Positions 1 to 64,000 of a stretch of 64,000 nucleotides of DNA are shown piece by piece. Origin of the DNA: Candidatus Pelearchaeum maunauluense (GTDB taxonomy: Archaea > Thermoproteota > Nitrososphaeria_A > Caldarchaeales > Caldarchaeaceae); contig JANVYQ010000003.1 in assembly GCA_030059675.1 (NCBI GenBank), forward strand, positions 138,822-202,821. Direction: 5' to 3'. How positions within the stretch are numbered: the first letter of the stretch is position 1; each line of letters starts with the position of its first letter. The position numbers were made by a program, and so were the translations under genes. The notes beneath the pieces were generated by a model. That model saw only the letters and a program-made list of their open reading frames with translations, searched no databases and was not told the origin of the DNA.

Positions 1-1179
1 GGTGACGAAGATTGGGAATAAGCCGAGGTGGCGCATCCGCGTTACGATGTCTTCCCAGTAGGTCTCTCTAAGGTATAGGTGTGCCTCCTCAGCCAGTAGG
101 AAGAGCGGCGTTATAGCTTCCTGGCGTAGCATGTTGGAGAGGCTACTCAGCAGATACTCAACCACAAGCCTTCGTGTCGTCGGGAGCAGGTTAAGGAGAT
201 TCACCACAACTAGATTACCGCCGGGCTTGGGCTGGAGAAGGTCCCGCAGTTCTGTAGGCTCCCTATCATCAACAACAAACCCGCTTGCCTCAATTGAGTT
301 GATGCGCGAAACTAGAGCTTCTCGTACAGACTCATTCATAGATATTCTAGATAGAGTTTGGATTAGTGTGTTAAGGGTAACTTCTCCCTCCCCCCGCTCA
401 ACTATGTGCCACACCCGTGAAAACTCTCTACAACTCGTGGGCGGGGTTTGGTAAACATGCTCCAGCACATCCATGAAGCAGCGCAGCCCCATCATGCTGG
501 GCGAGGTAGTGAAATTAACACCAGGCTCAAGAACTGTCATGCTCCCTGCTAATACGCTAAGCCCTCCATCTTTTCTCCTACCCAAGTGGATATACTCCCC
601 ATTAACATCTAAAACAAGCACGGTAGCTCCATTAGTTACCAGCCCCTCTACCAGCAGCTTAGCCATATGCGATTTACCGCTCTCCTTCTTCCCAGTTATT
701 ATGGTGAGCTGTCCGTCTAGAGATTCTACTGGAATATGGAACGGGTGTCCACCGACTTTTCCGAGCAGGATTAGCCGCTCACCCTCTTGCCGCGAGATTA
801 TATGGAAATACTCCCTGCCTATTCTCTCTATATCAGCCGAGAACCTGTTGGGAAGCCACGCGCTGTTAGTAAGTAGCTTGCCATCCAATACTACGCCCCT
901 TATCTTGGCTGTTACCAGCCTTATCTCACGTATCAAGAGGCTTAGCGAGGTTATGTTATAGGGGTCAAAGAGTTTCTTGCCATTAGCCTCTTCGGCTGAT
1001 ATGTCCCGCATTATGTCTTCGGCGACTCCTGGAACGTCTGCGTAGCAGACGTCTATCACCTGCAAGAGTAGCGCCAGCTCTCCGTCGCGCGCCACTAGGT
1101 AGTCGCCTATGCTGAAGTCTATCTCATCAGGCTTGCAGAGTATCTCCAGCGTATCCTTATGCTTCTGAAGTATTCTCAT
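1..1179 (-). CDS. herA: HerA-type DNA translocase, 3' end outside window
   Basis: The minus-strand frame stays open to the window edge, so only the first 393 residues are visible. The N-terminal 140 residues fit the HAS beta-barrel of HerA/FtsK-type hexameric ATPases. A Walker A (GKKESGKS, about residues 163-170) and a Walker B-like LLAEEAHLYL near residue 365 are present. HerA works with the NurA nuclease and Mre11-Rad50 in double-strand break end resection. nurA lies directly upstream with a 9-nt gap, the conserved archaeal pairing. The ATG start at 1179 gives this spacing. The C-terminal part lies beyond position 1. Confidence 0.93.
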   Translation of the reverse strand, partial: MRILQKHKDTLEILCKPDEIDFSIGDYLVARDGELALLLQVIDVCYADVPGVAEDIMRDISAEEANGKKLFDPYNITSLSLLIREIRLVTAKIRGVVLDGKLLTNSAWLPNRFSADIERIGREYFHIISRQEGERLILLGKVGGHPFHIPVESLDGQLTIITGKKESGKSHMAKLLVEGLVTNGATVLVLDVNGEYIHLGRRKDGGLSVLAGSMTVLEPGVNFTTSPSMMGLRCFMDVLEHVYQTPPTSCREFSRVWHIVERGEGEVTLNTLIQTLSRISMNESVREALVSRINSIEASGFVVDDREPTELRDLLQPKPGGNLVVVNLLNLLPTTRRLVVEYLLSSLSNMLRQEAITPLFLLAEEAHLYLRETYWEDIVTRMRHLGLFPIFVT

Positions 1180-1188
1180 ATCCCACGC

Positions 1189-2226
1189 TCAGCTCGCATC
1201 AAGCGGTGAGAAGAGAGCCTGCCTCACGTCGGGTATGTTAATTATCCTAGAGCCAGTGAGGTTTTCCAAACCTACTTGCAACCCAAGTATATCGGTCTTG
1301 TTGAAGGTGGCGTATTGGTGGGCTAGGATTAGTGTTTCTGGATAGCCGTAAACTAGGCTATCGCTGGCTAGTAGGTCTTCAACCGCTCTATACGGCTCAT
1401 CACAATCCCGCGCTGCTACATCAACCCTATATGGGAACAAGCATCGGGAGAGATGCGCCACATATATCTCGCCTAGCTGATAATGTCCAGGTCTGAGCCT
1501 AAGAGCGTCCTTGAAGCATACTAGATAGGGCGGCTTACTGCCATTAAGCAGGTTTGTTATCTTAACACCCATGTATCGTAGTTTGCTGGACTTGGCGAAG
1601 GCAACAACTCCTATACCGTTCTGCTGCGCCACCTGTATAACCATTCGTACAGCTCTGAGTGGGCTATCTATGGGCCCAGCGGTCAGTGAGCCGTCTATTA
1701 GTAGGATTCCCCCATCAAGCTGTGAAGCTGCGTAGAGCTGTAGCATCTTCTCAAAGAGGCTGGCCACGACGCTATGCGCCATTTCCAGCCTAGGCGTTGC
1801 ATGGCCTTGTAAGCCGAGGGAGCTTGTGAGTGTCTTCATGATTAGGGGTAGGGTTTGTTTGGAGAGTTGGTAGATGATGGGGCCGAATATCTCAAGCTCC
1901 ACCGTGCTTAGAACACGTTTTACAACCACGCCGCGCAGCGCCCAGATGCTTCCATTCACGCCTTCAGCTAGCTTGACTGTTGAGGTATCAACCGCTATTA
2001 CGCGGCGCGGCTCCTCAGATACCTTGAGAGGTATCGGCTTAAGCCCATCAAGACTTAGGTGAGGCTCCAGCTCCTCTTCTTCGGGCTCAATCAACGTTTC
2101 TGGGGCTATTAACTCGCCCCCACCAAGCCCACCAGCCATAGCTGGGCTGAGCCGCGAAAATGCTTTAAGGAGCTGTTCAAGTTGATTATGATGGTATGGT
2201 TGGTGGGCAAGTTGGGTTTGCATCAT
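1189..2226 (-). CDS. nurA: NurA 5'-3' nuclease
   Basis: NurA-domain nuclease, partner of HerA in DNA end processing. Visible family features are the first acidic site in VIAVDTSTVKLAEG, a second in LLIDGSLTAG, and the C-terminal LILAHQYATF that carries the conserved histidine; together these match the metal-dependent RNase H-like NurA fold. I start at the ATG at 2226 because GGAGAG sits 8 nt upstream; an in-frame GTG at 2235 would add 3 residues. It is followed after 9 nt by herA, so the two are co-transcribed. mre11 and rad50 are not in the window. Confidence 0.9.
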   Translation of the reverse strand: MMQTQLAHQPYHHNQLEQLLKAFSRLSPAMAGGLGGGELIAPETLIEPEEEELEPHLSLDGLKPIPLKVSEEPRRVIAVDTSTVKLAEGVNGSIWALRGVVVKRVLSTVELEIFGPIIYQLSKQTLPLIMKTLTSSLGLQGHATPRLEMAHSVVASLFEKMLQLYAASQLDGGILLIDGSLTAGPIDSPLRAVRMVIQVAQQNGIGVVAFAKSSKLRYMGVKITNLLNGSKPPYLVCFKDALRLRPGHYQLGEIYVAHLSRCLFPYRVDVAARDCDEPYRAVEDLLASDSLVYGYPETLILAHQYATFNKTDILGLQVGLENLTGSRIINIPDVRQALFSPLDAS

Positions 2227-2299
2227 CAGCCCCACTCTCCTGGCTTATTGGTGGTATTGTATTGAATATAAATGTTGTGCATGATGGTCAAGATTTAAC

Positions 2300-2731
2300 A
2301 TGAACAGCACAATAAAAGTAAGAATAACCATAGGAAACACCACCGTAGAGGTGGAAGCACCGCCAGACCAGTTAGAAGAAGCTGTGAGAAATGTGGTCGC
2401 AGCCATCAAGGCTGCTGGAATAGCCGCGCAGAGCGAGCAGCCCCAGCTTATTCCAGAGAGAAAAGAACAACGAGCCGTGACTTGCAGGCGTATTGTTGAA
2501 GAGCTCCTCGGCGAGGGTTGGTTCTCAAAGCCTAGAAGCCTGGGCGAGGTTGCATCGGAGCTGGCGCGCCGCGGTTTTAGCTACGACAGGACAGCTATAG
2601 CGCATGTCTTGCTAGACATGGTTAGAGAGGGGCTTATGAGACGCGAGGGGGAGGCTAGGAGCTATCTCTACATAGAGTCCAGCCGTGAGAAAAACACACA
2701 GCACGACACTCAGGGCACAGCTTTGGAGTGA
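2300..2731 (+). CDS. Small winged-helix protein with N-terminal beta domain
   Basis: A 143-residue protein of unknown function. Residues 1-40 form a strand-rich segment (IKVRITIGNTTVEVEAP) followed by a helix; residues 65-130 look like a winged helix (SLGEVASELARRGFSYDRT, then VREGLMRREGE). The same two-part plan occurs in the next two genes on the opposite strand, so the three look like diverged paralogues. It is divergent from nurA; an AT-rich box around 2263-2270 (gaatataaat) could serve both directions. The 3' end overlaps the following minus-strand gene by 22 nt. A DNA-binding or regulatory role is inferred only from the fold. Confidence 0.75.
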   Translation: MNSTIKVRITIGNTTVEVEAPPDQLEEAVRNVVAAIKAAGIAAQSEQPQLIPERKEQRAVTCRRIVEELLGEGWFSKPRSLGEVASELARRGFSYDRTAIAHVLLDMVREGLMRREGEARSYLYIESSREKNTQHDTQGTALE

Positions 2732-3204
2732 AGCTCCACAAGAGATTTCAAGCCTAAAGTCGTTATTGTGTAGTCGCCCCTATCAAGCCTCCTGATAAGC
2801 CCCTTCTGCAAAAGCTCGCTCAGCCTTCCTGAAATCGTCTTCTCAGGCTTCCCTATTGCTGCCTGTATCTCAGAAGCCGACGCCGTGGGGCTGTCTTTCA
2901 GACCAAGCGCGTGCTCAATATAGCGCTTGGCTAGGAAGAGGACGACCGCGTCAGCCGTGGGAAGGGAGCTGAGCGGCTTCAGGAAGAAGACTCCCTCATC
3001 AGGATTGTATGATATTAAGCTGGAGAGACGGTCAAGCAGCTCCTGTAGGTCTGTAGAGTAGGTTATCCGCGATGCTAGGGAGTATGAGGGTATGTTCTTC
3101 TCTAGGAATCTTATCACGCTAGCGTAGACCTCTGCTGGATTACCTTCAAACTCTGCCCGTAGGTCTTTATAGCTTATGCTCACGCGCAACTTATCCTCTG
3201 CCAT
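2710..3204 (-). CDS. Winged-helix protein, paralogue of neighbours
   Basis: About 164 residues, unknown function. The N-terminal strand-helix unit (LRVSISYKDLRAEFEG, then VYASVIRFL) matches the pattern in both neighbours; a middle helical part leads to a C-terminal winged helix (SASEIQAAIGKPEKTISGR, GLIRRLDRGDYTIT). I start at the ATG at 3204, preceded by GAGGAG with 6-nt spacing, rather than 5 codons further upstream. The start lies 1 nt after the stop of the upstream gene, so the pair is an operon. Likely a DNA-binding regulator, by inference from fold. Confidence 0.75.
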   Translation of the reverse strand: MAEDKLRVSISYKDLRAEFEGNPAEVYASVIRFLEKNIPSYSLASRITYSTDLQELLDRLSSLISYNPDEGVFFLKPLSSLPTADAVVLFLAKRYIEHALGLKDSPTASASEIQAAIGKPEKTISGRLSELLQKGLIRRLDRGDYTITTLGLKSLVELHSKAVP

Positions 3205-3205
3205 C

Positions 3206-3667
3206 TCACTTCTCCTCAATTAGCTTCATAAGCGCCGCCGTAAAGACATATCTCCCCTCATCAACTCGGCGGACAAGCCCAGCCTTCCACATCTCGCCCA
3301 GCCTGTTGGCAGCGTTCTTCTCGCTCAGCCGCGTGGCCGAGGCGACCTGCTTGGGGGTCATAGCATCACTCTCAAGCAAGCCTAGCCTATGACCGACAAA
3401 AGCGCCAGCAAGACAGAGCGCTATCTTCCGCTTGGTCTCGGTGTCCTCCAACACAGAAACATTACCACCCTCAACCAACACACGGCCAGCTATCCTCTCA
3501 GCCAAGCTAGTAACGTCATGCGCTCCTGTAAGACGTTGTAAAAGATTGACAGGACCTAGAACCTCTGAGAAGTATCTATTTACGCTTCTCCAGACTGTCT
3601 CATAGTCGCCTGAGAACTCCGCCACCGTGTCGCCGTGCTTAATATGGACTGTGATGTTCTCCACCAT
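3206..3667 (-). CDS. Winged-helix protein, paralogue of neighbours
   Basis: A 153-residue protein of unknown function, first of a two-gene minus-strand operon. It has the same N-terminal motif (ITVHIKHGDTVAEFSG followed by a VWRSVNRYF helix) and a C-terminal winged helix (MTPKQVASATRLSEKNAANR, GLVRRVDEGRYVFT). The N-terminal unit shared by three adjacent proteins beside nurA-herA suggests local duplication. Nothing catalytic is visible. Confidence 0.75.
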   Translation of the reverse strand: MVENITVHIKHGDTVAEFSGDYETVWRSVNRYFSEVLGPVNLLQRLTGAHDVTSLAERIAGRVLVEGGNVSVLEDTETKRKIALCLAGAFVGHRLGLLESDAMTPKQVASATRLSEKNAANRLGEMWKAGLVRRVDEGRYVFTAALMKLIEEK

Positions 3668-3757
3668 ATTCCAGCATCCCCTGCCTGAATGCTGCTAATC
3701 AAAAGACCTAAAGCCCCGAGTTAAGTTTATAGGCAGCAAAACACATCAACCCCAGCT

Positions 3758-4030
3758 ATGAACCGCGACCAAGCGCTGGGTGTAATAATACTCCTCGCCA
3801 GTATAGCTGGGATACTAATATATGGATGGATAGTCTTCCTCACGGAATTCTGGCAAATCATACTCAAGCTCACAGCATTCGTAGCAGTAGCGGGAATACT
3901 TGGAATACTAGCATGGATAGGCTACACGCTGGCAACAACACCACCACCCAAACCAATAGAAGAGATTGAAAAGGAACTAGAAGAAGAACTAAAGAAAACA
4001 GAGCAACAACAAGAAAAACAAGAACAATAA
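3758..4030 (+). CDS. Small two-helix membrane protein with charged tail
   Basis: 90 residues. Two hydrophobic segments (about 8-28 and 34-57) are followed by a proline-rich linker and a highly charged Glu/Lys/Gln helix (about 64-90) likely to form a coiled coil on one membrane face. A TATA-like taagtttata at 3721-3730 lies about 30 nt upstream of the ATG. No family recognised; function unknown. Confidence 0.65.
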   Translation: MNRDQALGVIILLASIAGILIYGWIVFLTEFWQIILKLTAFVAVAGILGILAWIGYTLATTPPPKPIEEIEKELEEELKKTEQQQEKQEQ

Positions 4031-4087
4031 CCACAATAAGGTATTAACTTTACAATCCTATAAATTAGGGCGTTGTGCAAGAAGGAT

Positions 4088-4495
4088 TCATCTAAGCCTG
4101 TGAATCATAATTAAGAAATAAATAATGCCTACTGCAATAATGAAGCCTGAAGCTGGAGTAAAAGCTACATCAATATTAAAAACACCATTCATCGTGAATC
4201 CTACTATTCTCTAGATGTTACCAACTGATATCAGGTATGCGGGCGTTATGCTAAGCCCCCTGTAAGGCATGCGGCGTGATAAGAGTCCTGGCATTAAGAT
4301 TGGGGCGTAAGCCGTTATTATATGCGCTATGAAGCCGACTGCTAATGCGTGTATAAACGCATCTCTAAAAGCTAGGTAGAGTCTTGGCATGAACGGCATC
4401 AGCATGCCAAAGATAAGCGAGGCCATAAGCCAAGCAAAGGCAAGTCTAGAAACAGACGCGAAGTATAGATACCTAGTTCTGTCCCTCTCGTTCAT
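4088..4495 (-). pseudogene. NnrS-like membrane protein split by in-frame TAG
   Basis: The first 94 codons encode a membrane protein with an FIHALAVGFIAHIITAYAPI motif and PGLLSRR, resembling the C-terminal region of NnrS-like/heme-copper-type membrane proteins. The frame stops at a TAG at 4211-4213 but continues in the same frame without further stops to a TGA at 4088-4090, adding a last hydrophobic helix (ASGFIIAVGIIYFLIMIHRL). The join (VGNI-stop-RIVG) falls where the family keeps a continuous helix. One nonsense change, or a sequencing error, explains this best; programmed readthrough is less likely. Confidence 0.6.
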
Positions 4496-4520
4496 GACTT
4501 GGAATTGACGAGACGACGTA

Positions 4521-4661
4521 TCAATCCTCTGATCCTACACCTTTGTTAATCTTTTTGGCTGTTTTATGCGCATCGATAATATTCCAAATCCATACAATAA
4601 GGTACATGGGTATTCCAATAATGCCGAGAATCAAAAGTGCAAAAATAATTGCTAGTGCCAA
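4521..4661 (-). CDS. Short membrane protein (TM2-like tail)
   Basis: A 46-residue frame from a TTG start: a strongly hydrophobic helix, then WIWNIIDAHKTAKKIN, a signature typical of the C-terminal tail of small TM2/zinc-ribbon-type archaeal membrane proteins. It lies 25 nt upstream of the broken NnrS-like gene on the same strand. There is no ATG in the open frame before residue 19, so the start is uncertain and the gene may be a remnant. Confidence 0.4.
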   Translation of the reverse strand: MALAIIFALLILGIIGIPMYLIVWIWNIIDAHKTAKKINKGVGSED

Positions 4662-4685
4662 GAAAAGAACGAGGAGGTTGACTGA

Positions 4686-5144
4686 ATGTTTAGTAAGGCT
4701 GAGAGGGATTATCTTTACTCACTTAAAAGCGGTAAAACACGTAAATGGAGTAAGAAATATGAGGAGATCCTAAGGTACAGAATAAGGAAGAAAGTCAAGA
4801 TGGCACTTAAGGATCTCGAACTAGCTTTGGACATGATAGGACAGGATTCACTACTAAAAGCAGTAGAGCTACTACAGAAAATTGTAGAACTCCATGGGAA
4901 CAGCGAGTTTATAGCGCGGCTTTACGAAAAGAAGGGGCTGCAAATGGGCGCTAGGAGAGGTTTATGCGGGGGGTGGGATTTGAACCCACGAACCCCTTCG
5001 GGACAGGGTCCTAAGCCCTGCGCCGCTGGTCTTCCCAGCTTTTGGCTGGGTTATTTGGCCAGGCTTGGCAACCCCCGCCCCTCTTATCATGCTATACCAT
5101 GGTCTGTTCTTAAAGATTTATGCTTATGTCTGGCATGTATGTAG
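4686..5144 (+). CDS. Hypothetical helical protein running into tRNA-Leu
   Basis: The first about 85 residues look like a real small helical protein (AERDYLYSLKSGKTRKWSKK, then RIRKKVKMALKDLELAL and a short amphipathic helix), a type often seen in archaeal genomic islands. After that the frame crosses the opposite-strand tRNA-Leu gene (4965-5078) with no natural stop, so the last about 65 residues are probably not part of the original protein. The original 3' end was perhaps lost when this segment was joined to the tRNA. Function unknown. Confidence 0.4.
   Translation: MFSKAERDYLYSLKSGKTRKWSKKYEEILRYRIRKKVKMALKDLELALDMIGQDSLLKAVELLQKIVELHGNSEFIARLYEKKGLQMGARRGLCGGWDLNPRTPSGQGPKPCAAGLPSFWLGYLARLGNPRPSYHAIPWSVLKDLCLCLACM
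4965..5078 (-). tRNA. tRNA-Leu(TAG) with D-loop intron
   Basis: Acceptor GCGGGGG/CCCCCGC, anticodon arm CAGGG-CTTAGGA-CCCTG (anticodon TAG), type II variable arm and T arm GTGGG-TTCAAAT-CCCAC are all visible. Between the D-loop GCCAAGCCTGGCCAAA and the closing GGC is an extra segment of about 29 nt (5025-5053) that can form its own stem (CCCAGC/GCTGGG). Removing it restores a normal D arm, so it is read as a non-canonical intron. The last few bases of each boundary are uncertain. The 3' CCA is not encoded. Confidence 0.9.
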
Positions 5145-6064
5145 TGGTTCGCCAGCTCTGCCGCGAGTTTGGTCGTTTGGTCTTGCTGGTCGTTGGGTGG
5201 TGAGACCTCCATTATATCTAGCCAGCGGGCATTCAGCGACGATGCAAAGCTGTAAATCATGTATATCGCCTCCCAGGAGCTCATACCGCCTGGAGATGGG
5301 TGGTCTGTGCCAGGGGCGTAGGCCTGGTCAAGCGCGTCTATGTCAAAAGTAATGTAAATAGACTCAACTCCCTTCATCCATCTTACAATTTCGCGCGTAG
5401 TTTGTTCAAGTCCCTTAGTACGTAAGTCCCATACAGTTATGTAGCGTATCCCCATGTTCTTCACGTGCTCTATGTAATGACGCGAGTATAGAGAGCCGCG
5501 TATCCCAATCTGAACCACATTAACGCCTTTTAACACGTTTTCGTCAAGCAGCCGTCGTAACCAAAAGCCGCTATGCTGTCCCCACCCAGTTCTTGTATCG
5601 TGATGAGCATCAAACTGGATGAGCCCTACATCACCACCGCTGGCTCTTTTAGCGGCTCTTATCAGCTCATAAGTAAGAGAGTGGTCTCCGCCAAAGGTTA
5701 GAACATTCTCAGCGCTTCTGAAGACTTTATCAGCAACCTCGGCTAAACGTCTCATAGTTTCGTGAAAATCAACGATATTCACCTCCACATCACCACAATC
5801 ATAGACACCTTCTATAATCTCGCTATCATGCTCAACCAAGTAATTGGTCTTTGAGTAGAGGTATTCCCTTATTCTTGATGGAGCGTATCTAGACCCCCTG
5901 CGATGCGATACAGTACCCCCATCAAACGGCACGCCGAGAATAGCCAGCCATACCCCACCCTCACCATCCCAACGCCTCACCACATCACCCAACCAACGCA
6001 CATTAGGGTCCGGGAAGAACCTATAGCCACCTAGACGAGGTTCAGAGAGATACCTCCGCGACAT
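5087..6064 (-). CDS. Ureohydrolase (agmatinase/arginase family)
   Basis: Manganese-type ureohydrolase that hydrolyses a guanidino group to urea. The three metal-ligand motifs are present: GGDHS, DAHHD and FDIDALDQAYAPGT. The 325-residue length fits agmatinase; guanidinobutyrase, guanidinase or formimidoylglutamase activity cannot be excluded from sequence. I start at the ATG at 6064 because a TTTAAA box at 6091-6096 lies about 27 nt upstream, the leaderless spacing; an upstream TTG at 6082 would add 6 residues. tRNA-Leu follows 8 nt after the stop on the same strand. No polyamine-synthesis neighbour is present. Confidence 0.88.
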   Translation of the reverse strand: MSRRYLSEPRLGGYRFFPDPNVRWLGDVVRRWDGEGGVWLAILGVPFDGGTVSHRRGSRYAPSRIREYLYSKTNYLVEHDSEIIEGVYDCGDVEVNIVDFHETMRRLAEVADKVFRSAENVLTFGGDHSLTYELIRAAKRASGGDVGLIQFDAHHDTRTGWGQHSGFWLRRLLDENVLKGVNVVQIGIRGSLYSRHYIEHVKNMGIRYITVWDLRTKGLEQTTREIVRWMKGVESIYITFDIDALDQAYAPGTDHPSPGGMSSWEAIYMIYSFASSLNARWLDIMEVSPPNDQQDQTTKLAAELANHYIHARHKHKSLRTDHGIA

Positions 6065-6090
6065 GACAAGCAAAACCCCCAAACACAGGA

Positions 6091-6096
6091 TTTAAA
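6091..6096 (-). promoter_or_regulatory. TATA box of the ureohydrolase gene
   Basis: TTTAAA read on the minus strand, centred about 29 nt before the ATG at 6064. This matches the spacing of leaderless archaeal transcripts elsewhere in this window. Confidence 0.45.
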
Positions 6097-6165
6097 CACC
6101 GCAAGGCCCATACACTAATCAAGTTTATAAACACGCACAAACAAACAGTATAATAAGGAGGGTTC

Positions 6166-6243
6166 AGCGGGGTAGGGTAGCCAGGTTAACCCGCCGGGCT
6201 CATAACCCGGAGATCCCTCGTTCAAATCGAGGCCCCGCTACCA
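6166..6243 (+). tRNA. Initiator tRNA-Met(CAT)
   Basis: AGCGGGG/CCCCGCT acceptor with an A1-T72 pair, anticodon arm CCGGG-CTCATAA-CCCGG and an encoded 3' CCA. The A1-T72 pair and the G-rich anticodon stem are archaeal initiator-tRNA features. No intron. A TATA-like agtttataaac lies at about 6122-6132. Confidence 0.93.
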
Positions 6244-6284
6244 CCCTCCATTAATCATTATATTTTCTTGATTAATGCACCATA

Positions 6285-6854
6285 TTGGTTGTTTATGTTT
6301 CTTTATCCATGGCAGTATTAGCGCATGGTCGTGGTTTTCTAATACCGCGGACGTGGGCTGGCCCTGGTGAGGAGACTCTCTATGCCATACACGTAACAGC
6401 CGAGAAGGCTGGAGTAGCCAGCTTCAGACTAATGGTTCCTGAGGGATTTAGAATATCGTTGGATGATGTGATAAGGAAATGGGATTGTGAGTGCTTTACA
6501 GACGAGCAGGGATTTGTTAAAGCATTAAACTATGCTATATCAATACCGAAAAATGAATACGTGGAATTTGACATCTTTACCGCCAAGAATCCAGACAAAC
6601 CAGGTAAGTATAGGTGGATTCTAATAGTAACGTACGCGGATGGAAGTAAAGAAATTTTTGAACAAGACCTATGGATAGCAGGTGCGGGAAATAATCTCCA
6701 AACTCAGCTAAACATTATTATGATTTTACTGATTCTACTTCTTGTTGGTGTGGTAGGAGTTCTTACTTTTATTTTAAGAAGACGTAAAGAAAAAATATAT
6801 GATAAAAACGGCATACATGGCAAATTGTTAAATACCCGCAAGAAAATAACTTAG
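6285..6854 (+). CDS. YcnI-like (DUF1775) membrane-anchored surface protein
   Basis: A short hydrophobic N-terminus ending in AHG is followed by a beta-sandwich domain with RTWAGPGEETLYAIHV and LMVPEGFRI, the pattern of YcnI/DUF1775 domains, and a C-terminal transmembrane helix (about 142-164) with a basic tail. YcnI proteins bind copper through an N-terminal histidine exposed after signal cleavage, and H14 here would be in that place. The only in-frame start is TTG at 6285, which leaves an unusually short signal sequence, so the true 5' end may differ. A TATA-like ttatatttt lies about 25 nt upstream. Confidence 0.6.
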   Translation: MVVYVSLSMAVLAHGRGFLIPRTWAGPGEETLYAIHVTAEKAGVASFRLMVPEGFRISLDDVIRKWDCECFTDEQGFVKALNYAISIPKNEYVEFDIFTAKNPDKPGKYRWILIVTYADGSKEIFEQDLWIAGAGNNLQTQLNIIMILLILLLVGVVGVLTFILRRRKEKIYDKNGIHGKLLNTRKKIT

Positions 6855-6863
6855 GCTTAGAAT

Positions 6864-7421
6864 ATGAGCAAGTATGCACGATTATCGGTTGAACTCCAAA
6901 CCATGCTACGGTTGGAGAAACCGCCAATAGCTATATCATTTAGCCCCCAAGCCAAACAAGGTCTAAAGGAGAGTAAAGATACCGTCCCTTCCAGCTGCAC
7001 TTTTTGGGCTAAAGCACTCAGCGAGACATTCTACACAACACGCGGACAACATCTAAACTGTAGTATAGGCTCCGTTACGCATGGTATTAAGAAACCTGAC
7101 GAAGTAATGCCCGAATGTGGATGCGGTGATGTTGAGATGCTCATTAATGCTGGTTGGATTACCCGCGATTCAATTACAAGACTTCCACAAATGCCTATGA
7201 ATGAGGGAACCATATCCTATGGTCCTTCAGCTCACGCTCCCTTTGACCCTGATGTGGTTTTAGTCTTCTGTAACGCGGAGCAGGCTATGTTTATTGTTGA
7301 AGCTGTGGATTCTCATAAGACTATGGGAAAGCCCACATGCGCGGCTATACCAGAATCCTATAACAATAATACACTCGTTGTGAGTCTTGGATGCACGGCG
7401 AGTAGGCTTGGTAGTGGCTGA
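6864..7421 (+). CDS. DUF169 family protein, short at C-terminus
   Basis: 185 residues of the DUF169 family: N-terminal RLEKPPIAISFSP, the cysteine-containing SSCTFWAKAL, and a C-terminal VSLGCTASRLG that normally precedes another 20-40 residues. Here the frame stops right after that motif and overlaps the 5' side of the next open frame, so the protein seems truncated at its end. The function of DUF169 is not established; conserved cysteines suggest metal or redox chemistry. It lies 10 nt after the YcnI-like gene, so co-transcription is likely. Confidence 0.7.
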   Translation: MSKYARLSVELQTMLRLEKPPIAISFSPQAKQGLKESKDTVPSSCTFWAKALSETFYTTRGQHLNCSIGSVTHGIKKPDEVMPECGCGDVEMLINAGWITRDSITRLPQMPMNEGTISYGPSAHAPFDPDVVLVFCNAEQAMFIVEAVDSHKTMGKPTCAAIPESYNNNTLVVSLGCTASRLGSG

Positions 7422-7440
7422 GGAGTATCAATCCAAAACG

Positions 7441-8724
7441 ATGAACTCTAAACGGTTGTATGAGAGGGCGCGGCGCTATCTCCCAGGAGGAGTTACGTAC
7501 GCTGTTAAGTATTGGGAGCCGTATCCGGTGTATGCTAAGAAGGCTAAGGGGAGTAGGATATGGGATGTTGATGGTAACGAGTATGTTGATTTTTGGATGG
7601 GGCACTTCGCTATAATAATGGGCCATGCCTATGGGCCTGTTTTAGACGCCGCGCGTGAGCAGATAGAGCTTGGCGCGCATCTGGGGTATTGTCACGAGTG
7701 GGAGATTGAGCATGCGCGGATTATTTCTGAGATGTCTCCCTGCGTTGAGCTCTTCAGAGCTACGAATAGTGGGACAGAAGCCAACATGTATGCCGTACGT
7801 TTAGCGCGAGCTTACACCAAGCGTAGCAAGATTGGGAAGTTTGAGGGAAACTGGCATGGCGGGTATGATGCGCTTCATAAGGCTGTCAACCCTCCACTTG
7901 ATAAGCCGCCCTCACTTGGGTTGACCGAAAGTACGCTGAACGACACTATAGCTCTGCCGTATAATGATATTGATGGTGTGAGGAGGATAGCCAAGAAGGA
8001 GTCGTTGGCGTGTATTGTTATTGAGCCTATAATGGGTGCTGGAGGATTCATACCTGCGGAGAGAGAGTTTCTAAGGGGCTTACGCGAGCTGTGTGATGAT
8101 GAGGGAATACTGCTAATCTTTGATGAAGTTATAACAGGCTTTAGACTCGCGCGGGGAGGTGCGCAAGAATACTATGGGGTTATTCCAGACTTGGCGGTTT
8201 TTGGCAAGACGATAGGCGGTGGGGTCTTTCCTGCTGGAGGGTTTGGCGGTAGAGCGGAGATAATGGAGCTGCTAGACCATACTAAGGGAAGAAAACCCTA
8301 TGAGAATGTTTTCCATGGAGGAACATACGCGGGGAATCCCCTCTCAACCAGAGCTGGCTATGTGGTGCTATCGGAGCTCAAGAAGGGTGAGGTTTATCCG
8401 AAGATAGACGGGCTGGGAGAGAAAGCCCGTTCAGGCCTTAGGGAAATCTTCGCGAGATACGGAATAACAGCCCACGTAACTGGGGTTGGCTCAGTCTTTG
8501 GAATACACTTCACACAAGAGAAACCACGCGACATTAGGACAGCTACACAAACTAGGGATGTGGAACGCTGTAAACGCTTCTTCCGACATCTTATATCAAA
8601 CGGAATACTGTTCCTAAAGCCCGACAAGCCTGTCTTCTCCATCTCAGCCGCGCACTCCGACGAAGATATAGAGAAGCTTCTAAGCCTTGTTGAGGATTTC
8701 GCCAGAAGAGAGGCTAAACAATGA
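7441..8724 (+). CDS. Glutamate-1-semialdehyde 2,1-aminomutase-like enzyme
   Basis: PLP enzyme of aminotransferase class III, closest in pattern to HemL, which converts glutamate-1-semialdehyde to 5-aminolevulinate. Visible are ATNSGTEANMYAVRLARAYT, FDEVITGFR, the PLP-lysine motif FGKTIGGGVFPAGGFGG and a FHGGTYAGNPLS segment. At 427 residues the length is typical. The ATG at 7441 gives the family N-terminus (SKRLYERARRYLPGGV). No other heme gene is nearby, so a role in another aminomutase/aminotransferase reaction is possible. Confidence 0.8.
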   Translation: MNSKRLYERARRYLPGGVTYAVKYWEPYPVYAKKAKGSRIWDVDGNEYVDFWMGHFAIIMGHAYGPVLDAAREQIELGAHLGYCHEWEIEHARIISEMSPCVELFRATNSGTEANMYAVRLARAYTKRSKIGKFEGNWHGGYDALHKAVNPPLDKPPSLGLTESTLNDTIALPYNDIDGVRRIAKKESLACIVIEPIMGAGGFIPAEREFLRGLRELCDDEGILLIFDEVITGFRLARGGAQEYYGVIPDLAVFGKTIGGGVFPAGGFGGRAEIMELLDHTKGRKPYENVFHGGTYAGNPLSTRAGYVVLSELKKGEVYPKIDGLGEKARSGLREIFARYGITAHVTGVGSVFGIHFTQEKPRDIRTATQTRDVERCKRFFRHLISNGILFLKPDKPVFSISAAHSDEDIEKLLSLVEDFARREAKQ

Positions 8725-8772
8725 AAGGTATCATGTATTAATTGATGATGTAAGAGTATCTCTAGTCGGTTC

Positions 8773-10143
8773 ATGAGGGTGAAGCTAGCCGCGACCATAG
8801 GGCCAGCCTCGGCGTCTGATGAGGTTGTGGAGAAGCTAATTTTAGAGGGCTGCCGTATCTTTAGGATAAACTTCAGCCATGGTAGCCCTGAGCTTTGGCG
8901 TGGCTGGGCTAGGAGAATCCGTGAGATAGCAGGTAGGTTGGGTATTGAGGTGGCGTTGCTCGGAGACCTTAAAGGCCCCTCTATAAGGCTTGGTGTTCTT
9001 CCGAAGCCGATACGCCTAACCGCGGGTGAGGAGGTGAGTTTTGCGAGAAACCCGCAGAATGAGCGTGAAATCCCGCTACCAGAGCAGCGTGTCTTCCAGC
9101 AACTAGCCGCTGGAGACATGATAGTAACCGACGACGGCTGCGCTCTGCTACAGGTTCTTGAAGTTAAGGAAGATAGTGCCCGCGTAAGGGCTCTTACCGA
9201 GCTTGTGCTCTCCTCCCGTAAATCCATAGTAATACGTGGGAAGGAATTCCCAGTAGAGGAGCTATCCAGCGAGGATGTTGAAGCCCTGAAAATAGCTGTT
9301 GAGGAGGATTTTGACCTGCTCGGCATGAGCTTCGTGAGTAGAGCACGCGACCTGACCCTCATGCGGGAGAAGATTAACGAGCTCGGCGGTGAGCTTGAGA
9401 TTATAGCCAAGATAGAGACCCCCTCTGCCGTCGCTAACATAAGCGAGATAGTAAATGCCGCAGACGCCGTGCTAATAGCGCGTGGAGACTTGGGAATGTA
9501 TTTCTCACTTGAGGAGGTTCCGAAGCTACAGAACAAGATAACACAGGCTAGTTTAGCTGTTGGGAAGCCTGTTATGGTTGCGACTCAGCTACTGGGCTCT
9601 ATGGTTAACGCGCCAGTTCCAACTAGGAGTGAGGTTGTTGATGTGGTGAATAGCGTTAGGGAGGGCGTTGATGTTCTATTATTAACGGGCGAGACTGCCG
9701 TAGGAAAGTATCCTGTTGAGGCTATACGGTGGCTTCGTAGGATTGTGGAGGGCTATGAAAGTGAGGTGGCTAGGCAGGAGTATAAGTTGGATAGTGTGCT
9801 GGGTGATAGGTTCGCGATGGGTGTTGTATCCCTTGCCGAAAGCCTAGACGCGACACTCGCGGTATATACAAAGTCTGGAAGCATGGCGCGTAGAATCTCA
9901 CGCTTCAGACCAAAAACACGCGTATATGCAGCTACTCCCTCAAAGAAGGCTCTACGCAAGCTAAACATTCTATGGGGAATACAGCCAATACCCGTTGATT
10001 CTCAGGAATACGGAGACGGACTTAACGAGCTTGAGGACAAGCTTGTTAAGCTGGGCTTAGTAAGTAAGGGCGAGACGCTGGTTCTTACGTATGGTCTTAT
10101 AGATGAGCCATTTCACATAGTTAAAATTATACAGATAGCATGA
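8773..10143 (+). CDS. pyk: Pyruvate kinase
   Basis: 456 residues. Catalyses PEP + ADP to pyruvate + ATP. The N-terminal KLAATIGPAS, the phosphate-binding RINFSHG, catalytic-lysine region IIAKIETPSAV, metal-binding LIARGDLGMY and the B/C-domain TRSEVVDVVNSVREGVD plus LTGETAVGKYP are all present. It is complete, including the C-terminal regulatory domain. Confidence 0.96.
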   Translation: MRVKLAATIGPASASDEVVEKLILEGCRIFRINFSHGSPELWRGWARRIREIAGRLGIEVALLGDLKGPSIRLGVLPKPIRLTAGEEVSFARNPQNEREIPLPEQRVFQQLAAGDMIVTDDGCALLQVLEVKEDSARVRALTELVLSSRKSIVIRGKEFPVEELSSEDVEALKIAVEEDFDLLGMSFVSRARDLTLMREKINELGGELEIIAKIETPSAVANISEIVNAADAVLIARGDLGMYFSLEEVPKLQNKITQASLAVGKPVMVATQLLGSMVNAPVPTRSEVVDVVNSVREGVDVLLLTGETAVGKYPVEAIRWLRRIVEGYESEVARQEYKLDSVLGDRFAMGVVSLAESLDATLAVYTKSGSMARRISRFRPKTRVYAATPSKKALRKLNILWGIQPIPVDSQEYGDGLNELEDKLVKLGLVSKGETLVLTYGLIDEPFHIVKIIQIA

Positions 10144-10154
10144 GATGAATCTGG

Positions 10155-11608
10155 TTGGCTAGTCGAGCTGAGAGAAAAACTAGAGGGAGGCCATCGCGGG
10201 TATTAGCGGTATTAATCCTAGCTTAGCTCTTCGCATTCTCCTTCCTAATCTATCTAATAATCATTGGACCATCTGCTCAACGTTCAGAGATGTTTGTAAT
10301 AAGTGGGCCAATAATGGGCTTCAGCCCATACGTTGTGGAGTATGAGCTCCCCATACCTAACTCTGGGCCTATGGGTATAGTGGTTGATGATAGGGGAGTA
10401 GTGTGGGTAGCTGCTGCTAACGCTACTTCTCTCATAAGCTTTGACCCTGTGGAGAATGTTTTTAGACGCTATAAGATACCCATGAACCAGACTGGGACAA
10501 TAATTGGATGATTGACATAGACCCTAGCGGTAGGCTCTGGTTTCCCAGCACCTCTGATAATTCCGTCCGGAGCTTTGAGCCCAGAAGTGGAGAATTTACG
10601 CGCTATGAGCTTCCTTCACGCAACGCTTTTCCGCTACAACTGGATATAGATGACGCTGGGCGCGTGTGGGTTGCTGAGTTATCTAGCGGTAAGATAGCCG
10701 TGATAGAGCCTGAGGATGGCCTGATAAAGGAGTATACCTTACCCAAGCATGGTGAAGGCGCATTAACACCTGCGCCTGTCTCAATAGTGGTTGATAAGGA
10801 TGGCGTGGTTTTGGGTTTCTGAAAGAGCTTTAGGCAGATTGTTTAAGTTTTACCCAGATGAAAAACGGTTTGAAGAGATTCAGCTCCCAGAGACTATCTT
10901 CACGCCAGTGAGCTTGGGAATAGCGCCTGATGGCTCGTTGTGGTTTACGGATTTTGAAGAGCTTATGGGAAGCGTATTCATACAGTTTGACCCATCAAGC
11001 GGCCAGTTGAAGAGGTTCTCCACATATCCCAAGAATGGAAATCCATCGCTCCCGCTCTCACTCTCTATAGATGATGTTGGAAATGTTTGGATTCTGGAAC
11101 AGGCTGGGAATAGAATCGCAAAATTCAGCCCCCGCCTCAACACGCTGCTTGAGTACGAGCTTCCGAGAGGAAGATTAACCTCATCACTCAACATAATACA
11201 GTTCATAGTAGCGCGGGATGGACGCGTGTGGTTTACGGAGTACTCGGAGAATAAGATAGGGTTTATAGATGCCCTAAAGACTATCCCATTCAGCGTCTCA
11301 TTATCACAGAACTATGTGAAGACCAAGCCAGGAAGCGTGGTTAAGGTTGATGTGTTTATAATAGGCAAGCCGAAGACATCCGTACACTTCATGGTTTCTG
11401 GAACCCTCTCACCGTTGGGTAGGATAATAAATGCCACAACAAGCTTTTCCCCAGCGTCATAATAGAGAAATACACACAAATAACAACGCTCACCATAGCT
11501 CTCCACGATAACATTAAACCAGGAAACTACACCCTAACAGTAGGAGCATCAGACGGGCAAGTCATTAGCTCGGCTATACTATACCTAGAAATAAAGAACC
11601 GGAGCTGA
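10155..11608 (+). pseudogene. Broken Vgb/NHL-type beta-propeller surface protein
   Basis: A gene for a membrane-anchored beta-propeller (repeats such as VVWVAAANATSLISFDP, RLWFPSTSDNSVRSFEP, VWFTEYSENKIGFID, the virginiamycin-B-lyase/NHL repeat style) is spread over several frames. A TTG at 10155 starts a basic N-terminus and hydrophobic helix that is cut by a TAG at 10224-10226. Frame changes follow near 10510, 10800 and 11455, after which a C-terminal segment (PGNYTLTVGASDG) runs to a TGA at 11606-11608. At least four lesions make this a pseudogene, unless the assembly carries indel errors here. Confidence 0.8.
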
Positions 11609-11612
11609 ACGA

Positions 11613-11684
11613 AGCCCCGGGCGGGATTTGAACCCGCGGCCGCCGGCTTACGAGGCCGGCGCTCTACCGCTAAGCTACCGGGGC
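11613..11684 (-). tRNA. tRNA-Thr(CGT)
   Basis: GCCCCGG/CCGGGGC acceptor, D arm GCTTAGCGGTAGAGC, anticodon arm CCGGC-CTCGTAA-GCCGG (anticodon CGT), T arm GCGGG-TTCAAAT-CCCGC. No intron; CCA not encoded. Confidence 0.92.
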
Positions 11685-11764
11685 TGCTGCACAACTATGG
11701 TAATGGGGATATAATAGAGTTTTGCCTCACAAACATAAATTCCGCTTCACTGTTATCAGGTTGT

Positions 11765-12940
11765 ATGAGTGAAGAGCTCCCCGCTGTGGGGGAAATTCTC
11801 ATCCGCGAGTTTGAGAGCATTAATGTGGACGATACTCTTACTAAGGTTGCTGGGATTTTCTCGGAGAAGGATACGCCTATAGTCGTGGTTCTTGACGGTA
11901 GCAGTGAAGGGCGTGTTTATGGGATTTTGACGGAGAGGATACTGTTACGTCCGCATATAAACATGGCGGAAGCTAAGGCCAAGTCATTCGCGATAAAAGC
12001 GCCTAAGCTTACGTCATCCTCAAGCATAACTGAAGCGGCGCGCCTAATGCTTGAGAACAACCTAAAAGCGCTACCAGTAATGGAGGATGGAAAACCAATA
12101 GGCATAGTTACTGTGGATAAGATAGCAGAAGCAGCTCGGTCTGTTCTCCAGAAGACTCTGGTGAGAGATGTTATGACGAAGAACCCTGTTACCGTGAAGG
12201 CTAACGATACTATAGGTAAGGCTATATCGTTGATGCGTGAGATGGGTATATCGCGCCTGCCTGTTGTTGAGCGGGGAGCGCTCCGCGGCATAGTAACTGT
12301 TCATGATATAGTTGAGAAGGTTATCAAGCCCCGCGAGCGTGCCACCAGAGGGGAGACTGTAGGCGAGAAGGCCAGAACTCTAAGCAACAAGGTCTCGGAG
12401 ATAATGTCAAAGCCTGTCATAACAGCGTCGCCGCGCGAGCCTGTTATAAAAGCGCTGCAAAAGATGAGCCGCAACGACGTCTCCTGTCTTGTCGTAGTTG
12501 ATAACGGCTCCGTGGAGGGAATAATAACAATGATGGATGTGCTTGAGCCGATAGCGCGGCTAGCAACAAGACAGGAGCAGGGAATATCCATACAAGTATC
12601 ATACAAGATGGAGCATGTAGATTTTGATGATAAAGACAGGGTTATGGCTATAGCGGAGCGTTTCGTCAAGCGCTTTAACGAGTCGCTGGGAAATGGTTTC
12701 CTAACGCTATACTTCAAGGAGCATAAGGAGAAGCATGGTGATATGCATCTAATACACTGTAGAGCACGTCTTAAGACGGATAAGTATCAATTTGTTGGAA
12801 CTGGAGAAGCCTGGCGCGCAGACTTTGCTGCGAGATCTGCTTTGGAGCGTATAGAGAGGCAGTTCCTACTCTCGCGCAAGCTTGCCTCAAAATACCCATA
12901 CGCTGACGAGCTGCTGGAGCGGCTGGCAGAATCATACTAG
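11765..12940 (+). CDS. Four CBS domains fused to HPF-like ribosome hibernation domain
   Basis: 391 residues. Residues about 5-130 and 133-265 form two tandem CBS pairs (VRDVMTKNPVTVKANDTIG, VSEIMSKPVITASPREPV), which typically bind adenine nucleotides. The last about 115 residues have the beta-alpha-beta-beta-beta-alpha pattern of HPF/YfiA (S30AE): VSYKMEHVDFDDKDRVMAIA, a middle pair of strands, and AARSALERIERQFLLSRK. HPF domains bind the small ribosomal subunit and silence translation, so the fusion suggests energy-sensing control of ribosome dormancy. That function is inference. The 3' end overlaps the next minus-strand gene by 4 nt. Confidence 0.75.
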   Translation: MSEELPAVGEILIREFESINVDDTLTKVAGIFSEKDTPIVVVLDGSSEGRVYGILTERILLRPHINMAEAKAKSFAIKAPKLTSSSSITEAARLMLENNLKALPVMEDGKPIGIVTVDKIAEAARSVLQKTLVRDVMTKNPVTVKANDTIGKAISLMREMGISRLPVVERGALRGIVTVHDIVEKVIKPRERATRGETVGEKARTLSNKVSEIMSKPVITASPREPVIKALQKMSRNDVSCLVVVDNGSVEGIITMMDVLEPIARLATRQEQGISIQVSYKMEHVDFDDKDRVMAIAERFVKRFNESLGNGFLTLYFKEHKEKHGDMHLIHCRARLKTDKYQFVGTGEAWRADFAARSALERIERQFLLSRKLASKYPYADELLERLAESY

Positions 12941-13110
12941 TCGCTAGACTCCCTAGATAATCTCTCATACTCCTCAACGCTCATTTCAATTATGAAAGGC
13001 CCAACATAGCCGCAGCCGCCGCACCTATACAGCATACCCAGAAAACCGCCCAGATGAAGGCTTAGATTCACGCCCTTACACTGGGGGCATACCTGAAGCT
13101 TACCACCCAT
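12937..13110 (-). CDS. Small zinc-ribbon protein
   Basis: 57 residues with two CxxC knuckles (VCPQCKG and YRCGGCGYVGP) making a rubredoxin-like zinc ribbon, and an acidic C-terminus. The ATG at 13110 lies about 30 nt from a TATA-like actatatatc on the minus strand (13137-13146). Function unknown; such ribbons often bind nucleic acid or protein partners. It ends in convergent overlap with the CBS/HPF gene. Confidence 0.65.
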   Translation of the reverse strand: MGGKLQVCPQCKGVNLSLHLGGFLGMLYRCGGCGYVGPFIIEMSVEEYERLSRESSD

Positions 13111-13156
13111 CCAACAACCCACAAACACGACTCCTGATATATAGTTTATTGATACG

Positions 13157-13277
13157 CGGGCCCGGTGGGACTTGAACCCACGACCTCCGGCTGTCTTCCC
13201 ACCTTTTTCTCTGCCTAGGAGGCCCGAAGGCTTGCGCATGCCCTTCGGCGCCCTCGTCCATTCTAGGCTACGGGCCC
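13157..13277 (-). tRNA. tRNA-Arg(CCT) with two introns
   Basis: Acceptor GGGCCCG/CGGGCCC. The anticodon arm only closes if two inserts are removed: 22 nt (13224-13245) between positions 29 and 30, and 23 nt (13193-13215) at the canonical 37/38 position. The mature arm is then CCGGC-CTCCTAA-GCCGG with anticodon CCT. Both inserts can form hairpin structures expected of bulge-helix-bulge splicing. The total of 121 nt resolves exactly into exons of normal length. CCA is not encoded. Confidence 0.88.
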
Positions 13278-13373
13278 CTTGGTTTCTATCTAGAACGAGC
13301 ATAAAAGCATATGATATGAAGGTGTTACGTGGGCATATCGCTGATAGTTCTCCCAGTGTCTTCGGCCAGCAAG

Positions 13374-13381
13374 CCTTTTAG
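13374..13381 (+). promoter_or_regulatory. TATA-like box before the CdvB-like gene
   Basis: CCTTTTAG centred about 27 nt before the GTG at 13405; this spacing decides the start of the CdvB-like gene. Confidence 0.4.
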
Positions 13382-13404
13382 AGGTGTGTATAGCGTTTTG
13401 CCGT

Positions 13405-13953
13405 GTGCTTAATAAGCGTGGGAGGAGTCTGGAGAGGCGTCTTGACGAGGTTGTAGCCCAGCTCAAGATACATAACGATAAACTAAGTGCGCGCACAAGC
13501 TACATGTCATCGCGAGCGCGCAGCCTGTTTGAGCTCTCGCTAAGAGCCAAGGAAGAAAAGGATGAAGAACGCGCCATGCTCTACGCGAAGGAGCTCAGCG
13601 AGCTTAAACGCGTGCTATACACCATGCTAAGAAGCCAGGCATCACTGGAGGGAATAATCCTACATCTAGAAACCGTGAGGGACCTCAATTCTGTCAGGAA
13701 ATCCGTGAAACCAATACATGAAGTTCTGAGCCGGGTTCAGGAAGACGTTAAGGGAGCGGTTCCAGAAGTTGCCCACGAGCTCCTAAAAACACACTTGATA
13801 CTTGATGATATTATGATTGAGATAGGCGTCTCATCAGACAGTAGCTACTCATACACCGCCGTTGATCACGATGCACAAGAAATACTCAATAAAGCCAGCG
13901 AAATAGCTGCGCAGCGCATGAAGAAGATTATGCCAAATGTTTCAAACGAGTAA
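13405..13953 (+). CDS. CdvB-like ESCRT-III (Snf7-fold) protein
   Basis: About 182 residues, almost entirely helical. A long basic first helix (RRLDEVVAQLKIHNDKL) pairs with a second (SSRARSLFELSLRAKEEKDE, RAMLYAKELSELKRVLYTML), then an acidic C-terminal half: the Snf7/ESCRT-III plan of archaeal CdvB paralogues that assemble into the division ring. No C-terminal broken winged helix for CdvA binding is visible, so it resembles CdvB1/B2-type members. GTG 13405 is preferred over GTG 13384 because of the TATA spacing. cdvA and cdvC are not in the window. Confidence 0.72.
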   Translation: MLNKRGRSLERRLDEVVAQLKIHNDKLSARTSYMSSRARSLFELSLRAKEEKDEERAMLYAKELSELKRVLYTMLRSQASLEGIILHLETVRDLNSVRKSVKPIHEVLSRVQEDVKGAVPEVAHELLKTHLILDDIMIEIGVSSDSSYSYTAVDHDAQEILNKASEIAAQRMKKIMPNVSNE

Positions 13954-13990
13954 AAATAATGTTTAATAAAACGACCTACCATACATAATT

Positions 13991-14464
13991 ATGAGAGGAA
14001 AAATGTCCTTCTCGTCTTTTAAGAAGATTCTAGTTCCTGTTGATGGTTCTGAGTTTTCTGGAAAGGCTGTCCGTGTAGCTGTTGAGCTTGCTAAGCGATA
14101 TGATGGAAGTATCACGCTTCTCCACGTGATTAGCGCTCCCAGCTCTTATCTGGTAGCAGTCCCAGCAGCGGGTGCTACCGTGGAGTTTGTCGAGGAATAC
14201 TATGCTCAAGCAAAGAAGAGAGCCGAGGAGTGGATGGGTAAGTATGTGGCTGAGCTGGAGTCGCTGGGGGTAAAAGCCAGTAGCGTGGTGTTGGAAGGAG
14301 CTTCTTCAGTTGTAGAAGCAATAACAAACTACGCTGAGAACGAGAAGTTCGACCTAATAATTATTGGAACCAGGGGGCTCAGTGGGTTTAAACGCCTCCT
14401 AGTTGGGAGTGTTGCAAGCGGAGTAGTAAGCCACGCGCGCTGCTCCGTCCTGGTGGTAAAATAA
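13991..14464 (+). CDS. Universal stress protein (UspA family)
   Basis: 157 residues, single Usp domain. N-terminal KKILVPVDGSEFSGKAVRVA, a central strand-helix layout and the ATP-binding GTRGLSGFKRLLVGSVASGV are all present, so nucleotide binding is likely. The ATG lies about 26 nt from a TATA-like tttaataaa (13961-13969). Confidence 0.9.
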   Translation: MRGKMSFSSFKKILVPVDGSEFSGKAVRVAVELAKRYDGSITLLHVISAPSSYLVAVPAAGATVEFVEEYYAQAKKRAEEWMGKYVAELESLGVKASSVVLEGASSVVEAITNYAENEKFDLIIIGTRGLSGFKRLLVGSVASGVVSHARCSVLVVK

Positions 14465-14543
14465 ACCAGCAATAATCCCCTCTCCTTATTTTTGATGAAG
14501 TAAAACTAGGACTTAAATATGTGCTAAAAGCACTTATAAAGCG

Positions 14544-17522
14544 TTGAGCAAAAACATCACCAAAGCCAGCATGGAAGAGTGGGTAAGTAAGGGTTTTGAG
14601 CTGGGCTCAAAGCAGAGGCTATCAAGCCCCCGCGAAATTGAAGTTAAATGGCTTAATAAGTGGAAAGCCGCCGCCATATTTCAAGCAGAACCACAGAAAG
14701 ACAAGCCAAAATTCTTCATATGCGTCCCGTACTCGTATCAGAATGGTCCTCTTCATCTAGGTCATGGATTCACATTCACGCGCGGTGATGTGATAGCGCG
14801 CTTTAAGCGGATGCAAGGCTATAATGTCCTATTCCCCTGGTCATGGCACTGGACAGGAGAAGCAGTAGCAGGGACGAGTGAGCGCCTTAAGAGAGGCGAC
14901 GAGTCAGTAATCAAGATGCTTAAAGAGATTGACGGCGTGCCAGAGGAGCTCATACCATTCTTCCAAGAACCCGCCTTCATCTGCTCATACTACACAGCGG
15001 AAAACCGCCAGGTAGTAGATTTGATGGGATGGTCTGTTGATTGGCGGCGGGAATTCTACACAACAGACCTCCACCCATACTATAGTAGGTTCATAACATG
15101 GCAGTATGAGGTGCTTAGGCGTAATGGGTATGTGATTAAGGGTAAGCATCCCGTCGTCTGGTGTCCATCATGCCAGAGCGCGACGGGAGACCATGACCGC
15201 CTCTCGGGAGAGGGCGTATTTCCCGAAGAATTCACGCTAGTCTTCTTTGATGCGGGGGATTTCAGACTGGCCGCAGCCACGTTAAGGCCTGAGACGATAT
15301 TCGGCGCTACTAACGTATGGATAAACCCTGAAGCGAAATACGTGGTTGTTAGATGGGATGGGAAGAAGGTTCTCATAAGCGATAAAGCCTACGAGAAGCT
15401 ACGCGAGCAGAAGGGTGAAATCTCGCCAGTGGAGGAGTTGGAGGGGAGGAAGCTAATCGGAGCTAAGTGCAGGGTCCCGCTAACGGGTGCTGAGATACTC
15501 ATACTCCCAGCCAGCTTCGTCGACCCAGCTATAGGAAGTGGCGTGGTGTATAGCGTCCCCGCACACGCTCCATACGACTACGCCGCCCTCCGCGACCTCT
15601 GGAGAGCACCAGAGGGTCTGGCCCCCTATGGAATAGACGCCAAAGCCATCAGAGCTATAAAGCCCATCGCGATAATCGAGACTCCAGGCTTCGGCGAACT
15701 GCCAGCGGTAGAGGTTGTGGAGAAGCTGGGAATAATAGACCAGCGCGACGAGAAGCTGGGAGAAGCAACTAAAGAGGTGTATTCAAGAGAGTTTCACAGC
15801 GGAGTCTTGAAGGAGAACTGCGGCGATTACAAAGGGATGAGAGTAAGCGAGGCACGTGAAGCAGTGCGCCAGAAGCTAATTAACATGGGAGAAGGCGACA
15901 CGATGTATGACCTACCTGAAAAAGTAGTGTGCAGGTCTGGGGATGAATGTATAGTCAAGATAGTGGAAGACCAGTGGTTCTTAAACTACTCGCGCGGGGA
16001 CTGGAAGGAGAGGGTCAGGAAAATAATAAAGGAAATGAACATATATCCAGAGGAGGCGCGGCAGTGGTTTCTAAACGTTGTCGACTGGCTACGCGACTGG
16101 GCATGCACTCGTAAAACTGGGCTTGGAACACCACTCCCCTGGGATAGGTCTTGGATAGTGGAGACGTTGAGCGACTCAACTATATACCCAGCGCTATACA
16201 CGATTAGCAAATACCTGAATAACGATCCAGTCTTACAAAGCAAGGTTAGTACCGAGATTTTGGATTATGTCTTTCTGGGTAGAGGGTCGGCGGAGGAGCT
16301 GGCGAGGAAGAGTGGGATTGACGCTGGGGTATTGAGAGCTATGCGCGACGAGTTTCTATACTGGTATCCAGTTGATATGCGCATATCAGCCAAAGAACTG
16401 GTCCCCAACCACCTAACATTCTATCTATTCCACCACTCAGCCATATTTGACGAGGAAAGATGGCCGCGGGGAATTGGCGTTAATGGCATGATCAGCATAG
16501 AAGGAATGAAGATGTCAAAGAGTAAGGGAAACATCATCCCCCTCAAGGTTGCGGTGGCAAGACATGGCGCGGACGTAACGCGATGCACGCTCCTATTGGG
16601 CGCTGAGGACTTGGATGACCCAGACTGGTGGGAGAAGAATGCTATTGAGATTGGTAAAGATTTGCATAATATTCTCTCACTTATGAGGGAGTCGGCCAAC
16701 GCTCCGCGCGAAGCTCTAGACGCGGATTCATGGCTTCTCTCACGCCTCCAACTAAGGATAGCACGCATAACCCGGGCTTTAGAGAAACTAAAGACACGAA
16801 CGGCATGCAACGAGGTAATCTACGGCATGCTTAATGACTTTAGATGGTATATGCGGCGTAATGGGGGACGCTTAGGCTCGGCCGCTAGAGTATATGCTGA
16901 GACTTGGGCAAGGCTCCTAGCACCCTTCGCACCCTACACTGCGGAGGAGGGATGGAGCATACTAGGCGGGGAGGGATACGTCTCCCTAGCAGAGTGGCCC
17001 AAATACAGACCAGAGAACATAGACATACAGAAGCTACTGAAGGAGGAAATTATACGCGACCTGCGTGATGATATTTATGAGATAATAAAGGTTACGGAGA
17101 AGAAGCCCAGCAAGATAACGCTGTACGTTGCCGCTGAGTGGAAGAATAGGCTCGCGGCGTTGGTGATAGACGGTGATGGGATAAACCAGAGGAATAGGGG
17201 TCAGATTATCAAGAAGGCCGTCGTGGAAATCCCTGAAAGGAAGGGGGAAATTCCCACATTAGTGCCCAAGCTTGCCGACGTGCTGAGAAGAGTTCAGGAA
17301 TACTCAAACCAGATATGCAAAGAGATTGAAGTGGAATCCGATTCTAAATATATCTCAGCACTCCTACGCGAAGAACGCTCAATATGCATGGACGTTGCAG
17401 TACTGCTTGAGAATGAGCTTGGGGCTAAGACTATTGTAATACCTGAGGAGGAGGCGCGGGAAGACCCCATGGGCAAGGCTCGTAACGCTCTGCCATTCAG
17501 GCCTGGAATATATGTTGAGTGA
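14544..17522 (+). CDS. leuS: Leucyl-tRNA synthetase (archaeal type)
   Basis: 992 residues, class I synthetase. The HIGH motif is HLGH in NGPLHLGHGFTFTRGD, the KMSKS motif is MKMSKSKGN, a CP1 editing domain lies between about 220 and 480, and the Leu-specific GWSVDWRREFYTTD is present. The C-terminus is the archaeal/eukaryal type. TTG 14544 is chosen because a CTTAAATATG box lies 22-31 nt upstream. The 3' end overlaps the next gene by 11 nt, so the two are translationally linked. Confidence 0.96.
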   Translation: MSKNITKASMEEWVSKGFELGSKQRLSSPREIEVKWLNKWKAAAIFQAEPQKDKPKFFICVPYSYQNGPLHLGHGFTFTRGDVIARFKRMQGYNVLFPWSWHWTGEAVAGTSERLKRGDESVIKMLKEIDGVPEELIPFFQEPAFICSYYTAENRQVVDLMGWSVDWRREFYTTDLHPYYSRFITWQYEVLRRNGYVIKGKHPVVWCPSCQSATGDHDRLSGEGVFPEEFTLVFFDAGDFRLAAATLRPETIFGATNVWINPEAKYVVVRWDGKKVLISDKAYEKLREQKGEISPVEELEGRKLIGAKCRVPLTGAEILILPASFVDPAIGSGVVYSVPAHAPYDYAALRDLWRAPEGLAPYGIDAKAIRAIKPIAIIETPGFGELPAVEVVEKLGIIDQRDEKLGEATKEVYSREFHSGVLKENCGDYKGMRVSEAREAVRQKLINMGEGDTMYDLPEKVVCRSGDECIVKIVEDQWFLNYSRGDWKERVRKIIKEMNIYPEEARQWFLNVVDWLRDWACTRKTGLGTPLPWDRSWIVETLSDSTIYPALYTISKYLNNDPVLQSKVSTEILDYVFLGRGSAEELARKSGIDAGVLRAMRDEFLYWYPVDMRISAKELVPNHLTFYLFHHSAIFDEERWPRGIGVNGMISIEGMKMSKSKGNIIPLKVAVARHGADVTRCTLLLGAEDLDDPDWWEKNAIEIGKDLHNILSLMRESANAPREALDADSWLLSRLQLRIARITRALEKLKTRTACNEVIYGMLNDFRWYMRRNGGRLGSAARVYAETWARLLAPFAPYTAEEGWSILGGEGYVSLAEWPKYRPENIDIQKLLKEEIIRDLRDDIYEIIKVTEKKPSKITLYVAAEWKNRLAALVIDGDGINQRNRGQIIKKAVVEIPERKGEIPTLVPKLADVLRRVQEYSNQICKEIEVESDSKYISALLREERSICMDVAVLLENELGAKTIVIPEEEAREDPMGKARNALPFRPGIYVE

Positions 17523-18168
17523 TGAGCGGCTTAAAGCTCTGCGTGAGGCCGCTCAAGACCTCCTATACCTCATGGACAGGGGATACCGAAAAGAATACGC
17601 GATAAGATTCGTCTCAGACCACTACAGGCTACAACGATGGGAGAGGAACGTGCTCAATCGGGTAATCCACCCGACTAAATACTCGGCTGAAGCGCGAGCG
17701 AAGCTACTCCAGCCTAGTGATATTGAGGGGAAAACAATAAGCATAGACGGCTACAACGTTCTCAACACGGTTATAGCTGGAAAAAGAGGCTTACCACTCT
17801 TCGAATCAACCGATGGAATAATAAGAGACATCTCAGAGATTCACGCATCCTTCAAGCTCACAGACGAAACTCTGAAAACCGCGCTTGAGGTAATCGAAGA
17901 AACCCTACAACTAAAGCCCAAGGACATACAGATTTACCTGGATGCGCAGATAAGTAAGAGCGGCATACTGGCTAAGAAACTCAGAGAACAAGGCGCTGAA
18001 GTAATCCTAACAAAACATGCTGATAAAACAATACTGGCAGATACAAACATAATAGCAACCAGTGACTCAATAATCATAGAACAAAAATCAAAGATATTCG
18101 ACCTGGCGGGACATATATGCAGAAAAAGAAGCCACAAAATAGTCAAGCTCCTAGAATATCATGATTAA
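17512..18168 (+). CDS. DUF434 family protein, PIN/NYN-like
   Basis: 218 residues. An N-terminal helical DUF434 part (LREAAQDLLYLMDRGYRKE, AIRFVSDHY) leads to TISIDGYNVLNTVIAGKRG, a strand with a D-G-Y-N motif like the first active-site strand of PIN/NYN nucleases, then YLDAQISKSG and further Asp-containing turns (HADKTILADTNIIATSDS). The biological role is not established; RNA or DNA nuclease activity is an inference. It overlaps the end of leuS. Confidence 0.75.
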   Translation: MLSDERLKALREAAQDLLYLMDRGYRKEYAIRFVSDHYRLQRWERNVLNRVIHPTKYSAEARAKLLQPSDIEGKTISIDGYNVLNTVIAGKRGLPLFESTDGIIRDISEIHASFKLTDETLKTALEVIEETLQLKPKDIQIYLDAQISKSGILAKKLREQGAEVILTKHADKTILADTNIIATSDSIIIEQKSKIFDLAGHICRKRSHKIVKLLEYHD

Positions 18169-18249
18169 CATTTAAAACATGCTCTCAACAAACTGTTCTA
18201 ACAATATAATACGAAGCATAATCTCAATACTGTGCAGCGCACCGGGGTT

Positions 18250-18324
18250 GGGCCCGTAGCGCAGGATGGACAGCGCACCGGCCTTCTAAGCCGGGGGTCG
18301 GGAGTTCAAGTCTCCCCGGGCCCG
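18250..18324 (+). tRNA. tRNA-Arg(TCT)
   Basis: GGGCCCG/CGGGCCC acceptor, D arm GCGCAGGATGGACAGCGC, anticodon arm CCGGC-CTTCTAA-GCCGG (anticodon TCT), T arm GGGAG-TTCAAGT-CTCCC. No intron, unlike the CCT isoacceptor at 13157-13277. Confidence 0.93.
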
Positions 18325-18332
18325 CGGGAGAA

Positions 18333-18352
18333 TTTTTATTATTTTATTTTTT
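18333..18352 (+). terminator. T-rich terminator after tRNA-Arg(TCT)
   Basis: A run of T tracts interrupted by single A residues starts 8 nt after the tRNA 3' end. Oligo-T tracts act as intrinsic terminators in archaea. The same AT-rich run may also contribute the promoter of the next gene. Confidence 0.45.
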
Positions 18353-18370
18353 GTTGACAGTTGTTATGTT

Positions 18371-18880
18371 GTGGTTTTCCATGGCTGTGGTGGGGTTGTT
18401 TTGAGGGTTATTTTTCTCGCGTTTGTTGCTGGTTTGGTGTTGGGGTTGTTTGTGGGTTATGTTTTTCTTGATGAGGAGGCTCGTGAGGGTTTTGGAGGCG
18501 GTGAATATGGGTTTGTCATGGTTGGTGATGTTTTAGTTCGTGTTGAGATTGCTGACACTCCTGAAGAGCGTATTAGGGGGTTGTCTGGTCGGGAGTCGCT
18601 TAAACCTGGCTGGGGTATGCTCTTCATCTTCCCGCAAGAGGGAATCTATTCCTTCTGGATGTATGGTATGCGCTTCTCCCTCGACATAATATGGATTGAC
18701 GAAGATGGGTATGTGGTGTATGTTGTTGAGAAAGCCCCACCCTGCAAAGAGGATGGGGAATGCCCCAGCTACACGCCTGATGAAGAGGCGTTGTATGTCT
18801 TGGAAGTCGCGGCGGGCTTCGTGGAGGATAACAACGTAAGGGAGGGACAGAGAATAAGAATATTCCTGCCAGCGGTATAG
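18371..18880 (+). CDS. DUF192 protein with N-terminal membrane anchor
   Basis: An N-terminal hydrophobic helix (VIFLAFVAGLVLGLFVGYVF) anchors a DUF192 domain: VRVEIADTPEERIRGLSGR, GMLFIFPQEGIYSFWMYGM and the ending FVEDNNVREGQRIRI are diagnostic. DUF192 proteins are small extracytoplasmic beta-barrels of unknown function. An in-frame TTG at 18401 (RVIFLAF) could be the true start. Confidence 0.8.
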   Translation: MVFHGCGGVVLRVIFLAFVAGLVLGLFVGYVFLDEEAREGFGGGEYGFVMVGDVLVRVEIADTPEERIRGLSGRESLKPGWGMLFIFPQEGIYSFWMYGMRFSLDIIWIDEDGYVVYVVEKAPPCKEDGECPSYTPDEEALYVLEVAAGFVEDNNVREGQRIRIFLPAV

Positions 18881-18897
18881 AGGTTGCGTAAATATAT

Positions 18898-19962
18898 GTG
18901 GTTGCCTCGTCTCTGATATATGTTGGCGGCTTGCCATCTGTAAAGGCTCCCAAGGTGCTGGCCGAGCAGCTCATTAAGGAGCTGGAGAAGTCTGGCATAC
19001 TGGATAGGGGTAGGGTGATTAGGAGAGAAGGCGAGCATGTGTTCATCCCCGTTGTGAGCACCGCTGGCTTGAAGCTTCCCGAAGAATGCCATGTAGTTCA
19101 TGTTGAGAATCCACCAGCGGAGAGAAGGTCGCGTAGCGTGGTTGATGCTCTACGAGATAAGGTGGATGCGGAGCTGTTAAAGAGGATTCCACGTTCATTC
19201 GACATTATAGGTGATGTTGCAGTGATAAACGAGCTTGACGCGGAGCAGCGGGTTCTTGAAGCTATTGGGCAAGCCATAATGGAGGTTCATAAGAACGTTA
19301 GGCTTGTACTGGCTAAGTCTTCTCCATTAGCGGGGGAGGAGCGGGTGGGTGGTTATAGGGTGGTGGCCGGCGTAGGCGGGGCTGAGACAACACACCGCGA
19401 GTCGGGCTGCGTCTACAAGCTGGACATAACGCGGGTATTTTTCTCGCCGAGATTATCTGGAGAAAGGCTTCGCGTGGCTACTCAAGTGCGCAGCGACGAG
19501 CAAGTGGTGGATATGTTCGCTGGTGTGGGGCCTTTCTCCATACTCATCGCAAAGAAAACCCCCTCCTGTAGGGTCGTCGCAGTTGAGAAGAACGAATCAG
19601 CATATAGATACCTGTGTGAAAACATACGGCTCAACAAGGTTGGTGATAGGGTTACTCCACTTCTCGGAGACGTTAGAAACCACGTAAGCGCGCTCAGGGG
19701 GCTGGCTGATAGGGTTATAATGAACCTACCCCACCAGTCGCAGGACTTTCTCGGCGATGCCCTGCAAATACTGAAAAAAGAGGGATTAATACACTTCTAC
19801 ACAATAGCCCAACGCGACGACCAAAGTGATGCGGAGAGAAGAGTATCTTCAGTATTATCTGCACTGGATGTGGATTATGGTTTCCTCTTTAGTCGGGCTG
19901 TTAAGGAGGTCTCACCATCAAAGGTGATGATGGTCTTTGATATTCGTGTTGTTAAGGGCTGA
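18898..19962 (+). CDS. trm5: tRNA (guanine37-N1)-methyltransferase Trm5
   Basis: 354 residues. The C-terminal class I SAM domain has VDMFAGVGPFSILIAKK and the Trm5/TYW2-specific NLP motif in RVIMNLPHQS. The N-terminal domains (RRSRSVVDALRDK, SFDIIGDVAVI) match archaeal Trm5, which methylates G37 in tRNAs read at codons starting with C and prevents frameshifting. A TYW2/Taw22 role in wyosine synthesis is the main alternative. Confidence 0.88.
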   Translation: MVASSLIYVGGLPSVKAPKVLAEQLIKELEKSGILDRGRVIRREGEHVFIPVVSTAGLKLPEECHVVHVENPPAERRSRSVVDALRDKVDAELLKRIPRSFDIIGDVAVINELDAEQRVLEAIGQAIMEVHKNVRLVLAKSSPLAGEERVGGYRVVAGVGGAETTHRESGCVYKLDITRVFFSPRLSGERLRVATQVRSDEQVVDMFAGVGPFSILIAKKTPSCRVVAVEKNESAYRYLCENIRLNKVGDRVTPLLGDVRNHVSALRGLADRVIMNLPHQSQDFLGDALQILKKEGLIHFYTIAQRDDQSDAERRVSSVLSALDVDYGFLFSRAVKEVSPSKVMMVFDIRVVKG

Positions 19963-20006
19963 ACTCTTATATAACCCGCTCACATATCAAGATATGCTGG
20001 TGACAG

Positions 20007-21044
20007 ATGGGGGTTAAGATAGGCGATATAATCCCTCCCGAGGCTGTTGAGAAGACGACGCTCAAGGGGCTCGGGGGGAAGTCGATAGCGCTTGACGCCT
20101 ACAACATGCTATACCAGTTCCTATCTACGATACGTGGCCCTGATGGTAGGCCGCTTATGGATAGGCGCGGCCGCGTTACTAGTCATTTGAGCGGCTTATT
20201 CTTCAGGACGGTAAACCTCTTGGAGGCGGGTATTAAGCCTGTGTATGTCTTTGACGGTAGGCCGCCTGAGATGAAGAGGGCTACTATTGAGCGTAGGGTT
20301 GAGGCCCGTGAGGAGGCTCGTAAGCTGTATGAGCGTGCTTTGAGTGAGGGGGAGCTTGAGGAGGCTCGTAAGTATGCTCAACGCGCCGCTACGCTTGAGG
20401 AGTATATGGTGGAGAGCGCTATACAGCTCTTGGAGGCTATGCACATCCCCTACGTCAAAGCCCCCTCCGAGGGCGAGGCGCAAGCAGCATACATGGCAGC
20501 CCGCGGCGATGTCTTCGCCTCAGGCTCCCAAGACATGGACTCACTCCTCTTCGGCTCACCCCGCCTAGTGCGAAACCTATCGATAGTGGGGAGGCGTAAG
20601 CTCCCTGGGAGAAACGAGTACGTCGAGGTAGAGCCTGAGATTATCTACCTAGACAAGCTGCTAAGCTCTCTCGGAATAACGCGGGAGCAACTTATAGACA
20701 TCGGCCTCTTCATCGGGACTGACTACTCTCCCCAGGTTAGGGGAGTGGGTCCAAAGAGCGCGCTACGCCACATAAAGCAGTATGGCTCAATAGAGAAGGC
20801 CTGCCAGGCTCTCGGAATTAGGCTGGAGTTTGACCCAGCTAAGGTAAGGGAGATTTTCCTCAAACCAAATGTTACAAGCTCTTATAGTGTTGAGTGGGGC
20901 GAGCCTGACGATAGGGATGTCATCAGTTTATTGTGTGGGGAGTTTGACTTCTCGCGCGAGCGTGTTCAGAAGGCGCTTGACGAGCTGCATAAGTCGCTTA
21001 AACAGATGCGGGAAAGAATAAGCCTTGACGCCTTCCTATCATGA
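20007..21044 (+). CDS. fen: Flap endonuclease 1
   Basis: 345 residues. FEN1/XPG N domain (SIALDAYNMLYQFL, VYVFDGRPPEMK), I domain (APSEGEAQAAYMAARGD, SGSQDMDSLLFGSP) and helix-hairpin-helix (GTDYSPQVRGVGPKSAL). It cleaves 5' flaps in Okazaki fragment maturation. The C-terminus RISLDAFLS resembles a PCNA-interacting box but lacks the leading Gln and final aromatic pair, so PCNA binding may be weaker. It converges with the next gene with a 6-nt overlap. Confidence 0.96.
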   Translation: MGVKIGDIIPPEAVEKTTLKGLGGKSIALDAYNMLYQFLSTIRGPDGRPLMDRRGRVTSHLSGLFFRTVNLLEAGIKPVYVFDGRPPEMKRATIERRVEAREEARKLYERALSEGELEEARKYAQRAATLEEYMVESAIQLLEAMHIPYVKAPSEGEAQAAYMAARGDVFASGSQDMDSLLFGSPRLVRNLSIVGRRKLPGRNEYVEVEPEIIYLDKLLSSLGITREQLIDIGLFIGTDYSPQVRGVGPKSALRHIKQYGSIEKACQALGIRLEFDPAKVREIFLKPNVTSSYSVEWGEPDDRDVISLLCGEFDFSRERVQKALDELHKSLKQMRERISLDAFLS

Positions 21045-21227
21045 GCTTATGAGCTCCACCACGCGACGCTCAGCATCTAGGCTGAGAACCCTCACCCTAC
21101 CATGAATCTCCAACTTCATCAAGGTCTGCCTAAGCATGTCATACGATATATCAACACCCCTCTTACGCAGCTCGTCCAGTAAGTTCTGTTCTAGAGCCTT
21201 GCCGCCAACCCTCTTAAGAGCATCCAT
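21039..21227 (-). CDS. Small winged-helix protein
   Basis: 62 residues, complete: ALEQNLLDELRKRGVDISYD and LEIHGRVRVLSLDAERRVVEL give a minimal winged helix with a long wing. Small stand-alone proteins of this type are common in archaea; DNA binding is likely but the target is unknown. It overlaps the 3' end of fen and lies upstream of nothing on its own strand. Confidence 0.7.
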   Translation of the reverse strand: MDALKRVGGKALEQNLLDELRKRGVDISYDMLRQTLMKLEIHGRVRVLSLDAERRVVELISS

Positions 21228-21313
21228 AACCTGTACGTAGATGGATATCGCTCCTCACCGTTAGAAGGTAATACTCCCTTATCTATATCCTTCGGCTTAG
21301 CTTGACGACTATA

Positions 21314-23494
21314 TTAGCCTATCATGGTCAAGGGCTTCTCGGTGGTTCTCAGCAGTTCTCCTATACGCTCATACTCGCGGGCCATCTGTGGTGATATGCT
21401 CGGCTTAACCATATTGAGAGCCTCCTCAAAATCGGCTTTACTCACATACTCGGCATCAATATCGCGTCTTAGTGCCGAGAGGGCAGCCTCGCGGCAGAGC
21501 GACTCCAGGTCAGCGCCAGAATAGCCCTCTGTGCGCGAGGCTATCTCCTCCAGATTAACGTCATCGGTCAACGGCATCCTACGGGTGTATATCTTGAGTA
21601 TGGATAGGCGGGACTTCTCATCTGGAGGCGGGACGAAGATGAGCCTGTCAAACCGCCCTGGCCTGAGAACCGCTGGGTCAAGCATATCAGGCCTGTTGGT
21701 AGCGCCTATAACTATAATGTCGGACAGCTCCTCTATCCCATCCATCTCAGCCAAGAGCTGGCTTGAGACCCTGTTAGTTACTCCTGAGCTGTCTTCCGCC
21801 ATATCCTTACGCGGCACGATGGACTCTATCTCGTCTAGGAAAACAACAGCAGGCGCTGCTTGCCGCGCTTTCCTGAATGTCTCACGGATAGCTTTCTCCG
21901 ACTCCCCAACCCACTTGGAGTATATCTCAGGCCCCTTAACAGTGATGAAGTTCGCCTCACTCTCGGTGGCTATAGCCTTCGCCAGCAGCGTCTTTCCGCA
22001 TCCAGGCGGGCCATAGAGGAGAATCCCCTTCGGCGGCTTAATACCCATCTTCTCAAACTTCTCAGGATACTTGAGAGGCCACTCGATAGCCTCGATCAAC
22101 CGTTGCTTAACCTCCTCAAGACCTCCTATGTCCTCCCACCTCACGGTGGGCGTCTCAACCTCGACCTCACGCAGCGCGCTGGGCGTAATCTCCTTATACG
22201 CCTCCATGAAGTCCTTCATAGTAACCTCAAGGCTGTTAAGTATCTCAGGCGATATCTTCTCCTCGGAGAAGTCTATGCTGGGGAGTATCCGTCTTATAGC
22301 CTTCATAGCAGCCTCGCGGCAGAGGGCTGCTACATCAGCGCCGGTATAGCCGCGGGTAATCTCGCTAATCTTATCAAGGTCAACGTCCTTCGAGAGAGGC
22401 ATTCCGCGTGTGTGTATCTGGAGTATCTCGCGCCTACCCCTCTTATCTGGTATTCCTATCTCTATTTCGCGGTCGAATCTCCCAGGCCTCCTGAGGGCTG
22501 GGTCAAGAGCGTTAGGCCTGTTGGTAGCGCCTATAACTATTACAGAGCCTCTGCTCTCCAGCCCGTCCATCAGAGCGAGGAGCTGCGCCACAACACGCTT
22601 CTCAACCTCGCCAGTAACCTCGCTCCTCTTGGGAGCTATCGCGTCTATCTCGTCTATGAAGATTATACTAGGCGCCTCCTCCTCTGCCTTCCTGAAAATC
22701 TCACGCAGCCTAGCCTCGGTCTCGCCGTAGTACTTGTTCATTATCTCAGGTCCATTAATCAGGATGAAGTTAGCCTCCGCTTCTGTGGCTACCGCTTTGG
22801 CTAGCAGCGTCTTTCCGCATCCAGGCGGGCCGTAGAGAAGTACTCCCTTTGGAGGCTCTATGCCCAGCTTCTGGAATAGCTCTGGGAATCGTAGGGGTAG
22901 CTCTATCATCTCGCGGACGCGTTGAATCTGCTCCTGGAGGCCGCCTATGTCCTCGTAGGTAACGCTTGTCCTGAGCGTCTTCTCCTGCATTACCCGCGAG
23001 TGGATTATCAGCTTCGTCTTCGGCGTTATCTTAACAATACCCGAAGGCCTGGTCTGGATTACTGCGAAGGTGAATAGGTTTCCGAAGAAGAGGACAGGCA
23101 CTATATTCTTCTGGACGATGGGATACTCTATAAGCCTGCTCTTAACAAGCTTTGTAAAATTCTCATCAGGCTTTACAGATGTGTTGAACGGTGCCATCAC
23201 TACCAACTGGGCTTCCTTCACCTGTGCTTTCCTTACTATCACATAATCGTTAAGCGATACTCCTGCGTTGTTTCTGATGTATCCATCTATTCTGATTATG
23301 TCTTTATCCCTTTCATCCTCTATATAGCCCAGCCAGAGCGTTGCTGCCGCTAACTTCTTTCCCTTAATCTCTATTATGTCTCCTGTCTGAAGCCCTGCCT
23401 CCGCGCCGACACTCCTGTCAATCCTAGCTATTCCATAACCTACATCGCGTTGTTTTGCCTCTGCGACGCGGAGACGCAGCTCCTTAACGCTCAT
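21314..23494 (-). CDS. CDC48/VCP-family AAA ATPase (VAT)
   Basis: 726 residues. An N-terminal substrate domain (double-psi barrel, residues 1-180) is followed by two AAA modules. Each has Walker [14 protein letters not shown], Walker B (FIDEIDAI and FLDEIESI), sensor GATNRP and RPGRFDR. The pore loops are KYYGE in D1 and KWVGE in D2. The unfoldase feeds proteins to the proteasome. It lacks an MIT domain and has two ATPase rings, so it is not the CdvC/Vps4 division ATPase. Confidence 0.96.
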
Positions 23495-23586
23495 CTATCC
23501 CAGCAACTACCAACCGTATAATTTAAGCGTAAAGCTCTAAACCAGATTTAGAAGTATTGACACGATGGACAAGCCTTTTAGGCCCT

Positions 23587-23856
23587 TTAGAGTATCCTGG
23601 TTATTCTCTCTATGCTTATCTCGCCCACTCCCTCTACTCCGCGTATGCGCTGCTCCAGCAGGTTAGCGTAGCCTTCTTCGTCAGGCATAGTAAAGCCTAT
23701 AACTAAGGCCATCAAACCATATGCGAACTCCTCCTTCTTATATTGTCTCAGAACAACGCCAGAGGGGAGGACGTTCTGTATATCCTTTATCATCTGGTCT
23801 ATATCCACCTCGTCGCTGTTGGGTAGGATGCGCATAATCACTAGAACATCGCCCAT
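23587..23856 (-). CDS. Elongation factor 1-beta
   Basis: 89 residues, the archaeal aEF1B guanine-nucleotide exchange factor for EF1-alpha. MRILPNSDEVDIDQM, EFAYGLMALVIGFTMPDEEG and the ending GVGEISIERITRI match the family. It lies 18 nt after the zinc-ribbon gene, the usual archaeal pairing. Confidence 0.93.
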   Translation of the reverse strand: MGDVLVIMRILPNSDEVDIDQMIKDIQNVLPSGVVLRQYKKEEFAYGLMALVIGFTMPDEEGYANLLEQRIRGVEGVGEISIERITRIL

Positions 23857-23874
23857 TTCTATACCAGCCCCCCT

Positions 23875-24054
23875 CTATGGTCCTTGAAAACCGCATGAGG
23901 GGCATATATATGGGTGGGCTAGCTCCCTGCATATTTCGCAACGCCATATCGTTGACTTGCCGCAGTTGGGGCATGGAAATGATACTGCGGGCTCGTCGGG
24001 TGCTATTGGTCTATGGCACCAACTACAGGTGGGCAGCGTTATCTGCGAGTTCAT
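23875..24054 (-). CDS. Zinc-ribbon RNA-binding translation protein
   Basis: 59 residues with four cysteine pairs (CSWCHRPI, CPNCGKS, CEICREL, CPSCGFQGP), matching the conserved archaeal zinc-ribbon protein usually encoded immediately before aEF1 beta and predicted to act in translation. ATG start at 24054. It is short, so it is easily missed by gene finders. Confidence 0.88.
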   Translation of the reverse strand: MNSQITLPTCSWCHRPIAPDEPAVSFPCPNCGKSTIWRCEICRELAHPYICPSCGFQGP

Positions 24055-24097
24055 GCTTCTAACGCCTTGTTGGATGGGCTATTTAAGTTTGAAAAAA

Positions 24098-25234
24098 TTA
24101 AGACGTGATTAACGACTTTAGGAAGAGAGGAGCGAGTTTCAGGAATTCGCGTGTAGTGATTAAGCGTGTGGCGGTGGAGCCGTGGAAATCCATATCACCC
24201 ATCTCCGACAACTTACGGTCTATTCCACTCTCGGAGATGAGTCTAAAGAGCATGTCAAGCTGGTTCGGCTTCAGCCTCGCTGTCAGCCGCCTCACAAGGT
24301 ATATCCTACGAAGCTCCCGATACGCGTTCTTCACATAGTTGTTGAATGAATCGTCTCTAAGCGATATCTCTCTTGCCGCTGCTATGCCAGCCATGCCGCC
24401 GAAGATTACACCACCCCCAGTAGTAGCTTTCACGTGGCCAGCTACATCGCCCACAAAATACACGCGGTCGACGCGGGGATTATCCAGTGGGGGCCCGACG
24501 TATATGGCTGACGACTGAACACCAACCACACGCGCGTTGGGGAATTCCTCTGCCATAAACTTGGAAGCCAAGTGGCGGATGTTCTTCTTGGCAGCGACGC
24601 CGACCTTCCCCAGCTCATCATCTACCGGGACCAGATAGGCGAAGAAGTCGGGTAGGTAATGCTTGAAGAAGAGATAGACGAGCTGCCTATCCATGCCGTG
24701 CCCAGCTACTTGATACTGTATTATCGGGAGCCACTCACCCAGCTTGTATGATGGGTGTATGCTACGTGCTATGAACGCGCTATGTCCCTCCGAGTCTATT
24801 AGGTATCTGGCTCTCACTACGCCGCGCCTAGTGGTAAGCTCCACTCCATCGTTGCCAATCTTGACTCCGCTTACGCGCGTGTTGATGTATAGCGATGCGC
24901 CGTTCATTACTGCCTGCTCAGCCAGGTATTGGTCAAACCGCTCACGGTTAGCTACAACAGCCACATCACGCGAGGCGTCAACAAGGAAAGAGCGGCCTGA
25001 CGGAGACTTGAACAACGCACCACGCGCAAAATTCTGTATCCAAGGCCTGTGGAGGGGGATGCGTAGCTTCTTCAGGCCATCCAGGCTGTAGAGGCCTGCG
25101 CATTTCTCTGGTCTCCCAACTATGCTGTCCTCCTCGAAGACAGCCACCTCCAAGCCGTGCTTCGCCGCCTCGCAGGCTGCGAGAAGGCCAGCGGGCCCAG
25201 CTCCAACAACTGCTACGTCCAGCTCATCACCCAT
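24098..25234 (-). CDS. Geranylgeranyl-reductase-family flavoprotein
   Basis: 378 residues. N-terminal FAD motif VAVVGAGPAGLLAACEAA, the CAGLYSLDGL cysteine motif after it, and the second FAD motif FVGDVAGHVKATTGGGVIFG define the geranylgeranyl reductase family. Members saturate the isoprenoid chains of archaeal membrane lipids (with HMG-CoA reductase elsewhere in the window making the precursor) or of quinones. Substrate not resolvable here. It diverges from the nitrilase gene with about 80 nt between. Confidence 0.85.
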   Translation of the reverse strand: MGDELDVAVVGAGPAGLLAACEAAKHGLEVAVFEEDSIVGRPEKCAGLYSLDGLKKLRIPLHRPWIQNFARGALFKSPSGRSFLVDASRDVAVVANRERFDQYLAEQAVMNGASLYINTRVSGVKIGNDGVELTTRRGVVRARYLIDSEGHSAFIARSIHPSYKLGEWLPIIQYQVAGHGMDRQLVYLFFKHYLPDFFAYLVPVDDELGKVGVAAKKNIRHLASKFMAEEFPNARVVGVQSSAIYVGPPLDNPRVDRVYFVGDVAGHVKATTGGGVIFGGMAGIAAAREISLRDDSFNNYVKNAYRELRRIYLVRRLTARLKPNQLDMLFRLISESGIDRKLSEMGDMDFHGSTATRLITTREFLKLAPLFLKSLITS

Positions 25235-25313
25235 AAGCTCGCCGCGAGCTATGAATCTCCAGCCTTTAAGTATAGAGATACCGTTAATACCCTGCTTGGG
25301 TGGATACGTCTAA

Positions 25314-26111
25314 ATGCGCACTATACGTGTTGCTGGTTTGCAGCTTAGACCTGGTGGTGTTGAGAATACTGTCAACAGGGCGTTGAGATTGTTGGAGAGC
25401 GCTGGCAAGCGTGAGGTGGAGGTGGCTTGCCTGCCAGAGGCGTGGCCACACACGACGCCATACCTAGAGCTGGAAGCCGCCACAGAAGCGTATGACGCGA
25501 TAGTCAGCTCACTCTCTCGCGTGGCGCGGGAGTACGGCATGTGGATAGCCGCTGGCGGGCTATACAAGCAAGATGGAGACGCTCTCAAGATTGTATGCCC
25601 CATAATAAGCGATAGCGGTGACGTGGTTGGAGAGCAGGAGAAGGTACATCTCTTCCGCGTTGAGCGCCAGCTCTTCCAACGCGGACAGAAGCTTAACGTG
25701 TTTAACATAGCTGGAGTGAAGACGGGTATATTGATTTGTCATGATATTGTTTATCCTGAGGCGGCGCGGGTTCTAGCAATTAAGGGCGCCGAGCTTATTC
25801 TGCATCCGTCAAGAATCGTAAGTGAGGGGGTCGGGGTCTGGAGACAATACGTTAAGGTGCGGAGTGTGGAGAACAGGATTCCCATAGTTGCTGCGAATAT
25901 CTACCTAAGAAGGCTCTTTGGAGGAGGCTCCATCATAACTGGCCTCAGACAGTCGCGCCGTGGTGTAGTTTATCCAATCTCCCTAGCTTCCGTGGGGGCT
26001 GGGGAGAAGTTGATGGTTGCCGACATGGAGCTTGACGCGATAGCTGGAGCGCGTGAAGAGAGGCTAGCTAACAGGCTTCCGTCAGCGTATATGGAGCTGA
26101 TATCAGCGTGA
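25314..26111 (+). CDS. Carbon-nitrogen hydrolase (nitrilase superfamily)
   Basis: 265 residues with the catalytic triad of the family: Glu in ACLPEAWPHT, Lys in GEQEKVHLF and Cys in GILICHDIVYPEAA. Members are amidases, beta-ureidopropionases or omega-amidases; the substrate cannot be told. A short gap to the acylphosphatase gene suggests co-transcription. Confidence 0.88.
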   Translation: MRTIRVAGLQLRPGGVENTVNRALRLLESAGKREVEVACLPEAWPHTTPYLELEAATEAYDAIVSSLSRVAREYGMWIAAGGLYKQDGDALKIVCPIISDSGDVVGEQEKVHLFRVERQLFQRGQKLNVFNIAGVKTGILICHDIVYPEAARVLAIKGAELILHPSRIVSEGVGVWRQYVKVRSVENRIPIVAANIYLRRLFGGGSIITGLRQSRRGVVYPISLASVGAGEKLMVADMELDAIAGAREERLANRLPSAYMELISA

Positions 26112-26151
26112 TTAAGGATTTTAGATAACCTGCACAGGGCTTGATATAGCT

Positions 26152-26430
26152 ATGGGTGTGAGGAGGGCGCATCTCTACATAAGCGGATTAGTGCAAGGCG
26201 TCTTCTACCGCGCCAACATGCAGAGAAAAGCCGAGGAGCTGGGGCTTTCAGGATGGGTTAGAAACCTACCAGACGGACGCGTTGAAGCGGTGGCTGAGGG
26301 AGACGAGGAAGCTTTGAAGAAGCTTATAGAATGGGCTTGGCGCGGCCCACCAGCGGCGCGCGTGGAGAATGTTGAGGTCATTTGGGAGGAGCCGCGCGGC
26401 GATGCGCGGGGCTTTAGGATAAGATACTAG
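26152..26430 (+). CDS. acyP: Acylphosphatase
   Basis: 92 residues. The active-site [16 protein letters not shown] supplies Arg, and the catalytic Asn lies in [19 protein letters not shown]. Hydrolyses acyl phosphates. The 3' end overlaps the convergent A-ATPase subunit gene by 4 nt. Confidence 0.96.
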
Positions 26431-27482
26431 GAAACCCTCAGGAGCTTACCAACTATATCACTCGTGGGCAGACGCTCCGCGAGACCGACAGCTATGGTTA
26501 CTAGATTACGAACCTCAAGCTCTTTGAGGATGAGCGCGGCTAGTAGCACAGCGTTACTAAATGTCCAGCGCGTATACGCCTTATTGGCTAGGCTGTAGCG
26601 CTCTGTTGTGAAGCGTTCTTCAAGGCTTCTGAGTAGTGTGGGTATGTCTGGAGCTTCTGTTGGTAGAAGCCTCCTATACGCGGTCTGGGCTATGACCTGG
26701 GCTGCCGCACCAGCGTCTGCCGCGTCTATGAGCTGGACAATAACGGCTCCCCCTATTGATACTGCGCGCGGTAGGAGGAATTCCCTAACCTCAGGCGGCG
26801 TAAGCTCCCAAAGCTTAGCCCTAAGTATAGTAAGAATATGATATGAATCAACATCAAGCGCTACGAAGGGCTTTATCTTCTCCCTCTCACTCCGCGGAGT
26901 AGCATTATAGGCTTCAAGTATCCTTGAGTAGAGTGTTCTATCTATAGCAACGTCAAAAGCCGTGGGGTCTTTCTTGCTCTCCCACACACGCAGAGCCAGG
27001 TCAGCCACCTTGGCAAGATACGTATTCTCAAGCTCGCGCACAGCCTCATACAGGTCTCGCGCGGTAGCTGCCCGCAGAACCTCGTCTCTGATTCCTAAAA
27101 GAGTCTCAGCATACAAATCAATAGCAGACTCTATCTCCTCAAAGCTCTTCTCAAGAGCCTTAGCCTTCAGCACAGTCTTAAGATTGGAGGCGGGATACCT
27201 CATAAAATAAGCCATCAACACATCACCATTCGACGAGATATTCATCAACCTGTAGTGGGTATCTATCAAATGCCGCTTGAAAGCTGTCTCACTCCCCAGA
27301 ACAGTGTACGGCTTGGGAATATCAGCTATGTAGCGACCATATATGGATGGCCTAAGCTTCTCCATGAAATCATCCAGGCTCCCAGCCTCGGCAAGCTCCT
27401 CAAGCTCAGCATGAGAGAGGAGAAGACCCTTTATGGCGAAGGCCTTGGCAACACCATAGTCTATACTAACACCCATCCTCAT
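26427..27482 (-). CDS. atpC: A-type ATP synthase subunit C
   Basis: 351 residues, almost all helical, of the V/A-ATPase subunit C/AC39 family: central [17 protein letters not shown] plus repeated [14 protein letters not shown] helical blocks. It is the socket linking the central rotor to the membrane ring. It lies in one unit with the subunit H-like gene, apart from the catalytic A, B, D and membrane I, K genes, which are not in this window. Confidence 0.85.
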
Positions 27483-27540
27483 TTAGAATCTCTCAAGTAG
27501 CCTGCTGTCCCAATTATATGAGTTTTATCTAGGATGGGGG

Positions 27541-27882
27541 CTAAATACCCCTCCTCCCAAGGAGAACATCAACAACCAAGCTTACCGCATCATCAAACTT
27601 CTTTGATACTCTCTCCTTGACGCGGGCTGCTTCGCCCTCGCCGCGTCTTATAATCTCCTGCGCCTCGCGCTCTGCTGCTTCACGCGTCTCAGCCTCAAGC
27701 TTGGCTTGTTGCTCGGAAAGCTCCTCCAAGACCTCGCCCTTCAGCTTCTTCGCCTCCCGCTCAGCAAAGTCAAGTATCTCGTTCTTCAGCCTCTCAGCGA
27801 CCCCAGCAACCTCAGCCAAGCCGCTCTCAAGAGAGGCAAGCGAGTTGAGGACACGTGAAAGCTCAGAACTATCCGCAGCCAT
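27541..27882 (-). CDS. atpH: A-type ATP synthase subunit H-like stalk protein
   Basis: 113 residues of continuous charged helix (LKNEILDFAEREAKKLKGEV, AEREAQEIIRRGEGEAARV), the form of AhaH/NtpF-type peripheral-stalk subunits that pair with subunit E. It is placed 58 nt upstream of subunit C, which supports the assignment. An unrelated coiled-coil protein is the alternative. Confidence 0.7.
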   Translation of the reverse strand: MAADSSELSRVLNSLASLESGLAEVAGVAERLKNEILDFAEREAKKLKGEVLEELSEQQAKLEAETREAAEREAQEIIRRGEGEAARVKERVSKKFDDAVSLVVDVLLGRRGI

Positions 27883-27962
27883 ATCCTCACATAGCGAGGC
27901 CGTGTATGATATAGGTTTTCCATAGCTAGCTTATATCCATCCCACAGCATAGTAGGAAGGTG

Positions 27963-28250
27963 ATGGAGAGCCTTGAGCAAAGAATCTTGGAGGCGCTCAA
28001 GAAGATACGAGACCCAATAACTGGAACCGCTACACTATTCGCGGAAGCCCACATAGCTGTCCAAGACCTCGGCGAAGGCGTGGTAAGGATACTCTTCATA
28101 CCAACAAACCCATACTCCCCCACAGCCCTAACCCAAGCAGAAGCAGTAAAGACAGTAGCAAGAAAAGTACCAGGAGTCAAGCGCGTAATAATAGACTGCC
28201 GAAACCACATAATGGCCCAGCTAATAACAGATAGACTAAACACAACCTAA
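27963..28250 (+). CDS. DUF59/MIP18-family iron-sulfur assembly protein
   Basis: About 95 residues. IRDPITGTATLFAEAHIAVQ, FIPTNPYSPTALTQAEAVKT and PGVKRVIIDCRNH follow the MIP18/PaaD-like pattern. Family members take part in Fe-S cluster assembly or transfer. The usual Cys of the central motif is Tyr here (PYSP), so the canonical cluster-carrying role is uncertain. The ATG at 27963 is preceded by AGGAAGGTG; GTG 27960 is the alternative. Confidence 0.75.
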   Translation: MESLEQRILEALKKIRDPITGTATLFAEAHIAVQDLGEGVVRILFIPTNPYSPTALTQAEAVKTVARKVPGVKRVIIDCRNHIMAQLITDRLNTT

Positions 28251-28287
28251 AAATACCACAAACTAAACACAAAATAACAACGAGAAA

Positions 28288-28426
28288 AGCCCGGTAGTCT
28301 AGCGGCCAAACAGCCTGGTCAGAAACAAGAAAACAGGGCCAAGGATCCCGGGCTTTGGATCATGGCCGCCTAAGAGGCTTGAGAAGAGCCCCGGGGACCT
28401 GGGTTCGAATCCCAGCCGGGCTACCA
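28288..28426 (+). tRNA. tRNA-Gln(TTG) with two introns
   Basis: AGCCCGG/CCGGGCT acceptor with an A1-T72 pair, encoded CCA, T arm CTGGG-TTCGAAT-CCCAG. Two inserts interrupt it: about 32 nt in the D-loop (about 28310-28341) and 30 nt at position 37/38 (28359-28388). The mature anticodon arm is CCGGG-CTTTGGC-CCCGG, anticodon TTG. The D-loop insert boundaries are uncertain by a few bases. Confidence 0.85.
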
Positions 28427-28509
28427 TCCTTCTTTATTCTTCCCCGTTGTTGGGGAGAGGACCTAAATGGGTAAGTCTTTTGATTGTGGGGTTTGGTTAT
28501 CTTAATAAG

Positions 28510-29736
28510 ATGCGTGGAGGTGTGGTTGGCGGCTTGGATAGGCGGTTTGGAGAGCTCTCTCCTCCTGAGAGGCTTTTGATGGGGCCCGGTCCTGCTAACG
28601 TCGAGCCGCGTGTACTTAGAGCGATGGCGCTACCCGTTGTGGGGTATTTCGACCCCTTCCTCTTTGAGGTTATGGAAGACATCAAGGAGCTTCTTCGTTA
28701 TGTCTTCCGTACGAGGAACGAGCTCACGCTACCTGTTTCAGGAACTGGGAGCGCGGGTATGGAGGCTATAATCTACAACCTTGTGGAGAAGGGCGACGAG
28801 GTTGTAGTGGGGGTCAACGGCTTCTTCGGGGCTAGGATGGCTGAGATGGTTGAACGGGCTGGTGGGAAGGCGATAGGGGTCAGGGAGAGTCTTGGGAAGC
28901 CTATAGCGGCGGAGGCAGTTGAGGAGGCGCTCAAAAACTCCAACGCCAAGATAGTTGCGTTGGTTCATGGCGAGACATCCACTGGGGTTCTCCAAAACCT
29001 GGAGAAGATATCCAGGATAGTTAAGAGCTATGACGCGCTCCTGGTTGTTGATGCGGTAACCACGCTGGGCGGCTGCGAGCTGGAGGTTGACAAGCTTGGG
29101 ATAGACGCCTGCTATAGCTGTAGCCAGAAGTGTCTAAGCTGCCCGCCTGGGCTCGCGCCAATCACGTTGAATGAGCAGGCTCTGGCGAAGATTAGGGAGA
29201 GGAAGAGCAGGGTTCAGAGCTGGTATCTAGACATAGGGCTTATTGAGAAGTATTGGATGGGTGGTGAGAGGAGCTATCACCACACACCGCCTGTGAGTAT
29301 GCTTTACGGCCTTAGGGAGGGGCTTAGGGTTGTGTATGAACAGGGTATTGAGCGAAGATGGGAGCAGCACAGGATTAACAGCGAAGCTCTGGTAGCTGGG
29401 CTAGAAGCCATGAACCTAGAGCTGCTGGTTGAGAAAGAGCATAGACTACCGCCGCTAATAGCGGTGAAAATACCCGACGGCGTCAAAGACCAGGCTGTAA
29501 GGAAGCAGCTGATTAGCGAGTATGGTATAGAGATAGGCGGCGGCCTTGGGGAGCTTAAGGGCAGGATATGGCGTATAGGTGTTATGGGAGTGAATGCGCG
29601 CGAGAAGAATATAATATACCTGCTAAGCTCTTTGGAGAAGGTTCTGGCAGCGGAAGGCTATGGGGTTAAGCTTGGGAAGGCATGTGAGGCCGCTTCAATC
29701 TTCTATAACAGCCTGGTACAGAAGCAGACCACCTAG
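28510..29736 (+). CDS. Class V aminotransferase (alanine/serine-glyoxylate type)
   Basis: 408 residues from the ATG at 28510. LLMGPGPANVEPRVLRAM, LPVSGTGSAGMEAIIYNLVE, LLVVDAVTTLGG and the PLP lysine in CYSCSQKCLSCPPG mark the alanine-glyoxylate/serine-pyruvate aminotransferase group. It transfers amino groups between alanine or serine and glyoxylate/pyruvate. An in-frame start at 28447 would add 21 residues with no family support. Confidence 0.85.
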   Translation: MRGGVVGGLDRRFGELSPPERLLMGPGPANVEPRVLRAMALPVVGYFDPFLFEVMEDIKELLRYVFRTRNELTLPVSGTGSAGMEAIIYNLVEKGDEVVVGVNGFFGARMAEMVERAGGKAIGVRESLGKPIAAEAVEEALKNSNAKIVALVHGETSTGVLQNLEKISRIVKSYDALLVVDAVTTLGGCELEVDKLGIDACYSCSQKCLSCPPGLAPITLNEQALAKIRERKSRVQSWYLDIGLIEKYWMGGERSYHHTPPVSMLYGLREGLRVVYEQGIERRWEQHRINSEALVAGLEAMNLELLVEKEHRLPPLIAVKIPDGVKDQAVRKQLISEYGIEIGGGLGELKGRIWRIGVMGVNAREKNIIYLLSSLEKVLAAEGYGVKLGKACEAASIFYNSLVQKQTT

Positions 29737-31536
29737 CTACTTCTTCAGAGACCTATAAACAACCGCAGAGGCGAATAGCGCGGCCGAAACCAGCACAGCG
29801 GCGGCTCCCGCGTTTGTTCCCACATAGTAGGAGATGTATAGCCCAGCTACTGCTGACGAGCCTGCTATAGCCATACTCTTGGCTATGAATTCCGTAGGTC
29901 TCTTTGATGTTAGAAATGCTGTTGCTGGCGGTATTATGAGAGCCGCTATTGCTGGTATCGCTCCTATAGTCATGAACGCCGAGACTGTGGCAAACGCAAG
30001 TAGGAGGAGAAGGCCGTAATGAACCGCTCCAGTCCGCATCCCCAGGGCGTTGGCTCCGAGGGGGTCAACCGTGTATATCAGGAGAACCCTGCCGAAGAGG
30101 AGGGCGAATACTGTTATGGCTGTGGAGAGGATTATTGTGCGTGTCATCATCTCGGTTGAGACAGCCGTAACGTCTGCGAAGAGTATATCCTCTATTGACA
30201 GCGTGGCGCCTCCTATGTAGGAGAGTATGGCTATCGCCAGAGCCAGCATGGTTGTAAATGTTACCGCTATTATCACATCTGTCCTAAGCTTTGTTCTCCT
30301 CTCAACGGAGCTCACTATTATGGCTACGACCAAGCCAGCGGTGAGTGCCCCTAAAAAGAAGTCGAAGCTCATCAGGTATGCCGCCACCAAGCCTATGATT
30401 GAGCCGTGTGCTAATGCGTCGGCGAATATAGCCCAGCCGCGTATTACTGCGAAGGAGCCGACGAGTGAGGCAGCTACTATTGCCAGTATGAGGGTAATAG
30501 CCCCCCTCTGCATGAACTCATACTTGAATGGGCGTAGAATCGGGTTGTCAAATATACCATCATCACTTCCTCTCGATGCGCTAGCCTTAGGCGATGTTGA
30601 TAGCGAGGAGACAATCACCTCGGTATTCTTCTTCATCATATCAATGTACGTATTGACGCCATAATCAGGCGCTAGAGACTCTATGTAAAGAAACTCAACA
30701 ACATCCACTCCAGCTTTCTCGGCTAAAGTTTCGATAACCTCGCGGAGCGTGGTCGCGGCCTCTTCATACTCCACAAAGAAGACAGGAACCCCCTCAGCTA
30801 CCGCCGTCTCGAAGAGCTCTATAACACTCCGCGTCTGGGGCTCGTATGTCCCAGCATAGCCAGTGACGTACCCGACTATCTCAAGGCCATATCTATCGGC
30901 GAAGTATTGCATCGTGTTCCTTACGGAGACCAGCTTCCTCTCGGAGGGTTGTAATGTGCTTATGCGGGCTTTTATCCACTCATCAAGTTGTTGCAACTCT
31001 TCTATGTATCTCTTAGCGTTTATCCCATACTCCTCAGCACCGCTGGGGTCTATCTCTATGAGAATTGGGACGATCTTCTGAACGAGTTTCTCAACCTTGG
31101 TTGGGTCTAGCCAGAAGTATGGGTTTGGAATTTCTGCAGCGTTCTCTATCCTCTTCTCTAGGACTTTATCTAGCATCCTTACCACTCCTACCCCGTTCTT
31201 TATGCCGTCTGCGTAAGCTCCTAGGACTGCCTCGTATCCATAGCCAACATAGAGGAATAGGTGTGCGTCTGCTATTCTCTCAGAGTCGGCTGGAGTAAGC
31301 TCGTATGTTGCAAGATTTACCCCAGGTTTTATGAGGCTCTCCACCACAGCTCTGTCTCCAGCTACTCTGCCCACCACATCAGCTAGCGGGGGGACTGTTA
31401 CTATGATATAGAGACCACGCTCACCATGATTATTGTTTTGTGAATAACGGAGAGTAGCTAGGGTAATGGAGCTGGAGACAATTATTATGACGACAACTAC
31501 TATCGCTAGAGCCAGCGTCGTCCTTTTCATTTTCAC
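29737..31536 (-). CDS. Fused metal-type ABC binding protein and permease
   Basis: 599 residues. After a membrane anchor (about 8-30), residues 45-315 match the ZnuA/PsaA class of cluster A-I binding proteins (YIIVTVPPLADVVGRVAGD, YFADRYGLEIVGYVTG, VFFVEYEEAATTLREVIETL); residues 335-595 are an ABC-3 (ZnuB) permease with about eight helices (WAIFADALAHGSIIG, IPAIAALIIPPATAF). The usual metal-binding histidines are replaced: ATYEL where HTYEP is usual, NPYFWLDP where NPHFWLDP is usual, and VRNTMQYFA where HDAFGYFA is usual. The natural fusion and the lost ligands leave the substrate open. It overlaps the ATPase gene by 4 nt. Confidence 0.85.
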   Translation of the reverse strand: MKMKRTTLALAIVVVVIIIVSSSITLATLRYSQNNNHGERGLYIIVTVPPLADVVGRVAGDRAVVESLIKPGVNLATYELTPADSERIADAHLFLYVGYGYEAVLGAYADGIKNGVGVVRMLDKVLEKRIENAAEIPNPYFWLDPTKVEKLVQKIVPILIEIDPSGAEEYGINAKRYIEELQQLDEWIKARISTLQPSERKLVSVRNTMQYFADRYGLEIVGYVTGYAGTYEPQTRSVIELFETAVAEGVPVFFVEYEEAATTLREVIETLAEKAGVDVVEFLYIESLAPDYGVNTYIDMMKKNTEVIVSSLSTSPKASASRGSDDGIFDNPILRPFKYEFMQRGAITLILAIVAASLVGSFAVIRGWAIFADALAHGSIIGLVAAYLMSFDFFLGALTAGLVVAIIVSSVERRTKLRTDVIIAVTFTTMLALAIAILSYIGGATLSIEDILFADVTAVSTEMMTRTIILSTAITVFALLFGRVLLIYTVDPLGANALGMRTGAVHYGLLLLLAFATVSAFMTIGAIPAIAALIIPPATAFLTSKRPTEFIAKSMAIAGSSAVAGLYISYYVGTNAGAAAVLVSAALFASAVVYRSLKK

Positions 31537-32330
31537 GCACTCTTGATTATGCCATACGCCCTTCTGATGTTATCCTCTGTGAATACCTCGTTTGGCCGCC
31601 CCTCTATGATTACTCTCTTGTTAAGTAGTACAGCGCGGTCAAAATCCCCCATATCGGTTATATGATGCTCAGTAACTATGACGAGCTTTCCCTTACGCTT
31701 CTCTCTGGCCAGTATCTCCATGATAAGCTTCTCAGTAGGGATGTCTATTGATTCAAAAGGCTCGTCCAGCAAGTATATCATAGCTTCCTGAGCTAGGGCT
31801 CTGGCTATTACTGCGCGGTTGAGCTGGCCTCCTGAGAGCTCCGATAATCTTCTATCAGTTATGTCCTCAAGCTTAACGGCTTTGAGGCTCTCTTGAATCT
31901 TCTCCTCGTCGTGTGAGTTCATGCGCCTGAGCGGTTTTAGATGGGGATACCTCCCCAACGCCACTAAGTCTCTCACGGTTAGAGGCGCGTTAATGTTAAG
32001 CTCCTTCAACTGCGGCACATAGGCGATTAGCTTACGAACTCGAAGCTCTCTATACGGGTCTCTACCCAGAACAGACACGGCGCCACGTAAAGGCCTGACT
32101 AAACCCGCAATAGCCTTCAGAAGAGTTGTCTTACCGCCACCATTAGGGCCAACGAATAAAATCATCTCACCCAGCCTGGCCTCCAAGCAGACGCCCTCAA
32201 TAGCGGCGCCATTAGCAGCGCTATACGCAACCTCCAAATCCCTAACACTCAGCGCTGGCTCTCCATGCCTTGCTTGGAGATTATTTACCAACGCTTGTTC
32301 CGCCAGCTCTCTTATGCTTGCTGATTTCAT
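31533..32330 (-). CDS. ABC transporter ATPase, ZnuC/ABC-3 type
   Basis: 265 residues. Walker A FVGPNGGGKTTLLKAIAG, signature LSGGQLNRAVIARALAQEA, Walker B MIYLLDEP, and the switch His in VTEHHITDMG. It powers the fused binding-protein/permease encoded directly downstream with a 4-nt overlap. Expression is probably controlled by the DtxR-type regulator through the palindromes just before the ATG. Confidence 0.92.
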   Translation of the reverse strand: MKSASIRELAEQALVNNLQARHGEPALSVRDLEVAYSAANGAAIEGVCLEARLGEMILFVGPNGGGKTTLLKAIAGLVRPLRGAVSVLGRDPYRELRVRKLIAYVPQLKELNINAPLTVRDLVALGRYPHLKPLRRMNSHDEEKIQESLKAVKLEDITDRRLSELSGGQLNRAVIARALAQEAMIYLLDEPFESIDIPTEKLIMEILAREKRKGKLVIVTEHHITDMGDFDRAVLLNKRVIIEGRPNEVFTEDNIRRAYGIIKSA

Positions 32331-32341
32331 GCTGCTCGCCT

Positions 32342-32376
32342 TTTTAGCCTAGGCTAAAATTTAGCCAAGGCTAAAA
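32342..32376. promoter_or_regulatory. Tandem palindromic operator, DtxR/MntR type
   Basis: Two adjacent inverted repeats, TTTTAGCC-TA-GGCTAAAA (32342-32359) and TTTAGCC-AA-GGCTAAA (32360-32375), with centres 17 bp apart. They lie between the divergent transporter and regulator genes, starting 12 nt before the znuC-type ATG, where a bound dimer pair would block transcription. The interrupted TTTAG..CTAAA form resembles DtxR/MntR family operators. A TATA-like ttaaatataa lies at 32386-32395. Confidence 0.8.
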
Positions 32377-32428
32377 CTATTATAGTTAAATATAAACATT
32401 ACCCCGAAAAGCCCAGGCCAGACCATCC

Positions 32429-32920
32429 TTGGATCAGAAAAACCGACTAGAAGCCCTCAAGCGCGGACATAAAAAGAGGAAAGGAGCAAGAAAAGTCTCA
32501 GAAGAATATCTGGAAGCCATATACGAGCTTGCAAGGCAGCAGAAGAAGGCTAGGCCGATAGACATCTCGCGTACGCTCAACGTTGCGCCCAGCACTGTAC
32601 GTAAGGTTCTGAACAGGCTGGTTCAGCAGGGCTATGTGGCATACGAGCCTTACAGGGAGCTAACGCTCACAGAGCAGGGTGAGGAGCAAGTCTATAAACT
32701 AAAGAAGCGACACGACACCCTGGCTAAGCTCCTAACAATACTCGGAATGGAGCCCATGGACGCTGAGGTGGAGGCTGAGCGCATAGAACATAACCTAACA
32801 GAATATTCTACAGAGTTCTTCCAAGCCCTCTTGGAAGCGTTGGAAGAAAACCCAGAAGCGTTGGCGATGCTCCGCAGTAAGATAAGTGAGCGGCTGGCTA
32901 GGGTAGTTAAACCCATGTAG
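32429..32920 (+). CDS. DtxR/MntR-family metal-dependent repressor
   Basis: 163 residues. Winged helix VSEEYLEAIYELARQQKKAR, PIDISRTLNVAPSTVRKVLN, then the dimer/metal-binding half with RHDTLAKLLTILGM, DAEVEAERIEHNLTEY, the family's E-x-x-x-x-E-H layout. No SH3-like third domain, so it resembles MntR more than DtxR. A basic N-terminal tail precedes the domain. TTG start. It faces the ABC transporter across the tandem palindromes and is their likely ligand. Confidence 0.85.
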   Translation: MDQKNRLEALKRGHKKRKGARKVSEEYLEAIYELARQQKKARPIDISRTLNVAPSTVRKVLNRLVQQGYVAYEPYRELTLTEQGEEQVYKLKKRHDTLAKLLTILGMEPMDAEVEAERIEHNLTEYSTEFFQALLEALEENPEALAMLRSKISERLARVVKPM

Positions 32921-32977
32921 ATTAGGGCAGGCCAACTTTATCAATAACTAGAACAAAGACTATGCTGGTGATGTTGT

Positions 32978-33460
32978 TTGGGTAAGACTGGAAGACAGAT
33001 TGTAAAGGCAAACGTGGAAGAAGTTATCTCAGACTTGCTGAAAGCCTACGCCGACGAGTGGCTAGCACACTACCAATACTGGGTAACAGCCCAGTGGATT
33101 CGCGGAATTGATGCAGATACACTAAGACCAATACTGCTGAAGCAGTCTGAAGATGAGTTGAAGCATTCTGAGAAGCTTGCGCGTAGAATAATCCAGCTGG
33201 GCGGGAAGCCCGTGTTGGATTTTAAAGACCTGCTCGCAGCTAGTGGCTGCGGCTACATACCGCCCCCCAACGATCCGACGGATATAAAGAAGGTTATAGA
33301 GGATGTTCTTAAAGCGGAGGAATGCGCCATAAAGTTCTACAGCAAGATGGTTGAAAAGTATAGAGAGACCGACGTGGTGACGCATGAACTCTTTGAGGAA
33401 TTGCTTGAAGACGAGGTGGACGACGAGGAGGAGTGGGAGAACATCCTCGCAAAGCTCTAA
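32978..33460 (+). CDS. DPS-like ferritin (DPSL/thioferritin type)
   Basis: 160 residues, four-helix ferritin-like protein. Metal-ligand helices carry ADEWLAHYQYW (E27, H31), EDELKHSEK (E60, H63) and the later AEECAIKFY and EDEVDDEEEW. Two cysteines, C91 in SGCGYIPPP and C116, are 25 apart, the spacing of the cysteine pair in archaeal DPSL proteins that protect against peroxide while storing iron. Its place after a metal regulator fits iron or manganese homeostasis. Confidence 0.8.
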   Translation: MGKTGRQIVKANVEEVISDLLKAYADEWLAHYQYWVTAQWIRGIDADTLRPILLKQSEDELKHSEKLARRIIQLGGKPVLDFKDLLAASGCGYIPPPNDPTDIKKVIEDVLKAEECAIKFYSKMVEKYRETDVVTHELFEELLEDEVDDEEEWENILAKL

Positions 33461-33465
33461 GCATT

Positions 33466-33996
33466 TTATCCTTTCTTTTCAAACACAACATAGTAGAAGA
33501 TTTTTGAGTGTTGCTTCTCTATACGTATCTTAAACATCTCTCTAAGTAGAGAAAGCGTCTCTATCATGCTCTTCTCCAGGTGTTGCGGCGGGTGGGGCGA
33601 GTATCTGGCGCCTTCAGCGTCCCAGTCCAGCAGTATCCCCAGCCCCTCGCTCTTCATAACCCTATCAACCTCACCCAACGCCTGGCGCTTATCCAATACA
33701 TGGTGAAACGTTATCGCAGTCGTTACGTAGTCAAAGAACCCATCCTTGAACGGAAGCTCTTCTGCGCGCGCTCTCTTTAGGCTTAGCCTTCCAGAGATAA
33801 TCTGCTCGCGAAACCTGCAGGTAGCTGAGTCTATGGGTTGCTGCTCTGGGTCTATGCTCCATATCCTCGCGTTTTGTGGAGCGTTCTCTAGGAGGAGCTC
33901 TACGTTGGTTGTGAATCCTGTCCCTATGTCTAGTATTGTGCTGTCAGGCTTTACGAGGAGCATTCGGTAGAGCTTGGCCAGCGTCTCCTGCCACAT
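33466..33996 (-). CDS. SAM-dependent methyltransferase (class I)
   Basis: 176 residues with motif I ILDIGTGFTTNVELLLENA, acidic SIDPEQQPID, and the post-motifs FDYVTTAITFHHV and RVMKSEGLGILLDWD, like UbiE/Methyltransf_11 proteins. Substrate unknown. It is convergent with the ferritin gene, with 5 nt between. Confidence 0.82.
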   Translation of the reverse strand: MWQETLAKLYRMLLVKPDSTILDIGTGFTTNVELLLENAPQNARIWSIDPEQQPIDSATCRFREQIISGRLSLKRARAEELPFKDGFFDYVTTAITFHHVLDKRQALGEVDRVMKSEGLGILLDWDAEGARYSPHPPQHLEKSMIETLSLLREMFKIRIEKQHSKIFYYVVFEKKG

Positions 33997-34172
33997 CCGA
34001 TTATCTTCACCGCCTACTCCATGCTGGGCGGGCTATGTATGTTGTTCGTAGATTATTTTACGCTAATCGTTTATATTATGGCGATATCCGTATGAATTTC
34101 CTCACTGTTTATGCGGAGGGCAACGTTTTTATACGAATATAGTAGCAAGACCTGCCAGGTGTCCTAGAAGAC

Positions 34173-35573
34173 TTGCGCCGCGAGCTGCTGGACTCAACGC
34201 TCCGCGAGGGAGAGCTCTTCAAGGTCTTCAGTAAGGAGGTGAAGGTTAGGATAGCCGGGAAACTGGCAGAAGCAGGGCTAAAGCGTGTGGAGCTTACAGT
34301 AGATTATCCGCCCAGAACAACCTACCAGGACGTAAAGCCAGTTGTTGATGTATTGCAGGACTATGGTGTCTTGGCTGTTCTCCACGGTAGGGCTCATGAC
34401 CAGGATATACGCGCTATGGCGCGTTATGGTGTTGAGGGCTGCGCTCTCTACCTCTCCCTAACGCAGTTGCATAGGGAGTTTAAGCTGCATGGTATCAGCT
34501 TGGACGAGGCTGTAAAACGGCTTGCCGACGCTGTAGCGGTTGCGCGCGAGCTGGGGTTTAAATACGTTAGGGCGACTGTTGAAGACGCCTCGCGCCTCTT
34601 CGTTGAAGAGGGATGGCGCGGCATCCAGCTCATAGGAGAGACGATAGGCGTGCTCAAACGCGCTGGGGCTACGCTGGTGAGCGTCCCCGACACGGCTGGG
34701 CTACTAACCCCTAGGAAGGCCGCGGAGTTCATAAAGAGTGTCAAGAGGGTATCAGAGCTTCCGATAGCAGCGCATTTCCACAACGACTATGGTATGGCTT
34801 CTGCCAACACGATTGAAGCCGCGCTGGAAGGCGCTGACGAGCTTCATGTAACAGTTATGGGGATAGGCGATAGGAATGGGATAGCAGACCTATACGAGGT
34901 GGCTGCTACGCTGGAGGATGTCCATGGAATAGAGACGGGAATAGACAGAGACAAGCTAGGCCAGCTCTACCGCTTCTTCTCGCGCGCAACGGGTATCAAG
35001 CTGCCTTGGAGGCACCCGCTCTCGGATGAGGCTAGGAGAATCCGCGCTGGAGTGCATCAGTCTATGACTATAAAAAGGCCAGAAGGCTATATACCCGCAA
35101 AGAAGCTGCAACACGACTTTGGAGCGCTGCTCTACGAGATGAGCCCATACGTTAGCCATAAGCTGGTCGCGGCCATATTGGGTGAGCGCTCGGTTGATGA
35201 GCAGCGTGTTAGGAGGCTTACTGAAGTTCTAGCGGTAGCTGTGAGGCAGACGCGCTCCAGACCAAGCCTAGAGGAGCTTAGGGAGATTATAAAGCATGAA
35301 GCGGGGGTTGAGGTGAGCATAGGCCAGCTGGAGAGGTTCTTCGGTAGTGAGAGGGTGTATATCTTGGTGAAGCTAGACCCCCGCGCCCCCGCGCGTGAGA
35401 TAGTGCACGAGCTTATGGGCTGGGATGATATAGAGAGCGTTGACGAGGTCTATGGTGATGCTGATATGGTAATAACAGCCCAGATGTCGTATAGGCATGA
35501 TAACGTCGTAAACAGGATAAGACAGCGTTTCGCTGAGGTTATTGAGGATATGAAGGTCTTGGTAACCGACTAG
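34173..35573 (+). CDS. Homocitrate-synthase-like enzyme with C-terminal RAM domain
   Basis: 466 residues. The DRE-TIM barrel (LLDSTLREGELFKVFSKE, AHFHNDYGMASANTIEAALE, GIGDRNGIADL) is that of homocitrate/isopropylmalate synthases, which condense acetyl-CoA with a 2-oxoacid. The last about 75 residues (VYILVKLDPRAPAREIVHEL, VYGDADMVI) form an Lrp/AsnC-type amino-acid-binding RAM domain. This fusion is known in archaeal homocitrate synthases and suggests feedback control by lysine or another amino acid. Other lysine-pathway genes are absent from the window. Confidence 0.85.
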   Translation: MRRELLDSTLREGELFKVFSKEVKVRIAGKLAEAGLKRVELTVDYPPRTTYQDVKPVVDVLQDYGVLAVLHGRAHDQDIRAMARYGVEGCALYLSLTQLHREFKLHGISLDEAVKRLADAVAVARELGFKYVRATVEDASRLFVEEGWRGIQLIGETIGVLKRAGATLVSVPDTAGLLTPRKAAEFIKSVKRVSELPIAAHFHNDYGMASANTIEAALEGADELHVTVMGIGDRNGIADLYEVAATLEDVHGIETGIDRDKLGQLYRFFSRATGIKLPWRHPLSDEARRIRAGVHQSMTIKRPEGYIPAKKLQHDFGALLYEMSPYVSHKLVAAILGERSVDEQRVRRLTEVLAVAVRQTRSRPSLEELREIIKHEAGVEVSIGQLERFFGSERVYILVKLDPRAPAREIVHELMGWDDIESVDEVYGDADMVITAQMSYRHDNVVNRIRQRFAEVIEDMKVLVTD

Positions 35574-35628
35574 CCTGAAAAGGATTATATTAAGCCCTTG
35601 GGGGAGGCGGCTAGTAGGGAGGGGCAGG

Positions 35629-35907
35629 ATGAGGATTCCATCACGAATAAACACTTACTGCCCGAAGTGTAATGCTCACACGGAGCATAGTGTGTCGTTG
35701 TATAAGAAGGGTAAGGAGAGGACTCTGGCGATAGGTGCTAGGCGCCACGAGAGGGAACTGCACGGCTACGGAGGCCAGAAATACCCAATACAGAGGAAGA
35801 AGGCCAAGACAACAGACAAGAAGGCGCTCCTACTCAAATGTACGAAATGCGGCCGCGTGGTTAACCGCGAGGGGATAAGGCTGAAGAAGCTGGAGATAGC
35901 GAGGTGA
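35629..35907 (+). CDS. rpl44e: Ribosomal protein L44e
   Basis: 92 residues. Zinc-binding YCPKCNAHTEHSV and LKCTKCGRVVNREG, the basic ALLLKC core and SLYKKGKERT are diagnostic of L44e in the 50S subunit. First gene of the L44e-S27e-aIF2 alpha operon. Its TGA lies inside the Shine-Dalgarno region of rps27e. Confidence 0.97.
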   Translation: MRIPSRINTYCPKCNAHTEHSVSLYKKGKERTLAIGARRHERELHGYGGQKYPIQRKKAKTTDKKALLLKCTKCGRVVNREGIRLKKLEIAR

Positions 35908-35908
35908 T
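35901..35908 (+). promoter_or_regulatory. Shine-Dalgarno site deciding the rps27e start
   Basis: GAGGTGAT, a near-perfect anti-SD match, ends 5 nt before the ACG at 35914 and overlaps the L44e stop codon. It is the only strong ribosome-binding site between the two genes. Confidence 0.7.
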
Positions 35909-35913
35909 GAGAA

Positions 35914-36117
35914 ACGTCTAAAACCGAGTGGAGCAGGCTAATACCGAAGCCGACCAGCAAGTTCCTAGTCGTCATATGCAACGAGTGTAATAACAGGCAG
36001 ATTGTCTTTGACTCCGCTAAGATACAGGTAAAGTGCAACGTTTGCGGCGCTGTCCTGGCCCAACCATCTGGCGGTAAGGCGATAATAACAGGAAAGGTTG
36101 TAGAAGCTTATGACTGA
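35914..36117 (+). CDS. rps27e: Ribosomal protein S27e, apparent ACG start
   Basis: 67 residues: SKTEWSRLIPKPTSKFLVVI, then the zinc-finger pairs CNECNN and CNVCGAVLAQPSGGKA, typical of S27e. The frame has no ATG, GTG or TTG before the conserved core. The codon in the place of the initiator is ACG, giving (M)SKTEW as in homologues, with a strong SD 5 nt upstream. Either ACG is used to start or one base differs in this assembly. The 3' end overlaps the aIF2 alpha start by 8 nt. Confidence 0.9.
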   Translation, partial: TSKTEWSRLIPKPTSKFLVVICNECNNRQIVFDSAKIQVKCNVCGAVLAQPSGGKAIITGKVVEAYD

Positions 36118-36898
36118 GCAGGAGGCGCATCTCCCTGAGATAGGGGAGCTGGTAGTAGGTAAGGTAATGCGCATAGACCGCTTCGCCGCCTATCTAATCT
36201 TGGAAGACTATCCTGGAGTAGAGGCGTTCGTACACATATCGGAAATATCGCTCAAATGGGTCAGGAATATACGCGACTACCTCAGAGAAGGGCAGAGGGA
36301 CGTCTTTAAAGTAATTAGAATAAACCCAAAGGCTCTACAGGTTGATGTATCTCTCAGGAGGGTTTCGCAGAGGGAGAGAACTGATAAGATACTCGCTTGG
36401 AAGAGGAAGCAGAAGGTTGCTAAGATACTCTCAACGTTGAGGGAGCGTGCTGGGATTAGTGATGAGGAGATTGCCGAGCTGATTAAGAAGCCGCTGGGCG
36501 ATGAGGTGGATAAGATATATGATGTGTTTGAGAAGATTTCGGAAGGCGAGCCCGCGAGTAGTTTTCTCCCCAACCTTCCAGAGAAGATAATGCAGGAGCT
36601 TGAGGGCCTCGTTAGGCAGAAGATAAAGCATAAGATAGCAGTTATACAGGGCGACTTGGTTATGAAGTGTAATGGGAGGAATGGCGCTGAAGCAATAAGA
36701 ACAACAGCCCGCGAGATTGAGGGGCTGGCGGGTAAGAAGGAGGAAGTGAGCATAACTGTGAAGGGCTCTCCCCATTATTTGCTGCGCATAAAGGCGGCAG
36801 ACCAGGAGAGAGCGGAGGAGTTGCTTGAAGAAGTTTTGAGAAAGGCTGAAGAATTGATGAAGGGATTTGGGGGGAGTGTTGAGTTTAAGCGTGGCTAA
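36110..36898 (+). CDS. Translation initiation factor aIF2 subunit alpha
   Basis: 262 residues. N-terminal S1 domain (GELVVGKVMRIDRFAAYLIL, EAFVHISEIS), central helical domain (RTDKILAWKRKQKVAKIL) and C-terminal alpha/beta domain (KGSPHYLLRIKAADQERAEE). It joins aIF2 gamma and beta in delivering initiator tRNA. Standard operon with L44e and S27e. Nop10, often next, is not here. Confidence 0.96.
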   Translation: MTEQEAHLPEIGELVVGKVMRIDRFAAYLILEDYPGVEAFVHISEISLKWVRNIRDYLREGQRDVFKVIRINPKALQVDVSLRRVSQRERTDKILAWKRKQKVAKILSTLRERAGISDEEIAELIKKPLGDEVDKIYDVFEKISEGEPASSFLPNLPEKIMQELEGLVRQKIKHKIAVIQGDLVMKCNGRNGAEAIRTTAREIEGLAGKKEEVSITVKGSPHYLLRIKAADQERAEELLEEVLRKAEELMKGFGGSVEFKRG

Positions 36899-37236
36899 AT
36901 AGGCCGCCTGCTGCTCTCTATCTTCTCTATCTTGAACTGGAGCGACCTACGCCTAACAATCATAGCCTTACCCTCCTGCTTGGCGTATTTCGCGTTGACC
37001 TCAACATCCATGGGCAGCGGCTCCTGCGTAGTCTCGACCTCAAGAACCCTAGCATCAGGCGGAAACTCGGCCAACCTACCCTTCCCAAGCTTAACCTCCA
37101 TACCAATATGCTCAAATCCGCCCAACGTCCTTGCAGGCTCCTCAAGAACAGTAACACGGTACCGCAGTATGTTCTTGGCGCGTTCAGAACGGGTTTTGGA
37201 GGCCTGCTTAGTAGATGTTACAGACATTACATACAC
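36895..37236 (-). CDS. Conserved basic protein of unknown function
   Basis: 113 residues, not recognised. It starts with a basic Ser/Arg-rich segment (TSTKQASKTRSERAKNI), continues with a strand-rich region (RYRVTVLEEPARTLGGFEHI, RVLEVETTQEPLPMDVEV) and ends basic. The composition is compatible with a ribosome- or nucleic-acid-associated protein. GTG 37236 lies about 26 nt from a TATA-like gcttaataag on the minus strand; an in-frame ATG at 37227 is possible. It overlaps aIF2 alpha convergently by 4 nt. Confidence 0.6.
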   Translation of the reverse strand: MYVMSVTSTKQASKTRSERAKNILRYRVTVLEEPARTLGGFEHIGMEVKLGKGRLAEFPPDARVLEVETTQEPLPMDVEVNAKYAKQEGKAMIVRRRSLQFKIEKIESSRRPI

Positions 37237-37282
37237 CGCTTAACATTCTTTCCGCCTACTTATTAAGCATACACCTGAATAA

Positions 37283-38449
37283 TTAGCGCTTCATTACCAA
37301 GACTGAAGATGCTTGCATTAGGTCTCCCCATGCTTGGCATAGCCCAACCTCTACGTCCCGTCTCACTTGACGCTTGCCTGCTTCGCCTCTCAACTGCCAG
37401 AATATCTCGCAGACCTTCATCATGCCAGCCGCAGCTATCGGATTCCCAACGCCCAGAAGACCGCCTGAGGGATTTACAGGCAGGTCCCCATCACGCTCAG
37501 TAACACCATCCTCCAACAACCTAGGAGCCTCACCACGGCCACATAGCTGAAGCCCCTCCATGTGATGCAGCTCCTTATATGTGAATGGATCGTAAACCTC
37601 AGCTACGTGCACTTGCTTGCGCGGGTTCTCTATCCCCGCCATCTTATACGCCTGCTTGGCCGCCTTCTCAAGGTAGAGTGGATACTTGAGGTCGCGGTTG
37701 GTCCAGTAGGCGGTGTCCAGGTTCCAGCCAACGCCAGCTATCCATACTGGGTTGTCGGTCAGCTTCTTAGCCACCCGCTCGGATGCCAGGATAACCGCCG
37801 CGGCGCCGTCGCTGGGAGGGCTTACATCAAGCCTATTAACAGGCCAGGCTATCACCTCGGAGTTTAGCACGTCATCAACCGTTATGTTTCCAGCAAGCTG
37901 GGCGCATGGGTGGTCTAGAGCGTTCCTCTTATTCTTAACAGCTACGCGCGCTATCTGCTCCTTCCTAATACCATAGGAATGCATGTAGCGGTTCATCTCC
38001 AGCGCGAATATCCAGAGCAGATTTACCCCCAGTGGTCTCTCTAGCGAGTGGTGGAATATTGTCCAGAACGCTTTCTGGGGATGCGGCTGGTGTGGCGACA
38101 TCTTCTCCTCAGCTACGCATAGACATATGTCTGATAGTCCAGAAGCCACGTGCCACCATCCAGCTATTGGTGTGAATACCCCAGTAGCGCCGCCTATGAA
38201 TACCCTTACATGAGGCTTCTTGATGGCTCCAGCGCCCTCCAGCAGGTATTCGCTCTTCATGTGAATCCCGTCAAAGGCGTCTGGTGCGGTTCCCGTAACT
38301 ACCGTATCAACGTCCTTGAGGGTTATCCCAGCAGAGTCCAGCGCCATCTTCGCTGCCTCGTATGAGAGCTCTCGCCCCTCCTCCAGAAGTCTGCGCCTGA
38401 AGAGCGTTATGCCAGCCCCTATAACCGCAACCCTACGCTTCGCAGCCAT
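37283..38449 (-). CDS. Thiolase-superfamily protein lacking catalytic Cys
   Basis: About 388 residues of the archaeal SCP2-thiolase/acetyl-CoA acetyltransferase group (RRVAVIGAGITLFRRRL, SYEAAKMALDSAGI, LPVNPSGGLLGVGNPIAAAG). The position of the acyl-accepting cysteine reads FIGGATGVFTP, without Cys, and the usual GHP histidine is Asn (GNP). Archaeal members of this kind often work with a DUF35 protein or HMG-CoA synthase; neither is adjacent. Thiolysis by the standard mechanism is unlikely. ATG 38449 is preferred over GTG 38476. Confidence 0.8.
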   Translation of the reverse strand: MAAKRRVAVIGAGITLFRRRLLEEGRELSYEAAKMALDSAGITLKDVDTVVTGTAPDAFDGIHMKSEYLLEGAGAIKKPHVRVFIGGATGVFTPIAGWWHVASGLSDICLCVAEEKMSPHQPHPQKAFWTIFHHSLERPLGVNLLWIFALEMNRYMHSYGIRKEQIARVAVKNKRNALDHPCAQLAGNITVDDVLNSEVIAWPVNRLDVSPPSDGAAAVILASERVAKKLTDNPVWIAGVGWNLDTAYWTNRDLKYPLYLEKAAKQAYKMAGIENPRKQVHVAEVYDPFTYKELHHMEGLQLCGRGEAPRLLEDGVTERDGDLPVNPSGGLLGVGNPIAAAGMMKVCEIFWQLRGEAGKRQVRRDVEVGLCQAWGDLMQASSVLVMKR

Positions 38450-38475
38450 GGACAGCCCCTCAATACTCCTAAACA

Positions 38476-38697
38476 CTACTTGATAAGCCCTTTCTCCTTG
38501 GCGCGTTTCATCACATTCCGCACAACTTCAACAGCATCCATCAAGCGCTTCCTCTCATCCTCGGTCAATAACTGCATCTCAACAGCCAGGGGAGAGTCAA
38601 TCAGCAACTTTAGGTTTATCATGGCATTACCTATGCTGGAGCGGAGGACTTCAAGCTTATGCTCCTCCGACCACCTGCCAGGCCTTATCAAGGACAT
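38476..38697 (-). CDS. Small helical protein between thiolase paralogues
   Basis: 73 residues, all helical and charged (HKLEVLRSSIGNAMINLKLL, TEDERKRLMDAVEVVRNVMK). Not recognised. It ends directly at the start of the downstream thiolase-like gene and begins 45 nt after the upstream one, so it is probably part of the same operon and may be a partner subunit. Confidence 0.6.
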   Translation of the reverse strand: MSLIRPGRWSEEHKLEVLRSSIGNAMINLKLLIDSPLAVEMQLLTEDERKRLMDAVEVVRNVMKRAKEKGLIK

Positions 38698-38742
38698 CTC
38701 TCCCAGCTATCGTTCTCCTTTAAAGAGTTCCCGAAGCAACCG

Positions 38743-39870
38743 CTATGTGGATAGTATTAGCACAGTGCATGAAGCAGTTATCGGCGGACTGCATGAGAGG
38801 ACTGCGCAGGTCTCGGCATCTTCAAGCTGCGCCGCTCCCGCCTGGCCCCTTAGCTGCATAACTGCCTCATAGACGCGTGACGCCCCACTGGCTTCTAGGA
38901 GGTCTCCCATCCCTAGAGAGCCGCCCGAAACGTTAACGGGTATGTCGGTCTCAAAGCTGCGCTTTCTTCTACCACCTATTCCAAGAGCCTCACTAGCTTG
39001 TAGCTGTTTGAAGCTAATCCTATCCTCCACCTCCGCAAAGTCCAGCTGACGCGCTGGGCGTGTTATCTTAGCCATCTTCAGAGCCTTCGCAGCTGCGAGC
39101 CGCATATAATCAAAGCTCGCTGGATTACGGTTCTCCACCATTAGTGTTTCTGAACACCAGCCGACGCCCGTGATGTAGATTGGAGTATCAGTAATCCTCC
39201 TAGCCTTCCTAGCGTTTGCTAGTATGAAGACGATAGCCCCGTCAGAAGGCTGGGCGAAGTCAAGCTCACTCAGGGGGCTGTATGTCTCAGGCCTGGCTAA
39301 AGCCTCCTCTAGTGAGATGTCTGCACCATAGGGCGCCCTAGGGTTCCTGAGAGCGTTCCTCTTATTCTCAGATACAACACGCGCAAGAGCTTCTCTCCCC
39401 AGGCCGCGCTCCTCAAGATAGCGCTTAGCCTCAAGCGCAGCGAGAGCAGGGACGCTCAAACCCAGCTGGCGGTGATAGAGCGGGTCCAGCGCAAGCTCAT
39501 AAACCTCGGCGAGGCTCTTCACCTCTGATGGCTTTCCATGAGCTGCCACAACGGCTACATCAAACACGCCAGTAGCTATCTGCATGTAAGCATTAACCAA
39601 GCCTTGGATACCGTCTCCAGAGACGGTGCATATCGTCCTGAGAGCGGCGCCGAGCTGGTCTGGGCTGTACTCGCTGGTTATGCTATACCCCTCCCAGAAG
39701 TCCTGCTGGCAGTGGATAAACGTATCCACATCGCGGCGCGGGTTTAGGCTAGTCTCTGCAAAAGCCCGCGAAGCTGCCTCAAAATCCATCTCCCTGAAGT
39801 CCATCTCATCTATACGCTGCCTATAGCCGACCTGCCCAACACCCACTATCGCTACCTTCCCACTCAACAC
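38743..39870 (-). CDS. Second thiolase-superfamily protein, diverged
   Basis: 375 residues, paralogue of the neighbouring thiolase-like gene: KVAIVGVGQVGYRQRIDEMD, VYEAVMQLRGQAGAAQ and VSENKRNALRNPRAPYG align with it. The nucleophile region reads ICTVSGDGIQGLVNAY and the C-terminal histidine motif reads SLGMGDLLEASG, so the catalytic residues are missing here too. Two degenerate paralogues with a small protein between them suggest a non-catalytic or chemically altered heteromeric complex. Confidence 0.75.
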   Translation of the reverse strand: MLSGKVAIVGVGQVGYRQRIDEMDFREMDFEAASRAFAETSLNPRRDVDTFIHCQQDFWEGYSITSEYSPDQLGAALRTICTVSGDGIQGLVNAYMQIATGVFDVAVVAAHGKPSEVKSLAEVYELALDPLYHRQLGLSVPALAALEAKRYLEERGLGREALARVVSENKRNALRNPRAPYGADISLEEALARPETYSPLSELDFAQPSDGAIVFILANARKARRITDTPIYITGVGWCSETLMVENRNPASFDYMRLAAAKALKMAKITRPARQLDFAEVEDRISFKQLQASEALGIGGRRKRSFETDIPVNVSGGSLGMGDLLEASGASRVYEAVMQLRGQAGAAQLEDAETCAVLSCSPPITASCTVLILST

Positions 39871-39958
39871 CCGCGAATGATGTTAGGCGTTTATTATCTC
39901 TTAACGGGGGAAAGTTATTTTTGTAGGCGCGTTCTCATCGGCTTGTCGTGTAGGTGTA

Positions 39959-40729
39959 ATGCCCGTCAACATAATAATGGTCTTCATACTGGCCGCCGCC
40001 TCAGCTTCGTTAGGTGCTTTGATAGGCGCTGGCGGTGGGTTCATCTTCGTCCCGATAATGCTCTACCTAGGCTACCCACCGCAGCAAGCAGTGAGCACCA
40101 GCCTCGTTATGGTCTTCTTCAACGCCCTTTCATCGTCCTCAGTATACTATCGCCAGAAGAGGCTCAACCTCACAAGAGCGGCCAGCCTAGGCGTCTTAAC
40201 CCTGCCAGGAGCTGTAATTGGTGGATACACGCTCACATACCTCAACCCAGGAACGTTTAAGCTCATCTTCGGCGCTTTCCTCGCGTCGGCAGCTCTTTAT
40301 ATGGTTGTGAGGAGCGGGCATAGGTCTTCCACCGTGTTTAGAGCTGATGAGATGGATAGGGCGCCGAGGATAAAGCTCGGCTACCCGCTGGCGGCAGCCA
40401 GCGGGTTTGTATCCAGCATGTTCGGAGTTGGGGGAGGGATACTCCTAGTCCCAGCATTCATACACATCATAAACCTGCCAACACACATAGCCACAGCCAC
40501 AAGCCAGTTCATAACAGCCTTCGCATCAGGCTTCGGCTTCACCACAATAACATCCCTGGGAGGCGCCGACGTAGCTTTGCTGCCGGCAGCAGCCCTAGCT
40601 GGAGTAGCAGGCGTCCAAGCAGGAGCCAGAATAAGCAAGCGCGTAAGAGCGCGTATAATAGAGATAATCGCGGGGCTCGCGCTCTTCACAGTGGCGGTCA
40701 ACCTTATAGCAGGCTCTCTCACCGCCTAG
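39959..40729 (+). CDS. TauE/SafE-family membrane exporter
   Basis: 256 residues, about eight hydrophobic segments in two repeats, each with a glycine-rich turn (GALIGAGGGFIFVPIMLYLG and SSMFGVGGGILLVPAFIH). Family members transport sulfite, sulfoacetate or other organosulfur anions across the membrane. Substrate not determinable. It overlaps the next minus-strand gene by 11 nt. Confidence 0.88.
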   Translation: MPVNIIMVFILAAASASLGALIGAGGGFIFVPIMLYLGYPPQQAVSTSLVMVFFNALSSSSVYYRQKRLNLTRAASLGVLTLPGAVIGGYTLTYLNPGTFKLIFGAFLASAALYMVVRSGHRSSTVFRADEMDRAPRIKLGYPLAAASGFVSSMFGVGGGILLVPAFIHIINLPTHIATATSQFITAFASGFGFTTITSLGGADVALLPAAALAGVAGVQAGARISKRVRARIIEIIAGLALFTVAVNLIAGSLTA

Positions 40730-40904
40730 ACCCGCATGAGCCAGAGAGACAACCAGGGCACACACAATCCCTAGCAAGGAGGGAAAGCTCCCGCCGTCTC
40801 TCCTCAGAAACCTCAATAGAAGCACACCAACAAGAACCATCATACAACCCACACTCAAAACTACAGCCACAAGCCCCGCAGACAACCTTACGCGGCACAA
40901 ACAC
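40719..40904 (-). CDS. Cysteine-rich CWC-family small protein
   Basis: 61 residues with nine cysteines: VCGACGCSFECG, GSCWCASIEVS and CVCPGCL match the cysteine-rich CWC family. The pattern suggests bound zinc or other metal; function unknown. GTG start at 40904. It lies just upstream, on the same strand, of nothing recognisable and converges with the TauE gene. Confidence 0.65.
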   Translation of the reverse strand: MFVPRKVVCGACGCSFECGLYDGSCWCASIEVSEERRRELSLLARDCVCPGCLSGSCGSRR

Positions 40905-40932
40905 AACAACACAAAAAGGAAGATTATAAACA

Positions 40933-41004
40933 TGGACCGGCGGGGATTTGAACCCCGGACCTCCCGCGTGCGAGGCGGGCGATCTTCCGCTGATCTACCG
41001 GCCC
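40933..41004 (-). tRNA. tRNA-Ala(CGC)
   Basis: GGGCCGG/CCGGTCC acceptor including the G3-T70 wobble pair that identifies alanine tRNAs, anticodon arm CCCGC-CTCGCAC-GCGGG (anticodon CGC), T arm CGGGG-TTCAAAT-CCCCG. No intron. Confidence 0.93.
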
Positions 41005-41079
41005 TCCCTTGTTGTGGTGTTTGTTTAGCTGGTCTTAACTGTTGCGGTTGTAAGTCTTAATATTGTGTTGGGTCTGGTT

Positions 41080-41535
41080 ATGGCTGGGTGTTTGGTGGGG
41101 GCTTTGGGTGTAGATTTGGCTAGTAGGGATGTTTATGAGAAGTTGCTTGACATGGCGTTGGAGAGGGTGTCTAAGACTGTGGCCAGGGCTGGTGATAGGG
41201 CGTTGGAGCTTAGGCCGACGCTTATCCAGGGTGGGAGGAATATCGTCTTGACGAACTTGGGGCAGATAGCGAAGACGCTTAACCGCGAGCCTGAGCATCT
41301 TGCTAGGTTTATTTTGAAGGAGACTGGCAGGGCTGGGGCTGTTGAGGATGATAGACTCAACATTCAGGGTAGGATAACTCCAGAGGAGGTGCGTAAGCTC
41401 CTAGAGCTTTACATAAAGGAGTTTGTTAAATGCCCCATCTGTGGAGGTATAGACACAAAGCTGGTGAGCGAGAAGCGGTTTAGGTTTGTTGTATGTGAGG
41501 TCTGTGGTGCTAAGAACCCAGTACGCAGGATATAG
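41080..41535 (+). CDS. Translation initiation factor aIF2 subunit beta
   Basis: About 151 residues. Central domain (RNIVLTNLGQIAKTLNREPE, HLARFILKETG) and C-terminal zinc finger (VKCPICGGIDTKLVSEKRF, CEVCGAKNP) are diagnostic of the aIF2 beta/eIF5 family. The start is uncertain: GTG 41065, ATG 41080 and TTG 41116 are in frame; homologues would start close to the last. It is followed by DUF424, the usual archaeal order. Confidence 0.92.
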   Translation: MAGCLVGALGVDLASRDVYEKLLDMALERVSKTVARAGDRALELRPTLIQGGRNIVLTNLGQIAKTLNREPEHLARFILKETGRAGAVEDDRLNIQGRITPEEVRKLLELYIKEFVKCPICGGIDTKLVSEKRFRFVVCEVCGAKNPVRRI

Positions 41536-41586
41536 GGAGCGTGAATATTTTTTATTCGCTAGAGCTATAAAGGGAGTAAGACGGAG

Positions 41587-41895
41587 ATGGCTGAGGAGCG
41601 GTGCTGGGTTAAGGTGCATCACTCAAGGACTGGCGAGGTTGTCGTGGCTATCTGCGATAGCGAGCTACTCGGCAAACGCCTAAAGCTCTCGGAAGGCGTT
41701 TACGTGGATGTCAGCAAGTCTTTCTACGGCGGGATGCTGCTAAACGCGGACGAGCTGGATAAATACATCAAGCAAGGGACCATAGTCAACCTCCTAGGCG
41801 AGCGCGCCGTTAATGTTGCCGTTAAGATGGGCCTGGTGAGGGAGAGCGCAGTAGTAATGATAGACGGCGTGTCTCACATCCAAATATTCCTCTAG
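41587..41895 (+). CDS. DUF424 family protein
   Basis: 102 residues: CWVKVHHSRTGEVVVAICDS, EGVYVDVSKSFYGG and ANLLGERAV-like NLLGERAVNVAVKMG are DUF424 features. The family sits beside aIF2 beta in many archaea, pointing to a translation-linked role, but no activity is established. Confidence 0.85.
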   Translation: MAEERCWVKVHHSRTGEVVVAICDSELLGKRLKLSEGVYVDVSKSFYGGMLLNADELDKYIKQGTIVNLLGERAVNVAVKMGLVRESAVVMIDGVSHIQIFL

Positions 41896-41914
41896 CTCCT
41901 CATTATCTCCTGGG

Positions 41915-42250
41915 TTGAGGCTATCAGAGCTTCAGAGGCGTGTTCTTGAGTTTGAGAAGGCGCGGGGCTGGGATAAGTTTAGAGAGTCGCTGATATACGC
42001 CCATCTTATAGAGGAGATAACAGAGGTGGGTAGGTTTATCCTTGAACGCGAGGGGTATAAGCTCCAAGACCTTGGGCATGCCCCAACAGATGGGGATGTG
42101 GATAGCGAATTTGCGCAGGCGTTGAGCCTCTTCATACAGCTGGCGAATAGGTTTAACGTTGATTTGGAGAAAGCGGTTGAGGATGAGATGAGCAGGATGG
42201 AGCGGAGATTTCCAGCCGAGGAGTGGAGGCGAAGACTAGGCTCACGATAG
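41915..42250 (+). CDS. MazG-like helical protein with altered active site
   Basis: 111 residues. EKARGWDKFRESLIYAHLIE and EEITEVGRF match the first half of MazG-type nucleotide pyrophosphohydrolases; the second metal motif, normally ExxD in E-L-G/A-D, reads DSEFAQALS, with Gln in place of Asp. It is therefore either an inactive or substrate-altered member. TTG start. It converges on hmgA after 7 nt. Confidence 0.65.
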   Translation: MRLSELQRRVLEFEKARGWDKFRESLIYAHLIEEITEVGRFILEREGYKLQDLGHAPTDGDVDSEFAQALSLFIQLANRFNVDLEKAVEDEMSRMERRFPAEEWRRRLGSR

Positions 42251-42257
42251 GTTCTTG

Positions 42258-43505
42258 CTATTTCTTCCTCCCCAGCCTCATGTGCGCATCCGCTAGGTGG
42301 TGCGCTGCAAGGGCTGAGAGTAGGCTAAGCTCGCCTGCCAGCACTGTTGCTGCCACAATCTCGGCGAATTTCAGCGCGTTAGTCCCTGGAGGCTCACCAC
42401 CCCCAGCCACGCCGATTATCTCAAGAGCCTTCCTCTGCGTTGGGAGAGACGTGCCACCGCCGACTGTTCCCACCTCAAGCGTTGGCAGAGTTATTGAGAT
42501 GTAGAGGTCCCCATCGTCAAGCTCTTCGCAGTAGGTTATGCAGTGGGAGCTATCAACTACCTGAGCCAGGTCCTGACCAGTAGCTAGGAAGAGCGCCGCT
42601 ATCACGTTGGCTACATGCGCGTTGAACCCGCCCAAGACGCCTGCACGACCGCTTCCCAGATACAGCTTACGCAGCACAACCTCAACTATCCTGTCAGGTG
42701 TTGTCTTGAGCTTCTTCTCCACAGTCTCGCGGCTTACCACCGCCTCTGCAATAACCGACTTGCCGCGGCCAAGAACCCAGTTTATCGCGGCAGCTTTCTT
42801 GTCTGTGCATAGATTGCCGCTCAGGGAGACGTTCTCAACCCATGGAAGGTTTTCGTGGATAAACCGCGAAACCTCGTCGGTTGCCTTCACTATCATATTC
42901 ATCCCCATAGCATCCCCAGATGAGGCCTCAAACCGCAGGAAAACCGTCCTCCCCACAACATACGGCCTTATCCGCAAAAGCCTCCCATGCCTAGTCGTGG
43001 ATTCAAAAACCTCCTTAATTTTGCCAAAGTTATCTTCAACCCATTCTATGAACTCTACCGCCTTCTCTAGGCTTGGTGTTTTGAAGACGGGGGCTCTCGT
43101 TATTTTATCATCCAGCACCTTTACCACTGCCCCTCCAGACTCGGTTATTGCTGATGCCCCCCTATTCACCGAAGCAACCAGAGCGCCCTCGGTTGTTGCT
43201 AGAGGTATGAGATACTCGCCAGAGGCATGGTCTCCCCGCACCTTCAGCGGCCCAGCAATACCCATGGGCACCTTAACGCATCCTATCGTGTTCTCACAGT
43301 TTCGCCCAACTACGTCGTTGAAGTCTACGACGTTATCATCCAGCGGAGATAGGTCAAGGTGTGATATCTCTTCTATGGCTCTCCTCCTGACGCGTGTCGC
43401 CACGTTACTGTCTTTTACATGCTTCTCAACCTCATGCAGCCTTACCTCTCCCCTTAAGATACGTTTTACCAACTCGTCAATCTCTGTTACCGTCATTCGC
43501 GGCAC
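42258..43505 (-). CDS. hmgA: HMG-CoA reductase (class I)
   Basis: 415 residues. VKVPMGIAGPLKV, TEGALVASVNRGASAI, FEASSGDAMGMNMI, LPTLEVGTVGGGT and the catalytic-His end AAHHLADAHMRLG give all catalytic residues. It reduces HMG-CoA with NADPH to mevalonate, the entry to archaeal lipid isoprenoids. ATG start. Confidence 0.97.
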   Translation of the reverse strand: MPRMTVTEIDELVKRILRGEVRLHEVEKHVKDSNVATRVRRRAIEEISHLDLSPLDDNVVDFNDVVGRNCENTIGCVKVPMGIAGPLKVRGDHASGEYLIPLATTEGALVASVNRGASAITESGGAVVKVLDDKITRAPVFKTPSLEKAVEFIEWVEDNFGKIKEVFESTTRHGRLLRIRPYVVGRTVFLRFEASSGDAMGMNMIVKATDEVSRFIHENLPWVENVSLSGNLCTDKKAAAINWVLGRGKSVIAEAVVSRETVEKKLKTTPDRIVEVVLRKLYLGSGRAGVLGGFNAHVANVIAALFLATGQDLAQVVDSSHCITYCEELDDGDLYISITLPTLEVGTVGGGTSLPTQRKALEIIGVAGGGEPPGTNALKFAEIVAATVLAGELSLLSALAAHHLADAHMRLGRKK

Positions 43506-43539
43506 CGTCTCCCTTTCCTAGTGGGTTAGTGCATCTAGA

Positions 43540-44211
43540 TTAAGTTAGTTTCCCTGCTTGGAGGAGTGTCAAACCAGCGGCGAGGGCTGCGTAGCTTGCT
43601 GTCTGGGGGTCTTTCGCTCCAGCTATTATTATCACATCCTCCTCGCCTGGCTTAAACTCGCGTGAGATGTCCTCGGCTAGCTTCGGTTGCTCGCTTGTTA
43701 TGTTGCTCTCTGGCGGCATGAGGAGCTTCCCGTCCCTGAATACGAAGATAAGGGCTGCGTCTGCGCCAGCTTTTACGGCGGCGTCGCGCTCATTCACCCC
43801 GCTCCTAACCACCTCGCCTAGGCCCCTGACCACGACCCCAGCGGCATATCTGGCTTTTATCGGGAGCTCAAACCCTACAAGACGGGGGCCGAATAGCTGC
43901 GACGACAAAGCGCTGTAAAGCTCACGGCCAACATCGCTAAGCCCATGCCCACCCCTGCTCATGCTCACAAGGCCCAGACGACCTAGACGCTGGAGAATCG
44001 TCCTTATAGAGCCCTCACCAAGCCCCATGCTCTCAGAAAGCCTCTTCCTCCCCAAGGGCCCGCGCTCGCCCAGTATTAGGAGAACATACAAGAGGTGCTG
44101 GGGTTTAAACGCTGGCGCGGGGCCCTTAGGGCTTATCGTGCTGAGCGTCTCAAGAAGCTGCCTTATCGCGCTGGGGCCGCGCAATATCAACCACCGCAGG
44201 GCTACAGGCAA
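43540..44211 (-). CDS. Winged-helix protein with DUF4443 domain
   Basis: 223 residues. N-terminal winged helix (LYVLLILGERGPLGRKRLSE, GEGSIRTILQRLGRLGLVSM) and a C-terminal domain (VVVRGLGEVVRSGVNERDAA, DVIIIAGAKDPQTASYAALA) matching DUF4443. Probably a transcriptional regulator sensing an unknown small molecule. It follows hmgA's 5' end on the same strand and lies 20 nt after ftsY's position, but regulation of either is only a guess. Confidence 0.72.
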   Translation of the reverse strand: MPVALRWLILRGPSAIRQLLETLSTISPKGPAPAFKPQHLLYVLLILGERGPLGRKRLSESMGLGEGSIRTILQRLGRLGLVSMSRGGHGLSDVGRELYSALSSQLFGPRLVGFELPIKARYAAGVVVRGLGEVVRSGVNERDAAVKAGADAALIFVFRDGKLLMPPESNITSEQPKLAEDISREFKPGEEDVIIIAGAKDPQTASYAALAAGLTLLQAGKLT

Positions 44212-44231
44212 GAATTGGTGTTAGCCAGTTC

Positions 44232-45143
44232 TTAAGCAGGAAGGGAGAGAGCTCTGAGAATCCATGAGCGCGGGCTAGCGTCAAGGTCGTCTAAGTCCTG
44301 GCCAACCCCCACGAAGATTAGGGGCTTTCCCGTTATCTGCGTTATGGAGATGGCCGAACCCCCCTTCGCGTCAGCATCCAGCTTGGCCAGGATAACGTAG
44401 TCAATCCCGACATACTCGTTGAACTTGCGCGCCTGCTCAGCCGCCACATTACCAGAGAGAGCATCACCGACATAAATCACGAAATCAGGCCGCGTAACCC
44501 TCTTTATCTTCCGCATCTCCTCAAGCAGCCCCTCGTCAACCTCTGTTCTGCCAGCGGTGTCTATGAGCACTACAGGTATCCTTCTGGCCTCGGCGCTTCT
44601 TATGGCGTCTACCGCAACAGCCGCTGGGTCTGCTCCGTAGTGCTGGCTAACAACCCAGAACCCATGCTTCTCGGCTAGGCTCCGTAGCTGCTCAATCGCC
44701 CCAGCCCTGAAGGTGTCCGAACAAGCTATGACCGAGGAAAACCCATTCTTACGCAGGTAGTTGGCTATCTTAACCACGGTAGTCGTCTTACCCCCGCCGT
44801 TTGGGCCTACGAAGAGTATGACCGTAGCCTTTCCCCTACGCTGGTTCTCCCTAATCTTCTCCACAATCTCCTTAGGATTGGATTCCAGAACCAGGTCTTG
44901 GATGGTCTTTGAGATGGCTTCTCTAATCAAATCGCTGGAATTGCCAAACCTGGGGACTTTAACTTGTCTTAGCTCGTTCTTGAGCGAGCTGGCTATCCTG
45001 TCTATAACCTCCAGCGCCACGTCATTAGCTGCTAGATGCAGCTCCAGCTGCGATATCGCCTCATCTATATCCTTCTCTGATAGGCTTGTTGTCTTTATCC
45101 TCTCCGCGAGGCCTGCAAAGGTCTTCTTAAGCCCCTCCAACAT
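44232..45143 (-). CDS. ftsY: Signal recognition particle receptor FtsY
   Basis: 303 residues, NG domain only (no long acidic A domain). P-loop LFVGPNGGGKTTTVVKIANY, DTFRAGAIEQLRSLAEKHG, IDTAGRTEVDEGL and the TKLD-like AKLDADAKGG are present. It receives SRP-ribosome complexes at the membrane. It starts 2 nt after the prefoldin gene, standard archaeal order. The P-loop has Gly-Gly where most members have Thr/Ser. Confidence 0.95.
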   Translation of the reverse strand: MLEGLKKTFAGLAERIKTTSLSEKDIDEAISQLELHLAANDVALEVIDRIASSLKNELRQVKVPRFGNSSDLIREAISKTIQDLVLESNPKEIVEKIRENQRRGKATVILFVGPNGGGKTTTVVKIANYLRKNGFSSVIACSDTFRAGAIEQLRSLAEKHGFWVVSQHYGADPAAVAVDAIRSAEARRIPVVLIDTAGRTEVDEGLLEEMRKIKRVTRPDFVIYVGDALSGNVAAEQARKFNEYVGIDYVILAKLDADAKGGSAISITQITGKPLIFVGVGQDLDDLDASPRSWILRALSLPA

Positions 45144-45145
45144 AA

Positions 45146-45595
45146 CTATCTTCCTTGCTGCTGCCTTGCTACGACGGTCTCTAGGAACTGCCGAAGCTCA
45201 TACGCCCTCGCCACATATTCGTCCAGCCTCTTCGTCGTCTCTTCCCGCAGCTTCCTAAGCTCCTCCGTCCTTCTTATGATTAGCTGCTGGCTCTCATCAA
45301 GAGACTTAACAAGAATGACACCCGCTCCAACGTTTACGTGGATATTCTCCACATTCACCAGCTCGCCCTTCACGAAGCTCCCAGCACCTATTGGGATTAG
45401 GATTGATAGAGAGCCCCCGTTCTTCTTTATCTCCTCAACGAGTTTTAGCGTCCTCTCATGCTCGTCCACAGCGCTGTCCAGCGTCATAACCCTGGCCTGC
45501 AGGTCTGAGATTAGGCGCTCCAGTAGCTGTAGCTCGGCCAGGGCTCTGTTTAGCTGCTCTTGAGAAGCCACACTAGTCCACCTACCCGCTCTCAC
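45146..45595 (-). CDS. pfdA: Prefoldin subunit alpha
   Basis: 149 residues: N- and C-terminal coiled-coil helices (ELQLLERLISDLQARVMTLD, ELRKLREETTKRLDEYVARA) flank a beta hairpin core ILIPIGAGSFVKGELVNVEN with GVILVKS. Co-chaperone that hands unfolded proteins to the thermosome. Confidence 0.93.
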   Translation of the reverse strand: MRAGRWTSVASQEQLNRALAELQLLERLISDLQARVMTLDSAVDEHERTLKLVEEIKKNGGSLSILIPIGAGSFVKGELVNVENIHVNVGAGVILVKSLDESQQLIIRRTEELRKLREETTKRLDEYVARAYELRQFLETVVARQQQGR

Positions 45596-45622
45596 CTACC
45601 GTCTTCGTTAATAACCATTATG

Positions 45623-46291
45623 CTAGGGGCCGAAGGCTCGTGAGATTGCCAGAAGCTCTGGGCCTGTGGTTCTTGAGCCTACTATGGCGCCCTTCGTGTT
45701 AGCCAAGACACCGCTGCGCACAAATTTTACGCCGTCGTTAACGGTTCCTGGTGATGGCTCCACCTTTAGCACATCGCGTATGAGCTGGGCGTCTTCCTTC
45801 TCCATGTCAACGTGAACCAGGGCTCCGCCGTTTGTCGCTACAGCGACGGAGCCGACGTAGCTGCGTGAGGCTATCTCAGCCTTAACAACCTCCACGCCCA
45901 GCGTCTCCTCCACCTGCCTAACCTCACTCCTACTCAGGGCAGGGCTAAGTATAGCGCCATGGTCGTTACAGAGTATCAGATTCCCTATCGCCGTGAGCTT
46001 GGAGTTTAGGACCGCGATTCTAATTTCTGGAAGGCTTTTCCTTATCTGTTCAATCTCCTCATCAAGGGCTAGGCTTGTAAGTATTATTCCGTTGGAGTTA
46101 GCTGCCGCGAAGGGTGAGATGAGCGTGCTACCAGCAAGAACGGCTGGCACGGCTTTCACGCCTAGGGCTTCCTCGTAGAAGCGCATTTTACGCGGCAAGA
46201 CTATACGGGAGATTATGAGGTATCTATCAGTTGCTAGGCCGAAGAGACCAACCTCAGCAGAGCCTCTTACAGAGTCTAGATGAATCGCCAT
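45623..46291 (-). CDS. Ribosome anti-association factor aIF6
   Basis: 222 residues made of the fivefold pentein repeat ([83 protein letters not shown]). It binds L14/L24e on the 50S subunit and keeps subunits apart. Located between L31e and prefoldin alpha as in other archaea, but without the often-interposed LX gene. Confidence 0.96.
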
Positions 46292-46296
46292 GCCAC

Positions 46297-46572
46297 CTAC
46301 TCTTCCTTCTCCTCCACGGCCTCGCCCTCAAGCCTCACATAAACCGTGTCTTCCTCCTTCTCAAGCACGACCTTTATCCTACGGGGAGGGTGCCTAATTC
46401 CCCGCTCCCATATCTTCTGGGCTACTGCGGGGGATATCTTGACGTAGGGAGCCTTGCCATGCCTCCTGGCGAAGGCGCGTAGTATATTCATAGCTACCTT
46501 GGCTCTCCGCGCGGGTGCAGCCTTCCAGGCATCCCGCAACGGGACTACAAGGGTTTTGGTGTCTTCGCTCAT
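46297..46572 (-). CDS. rpl31e: Ribosomal protein L31e
   Basis: 91 residues. [40 protein letters not shown] and [20 protein letters not shown] are diagnostic. First gene of the L31e-aIF6-prefoldin-FtsY operon. L39e, usually upstream, is not found before it. Confidence 0.97.
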
Positions 46573-46658
46573 CTTAAAGCCCTAGTGAAAGCGGTTTTTA
46601 CCGCCTCTCTTTAAGGATTTAGGGCTTAATAGAGCTCCGCCTCCATGAGCGCCGCCTG

Positions 46659-46835
46659 TTGGAGAACCTAACACGCCGCGCAGTCCGCGCTATCACCCAC
46701 GTCGGGACCGGCCAAGCCCTCCTAGCGGCCTTCGCAAGCCGTTTTTTGAGGGAGAAAGTCCTAGGCATAACCGCCCACACCTATGTCGCACCAGTAAGAC
46801 AATACACCGAGATTTTAATGGTTACTACTGCGTGA
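46659..46835 (+). CDS. Possible 58-aa leader gene of the SMC operon
   Basis: An open frame from TTG 46659 encodes a basic N-terminal helix and an Ala-rich core (RRAVRAITHVGTGQALLAAF, FLREKVLGITAHTYVAPVRQ). Its TGA overlaps the GTG start of the SMC-like gene (GTGA, 46832-46835), the arrangement of translationally coupled genes. No family recognised, and no ATG/GTG start exists in frame, so it may be a non-coding leader. A TATA-like ctttaagg lies at 46611-46618. Confidence 0.35.
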   Translation: MENLTRRAVRAITHVGTGQALLAAFASRFLREKVLGITAHTYVAPVRQYTEILMVTTA

Positions 46836-48670
46836 GGACTCCGTTATGGCTTGGGGATGACTCTTTAAATCGTGGTCTGGGTGGTTTGGCCGATAGGAGT
46901 GAGAAACGGGCCTTGCAGACGCATGGGGAGGGGCATACGCCTAGGACGTTCATCCGTGAGGTGGTTCTAGAGAACTTCATGTCGCATGAATACTCTAGAA
47001 TCCCGTTTACGCGGGGGCTGAACGTCATAGTAGGCCCAAACGGCGCTGGAAAATCATCAATACTGCTGGGGATTTCCGTAGCGTTGGGGCAGAGCTACAC
47101 GGAGAGGGGTGAGAGGCTCAGCGACCTGGTTAAACGCGGCAGCGAAGCAGCCCGCGTAGCGGTTGTTCTAGACAACACACCAATAAACGGAAAACGCCCA
47201 ATACCCCAATACTCAACAGACACGGTAACTATTACGCGATTCCTAAAGAAGAACGGCGACTACTGGCAATACATAAACAACAGGTTTAAGCCGAAGGCTG
47301 AGGTTGAGCATTTCCTAAGCCAAATAGGAATTAACCCGAACAATATGCTGATAATAATGCACCAGAACATGATTGAACAGTTTGTTGTGCGTGATAGTCG
47401 CGAGAAGCTTTTGCTTATTGAGGAGGCTGTGGGCGCTAGTGGTCTTAGGCAGAGAATTCGCGAGGCTGAGTCTAAGCTCGCAGCGCTGGCTGCTGAGGAG
47501 AAGGTTCTGAAGAAGACGCTGGATGACGCGCGTGCTGCTGTAGAATTCTGGCGTGAGGAGTATGAGAAGCTCACGATACTTAGGCGGCTTAACCAGCGTA
47601 AGGATGAGCTGGAGCGCGAGTATCTATGGGCGTTGGTGAATGAGGCAAAGAAATCACGTGAGCGTGTTGAGTCCACGATTCGGGGAATACAGCAACAATT
47701 GGAGGAGACAGCCCGCGAGGCTGAAGAAACGGACTTGAAGGTTAGGGGGGTTAGGGAGAAGATAACAAGCCTCTTTGATGCAGCGCTCTCAGGCGGCGAA
47801 GACCTACGTGGAAAGCTTGCCGCGCTGCTTGATGAGCTGATAGATAACGCGTCCCTAAGCGGAGCGCTTAGGCAGAAGCTCAAGACAGCTGAGCAGGAGC
47901 TGAAAAGCCTCCGCTATGAGCTGCTCCAGATAGAGAAAGAGCTTCAGGAACGTGTGGAGAATGCTGAGAAACGCGGCCCGCGTGTAGAGACCTCTAGACG
48001 CCATCAAGAAATATACGAGGACATAAAGTCGGTGATGATACAGATAGCTGGGATGGGCAAAGTAACGCCAGAGGCTGAGGATATGTTTCTGCTGGCTGAG
48101 TCCAAGTATCGGGAGACGGAGCTTAAGGCTGGGGAGGTGTCTGAGAACGTGCGACGCGCTCTTGAGGAGGTGGAGTATCGTAAGGAGGTCTGGAGGAGGT
48201 TTCTACGCGAGTTAATAGCTGATGTGGAGCCCCAGTATGATAGCATTCTAAGCAAGGTAGGTGGCCGTGGAAGGATTGAGTTGAAGAATCTTGACGACGT
48301 AGATAGGGCTTCCATAGAGCTGTATGCTGGCTTCAGGGGCGCTGAGCCTACACTTCTGGATGGGCATAGCCAGAGCGGTGGTGAGCGTATAGTCGCTACG
48401 ATGGCTTTCCTACTGGCTCTTCAGCGGCATGTGAAGTCGCCATTCAGGGCTGTGGATGAGTTTGACGTGCATCTAGACCCGCTGAACCGCGAGCGTATAA
48501 TACGTCTCCTCACAGAGACGGCGCGGGAAGATTCGTCGGCACAGTATATCATCATAACGCCTGGAAAGGTCTCCTTCACCGAGGATATGAACGTGGTCAT
48601 AGTGCAGAACGTCTCTGGACGCTCATCGGTAGGCGTTGGTAAGGCTGAGAAGGTGGCTGCCGATGCCTAA
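46832..48670 (+). CDS. Short SMC5/6-like ATPase
   Basis: 612 residues. ATPase lobes: FIREVVLENFMSHEYSRIPF with Walker A VGPNGAGKSSILL (about 68-76), Q-loop MLIIMHQNMIEQF, signature SQSGGERIVATMAFLLALQ (SGGER 515-519), Walker B and D-loop FRAVDEFDVHLDPLNRE and YIIITPGK. QSGGER, the PFR-x-VDE and ITP motifs recall SMC5, and NFMSHE and DEFDV recall SMC6. The arms are short (coils about 205-300 and 345-385), with no normal 150-200 residue hinge and no CxxC zinc hook. Start GTG 46832 or TTG 46886. The kleisin- and KITE-like genes follow with overlaps. Confidence 0.82.
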   Translation: MRTPLWLGDDSLNRGLGGLADRSEKRALQTHGEGHTPRTFIREVVLENFMSHEYSRIPFTRGLNVIVGPNGAGKSSILLGISVALGQSYTERGERLSDLVKRGSEAARVAVVLDNTPINGKRPIPQYSTDTVTITRFLKKNGDYWQYINNRFKPKAEVEHFLSQIGINPNNMLIIMHQNMIEQFVVRDSREKLLLIEEAVGASGLRQRIREAESKLAALAAEEKVLKKTLDDARAAVEFWREEYEKLTILRRLNQRKDELEREYLWALVNEAKKSRERVESTIRGIQQQLEETAREAEETDLKVRGVREKITSLFDAALSGGEDLRGKLAALLDELIDNASLSGALRQKLKTAEQELKSLRYELLQIEKELQERVENAEKRGPRVETSRRHQEIYEDIKSVMIQIAGMGKVTPEAEDMFLLAESKYRETELKAGEVSENVRRALEEVEYRKEVWRRFLRELIADVEPQYDSILSKVGGRGRIELKNLDDVDRASIELYAGFRGAEPTLLDGHSQSGGERIVATMAFLLALQRHVKSPFRAVDEFDVHLDPLNRERIIRLLTETAREDSSAQYIIITPGKVSFTEDMNVVIVQNVSGRSSVGVGKAEKVAADA

Positions 48671-49439
48671 CAAGCAGAGAACAATAACGCGGGAGGAGTT
48701 GCTTAGAATAATACAGCTATGCGAGTCCGTGGAGAAGTCTGGTATAGACCCCTTCACGGTTAATGTTAGGGAGCTGCTTCAGAAGCTGCGCTCAATCTTG
48801 GAATCTTCCAGGGATTTGGAGACCGTAGTGCTGGATGCGGAGACACTCTACAGGGTTGCGTTGGTTATCGCCTTACAGCACCGCTGGCTTCTGGAGAAGG
48901 CCTCAAATCTATTCGTGGATGCCCAGATTATAGCGGCTAGAATACTAGCCGCCGATAAACGCGCTTTGGCGAGCTGTCTAGCTAGGAGCTGGCGGCCTAT
49001 AGTGAGCGGAGAGCAGCTCACGAAGAGGATGTTCATAGCTGGGCTTGAGTATTTCCTCAGCCTGCCGCCCAGGGCTGGGCGTGAGCGGAGGCTACTGCTC
49101 GGAGCTGGCGAGGAGCTTCAGATAGATGAAGAAGGGCTGCTTGACAGGTTTCGTCAGCGTGATGTCCTTGAGAGCGAGATAAGAAACATGCATAGAGAGC
49201 TTCTGGAGAGGCGCGAGGATGATGGCGGGCTGGATTATTGGTCGTTCATCTCGCTTGAGGGCGATGAGCGGCGTGTTGAGAGGGCTTACGTCCTCGCGTT
49301 CATAGTTAGCGAAGGACTGGCGGAGATAAAGAGGAATCCTATAACTGGTGAGGTGCGCATATACCCGTTGGAGAGTAAGATTGAGAGGAGCAACCCGACA
49401 TCTCTGGCTATAGCTGTAAGAGGCAGGGAAGGGATTTGA
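48663..49439 (+). CDS. Nse4-like kleisin candidate
   Basis: 258 residues from ATG 48663, overlapping the SMC-like gene by 8 nt. The C-terminal 60 residues contain LDYWSFISLEGDERRVERAY followed by VLAFIVSEGLAEI and TGEVRI, very like the Nse4 C-terminal winged helix (F-x-F-V, a short ERTVEN-like helix, LSFLVRDG, then an acidic-basic wing). The N-terminal helices (VVLDAETLYRVALVIALQHR) fit the kleisin helix that binds the SMC neck. Kleisins bridge SMC heads. The call rests on pattern and operon position and needs a profile search. Confidence 0.65.
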   Translation: MPNKQRTITREELLRIIQLCESVEKSGIDPFTVNVRELLQKLRSILESSRDLETVVLDAETLYRVALVIALQHRWLLEKASNLFVDAQIIAARILAADKRALASCLARSWRPIVSGEQLTKRMFIAGLEYFLSLPPRAGRERRLLLGAGEELQIDEEGLLDRFRQRDVLESEIRNMHRELLERREDDGGLDYWSFISLEGDERRVERAYVLAFIVSEGLAEIKRNPITGEVRIYPLESKIERSNPTSLAIAVRGREGI

Positions 49440-49441
49440 GT

Positions 49442-50065
49442 ATGGGTGAGTCTGAGCAGAGCAAGGCTGGCCGTAGGCTCGCCATAGCTACTGCCATGCT
49501 TCTCTTCTCCAGCCACCGCCTCCCTGGGGTTAGGGGCTACGAGCTACGCCGCCGCCTTGGAAAAAACTACCTAAAGATAATAGACACGCTCAACCATAGG
49601 CTTAGCCCACTAGGACTCAGGGTTAAGGTTGTTTTTGAGGGAGACAATGAACAGCCGTCGGAGGAGGATTTTGACAAGGCGCGTTTCTTCATAACACTAA
49701 GCGAGCCTCTATCCCTCTCAGACATAGTTGCCGCTGGCTGGAGGATTGACGACCTAGCAATACTATCAGCAACTCTTGCCTATCTCTTCTCGCGGGGTGG
49801 AAAGGCGCATCAGAACGAGGTTACGGAGCTTCTGGAGGCCAAGTTCCCAAAGTGGCGTATAGAGTCTGCGATGGAGCGCTTCACCAGACGCGGCTACCTA
49901 CACAAAGACGAGGACAACATGATATACATAGGCTGTAGAACATTCGCGGAGGTTGACCAGAAAGAGCTGGTTAAAGCGATAACCGAGATAAGCCCAGAGC
50001 TGGCTGGGACAAACCAAGGCTCTACTGAAACATCTTCTGGAGAGCCTCCTTCTCCCTCTCCATAA
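49442..50065 (+). CDS. Nse3/MAGE-like tandem winged-helix (KITE) protein
   Basis: 208 residues. Winged helix A: RGYELRRRLGKNYLKIIDTL, then LSPLGLRVKVVFE, as in the MAGE homology domain. Winged helix B: DLAILSATLAYLFSRGGKAH, then YIGCRTFAEVDQKELVKAI, parallel to the MAGE ending with a G-x-R-[AS]-[YF]-x-E-[TV]-x-K signature. MAGE/Nse3, ScpB and MukE belong to the KITE class that binds kleisins. ATG 49442 follows the kleisin stop by 2 nt; TTG 49436 would overlap it by 4. The 3' end overlaps lhr on the other strand by 44 nt. Confidence 0.65.
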   Translation: MGESEQSKAGRRLAIATAMLLFSSHRLPGVRGYELRRRLGKNYLKIIDTLNHRLSPLGLRVKVVFEGDNEQPSEEDFDKARFFITLSEPLSLSDIVAAGWRIDDLAILSATLAYLFSRGGKAHQNEVTELLEAKFPKWRIESAMERFTRRGYLHKDEDNMIYIGCRTFAEVDQKELVKAITEISPELAGTNQGSTETSSGEPPSPSP

Positions 50066-52886
50066 TAAGCTCAACAAGCCTAACCCCAAGTGAGCTCTCT
50101 TTCTCAAGTATCTCCTCTGCGGTTTTCGTGTCTATGTATTTGCTCGCCAGTACGAATGCCGCTGCCTTGCCATATTTCTCCACGAGCTTCGCTGTCTTTA
50201 TCGCTTCGCGCCGTAGTTCCTTCTCTTTCCTGTTTATCGGCTTCCCGCGCCTCGCTACCAGGCCATAAACTTCCTCCTGCTCCGCTTTTAGCGCCCCCAG
50301 CGAACGTGAGCCACAGACCGGGCATGTGGGAGTGTTGCTAATATCCTTAACAGCTAGGCGCTCCAGATACTCAAAACAAGACGTGCATACGAGCGTTAGC
50401 GGCTCGTTGTTAAGCCTCCCCCTAACGGCATTCGCCACCAGCCTGTGTATCCTATCAGAGGATATAACGTCAATATCATATTCATGTCGTTGTAGCGTTA
50501 GCCTGGCTAGTGGGGACGGGCTCTCGGCCAGCCGCGCAGTATGGAGGGAAACCAGACCCTCCTCAATCCTCCTAAGGAGCATTAGGGCAGACTCGCTGTC
50601 AAAGTCTTCAAACAGGGTGTATTTGAGAGCCTCCTCATAAACCGCTGTTCCCTTCAGAGTTTCAACCAGCTTCTCGGCGCTTATGTCCAGTATGCTCGCC
50701 TCTCTGCTTATCACACCCATCTTACGCGCAGCATGAACAAGCCTACGCTTGAAGAGGCTTGATGCCTCCACAGCAGACCTTACATAGCCATGAAAATCTC
50801 CTACGGCTAGCGTGTGGAGTAGCTCTCTAACCATCTCGGCGTTTATATGCCTAGACTTGAAGATTATACGGTAAGCATCTTGCTGCAAGCCTATGGGGGC
50901 GCCTACCCTTCTTGAGAGCTCATAACCCACCACGCGCGCTATCGTCCTATTAACGCGCAAGCCGCCGTGTATATGTAGGATGACGTAGTCGTAGGTCTCC
51001 TCTATCAGGACGCTCCTATCGCTTGGCACGGGTATTCCCATCTTGATATGCTCCCTAACTTCCCGCAGGCTTTTCTCTAGGAGAGCCGTGTCTGTCTTAT
51101 ACTCGCGGGCAAGTTCCTCTAGTATCGTATTCTCATCACCCCTGATGTATGCTTCGGCGTATCTCCTCCTTATCCTGCCCACCTCCTCAGCGACCTCCAG
51201 GGGAACTGGTATCTCATCCCCAACCCATGACGGAACAGCTCCCTCTAGGCTATCCAGCGGCGAGACGTAGATTCTCTCACCAGCAGCGTGGATTATCTCC
51301 CAAGCCTTTCCCATCAGGATGAACCTAGAGCCAGGCTCGCCATGCTCAGCCACGAACTCCTCATCAAGTATCCCAACAGGCTCCCCAGTAGATTCGGAGA
51401 CGACCAGGTATTGCCTCTCCTCTGGAATCATGGAGAGATTCCCAAAATAGTAGTTATACAGCTCGGACTGTTTCGCTGGCCGTGTTATTGTCCTGCTCTC
51501 CGCCTGCCAGCCAGCTATCTCTATACTACTCATGTGTTGAACAACCTTAGTAACGTCCTCCTCACTCAACTCCTCAAAGCAGTATGAGCGTCTGAATATG
51601 CGCAGAACATCATCTACCGTAATGCTTCCCCGCTCTATTAACAGCCCTGCTATCTGATGCATGAGCACGTCGTAGCTGTTTTTAGGAGTCCTCACCTGCT
51701 CTATCTCATCACTGTAGGCGCGGCGCGCTATTACGAGAGCTTCAAGAGCATCATCCGAGTCCATTACTATTACTACACCCCTGGCCAGGCCGCCTATCCT
51801 ATGGCCGCTTCTACCTACGCGCTGGACTAGACGCGTAACCTCGCGCGGCGAGTTATACTGTATGCATAGCTCTATACGTCCAACGTCAATACCCATCTCC
51901 AGAGACGAGGTGCATACTACGCCTATCAGCTTCCCAGTCTTAAGAGCCTGCTCGGCGCCTATCCGTGTTGGCCTAGCTAGAGAGCCGTGGTGGATGCCTA
52001 TTGAAACGTTCTCGTCCCACGCCCTAAACCTGTTGGTGAGAATCTCTGCCAGCGGCCTTGTGTTTGTGAAGATTAGCGTTGATTCATGCTGCTCCACGAG
52101 GCGGCGTATGGTGCTTAGCCTGGCCGCCACGTCGGGCAGTATTGAGAGCTGCTCTGCTAGAGTGTAGTCGCCGCTACTCGGCTCTGGATAAGCTACCTGT
52201 ATTGAGAGGCTTCGCGCAACAGGCACGCGTACAATCTCGCATTTCCTTCCACTACCAACCAAGAAACGCGCCACAATCTCAGGACTCCCCACGGTGGCGG
52301 AGAGGCCTATCCTCTGATAGGGTTTCCCAACAATCTCTTCAAGCCTCTCCAAACCTAACGAGAGCTGCACACCCCGCTTATCTGTCGCAAGCTCATGAAC
52401 TTCATCCACAACCACATATTCAACGAACCGTAGATACTGTCTGAGTATTCTTGCCGTTAGCAGTATCTGGAGCGTCTCTGGAGTTGTTATCAATATGTCT
52501 GGAGGCTGGAGAGTTTGTATCCGCCTCTCTCGCGCGAGTGTGTCGCCGTGTCTTATGGCTACGCTCATGTCAAGCCTGCTAGCCCACCACTCTATCCTAT
52601 CGGAGAGGTCGCGGTTAAGCGCCCTCAGGGGGGTTATGTAGAGAAGCCTGACACCACGCCGCTCGCCGCTCAGCACCATCTTACTCAGCGCAGGCAGGAG
52701 AGCGGCTTCGGTCTTCCCAGTCCCAGTAGGAGCCATGAGCAGCAAGTTATCGCCGCGTAAGATTATGGGTATGCTCTCAATCTGGGGCTCCGTCAATACG
52801 CTAAACTTCTCGCTAAACGCCTCTCTAACAGGCTTAGCCAACATCTCAAGAATCTGCTGGCTCCGCAACCTAGTCCAGTCATCCAT
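50022..52886 (-). CDS. Lhr-family superfamily 2 helicase
   Basis: 954 residues. Motifs: LLMAPTGTGKTEAALLPAL (I), TPLRALNRDL (Ia), VVDEVHEL (II), GLSATVG (III), GVVCTSSLEMGIDVG and VQRVGRSGHRIGG (V, VI), then the winged-helix and Lhr-specific beta domains, and a C-terminal zinc finger (CTSCFEYL, CPVCGSRSLG). Lhr enzymes unwind branched or RNA-DNA substrates in repair. ATG 52886 is preferred; GTG/TTG codons just upstream are in frame. It converges on the SMC5/6-like operon with a 44-nt overlap. Confidence 0.93.
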   Translation of the reverse strand: MDDWTRLRSQQILEMLAKPVREAFSEKFSVLTEPQIESIPIILRGDNLLLMAPTGTGKTEAALLPALSKMVLSGERRGVRLLYITPLRALNRDLSDRIEWWASRLDMSVAIRHGDTLARERRIQTLQPPDILITTPETLQILLTARILRQYLRFVEYVVVDEVHELATDKRGVQLSLGLERLEEIVGKPYQRIGLSATVGSPEIVARFLVGSGRKCEIVRVPVARSLSIQVAYPEPSSGDYTLAEQLSILPDVAARLSTIRRLVEQHESTLIFTNTRPLAEILTNRFRAWDENVSIGIHHGSLARPTRIGAEQALKTGKLIGVVCTSSLEMGIDVGRIELCIQYNSPREVTRLVQRVGRSGHRIGGLARGVVIVMDSDDALEALVIARRAYSDEIEQVRTPKNSYDVLMHQIAGLLIERGSITVDDVLRIFRRSYCFEELSEEDVTKVVQHMSSIEIAGWQAESRTITRPAKQSELYNYYFGNLSMIPEERQYLVVSESTGEPVGILDEEFVAEHGEPGSRFILMGKAWEIIHAAGERIYVSPLDSLEGAVPSWVGDEIPVPLEVAEEVGRIRRRYAEAYIRGDENTILEELAREYKTDTALLEKSLREVREHIKMGIPVPSDRSVLIEETYDYVILHIHGGLRVNRTIARVVGYELSRRVGAPIGLQQDAYRIIFKSRHINAEMVRELLHTLAVGDFHGYVRSAVEASSLFKRRLVHAARKMGVISREASILDISAEKLVETLKGTAVYEEALKYTLFEDFDSESALMLLRRIEEGLVSLHTARLAESPSPLARLTLQRHEYDIDVISSDRIHRLVANAVRGRLNNEPLTLVCTSCFEYLERLAVKDISNTPTCPVCGSRSLGALKAEQEEVYGLVARRGKPINRKEKELRREAIKTAKLVEKYGKAAAFVLASKYIDTKTAEEILEKESSLGVRLVELIMEREKEALQKMFQ

Positions 52887-52909
52887 AACAGCCACCAACT
52901 ACGGCGCAG

Positions 52910-53380
52910 CTAACTCTCAATCTCCTCCAACTTCCTTCCACACATAGGGCAGTATATCGCCTCGCTTGGAGCAACACTCCCGCATTCTGGGCAGCTCTTC
53001 TGCTGAGGCACCTCCTCGGCACTGATTTCTTCTTGCTGAACAGCTTTAGGGCGGAGTAGAAACCCACCACCCGCGGCTATGACAACGGTGAGCGCGGATA
53101 ACATTATCCTAAAAACCACTATATCCTGCTGCGCGAGTGGGTTCCATAGCAATAATCCCTGCGTGAACGCTATCCCATGCCCCGCGAGTGAGCCTATTCC
53201 CGCCCCCACCGCCGCGGCCAGGGACTCGCGCACCAGCACGCCAGCTACGATGCCAGCTAGCGCGGTGGAGAGCAGGGCTAGCGCGGGGTTTTGGCCCGAT
53301 AATCCCTCAGCGTAGGAAAGCGTCGCTACTATGGCTAGTGAGGCCAAAGCCGCTGCCACCAGCCTAGCAGACCGTCGCAT
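52910..53380 (-). CDS. Membrane protein with C-terminal zinc ribbon
   Basis: About 156 residues: four or five hydrophobic segments rich in Ala/Gly, a short linker and a C-terminal ribbon with SCPECGSVAPSEAIYCPMCG. Such proteins are common in archaea and mostly uncharacterised. ATG 53380 is chosen, with GTG 53389 as alternative. lhr starts 23 nt downstream on the same strand. Confidence 0.7.
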   Translation of the reverse strand: MRRSARLVAAALASLAIVATLSYAEGLSGQNPALALLSTALAGIVAGVLVRESLAAAVGAGIGSLAGHGIAFTQGLLLWNPLAQQDIVVFRIMLSALTVVIAAGGGFLLRPKAVQQEEISAEEVPQQKSCPECGSVAPSEAIYCPMCGRKLEEIES

Positions 53381-53470
53381 CCAGCTCACGCACCTTCCAG
53401 ACAGCGAAATCCTAAGCTCAGCTTAAAAATATTGTTAAAGGCTCTAAGAAAAGCCCTACAACCGTATTGA

Positions 53471-54676
53471 CTACGAAATTTCCATACCAAATGCTTGTTT
53501 CATCATCTGCCGCATTATGACCAGTCGCTGAATATCGTTAGTCCCCTCGTATGTCTTGAATATCTGGACATCCCTGAGGAATCTCTCCACCATTCCCTCC
53601 ACCGCCACCCCCATGCCCCCATGAACAGTTATCGCCTTCAGCGCCGCTTTCTCCGCCGCTTCTGTGGCGAAGAGCTTGGCCATAGAGGCTGCGAAGACGG
53701 CTTCTGGTCTCTCACGCGTGGCCAGGTGAGACGCCCAGTAAAGCATGAGCCTAGCAGCCTCAAGGTATGTTAGCATCTCGCTGATATGAAACTGCACGGC
53801 CTGGAAGCCTAGTAGAGGCCTTTCAAACGCGCGTCTCTGCATAGTGTATTGGAGGCTCTTCTCAAATGCTGCCTGGGCTACACCAACAGCCTGCGCAGCG
53901 ACACCAAGCCTACCATGGTCGTATGTCTCCATAGCTATCTTAAAGCCCATCCCCTCCTCACCCACGCGATTCTCATCAGGCACGTAGACGTTGTCTAGTA
54001 TGACTTCGCATGGATGGCTTCCGCGTATTCCGATGACCTCTATCTTCTCGCCAACCCTAAAGCCCTCAGTACCACGCTCTACTATGAAGAACGTAAGCCC
54101 TTTCCAACGCTCCTTCTTACTTGGGGGAGGAGAAGTCCTAGCGAGGACTAGGAAGTAGTCAGCCTTATCCGCGCCTGATATGAAGTATTTACGCCCATTT
54201 ATCACCCATCCACCATTTTTCTCCTTTGCGGTTGTCTCAATAGCAGCTACATCGCTACCAGCCCCAGGCTCCGTTGTAGCGTGAGCGGCGTGCTTCTCGC
54301 CACGCGCTAGGAGTGTGAGGTACTTACGACGTTGCTCCTCAGTTCCGAACTTAAGAACTGGAAACGTGAAGAGCGAATGGACAAGCGTGGCAACGGTGAA
54401 CGCTGGGCATATGCGCGAGACCTCCTCCACGTATATGCTGTTGTATATCAGGTCTGTTCCTTGGCCGCCGTATTCCTCTGGTATTCCAAGCCCGAAATAC
54501 CCAAGCTCAGCGGCCTTCTTCAGGAGCTGTTGCGGAATCTGGTTAGTCCGCTCTATCTCCCTCAAATGCGGCTCCAACTCCCGCTCGGCAAACTCCCTAA
54601 CAGTTTTACGGAAAAGCTCATGCTCAGACTTCAGCTCAACCCTGAAGTCCTCAATACTGCTAAACGGAAAGACCAA
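53471..54676 (-). CDS. Acyl-CoA dehydrogenase
   Basis: 401 residues. GYFGLGIPEEYGGQGTD, ATTEPGAGSDVAAIETTAKE, GIRGSHPCEVILDNVYVPDE and the catalytic-Glu end FKTYEGTNDIQRLVIMRQM match FAD-dependent acyl-CoA dehydrogenases, which oxidise acyl-CoA to enoyl-CoA. Substrate chain not determinable. With the thiolase-like and aminotransferase genes it suggests some acyl-CoA metabolism, but no operon links them. Confidence 0.95.
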   Translation of the reverse strand: MVFPFSSIEDFRVELKSEHELFRKTVREFAERELEPHLREIERTNQIPQQLLKKAAELGYFGLGIPEEYGGQGTDLIYNSIYVEEVSRICPAFTVATLVHSLFTFPVLKFGTEEQRRKYLTLLARGEKHAAHATTEPGAGSDVAAIETTAKEKNGGWVINGRKYFISGADKADYFLVLARTSPPPSKKERWKGLTFFIVERGTEGFRVGEKIEVIGIRGSHPCEVILDNVYVPDENRVGEEGMGFKIAMETYDHGRLGVAAQAVGVAQAAFEKSLQYTMQRRAFERPLLGFQAVQFHISEMLTYLEAARLMLYWASHLATRERPEAVFAASMAKLFATEAAEKAALKAITVHGGMGVAVEGMVERFLRDVQIFKTYEGTNDIQRLVIMRQMMKQAFGMEIS

Positions 54677-54712
54677 CTATACACACCTCAACCACATTTT
54701 GCTACGCTCCTA

Positions 54713-55336
54713 TTAATAAGCGCTGAGAAGAGACCACGCCCTACTCTTTCCCAATATTTTCTCCAAAAGATGAATATCCCCTGGCGTATCTATGTCAAGA
54801 GCAGTGCCAAGCGAAATGTATGTTTTAATGGTTTTTCCACGCGAGTTAAAGGCGTGTAGATGCGCGTTGAAGCTCTCGCGGCCGTACATGAATCTAAGCC
54901 CATCAAACACACCTTTAAGGGCTATTATGTTAGTCCCCAAGAGATGCAAGTCTGGAGATATTACTACATCGCAGTGATCAAGGACGCGCATTATGGTAGA
55001 GATATCAGAGCTACTAAGTAGGGGCAGGTCTGAGAAGACGATGGATATTCTAGTCTCGGCGTCGGGGCCAAGCTGTCTAACAGCCTCTTCTACTGACTCA
55101 TTAAGAGACTCTGCCCGCTCAATCATTGTTTTACACTTTCTTCTACGGCATATAGCTAGAACACGCCTATCGCTGGAGAGTACGACGCATTCCAACCCAG
55201 CTCCCTTACATGCTTTGATGACATTACTAAGCATGCTAAGCACTATGCGCCGCCGTTTGGTGGGAGAGAGAACTTTACTTAGTCTGGTCTTGCCGAGCTC
55301 TAGGTTTTTCATGGGTATGAGCGCTATTCTCCGCAT
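54713..55336 (-). CDS. cofC: CofC, F420 side-chain guanylyltransferase
   Basis: 207 residues: LIPMKNLELGKTRLSKVLSP, RRIVLSMLSNVIKACKGAGL and SIVFSDLPLLSSSDI are CofC/FbiD motifs. It activates 2-phospholactate, or phosphoenolpyruvate in some lineages, with GTP for transfer by CofD. ATG 55336 starts 1 nt after the cofD stop; a longer frame to 55390 would sit inside cofD. Third gene of the F420 operon. Confidence 0.88.
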   Translation of the reverse strand: MRRIALIPMKNLELGKTRLSKVLSPTKRRRIVLSMLSNVIKACKGAGLECVVLSSDRRVLAICRRRKCKTMIERAESLNESVEEAVRQLGPDAETRISIVFSDLPLLSSSDISTIMRVLDHCDVVISPDLHLLGTNIIALKGVFDGLRFMYGRESFNAHLHAFNSRGKTIKTYISLGTALDIDTPGDIHLLEKILGKSRAWSLLSAY

Positions 55337-55337
55337 T

Positions 55338-56270
55338 TCACAGTCCCAGAAGCTCCAAACAGGTCTTCGCCAGCCTCTTCTTATCCTCAAGAGACCTCAT
55401 CAAGGTATTGGTTATGTGCACCTCAACGCCCATGCTCTGGACTTTTTCACGAAGTTCCGCATCTTGTTCATCCATCACGTATATGTCTAGGAAGTCTTTG
55501 TAAAGCTTGGCAACGCCCGCGGCTGAGACTTCAATCCCAAGTCCACGCATCATCTTGTCTGCTGGCCCCTTGACGGTAGCGCCGCCTATTATGGGGCTTA
55601 CTGCAAGGACTTTTCCAGGAGTTTTGCGTAGAGCTTCTCTAACTCCAGGAACGGCGAGTATTGTGCCTATACTCACGATGGGGTTGCTCGGACATATTAT
55701 CACGCCCTCCGCGCCGATTATAGAGTCTATGACTCCTGGGGCTGGCCTAGCTCTATCAGCACCAACATAAACAACATCCAAGACCTCATCTCTGGCTTCA
55801 CGTTCAACAAAGTAGCGTTGAAATGGAAGCAAGCCTGTCGGCGTCTTTATATGCGTCTTTACAGGGTCGTCGCTCATGGGTATGATCTTGTGCCTCGCAC
55901 CCAGCTTAGCGGCTATCTCTGCGGTTACCTGGCTTAGCGTAGCCCCATCTCTAAGCTTCCAAGTCCTGTAGATGTGTATAGCCATATCGCGGTCTCCAAG
56001 CTTAAACCACGTCTCGCACCCAAGCTTTTCAAGCATATCAAGGCACGCGAAGGTATCGCCACGAATTCCCCACCCACGCTCAGGCTCAACAATCCCAGCC
56101 AACGTGTAAGTTATGATATCTATGTCTGGGGAGATGTGGAGACCGAAAAACTCCTCATCATCTCCCGTATTAACTACTACGGTAAGCTCCTGATCATGTT
56201 CTTCTACTATTTTGTCAAGCCCCTCCAAAAGGCGTGCAGCCCCCACTCCTCCAGCCAGGCATGTTATCAA
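55338..56270 (-). CDS. cofD: CofD, F420 side-chain transferase
   Basis: 310 residues. ITCLAGGVGAARLLEGLDKI, VVNTGDDEEFFGLHISPDID and LGDRDMAIHIYRT match CofD/FbiA, which transfers the phospholactyl or phosphoenolpyruvyl unit to FO. TTG 56270 gives the family N-terminus and a TTGA overlap with the upstream nitroreductase stop; an ATG at 56300 would overlap that gene by 34 nt. Confidence 0.93.
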   Translation of the reverse strand: MITCLAGGVGAARLLEGLDKIVEEHDQELTVVVNTGDDEEFFGLHISPDIDIITYTLAGIVEPERGWGIRGDTFACLDMLEKLGCETWFKLGDRDMAIHIYRTWKLRDGATLSQVTAEIAAKLGARHKIIPMSDDPVKTHIKTPTGLLPFQRYFVEREARDEVLDVVYVGADRARPAPGVIDSIIGAEGVIICPSNPIVSIGTILAVPGVREALRKTPGKVLAVSPIIGGATVKGPADKMMRGLGIEVSAAGVAKLYKDFLDIYVMDEQDAELREKVQSMGVEVHITNTLMRSLEDKKRLAKTCLELLGL

Positions 56271-56896
56271 ATCTTCCCACCCCAAGTATTGAGGAAACAT
56301 ACCTCACCAAGGGGTTTACGGCTTGCCTCACGCTGCCCCCCAGGCAGGCCTATTTCAATCAACGCCTGAGGCTCAACCTCCTCAGGTATTCCCAAAACTC
56401 TCCGCACCGCCTCCTGCGCAAAAAGTGGAGAACACCTCCAGCAAGCGCCAAGACCATACGCATGGAGAGCGAGGAGCATGTTCTGTACCGCCGCAGCCAC
56501 CGACTGGACGCCCATAATATACTCGTATCGCTGCCGCCTCTCGTCTGGATATACATCCATATCCTCCATGGTCAGACACGCTATAACTAGGATGGCGGCT
56601 CTCCGCGTCCTTTCAGACGCATGCTCTATTATCTTCTCAATCTTCTCCGACTCTAGGCCGTCTTTAGAGAGGTCGCGCCGCCATTCTTCCTCCATGGCTT
56701 CTAGGAGTTTTTCTTTTATCTCCTCGCTGGTTATTATGATGAAGCGCCATGGCTGTGAGTTATGCGCGTTGGCAGCGTAGGTGGCTGCTTCGATGGCTTT
56801 CTTCACATGCTCCAAAGGCACATCGCCACGCTTAAGAAGCTTTGAGCTTCTCCTACTCTTGAGGAAGTCTACCGCAGCCTCCGCTTCGCAGACCAT
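56267..56896 (-). CDS. Nitroreductase-family protein of the F420 operon
   Basis: 209 residues. RSSKLLKRGDVP, ATYAANAHNSQPWRFIIITS and GLGACWRCSPLFAQEAVR fit the FMN-dependent nitroreductase fold, of the type forming the C-terminal half of FbiB. That domain reduces dehydro-F420 when phosphoenolpyruvate is the precursor. Coupling to cofD and cofC makes this role likely here (inference). ATG 56896 lies 27 nt from the shared TATA box; TTG 56914 is the alternative. cofE and the FO synthase genes are elsewhere. Confidence 0.82.
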   Translation of the reverse strand: MVCEAEAAVDFLKSRRSSKLLKRGDVPLEHVKKAIEAATYAANAHNSQPWRFIIITSEEIKEKLLEAMEEEWRRDLSKDGLESEKIEKIIEHASERTRRAAILVIACLTMEDMDVYPDERRQRYEYIMGVQSVAAAVQNMLLALHAYGLGACWRCSPLFAQEAVRRVLGIPEEVEPQALIEIGLPGGQREASRKPLGEVCFLNTWGGKI

Positions 56897-56918
56897 ACCA
56901 ATAGAGCTTGGCAACCGT

Positions 56919-56928
56919 CTATTTATAG
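56919..56928. promoter_or_regulatory. Palindromic TATA box shared by divergent genes
   Basis: CTATTTATAG is a perfect palindrome centred 27-28 nt from the nitroreductase ATG (56896, minus) and 29-30 nt from the LarA-like ATG (56953, plus). Both distances are in the leaderless range, so one TBP site could serve both directions. Confidence 0.6.
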
Positions 56929-56952
56929 CGAGAGAGATCTAGAAGAAATAAG

Positions 56953-57966
56953 ATGGTTGAGGTATGGCTTAGGTACGGCAAGACAGAGGTGTTCGCAGAC
57001 ATCCCCAGCGAAGCAAACACAACAATAATACAGAATGAAATCACTGGAAGACGATTCGGTGAAGACATAAAACGCTTAGTAGAAGAGAATGAGCATCTCA
57101 TCAACCTAGACAATAAAGTTGTTATGTTTATTGATTATGTCGCCGGTCTTAGGGGTCTTGACGAGCTTATACAAGACACTATAAACGTCTTTATGCAGTT
57201 AGAGAAGCGTTTAGAGTTGGTTATTTCAGGCTGGCGTTATTATTCTGATAAGGTTGAGAAAGAGCTTGCCGCACACGTGGCTCATTTTGCCAAGCATTTT
57301 ACAAACGTGGATAGGATTATCACATTACGCGAATATGATGTTGGAAAATATGCGAAGAACGCTAAGGTTATAGTTGCGCCTAAGATGGTGTGGGGCTACA
57401 CTATACTAGGGGCTGAACACTTCAAAAAACAAATACTAAACCCTAGCGGGGATATTCTCATAATAGAGGCTAACGCTGCCCGCGGTGAAGTTAAATCAAT
57501 AAACATGGAAGCTGAAGAAGAGCACGATGAGGCCGTCGCCTATCTAGAGGATAAACCAGACGTTATAATAATCTCTGGTGATGGATACCCAACAGATAAT
57601 AATCTATATTCATGCATGCATATTCCTGCGTCGCTATACGAGGTGGCGGAAGACTGTGTGATAATATTTTTGGCTGAATGTGGTGAGGGGCTTGGCCCAA
57701 GCTCGTTTATCCAGTCGCTGGTAAGCCGCCGTAATAACGTGGAAAGCGGTGACGAGGTCCTTGAGGGCTGGTTCAAGCTTGTTGATGTTAGTAAGGTTTG
57801 TATGGTTACTGCTCTTCCCGCAACATATGTGGAGAGGCTTCTCGGTGCTAGGCATTCTGATGTCGTTGATGATGCGCTTACCTATGCTTGGAGGGTGAAG
57901 GGCAGGGAGAGTAAGGTTGTAGCTATTCCGCAGATGCTTGGAACGCGCTTGGCGATAAAATCTTAA
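56953..57966 (+). CDS. LarA/DUF2088-like protein, divergent active site
   Basis: 337 residues. VEVWLRYGKTEVFADIP at the start and DVIIISGDGYPTDNNLYSCM followed by IFLAECGEGLGPSSF are LarA-like (nickel-dependent lactate racemase family). The DxTRP motif and the His-x-x-x-His-type nickel-pincer region seen in LarA are not apparent; the segment reads VVMFIDYVAGLRG. At about 85 residues shorter than LarA, it probably has another reaction. It is divergent from the F420 operon. No LarB/C/E genes in the window. Confidence 0.65.
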   Translation: MVEVWLRYGKTEVFADIPSEANTTIIQNEITGRRFGEDIKRLVEENEHLINLDNKVVMFIDYVAGLRGLDELIQDTINVFMQLEKRLELVISGWRYYSDKVEKELAAHVAHFAKHFTNVDRIITLREYDVGKYAKNAKVIVAPKMVWGYTILGAEHFKKQILNPSGDILIIEANAARGEVKSINMEAEEEHDEAVAYLEDKPDVIIISGDGYPTDNNLYSCMHIPASLYEVAEDCVIIFLAECGEGLGPSSFIQSLVSRRNNVESGDEVLEGWFKLVDVSKVCMVTALPATYVERLLGARHSDVVDDALTYAWRVKGRESKVVAIPQMLGTRLAIKS

Positions 57967-59084
57967 GCTACGCGCGTTAGCGGCACATAGGAGAGCATTA
58001 GCATGGCTATTACGCCTATCATAGCCAGCTTCCTCCCGCGTGAGAGTGGCGATACCTCATCTAGGGGAGCTATGTCAGGCGCTCTATGCATCAGCAGTAT
58101 TATTAGCAGAGCCATGAAGAAATATCCAGTTATAGCGAGGATTCCCAACGCTATGTATGAAGCTATTATGTGCTGGCGACGTGATAGGAAGCTGCGGAAT
58201 ATCCTACCCCCGTCTAGCTGCCATATTGGGAGGAGGTTAAGCGCGGTTACCACCATTCCCAGCCATGCTGCGAAGCCCACGCTCATGAAGAAGGGGACAG
58301 AATCAGGGTTTCCATAGAGCATCTTAATCAGGTGGAATATGAGAGGCGGGCTGTAAAATACTGCGCCCTCCTCCACAGCAGAGCTTATCACAGTCAGATA
58401 CTGCTCAGCAGGAATCCACACGGCTGTCTGGAAGGCGAGAAACGTAACCAGCACTCCAACCATGAATCCAGCAACAGGCCCGCTAACACCTATGTCAAAC
58501 ATATCATCGCGATTCACCAACGGGTCTCTCTGGAAAATCACGGCGCCAAAGGTTGGGATGAAGCCTGGGAGACCAGGTATGAAGTATGGGGGACTGGCTG
58601 ATATCTTGTCAATCCAAGCAGATATCTTATGCCCCATCTCGTGTATGAAGACTATGGAGAATATCGCTATTGTGAATAGGAGTGATTGGATTATTATCTC
58701 GGATATTCCATATTGTATTTGTAGGAGCTTGTGTATGGGGCTTGAGGAGCGTAGATACCCGTCTGCGCCGACTGTAGCTATCGTGGCTGTCATCATCAGT
58801 ATAGGTATTCTCATGGAGCCCTTCTTTGGCCTGCTGTAGGGATACACCTTAATCTGAACTCCCCGTTCAGTCTTCTTCGCGGTAGGTAAGTACCCCAGCT
58901 CCCGCATCTTAAGAGCCGCTTCCTTAAACCTCTCCTTTATCCAAGTATCCTCAATATCAAAAGTAAGCACCCCAGCATCATAATATAGGTCTCTAACCCT
59001 GAAGTTGCTAGTGATTATTCTCTTTATCTCTTCTAGACGCGGCTCATAGACGCTTGACGCGCTAAACACACCCTCATATACCAC
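57963..59084 (-). CDS. Site-2-type membrane metalloprotease (M50)
   Basis: 373 residues. After an about 100-residue soluble N-terminal domain, about six membrane helices carry the zinc motif FIHEMGHKISAW and the second motif LLPIWQLDGGRIFRSF. These intramembrane proteases release regulators or clear signal peptides. It overlaps the LarA-like gene convergently by 4 nt. Confidence 0.9.
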   Translation of the reverse strand: MVYEGVFSASSVYEPRLEEIKRIITSNFRVRDLYYDAGVLTFDIEDTWIKERFKEAALKMRELGYLPTAKKTERGVQIKVYPYSRPKKGSMRIPILMMTATIATVGADGYLRSSSPIHKLLQIQYGISEIIIQSLLFTIAIFSIVFIHEMGHKISAWIDKISASPPYFIPGLPGFIPTFGAVIFQRDPLVNRDDMFDIGVSGPVAGFMVGVLVTFLAFQTAVWIPAEQYLTVISSAVEEGAVFYSPPLIFHLIKMLYGNPDSVPFFMSVGFAAWLGMVVTALNLLPIWQLDGGRIFRSFLSRRQHIIASYIALGILAITGYFFMALLIILLMHRAPDIAPLDEVSPLSRGRKLAMIGVIAMLMLSYVPLTRVA

Positions 59085-59166
59085 GCGCCTAGATAAAATG
59101 ATTATCTTTAGTCCTTTGGAAAGGCTTATAATAACCTAGTTTGCATTAACAAATCTACGCTGGGTT

Positions 59167-59673
59167 ATGGAGACGCTCATACACGGCGATAATAAGCTGG
59201 AGGTAGAATATCGTAATGCACGATTTGAAGACCTGCTTCAAGTCATGAATATAAACAGGATATGTTTGCCCGAAAACTACACGTATAGCTTCTTTGAGTC
59301 TATTTTACGGGATTATCCAGCCGCTTTTTGGGTGGCAATACATAACGGTCGCGTCGTCGGCTACGTAATGTGTAGGATTGAAAGGATATTCTCAAAGTTT
59401 GAAACGCTCCGCGTGAAGAAGGCTGGTCATGTTGTCTCTGTGGCCGTTCTCCCAGAGTATAGAAGACGCGGCATAGCATTCGAGCTTATGAGAAGAACAC
59501 TCGACTCTCTTAGAGATGTGTATAGATGCGATGAGAGTTATCTTGAGGTTAGGGTAAGTAATGAGCAGGCTATACGGCTTTATCAGAAACTGGGGTATAA
59601 GATACATGAGAGAAGTAAAGCCTACTACATGGATGGTGAAGACGCGTACGTCATGGTAAGACGCCTCAAGTAG
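59167..59673 (+). CDS. GNAT N-acetyltransferase (Ard1/RimI type)
   Basis: 168 residues. CLPENYTYSFFESILRDYPA, HVVSVAVLPEYRRRGIAFEL (acetyl-CoA loop) and YLEVRVSNEQAIRLYQKLGY match archaeal N-terminal acetyltransferases, which acetylate Ser, Ala or Met at protein N-termini. It ends in an 8-nt convergent overlap with the next gene. Confidence 0.92.
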   Translation: METLIHGDNKLEVEYRNARFEDLLQVMNINRICLPENYTYSFFESILRDYPAAFWVAIHNGRVVGYVMCRIERIFSKFETLRVKKAGHVVSVAVLPEYRRRGIAFELMRRTLDSLRDVYRCDESYLEVRVSNEQAIRLYQKLGYKIHERSKAYYMDGEDAYVMVRRLK

Positions 59674-60367
59674 GTATTATCCTCCCCACAAGCTTGGCAG
59701 CTTCTTCCAGGTCTTTATGACTATCTGTGCTAATCCACTCCACATTTTCATAAGGAATAGCCCTAAGCATACCATCCTTAGCTAGTGATGGGAATGTCGT
59801 CTTTTCAATATCACCTTTTTCAGGCAAGTATTGAAAAATCGACGGCCTAAAAGCGTAAACTCCCGCGTTAATGTAATGTTGGGGAAGCCGCGGTTTTTCG
59901 GTGAATTTCAGAATCCTCCCATTTGATTTGTCGAATTCTATAATGCCGAAAGGTGATGGTAGATGAACCAACGCTATACAACCGACTACATCCTTCTCAT
60001 CAAGCATGGGAAGAAGCTTACGCGGGTCTAGGTTTGTGAGTATATCACCATTAATCACTATGAACTTATCTTCATTTGAGAGCAAGTGCTCGGCGTTCTT
60101 TAAAGCACCACCTGTTCCCAGGGGCTCGTCCTCGATGGCGTATCCTATCTTAACACCAAGCTTATGGCCGCTTCCAATCTCATCAACAATCTTCTCCTTT
60201 AGATAACCAGCGCATACCACTATTTCGTCTATTCCATAGTGTTTTAGCCATTCAATCTGCCATTCTATTATTGGTCTTTCGGAAACCGTGAGAAGTGGCT
60301 TAGGTACCGAGTCTGTGAGTGGTCTTAAACGCTTCCCATAACCGCCAGCTAGTATAACACCCTTCAA
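59666..60367 (-). CDS. Sugar-1-phosphate nucleotidyltransferase
   Basis: 233 residues, N-terminal pyrophosphorylase domain only. VILAGGYGKRLRPLTDSVPK, IVINGDILTNLD and INAGVYAFRPS fit mannose-1-phosphate guanylyltransferase/glucose-1-phosphate thymidylyltransferase-type enzymes. No left-handed beta-helix tail is attached, but a separate hexapeptide-repeat protein is encoded 3 kb away. Substrate unknown. Confidence 0.88.
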   Translation of the reverse strand: MKGVILAGGYGKRLRPLTDSVPKPLLTVSERPIIEWQIEWLKHYGIDEIVVCAGYLKEKIVDEIGSGHKLGVKIGYAIEDEPLGTGGALKNAEHLLSNEDKFIVINGDILTNLDPRKLLPMLDEKDVVGCIALVHLPSPFGIIEFDKSNGRILKFTEKPRLPQHYINAGVYAFRPSIFQYLPEKGDIEKTTFPSLAKDGMLRAIPYENVEWISTDSHKDLEEAAKLVGRIIPT

Positions 60368-60424
60368 GCCAGCATCACCATCTAACCTAAACTCCGTAGT
60401 AATTTGTTTTTTGGATTATTTAGC

Positions 60425-61903
60425 TTATCGCGCAACTCTTACCCGTGTCCCTTCGCGGGTGTCCTCAACTATCAAGCCTATCTCTGATAAACGGCTTCTT
60501 ATAGTGTCGCTTAGGTCATACATGCTCCTGCGGCGTAGCTCGGCTCTAACCTCAATCAAGATATCAAGCAACTTCTCTGCATCTGCCGCGAGCTTGGGTG
60601 GTTTATAGTCCAGGAGTAGGCCAATAGAATTGCATAAATCAAGAATGTTCTTGGATATGCTCTGGAGTACTTGGCTGGAGATTTTGCTACGTTTATTTAT
60701 GAATGAGTTCGAGTGTCTAACGAGTTCATACAACTGTGATAACGCCTCTGGAGTGTTAAAGTCATCGGCCATGGCACGTATAAATCCCAGTCTAGTCGCC
60801 TCAACCTTGCTAAGAAACTCTCTCTCCTCGGCATCAATATCCACATCATCTTTTGTCTCTGCAAGTAGGCTATTCACATGGTCAAGTAGCCCTCTTATTC
60901 GCATAATATTCTCCAAGGCCTGCCTCATAGAGCTCTCACTATAGTCTAGTGGGCTTCTATAATGTGATGAGAGCATGAAGAGCCGTATTGTGTCTGCGTC
61001 ATAGTTTTGGAGTGCTTGTCGTATGGTTATGAAATTCCCCAGCGACTTATGCATTCCGCGCCCGCCAACGGTGAGCTCGCCAGTATGTAGCCAATACTTA
61101 ACAAAGGGCTTCTTACCTGTAAAGCTCTCTGATTGTGCTATCTCATTTTCGTGGTGTGGGAAAACTAGCTCCTGTCCTCCTCCATGAATGTCTATCTGCT
61201 CCCCTAGATACTTCATACTCATAACTGAGCATTCTATATGCCATCCTGGGAACCCCCTCCCCCATGGGCTTGGCCATGAGAGCGGATAATCTGGGGGAGC
61301 CTCCTTCCAAAGAGCAAAGTCAGCTGAGTTTCTCTTACGTGGATCGGGCTCTATTCTATGCCTATCCAGCTCCTCCCGCCTTATCCCCGATAACTTACCA
61401 TAATCATCAACCTTCATAATATCAAAATAGACGCTACCATCAACGCGATAAGCATATCCCCTAGAAATAAGCCCCTGAACCATCTCAATAATCTCAACAA
61501 TATGCATACTCGCGCGCGGCTGTATGTTAGGTCTTCTTATGTTGAGCATATCCATATCCTTAAAGAATTCCATCATGTACTTATCAGCTACCTCCATCGG
61601 ATGTTTTCTCTCACGCGTTGCTCCGTGTATCATTCTATCTTCGCCCGTCTCCCTAAGATGGCCTACATCCGTGATGTTTCTCACATATGTTACGCGATAG
61701 CCCACGCTCTCTAAGAACCGTATTATGGCGTCAAACGCTATGTACGTTCTTGCATGACCTAGGTGAGCTGAGTCATAAACCGTCGGGCCGCATACGTACA
61801 TCTTTACATGCTTCTCTTCATGCGGCTGGAATATCTCCAGCCCTCGTGATGCGGTGTTGTAGACCGTTATTTTCGGCGGGTCTGCGCAGAGCGGCAACTC
61901 CAC
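60425..61903 (-). CDS. cysS: Cysteinyl-tRNA synthetase
   Basis: 492 residues, class I. MYVCGPTVYDSAHLGHARTY carries the zinc Cys and HIGH motif, WHIECSVMSMKYLGEQIDIH and HHENEIAQSE complete the zinc/cysteine site, and the KMSKS element reads MHKSLGN. Complete with C-terminal helical domain. A Cys-accepting tRNA is not in the window. Confidence 0.96.
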   Translation of the reverse strand: MELPLCADPPKITVYNTASRGLEIFQPHEEKHVKMYVCGPTVYDSAHLGHARTYIAFDAIIRFLESVGYRVTYVRNITDVGHLRETGEDRMIHGATRERKHPMEVADKYMMEFFKDMDMLNIRRPNIQPRASMHIVEIIEMVQGLISRGYAYRVDGSVYFDIMKVDDYGKLSGIRREELDRHRIEPDPRKRNSADFALWKEAPPDYPLSWPSPWGRGFPGWHIECSVMSMKYLGEQIDIHGGGQELVFPHHENEIAQSESFTGKKPFVKYWLHTGELTVGGRGMHKSLGNFITIRQALQNYDADTIRLFMLSSHYRSPLDYSESSMRQALENIMRIRGLLDHVNSLLAETKDDVDIDAEEREFLSKVEATRLGFIRAMADDFNTPEALSQLYELVRHSNSFINKRSKISSQVLQSISKNILDLCNSIGLLLDYKPPKLAADAEKLLDILIEVRAELRRRSMYDLSDTIRSRLSEIGLIVEDTREGTRVRVAR

Positions 61904-62086
61904 ATCCCACTCTGACTTCGCCGATTTATCCGTCGAGCCCTTTTTATTAGGTGTCGGTGCTGATTAGCTATACCGTAAAGTTTATTAACTTCTTCATCTT
62001 TCAATAAGCCGAAAGAAAAGCCTTATAGGTGAGTGTTGAAGGTGCACTATATCTCAAATATATGGATTTCGGGGTGATGTGGGAAA

Positions 62087-63022
62087 ATGGTGAAGAAAAG
62101 CTGGAAAGATACGGTCTTCTGCCCAGAATGCGGAAATGAAATGCTAGTAACAGACCCGCGCACAGGTGAGGTTAGCTGTCCAGTATGCGGATATGTTGTA
62201 CAGGAACGAGATGTTGATATGGGTCCTGAATGGAGGAGTATAGATGAAGAGGAAGAGAGCAGGAGCAGAGTTGGAGCACCGCTCTCAATAATGTATAGAG
62301 ACCACGGCCTCTCAACAGTTATTGAGAAGATTGACGAAGACGCCGCTGGTAGAAAGTTATCTAAAGAAGCACGCGAAAAGATGATGAGATTAAAGAAGCT
62401 TGACGCCACCTCTCAGGTAAACTCCTCAGAAACAAGAAACTTACAACAGGCTGTTAACATACTCCAGATATACGTGGATAAGCTGCACCTATCGCAACCC
62501 GTTGCTGAGAGGTCAATGCTCATCTATAGAAAGGCGTTGAAGGCAGGTCTTGTGAGGGGAAGGTCTATACGCTGCATAATGGCGGCCGCCGCATACGCTG
62601 CGTGTAGAATGATGCGAACTCCCCGCGACCTCCGCGAGTTTGAACGCGCTTTCCCAGTAGTAAAGAGAAAGACAATAGCGCAGGGATATAGACTGCTGCT
62701 AAAACATCTAGGGCTCAAAGTACCAGTAGCAGACCCATCAATGTACCTGAACAAGATAGCGTCAAAGGTTGGCTTGGACCAGCGTACTGTTCAGGAAGCA
62801 TTACGAATTCTTAATGAGGCTGCCAAGAAAGGGGCCACTGTGGGTAAGGACCCTGTAGGTATTGCTGCCGCGGCGCTATACATGGCTTGCCAAGAGACGA
62901 CTCAGAACCTAACCCAGAAGGACATAGCTAGGGCTGCTGGTGTTACTGAGGTAACGGTCAGAAATAGGTTTAAGGGATTGAAGGATATTCTAGAGGGCGC
63001 CACGCAGGAGGTTAGCCACTAA
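62087..63022 (+). CDS. tfb: Transcription initiation factor TFB
   Basis: 311 residues. Zinc ribbon (FCPECGNEMLVTDPRTGEVS, CPVCGYVV), B-finger (MGPEWRSIDEEEESRSRVGA, LSIMYRDHGLST) and two cyclin folds (about 110-205 and 210-305). It recruits RNA polymerase to TBP-bound TATA boxes such as those noted here. The rather weak spacing of the upstream AT-rich patches leaves its own promoter unclear. Confidence 0.97.
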   Translation: MVKKSWKDTVFCPECGNEMLVTDPRTGEVSCPVCGYVVQERDVDMGPEWRSIDEEEESRSRVGAPLSIMYRDHGLSTVIEKIDEDAAGRKLSKEAREKMMRLKKLDATSQVNSSETRNLQQAVNILQIYVDKLHLSQPVAERSMLIYRKALKAGLVRGRSIRCIMAAAAYAACRMMRTPRDLREFERAFPVVKRKTIAQGYRLLLKHLGLKVPVADPSMYLNKIASKVGLDQRTVQEALRILNEAAKKGATVGKDPVGIAAAALYMACQETTQNLTQKDIARAAGVTEVTVRNRFKGLKDILEGATQEVSH

Positions 63023-63044
63023 ACCGTCTCCCCTCCCCTATCTT

Positions 63045-63353
63045 TTAGAGCACTTCTATATTCTCTTCAGAAAGACCCAACGACACTAGTAGGTCTTTTA
63101 CTCTGTCGCGATGGTCGCCTTGGAGAAGTATTAAGCCATCCTTAACAGCCCCACCGCACGCGAGAGCTGTCTTTAGACGTGAAGCCATCTCTTGGAGGTC
63201 CTTTTTAGTTCCGTTAAGTCCCTCAATTACCGTGAGTGGCCTGTTCCACTTGCGTGTTTCTAGACGGACTTTTACTCGTTGTTGCTCCCTACTTATGGTG
63301 CCGCAAACGCAGATTGATTGTGGTAATCCGCATGTAGGGCATATCTCACCCAT
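63045..63353 (-). CDS. Translation initiation factor aIF1 (SUI1)
   Basis: 102 residues. A short CxxC pair at the start (EICPTCGLPQSICVCG), then KVRLETRKWNRPLTVIEGLN, LKTALACGGAVKDGLILLQG and DHRDRVKDLLVSLG of the SUI1 fold. It monitors start-codon selection on the 30S subunit. ATG 63353 is chosen because a CATAAAATC box lies about 24 nt upstream on the minus strand; ATG 63404 is unlikely. Confidence 0.93.
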   Translation of the reverse strand: MGEICPTCGLPQSICVCGTISREQQRVKVRLETRKWNRPLTVIEGLNGTKKDLQEMASRLKTALACGGAVKDGLILLQGDHRDRVKDLLVSLGLSEENIEVL

Positions 63354-63411
63354 TATTGTATCTCCAACCGATTTTATGGTGTGTATTTCTTCAGATTTAA
63401 ACATTAATGGG

Positions 63412-63996
63412 TTATCTGGGGCTGGTTGGTCGCTCCCCTGCCTCGTAGGCCTTCTTCCGCTTCTCGTACTCCTCTCTGGTTGATATTTGTTTTGCTGGGA
63501 TTCCTGCTACAACAACGCGCGGCTGTACGTCGCGGGTTACGACCGCACCAGCGGCCACTACCGCGTCCTCCCCAACCACCACACCAGCGAGAATAACGGC
63601 GCCGCACCCAATTACAGCACCACGCTCTATAACCGTTTTTACAAGCCGCCGCGACACAGGGTATAAGTCATTAGTAACCCTGACACAAGGGCCTAGGAAC
63701 ACCCTATCCTCAACCTCCGTGAGATGAGGCAAATACACCTGAGACTGTATATTCACATCCCTCCCTACTTGTACGGCGCCATCCAGCTGTGTTCCACTAC
63801 CAATTCTGGAAGATTCCCCAACATTACTGCCAGACCTTATCAGCACATTATGCCCCAGCTCTACTCTATTTCCCAGTCTGATATCTTCATAGAGGATGCA
63901 CCCACTCCTGACTATGCAGCCCTCACCTATTAATGCGCCTGAGCTGATGGAGTCAAGCTCGTCTATCCCTATTACGCCTCGATACCTGCCAAGCAT
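63412..63996 (-). CDS. Left-handed beta-helix transferase, hexapeptide repeat
   Basis: 194 residues of hexapeptide repeats ([LIV]-G-x4), e.g. ALIGEGCIVRSGCILYEDIR and VFLGPCVRVTND, ending in a loop-helix tail (GIPAKQISTREEYEKRKKAY) as in sugar O- or N-acyltransferases (WbbJ/GlmU-C type). The ATG is 4 nt from the window edge, so a longer N-terminus outside cannot be ruled out. Confidence 0.88.
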   Translation of the reverse strand: MLGRYRGVIGIDELDSISSGALIGEGCIVRSGCILYEDIRLGNRVELGHNVLIRSGSNVGESSRIGSGTQLDGAVQVGRDVNIQSQVYLPHLTEVEDRVFLGPCVRVTNDLYPVSRRLVKTVIERGAVIGCGAVILAGVVVGEDAVVAAGAVVTRDVQPRVVVAGIPAKQISTREEYEKRKKAYEAGERPTSPR

Positions 63997-64000
63997 GGAT

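What the first reader, a model, noticed from the sequence alone, without database searches (positions are those of the whole stretch)
46659..50065. Compact SMC5/6-like operon: ATPase, Nse4-like kleisin, Nse3/MAGE-like KITE
Three coupled genes encode the core parts of an SMC complex. The ATPase carries SMC5-type (QSGGER, PFR-VDE, ITPGK) and SMC6-type (NFMSHE, DEFDV) head motifs; the next protein ends in a domain like Nse4; the third matches the double winged helix of MAGE/Nse3. Eukaryotic SMC5/6 is the only SMC complex whose KITE subunits are MAGE-like, so an archaeal operon with this trio would be an ancestral minimal version. SMC5/6-related archaeal ATPases have been noted before; the co-encoded kleisin and MAGE-like partners are what I find most worth testing. 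That they form one complex is inference.
Basis: partly seen in the sequence, partly recalled or inferred. Interest (0 to 1): 0.93.

Follow-up and report, generated by a model that had tools for sequence, protein, structure and literature searches.

The report
Compact archaeal SMC5/6-like complex operon
An archaeon and many of its relatives carry a three-gene operon whose proteins resemble the core parts of SMC5/6, a eukaryotic machine that guards DNA, but in a cut-down form that apparently lacks the usual hinge and likely resembles that machine's ancestor.

Summary
Window 46913-50065 (+) encodes an SMC-family ATPase (585 aa), a kleisin (258 aa) and a KITE (209 aa) with overlapping genes. Against solved structures the ATPase family profile ranks SMC6 and SMC5 above every other SMC. 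The kleisin family matches Nse4. The KITE family matches both Nse1 and MAGE/Nse3 by sequence, and its model fits Nse1-Nse3-Nse4 structures best. Of 80 KITE loci, 77 have the kleisin adjacent and 70 the ATPase too; kleisin and KITE co-occur in 154 of 398 phylum genomes. I read it as an SMC5/6-type DNA clamp; complex formation is untested. Archaeal "SMC5/6-related" ATPases and archaeal KITEs are in print, and a 2024 preprint on prokaryotic roots of SMC complexes, which I could not read, may cover part of this.

The parts
46913..48670 (+). SMC5/6-type ATPase, 585 aa (ORF open from GTG 46832; TTG 46913 is the likely start)
   Evidence: SMC_N 4.3e-35; family profile ranks SMC6/SMC5 first in PDB; start from L001 indel and 585-aa homologues
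46973..46990 (+). NFMSHE, SMC6-like N-terminal head motif
   Evidence: NFMCH in both SMC6 chains printed
47033..47059 (+). Walker A GPNGAGKSS
   Evidence: G68 P69 N70 G71 G73 K74 S75 invariant in A3
47468..48148 (+). coiled-coil arms (227 residues for both arms together, apparently no room for a full SMC hinge; no cysteine, so no zinc hook)
   Evidence: stretch between the head blocks used; cysteine count 0; arm-tip alignment; coil and arm length are inference
48371..48388 (+). ABC signature QSGGER (as in SMC5)
48440..48481 (+). Walker B/D-loop PFRAVDEFDVHLDP, combining SMC5 'PFR-VDE' with SMC6 'DEFDV'
48663..49439 (+). Nse4-like kleisin, 258 aa
   Evidence: A4 profile hits Nse4 8e-6 and EID3 5.6e-5 in PDB; Nse4_C in 36 of 47 members at E<=0.1
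48816..48911 (+). long conserved helix near the kleisin N-terminus, candidate neck-binding helix (inferred)
   Evidence: AF2 helix H51-82; holds 9 of the 30 invariant columns of A1; D57 and Q71 invariant also in A4
49164..49370 (+). C-terminal winged helix of the kleisin (cap-binding domain by analogy)
49436..50065 (+). KITE (tandem winged helix) related to Nse1 and Nse3/MAGE, 209 aa
50022..52898 (-). Lhr-type helicase, convergent neighbour (not claimed as a subunit)
   Evidence: DEAD, Helicase_C, WH_Lhr, DEAD_assoc; convergent in 35 of 75 loci with at least 900 bases downstream

Best explanation
These three genes encode an SMC-family ATPase, a kleisin and a KITE of the SMC5/6 type, which are predicted to form one complex that clamps DNA in an ATP-driven cycle and likely helps repair or protect the chromosome. 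Shown: the family matches, the gene order and its conservation, intact Walker A, signature and Walker B motifs, and no cysteine or Pfam hinge match in the ATPase. Inferred: two ATPase copies join head to head on ATP; the kleisin's N-terminal helix binds the neck of one and its C-terminal winged helix the cap of the other; a KITE homodimer sits on the kleisin linker and presses DNA onto the engaged heads, as Nse3/Nse1 do. Without a hinge, the two ATPases would be held by the kleisin and by ATP, perhaps by the arm tips, giving a short clamp rather than a roughly 50-nm ring. The same genome has a separate canonical SMC - short kleisin - ScpB operon, so bulk chromosome folding need not be its task.
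For: ATPase: the first 10 of 53 PDB rows are SMC6 and SMC5 (230 to 176 bits), next a prokaryotic Smc at 157, SMC2 at 140; C-head alone: SMC5 112 and 106, best SMC6 80, best other Smc 64; canonical SMC of the same genome, searched as a single sequence: none of 46 rows is SMC5/6. Kleisin: Nse4 8e-6, EID3 5.6e-5, ScpA only 0.7; Nse4_C over Pfam's cut-off in 13 of 398 genomes and at E<=1e-3 in 56, 0 of 14 controls; first two fold rows are Nse4. KITE: 7 of the 10 fold rows at E<=0.001 are SMC5/6 complexes or MAGE-G1/NSE1, the other 3 MukE. Linkage: kleisin adjacent 77 of 80, ATPase too 70 of 80. Co-occurrence: KITE 156 and kleisin 156 of 398, 154 shared. Same genome: canonical SMC, ScpB 1.8e-36, and a Rad50-like start beside an Mre11-like gene. 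Experiments in a paper give the Nse4 kleisin the major role in bridging SMC5 and SMC6 heads (PMC7297730, passages).
Confidence: 0.78

Rival explanations
1. It is a genuine SMC-kleisin-KITE complex, but a separate archaeal branch whose likeness to SMC5/6 reflects shared old features (KITE use, ATPase head type) rather than direct ancestry of eukaryotic SMC5/6.
For: KITE has no sequence hit to Nse1/Nse3 chains; N-head does not prefer SMC5/6; hinge and second KITE apparently missing; KITE model also matches MukE, Wadjet and ScpAB chains.
Against: Whole-length ATPase profile and C-head prefer SMC5/6; Nse4_C matches; PMC9389158 (passages) reports archaeal 'SMC5/6-related' SMC in one sub-clade with eukaryotic SMC5 and SMC6 at 100% bootstrap, though I could not check that its sequences are this family.
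Confidence: 0.35
2. It is a defence or DNA-sensing system of the Wadjet/Lamassu kind that uses the SMC-kleisin-KITE core against foreign DNA.
For: ATPase has PADLOC hits (mad3 3.8e-33, LmuB 2.6e-21), as SMC-type heads in general might; Smc5/6 and Wadjet act on extrachromosomal DNA (PMC10586767, passages).
Against: No PADLOC hit for kleisin or KITE at E<=10; no nuclease gene recognised in the operon; near-universal in its class (42 of 44) and flanked here by housekeeping genes (eL31, eIF6, prefoldin, an SRP54-type GTPase, Lhr-type helicase), unlike patchy defence islands.
Confidence: 0.1
3. Rad50/ASRP-like end-processing ATPase, with the winged-helix proteins as transcription regulators that happen to be neighbours.
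For: Short arms and no hinge, like ASRP; Rad50_Sulf 6.4e-21 and ASRP 4e-13 hits; generic winged-helix families such as TrmB also match KITE members weakly (best 0.0018).
Against: SMC_prok_A scores far higher (1.5e-57); no cysteine, so no zinc hook; a Rad50-like start lies elsewhere in the genome beside an Mre11-like gene (recognised by eye); kleisin and KITE resemble SMC partners; linkage is widely conserved.
Confidence: 0.04

Closest known systems
Eukaryotic SMC5/6 core (Smc5, Smc6, Nse4, Nse1, Nse3)
   Same: ATPase closest to SMC5/SMC6 over its whole length and in the C-head; Nse4-like kleisin; KITE fold closest to Nse1/Nse3 complexes.
   Different: One ATPase gene of about 585 aa instead of two of about 1,100 (chain lengths); hinge apparently absent; one KITE gene, no RING; no further gene in the operon, and Nse2, Nse5 and Nse6 were not searched for.
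Archaeal 'SMC5/6-related' SMC (Yoshinaga and Inagaki 2021, cited in PMC9389158)
   Same: An archaeal ATPase group tied to SMC5/6; very likely includes this family (not checked).
   Different: The passages read describe ATPases only; the word 'kleisin' has 0 occurrences in PMC9389158. The 2021 paper itself is not held.
KITE superfamily (Palecek and Gruber 2015)
   Different: I do not know whether this archaeal family is among them.
Smc-ScpAB (canonical SMC - kleisin - KITE)
   Same: Three-part logic and a KITE partner; the same genome has such an operon (L118).
   Different: That SMC has 1127 aa; partner profiles do not match (KITE vs ScpB probability 0.4%; kleisin vs the short kleisin 14.6%).
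MukBEF / MksBEF / Wadjet JetABC
   Same: KITE-based SMC complexes; MukE and Wadjet chains resemble the KITE model.
   Different: Matches weaker than the best Nse1-Nse3-Nse4 match; no nuclease gene recognised here.
ASRP / coalescin ClsN
   Same: Short archaeal SMC-family ATPase; ClsN is 68 kDa with about 350 residues of coil (PMC9764264, passage).
   Different: Most ASRPs have a zinc hook (PMC9389158, passage); this ATPase has no cysteine and has kleisin and KITE neighbours.

Membership tests
SMC5/6 | SMC ATPase of SMC5/6 type | tested here: met
   First 10 of 53 PDB rows SMC6/SMC5; C-head. N-head alone does not discriminate
SMC5/6 | Two different SMC subunits (SMC5 and SMC6) | tested here: not met
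   The A3 profile finds one compact ATPase gene in the genome; the other matches are the canonical SMC, a Rad50-like start at a contig end beside an Mre11-like gene, and two at 22 bits; assembly 94% complete
SMC5/6 | SMC hinge domain | tested here: not met
   585 aa; SMC6 residues 471-665 between the two matched stretches have no counterpart; PF06470 hits nothing in this gene at E<=10, but hits the canonical SMC only at 0.024, a weak control, with 12 of 14 control genomes ringing. No structure of the ATPase was predicted
SMC5/6 | Nse4-type kleisin | tested here: met
   fold match to Nse4 first in rank but poor in TM
SMC5/6 | KITE subunits of Nse1/Nse3 (MAGE) type | tested here: met
   sequence match weak, none in PDB
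SMC5/6 | Two distinct KITE subunits, Nse1 and Nse3 | tested here: not met
   One KITE match in each of the 42 matching class genomes and in 154 of 156 in the phylum sample; G099 and G326 have two, in G099 two neighbouring pieces
SMC5/6 | RING domain on Nse1 | tested here: not met
   Window KITE has one cysteine; none of the 13 KITE frames printed has a cysteine-rich tail (read by eye)
SMC5/6 | Nse2, Nse5 and Nse6 subunits | not tested
   No search was made for them
SMC5/6 | Subunits assemble into one complex | not testable with these tools
   No co-folding or interaction tool
Smc-ScpAB | ScpA (PF02616) and ScpB (PF04079) partners | tested here: not met
   No PF02616 or PF04079 hit to the window kleisin and KITE at E<=10; ScpB lies elsewhere in the genome
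Rad50/ASRP | Zinc hook (CXXC) at the coil tip | tested here: not met
   0 cysteines in the ATPase
Wadjet | JetABC core plus JetD nuclease | tested here: not met
   No PADLOC hit for kleisin or KITE at E<=10; no further + strand gene recognised between eL31 and the Lhr-type helicase

The most novel reading that the evidence does not exclude
A hinge-less, short-armed SMC5/6: a homodimeric ATPase carrying SMC5 and SMC6 features together, an Nse4-like kleisin and one KITE that is forerunner to both Nse1 and Nse3. It would be the living pre-duplication form of SMC5/6, and show that an SMC-kleisin-KITE machine can clamp DNA with no hinge ring at all.
Probability: 0.45. Interest if true: 0.83.

Novelty: new variant of a known kind. 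Interest (0 to 1): 0.68.

Why it matters
The origin of the eukaryotic SMC5/6 complex is open. A three-gene archaeal version would give a minimal system to purify, and would let one ask directly whether the hinge, the ring and the second KITE are needed for DNA clamping or loop extrusion. It would also help date the SMC5/SMC6 and Nse1/Nse3 duplications relative to eukaryotic origins.

Tried and rejected
Rejected: KITE as ScpB, kleisin as the genome's short ScpA-like kleisin (14.6% probability, 54 columns in the winged-helix region), defence system (and context), Rad50-type.

Led nowhere: PDB sequence search with the KITE profile; the structural lists are second looks at Foldseek's hits, and families not listed there are not excluded. 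A tree with eukaryotic SMC sequences was not made, since the tools give such sequences only as printed alignment pieces. Asgard archaea could not be reached: one search failed, and ('relatives', 121 genomes) showed only genomes of the same phylum among the rows listed (27 rows without a match are not listed). The genome-contig scan kept only the best 80 of 260 loci, so lineages further out are unseen. One search listed 120 of 3410 ATPase relatives, and its candidates were limited in length. No structure of the ATPase was predicted, as both jobs went to kleisin and KITE.

Literature: in the rows listed I saw no held paper on an archaeal Nse4/KITE operon. The library has no bioRxiv preprints and lacks most subscription papers. 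Van Hooff et al. [quoted passage not shown] It may already describe this; I recall its subject, not its content. Public databases already carry hints: two KITE relatives are named MAGE-domain proteins (P0101, P0169), and single relatives carry precomputed PF08743, PF01454 or PF07574.

Recalled, from no call: which organism a PDB chain comes from (human, yeast), that EID3 is an NSE4 paralogue, which chains of the structures are KITEs, the position of the SMC6 hinge, the 50-nm ring and 0.15 nm per helix residue. The Rad50 and Mre11 likeness was recognised by eye.
Full report
What is there. The window lies in a genome of 1.79 Mb in 21 contigs, 94% complete. Its closest named relative in the fetched set is Candidatus Pelearchaeum sp. 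(L001), a genus that NCBI files under Candidatus Caldarchaeales. Between eL31-eIF6-prefoldin-SRP54-type GTPase on the minus strand and an Lhr-type helicase on the minus strand lie three coupled plus-strand genes. The ATPase ORF opens at 46832, but TTG 46913 is the likelier start, because L001 carries a one-base indel just upstream and 585-aa homologues begin there.

The ATPase. Its family profile (A3, 42 sequences) was run against all PDB chains. The first ten of 53 rows are SMC6 and SMC5, at 230 to 176 bits. Then come prokaryotic Smc at 157, SMC2 at 140, SMC1 at 124, SMC3 at 117 and SMC4 at 104. The C-terminal head alone prefers SMC5 (112 and 106 bits) over one SMC6 (80), prokaryotic Smc (64) and the other SMC6 (60). 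The N-terminal head alone does not prefer SMC5/6: SMC2 94, SMC6 88 and 67, SMC5 84 and 50. As a control, the canonical 1127-aa SMC of the same genome, searched as a single sequence, finds no SMC5/6 chain among 46 rows at E <= 1e-10. The protein combines SMC5 motifs (QSGGER, PFR-VDE, ITP) with SMC6 ones (NFM-H, DEFDV), checked against printed alignments. A conserved stretch in the C-terminal arm (GPRVETSR--QEI) lines up with 'ERIEVEKSASILDKEI' of an SMC6 chain.

No hinge, by sequence. The 120 listed homologues (of 3410 found) have 535 to 636 aa. In the 80 loci, the 59 ATPase frames not cut by a contig start have 580 to 741 codons stop to stop, against about 1,100 for SMC5 or SMC6 chains. The profile matches one SMC6 at 44-470 and 666-1056 and leaves 471-665, the hinge region, without a counterpart; within the coil the two matched stretches reuse the same profile positions, as coils do. 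Pfam's SMC_hinge matches nothing in this gene even at E 10, though it catches the genome's canonical SMC only weakly (0.024), with 12 of 14 control genomes ringing. There is no cysteine, hence no zinc hook. The two arms together have 227 residues, roughly 17 nm per arm (inference). I did not predict its structure.

Conservation. Of 80 KITE loci kept from 260, 77 have the kleisin adjacent on the same strand and 70 also the ATPase adjacent to it; a looser count that asks only for the ATPase upstream on the same strand gives 71, the extra one being L021 with a gap of 2.5 kb. Misses: L006, L036, L052 and L070 end at contig ends; L034 and L043 have neither gene (L043 is genome G011 by its contig length, where ATPase and kleisin sit together on another contig); L037, L041 and L076 lack the ATPase though the contig goes on. 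By record title the loci come from Caldarchaeales, Bathyarchaeota, Methanosuratincola and Methanomethylicota, Hecatellales and others. Across 398 genomes of the phylum the KITE is in 156 and the kleisin in 156, of which 154 are the same (G010 and G390 KITE only, G012 and G160 kleisin only); 240 have neither. I did not count linkage in that sample. A convergent Lhr-type helicase follows in 35 of the 75 loci with at least 900 bases downstream, within 300 bases in 24, in several lineages by title. That suggests an old gene order and may hint at a shared task; it is not evidence for a subunit.

The same genome also has a canonical SMC (1127 aa), a 143-aa kleisin-like protein and ScpB in a row (L118); PF02616 ScpA is not detected in the genome (9 of 14 controls ring). 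A Rad50-like start lies beside an Mre11-like gene at a contig end (by eye). So two SMC-kleisin-KITE operons stand in one genome.

How it likely works. ATP joins two heads; the kleisin bridges neck and cap; the KITE pair holds DNA on the heads. In eukaryotic SMC5/6 the kleisin has the major role in bridging the heads (PMC7297730, passages), and DNA is clamped mostly by the Nse3 KITE (PMC10512200, passages). A hinge-less version would depend on the kleisin for cohesion. All of this is inference from family knowledge.

What is known. Archaeal 'SMC5/6-related' ATPases have been placed with eukaryotic SMC5/6 (PMC9389158, passages, citing Yoshinaga and Inagaki 2021, not held). KITE proteins have been reported in archaea (Palecek and Gruber 2015, title seen in a reference list). 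Archaeal Smc-ScpA was described as generally lacking a KITE (PMC7055376, passages). A preprint on the prokaryotic roots of SMC complexes (van Hooff et al. 2024) exists and I saw only its title. In the rows listed I saw no held paper on this operon or the missing hinge, but preprints and most subscription papers are outside that library.

Verdict. It is a new variant of a known kind: an SMC5/6-type operon in reduced, apparently hinge-less form. It is not a full member of SMC5/6 as defined in eukaryotes, since the second SMC, the hinge, the second KITE and the RING were tested and not met.

Noticed in passing
L118 1610-6211 (G000 C9): Canonical SMC, a 143-aa kleisin-like protein (Rad21_Rec8 0.0052 only) and ScpB (1.8e-36) stand in a row; ScpA is not found by PF02616 in the genome.
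   Followed up: partly
window 50022-52898: Lhr-type helicase overlaps the KITE end by 44 bases and is the convergent neighbour in 35 of 75 loci, in several lineages by record title.
   Followed up: partly
L037 and L041, upstream of 5111: The ATPase gene is missing beside kleisin and KITE; the kleisin frame is preceded in frame by a stretch (VIAVQTVEDKS in L037) that resembles the last strand of the ATPase, as if the rest was lost.
   Followed up: partly
L129 3112-6399 (G021): Two ORFs that look by eye like pilin or archaellin genes lie between kleisin and KITE, and the gene upstream of the kleisin is not the ATPase.
   Followed up: partly
window 46659-46835: A short ORF between eL31 and the ATPase; its DNA is largely conserved in L001; no Pfam hit.
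   Followed up: partly
window 46863-46870: CTTTAAAT about 45 bases before TTG 46913 resembles an archaeal TATA box (read by eye).
   Followed up: no
G020, G021 and P0056: The kleisins of the same order with Nse4_C over the curated cut-off come from G020 and G021, genomes where kleisin and KITE are 1.9 kb apart; P0056 is nearly the same protein by eye.
   Followed up: no
L119 3-1489 (G000 C15): Rad50-like start and an Mre11-like gene at a contig end (by eye).
   Followed up: partly
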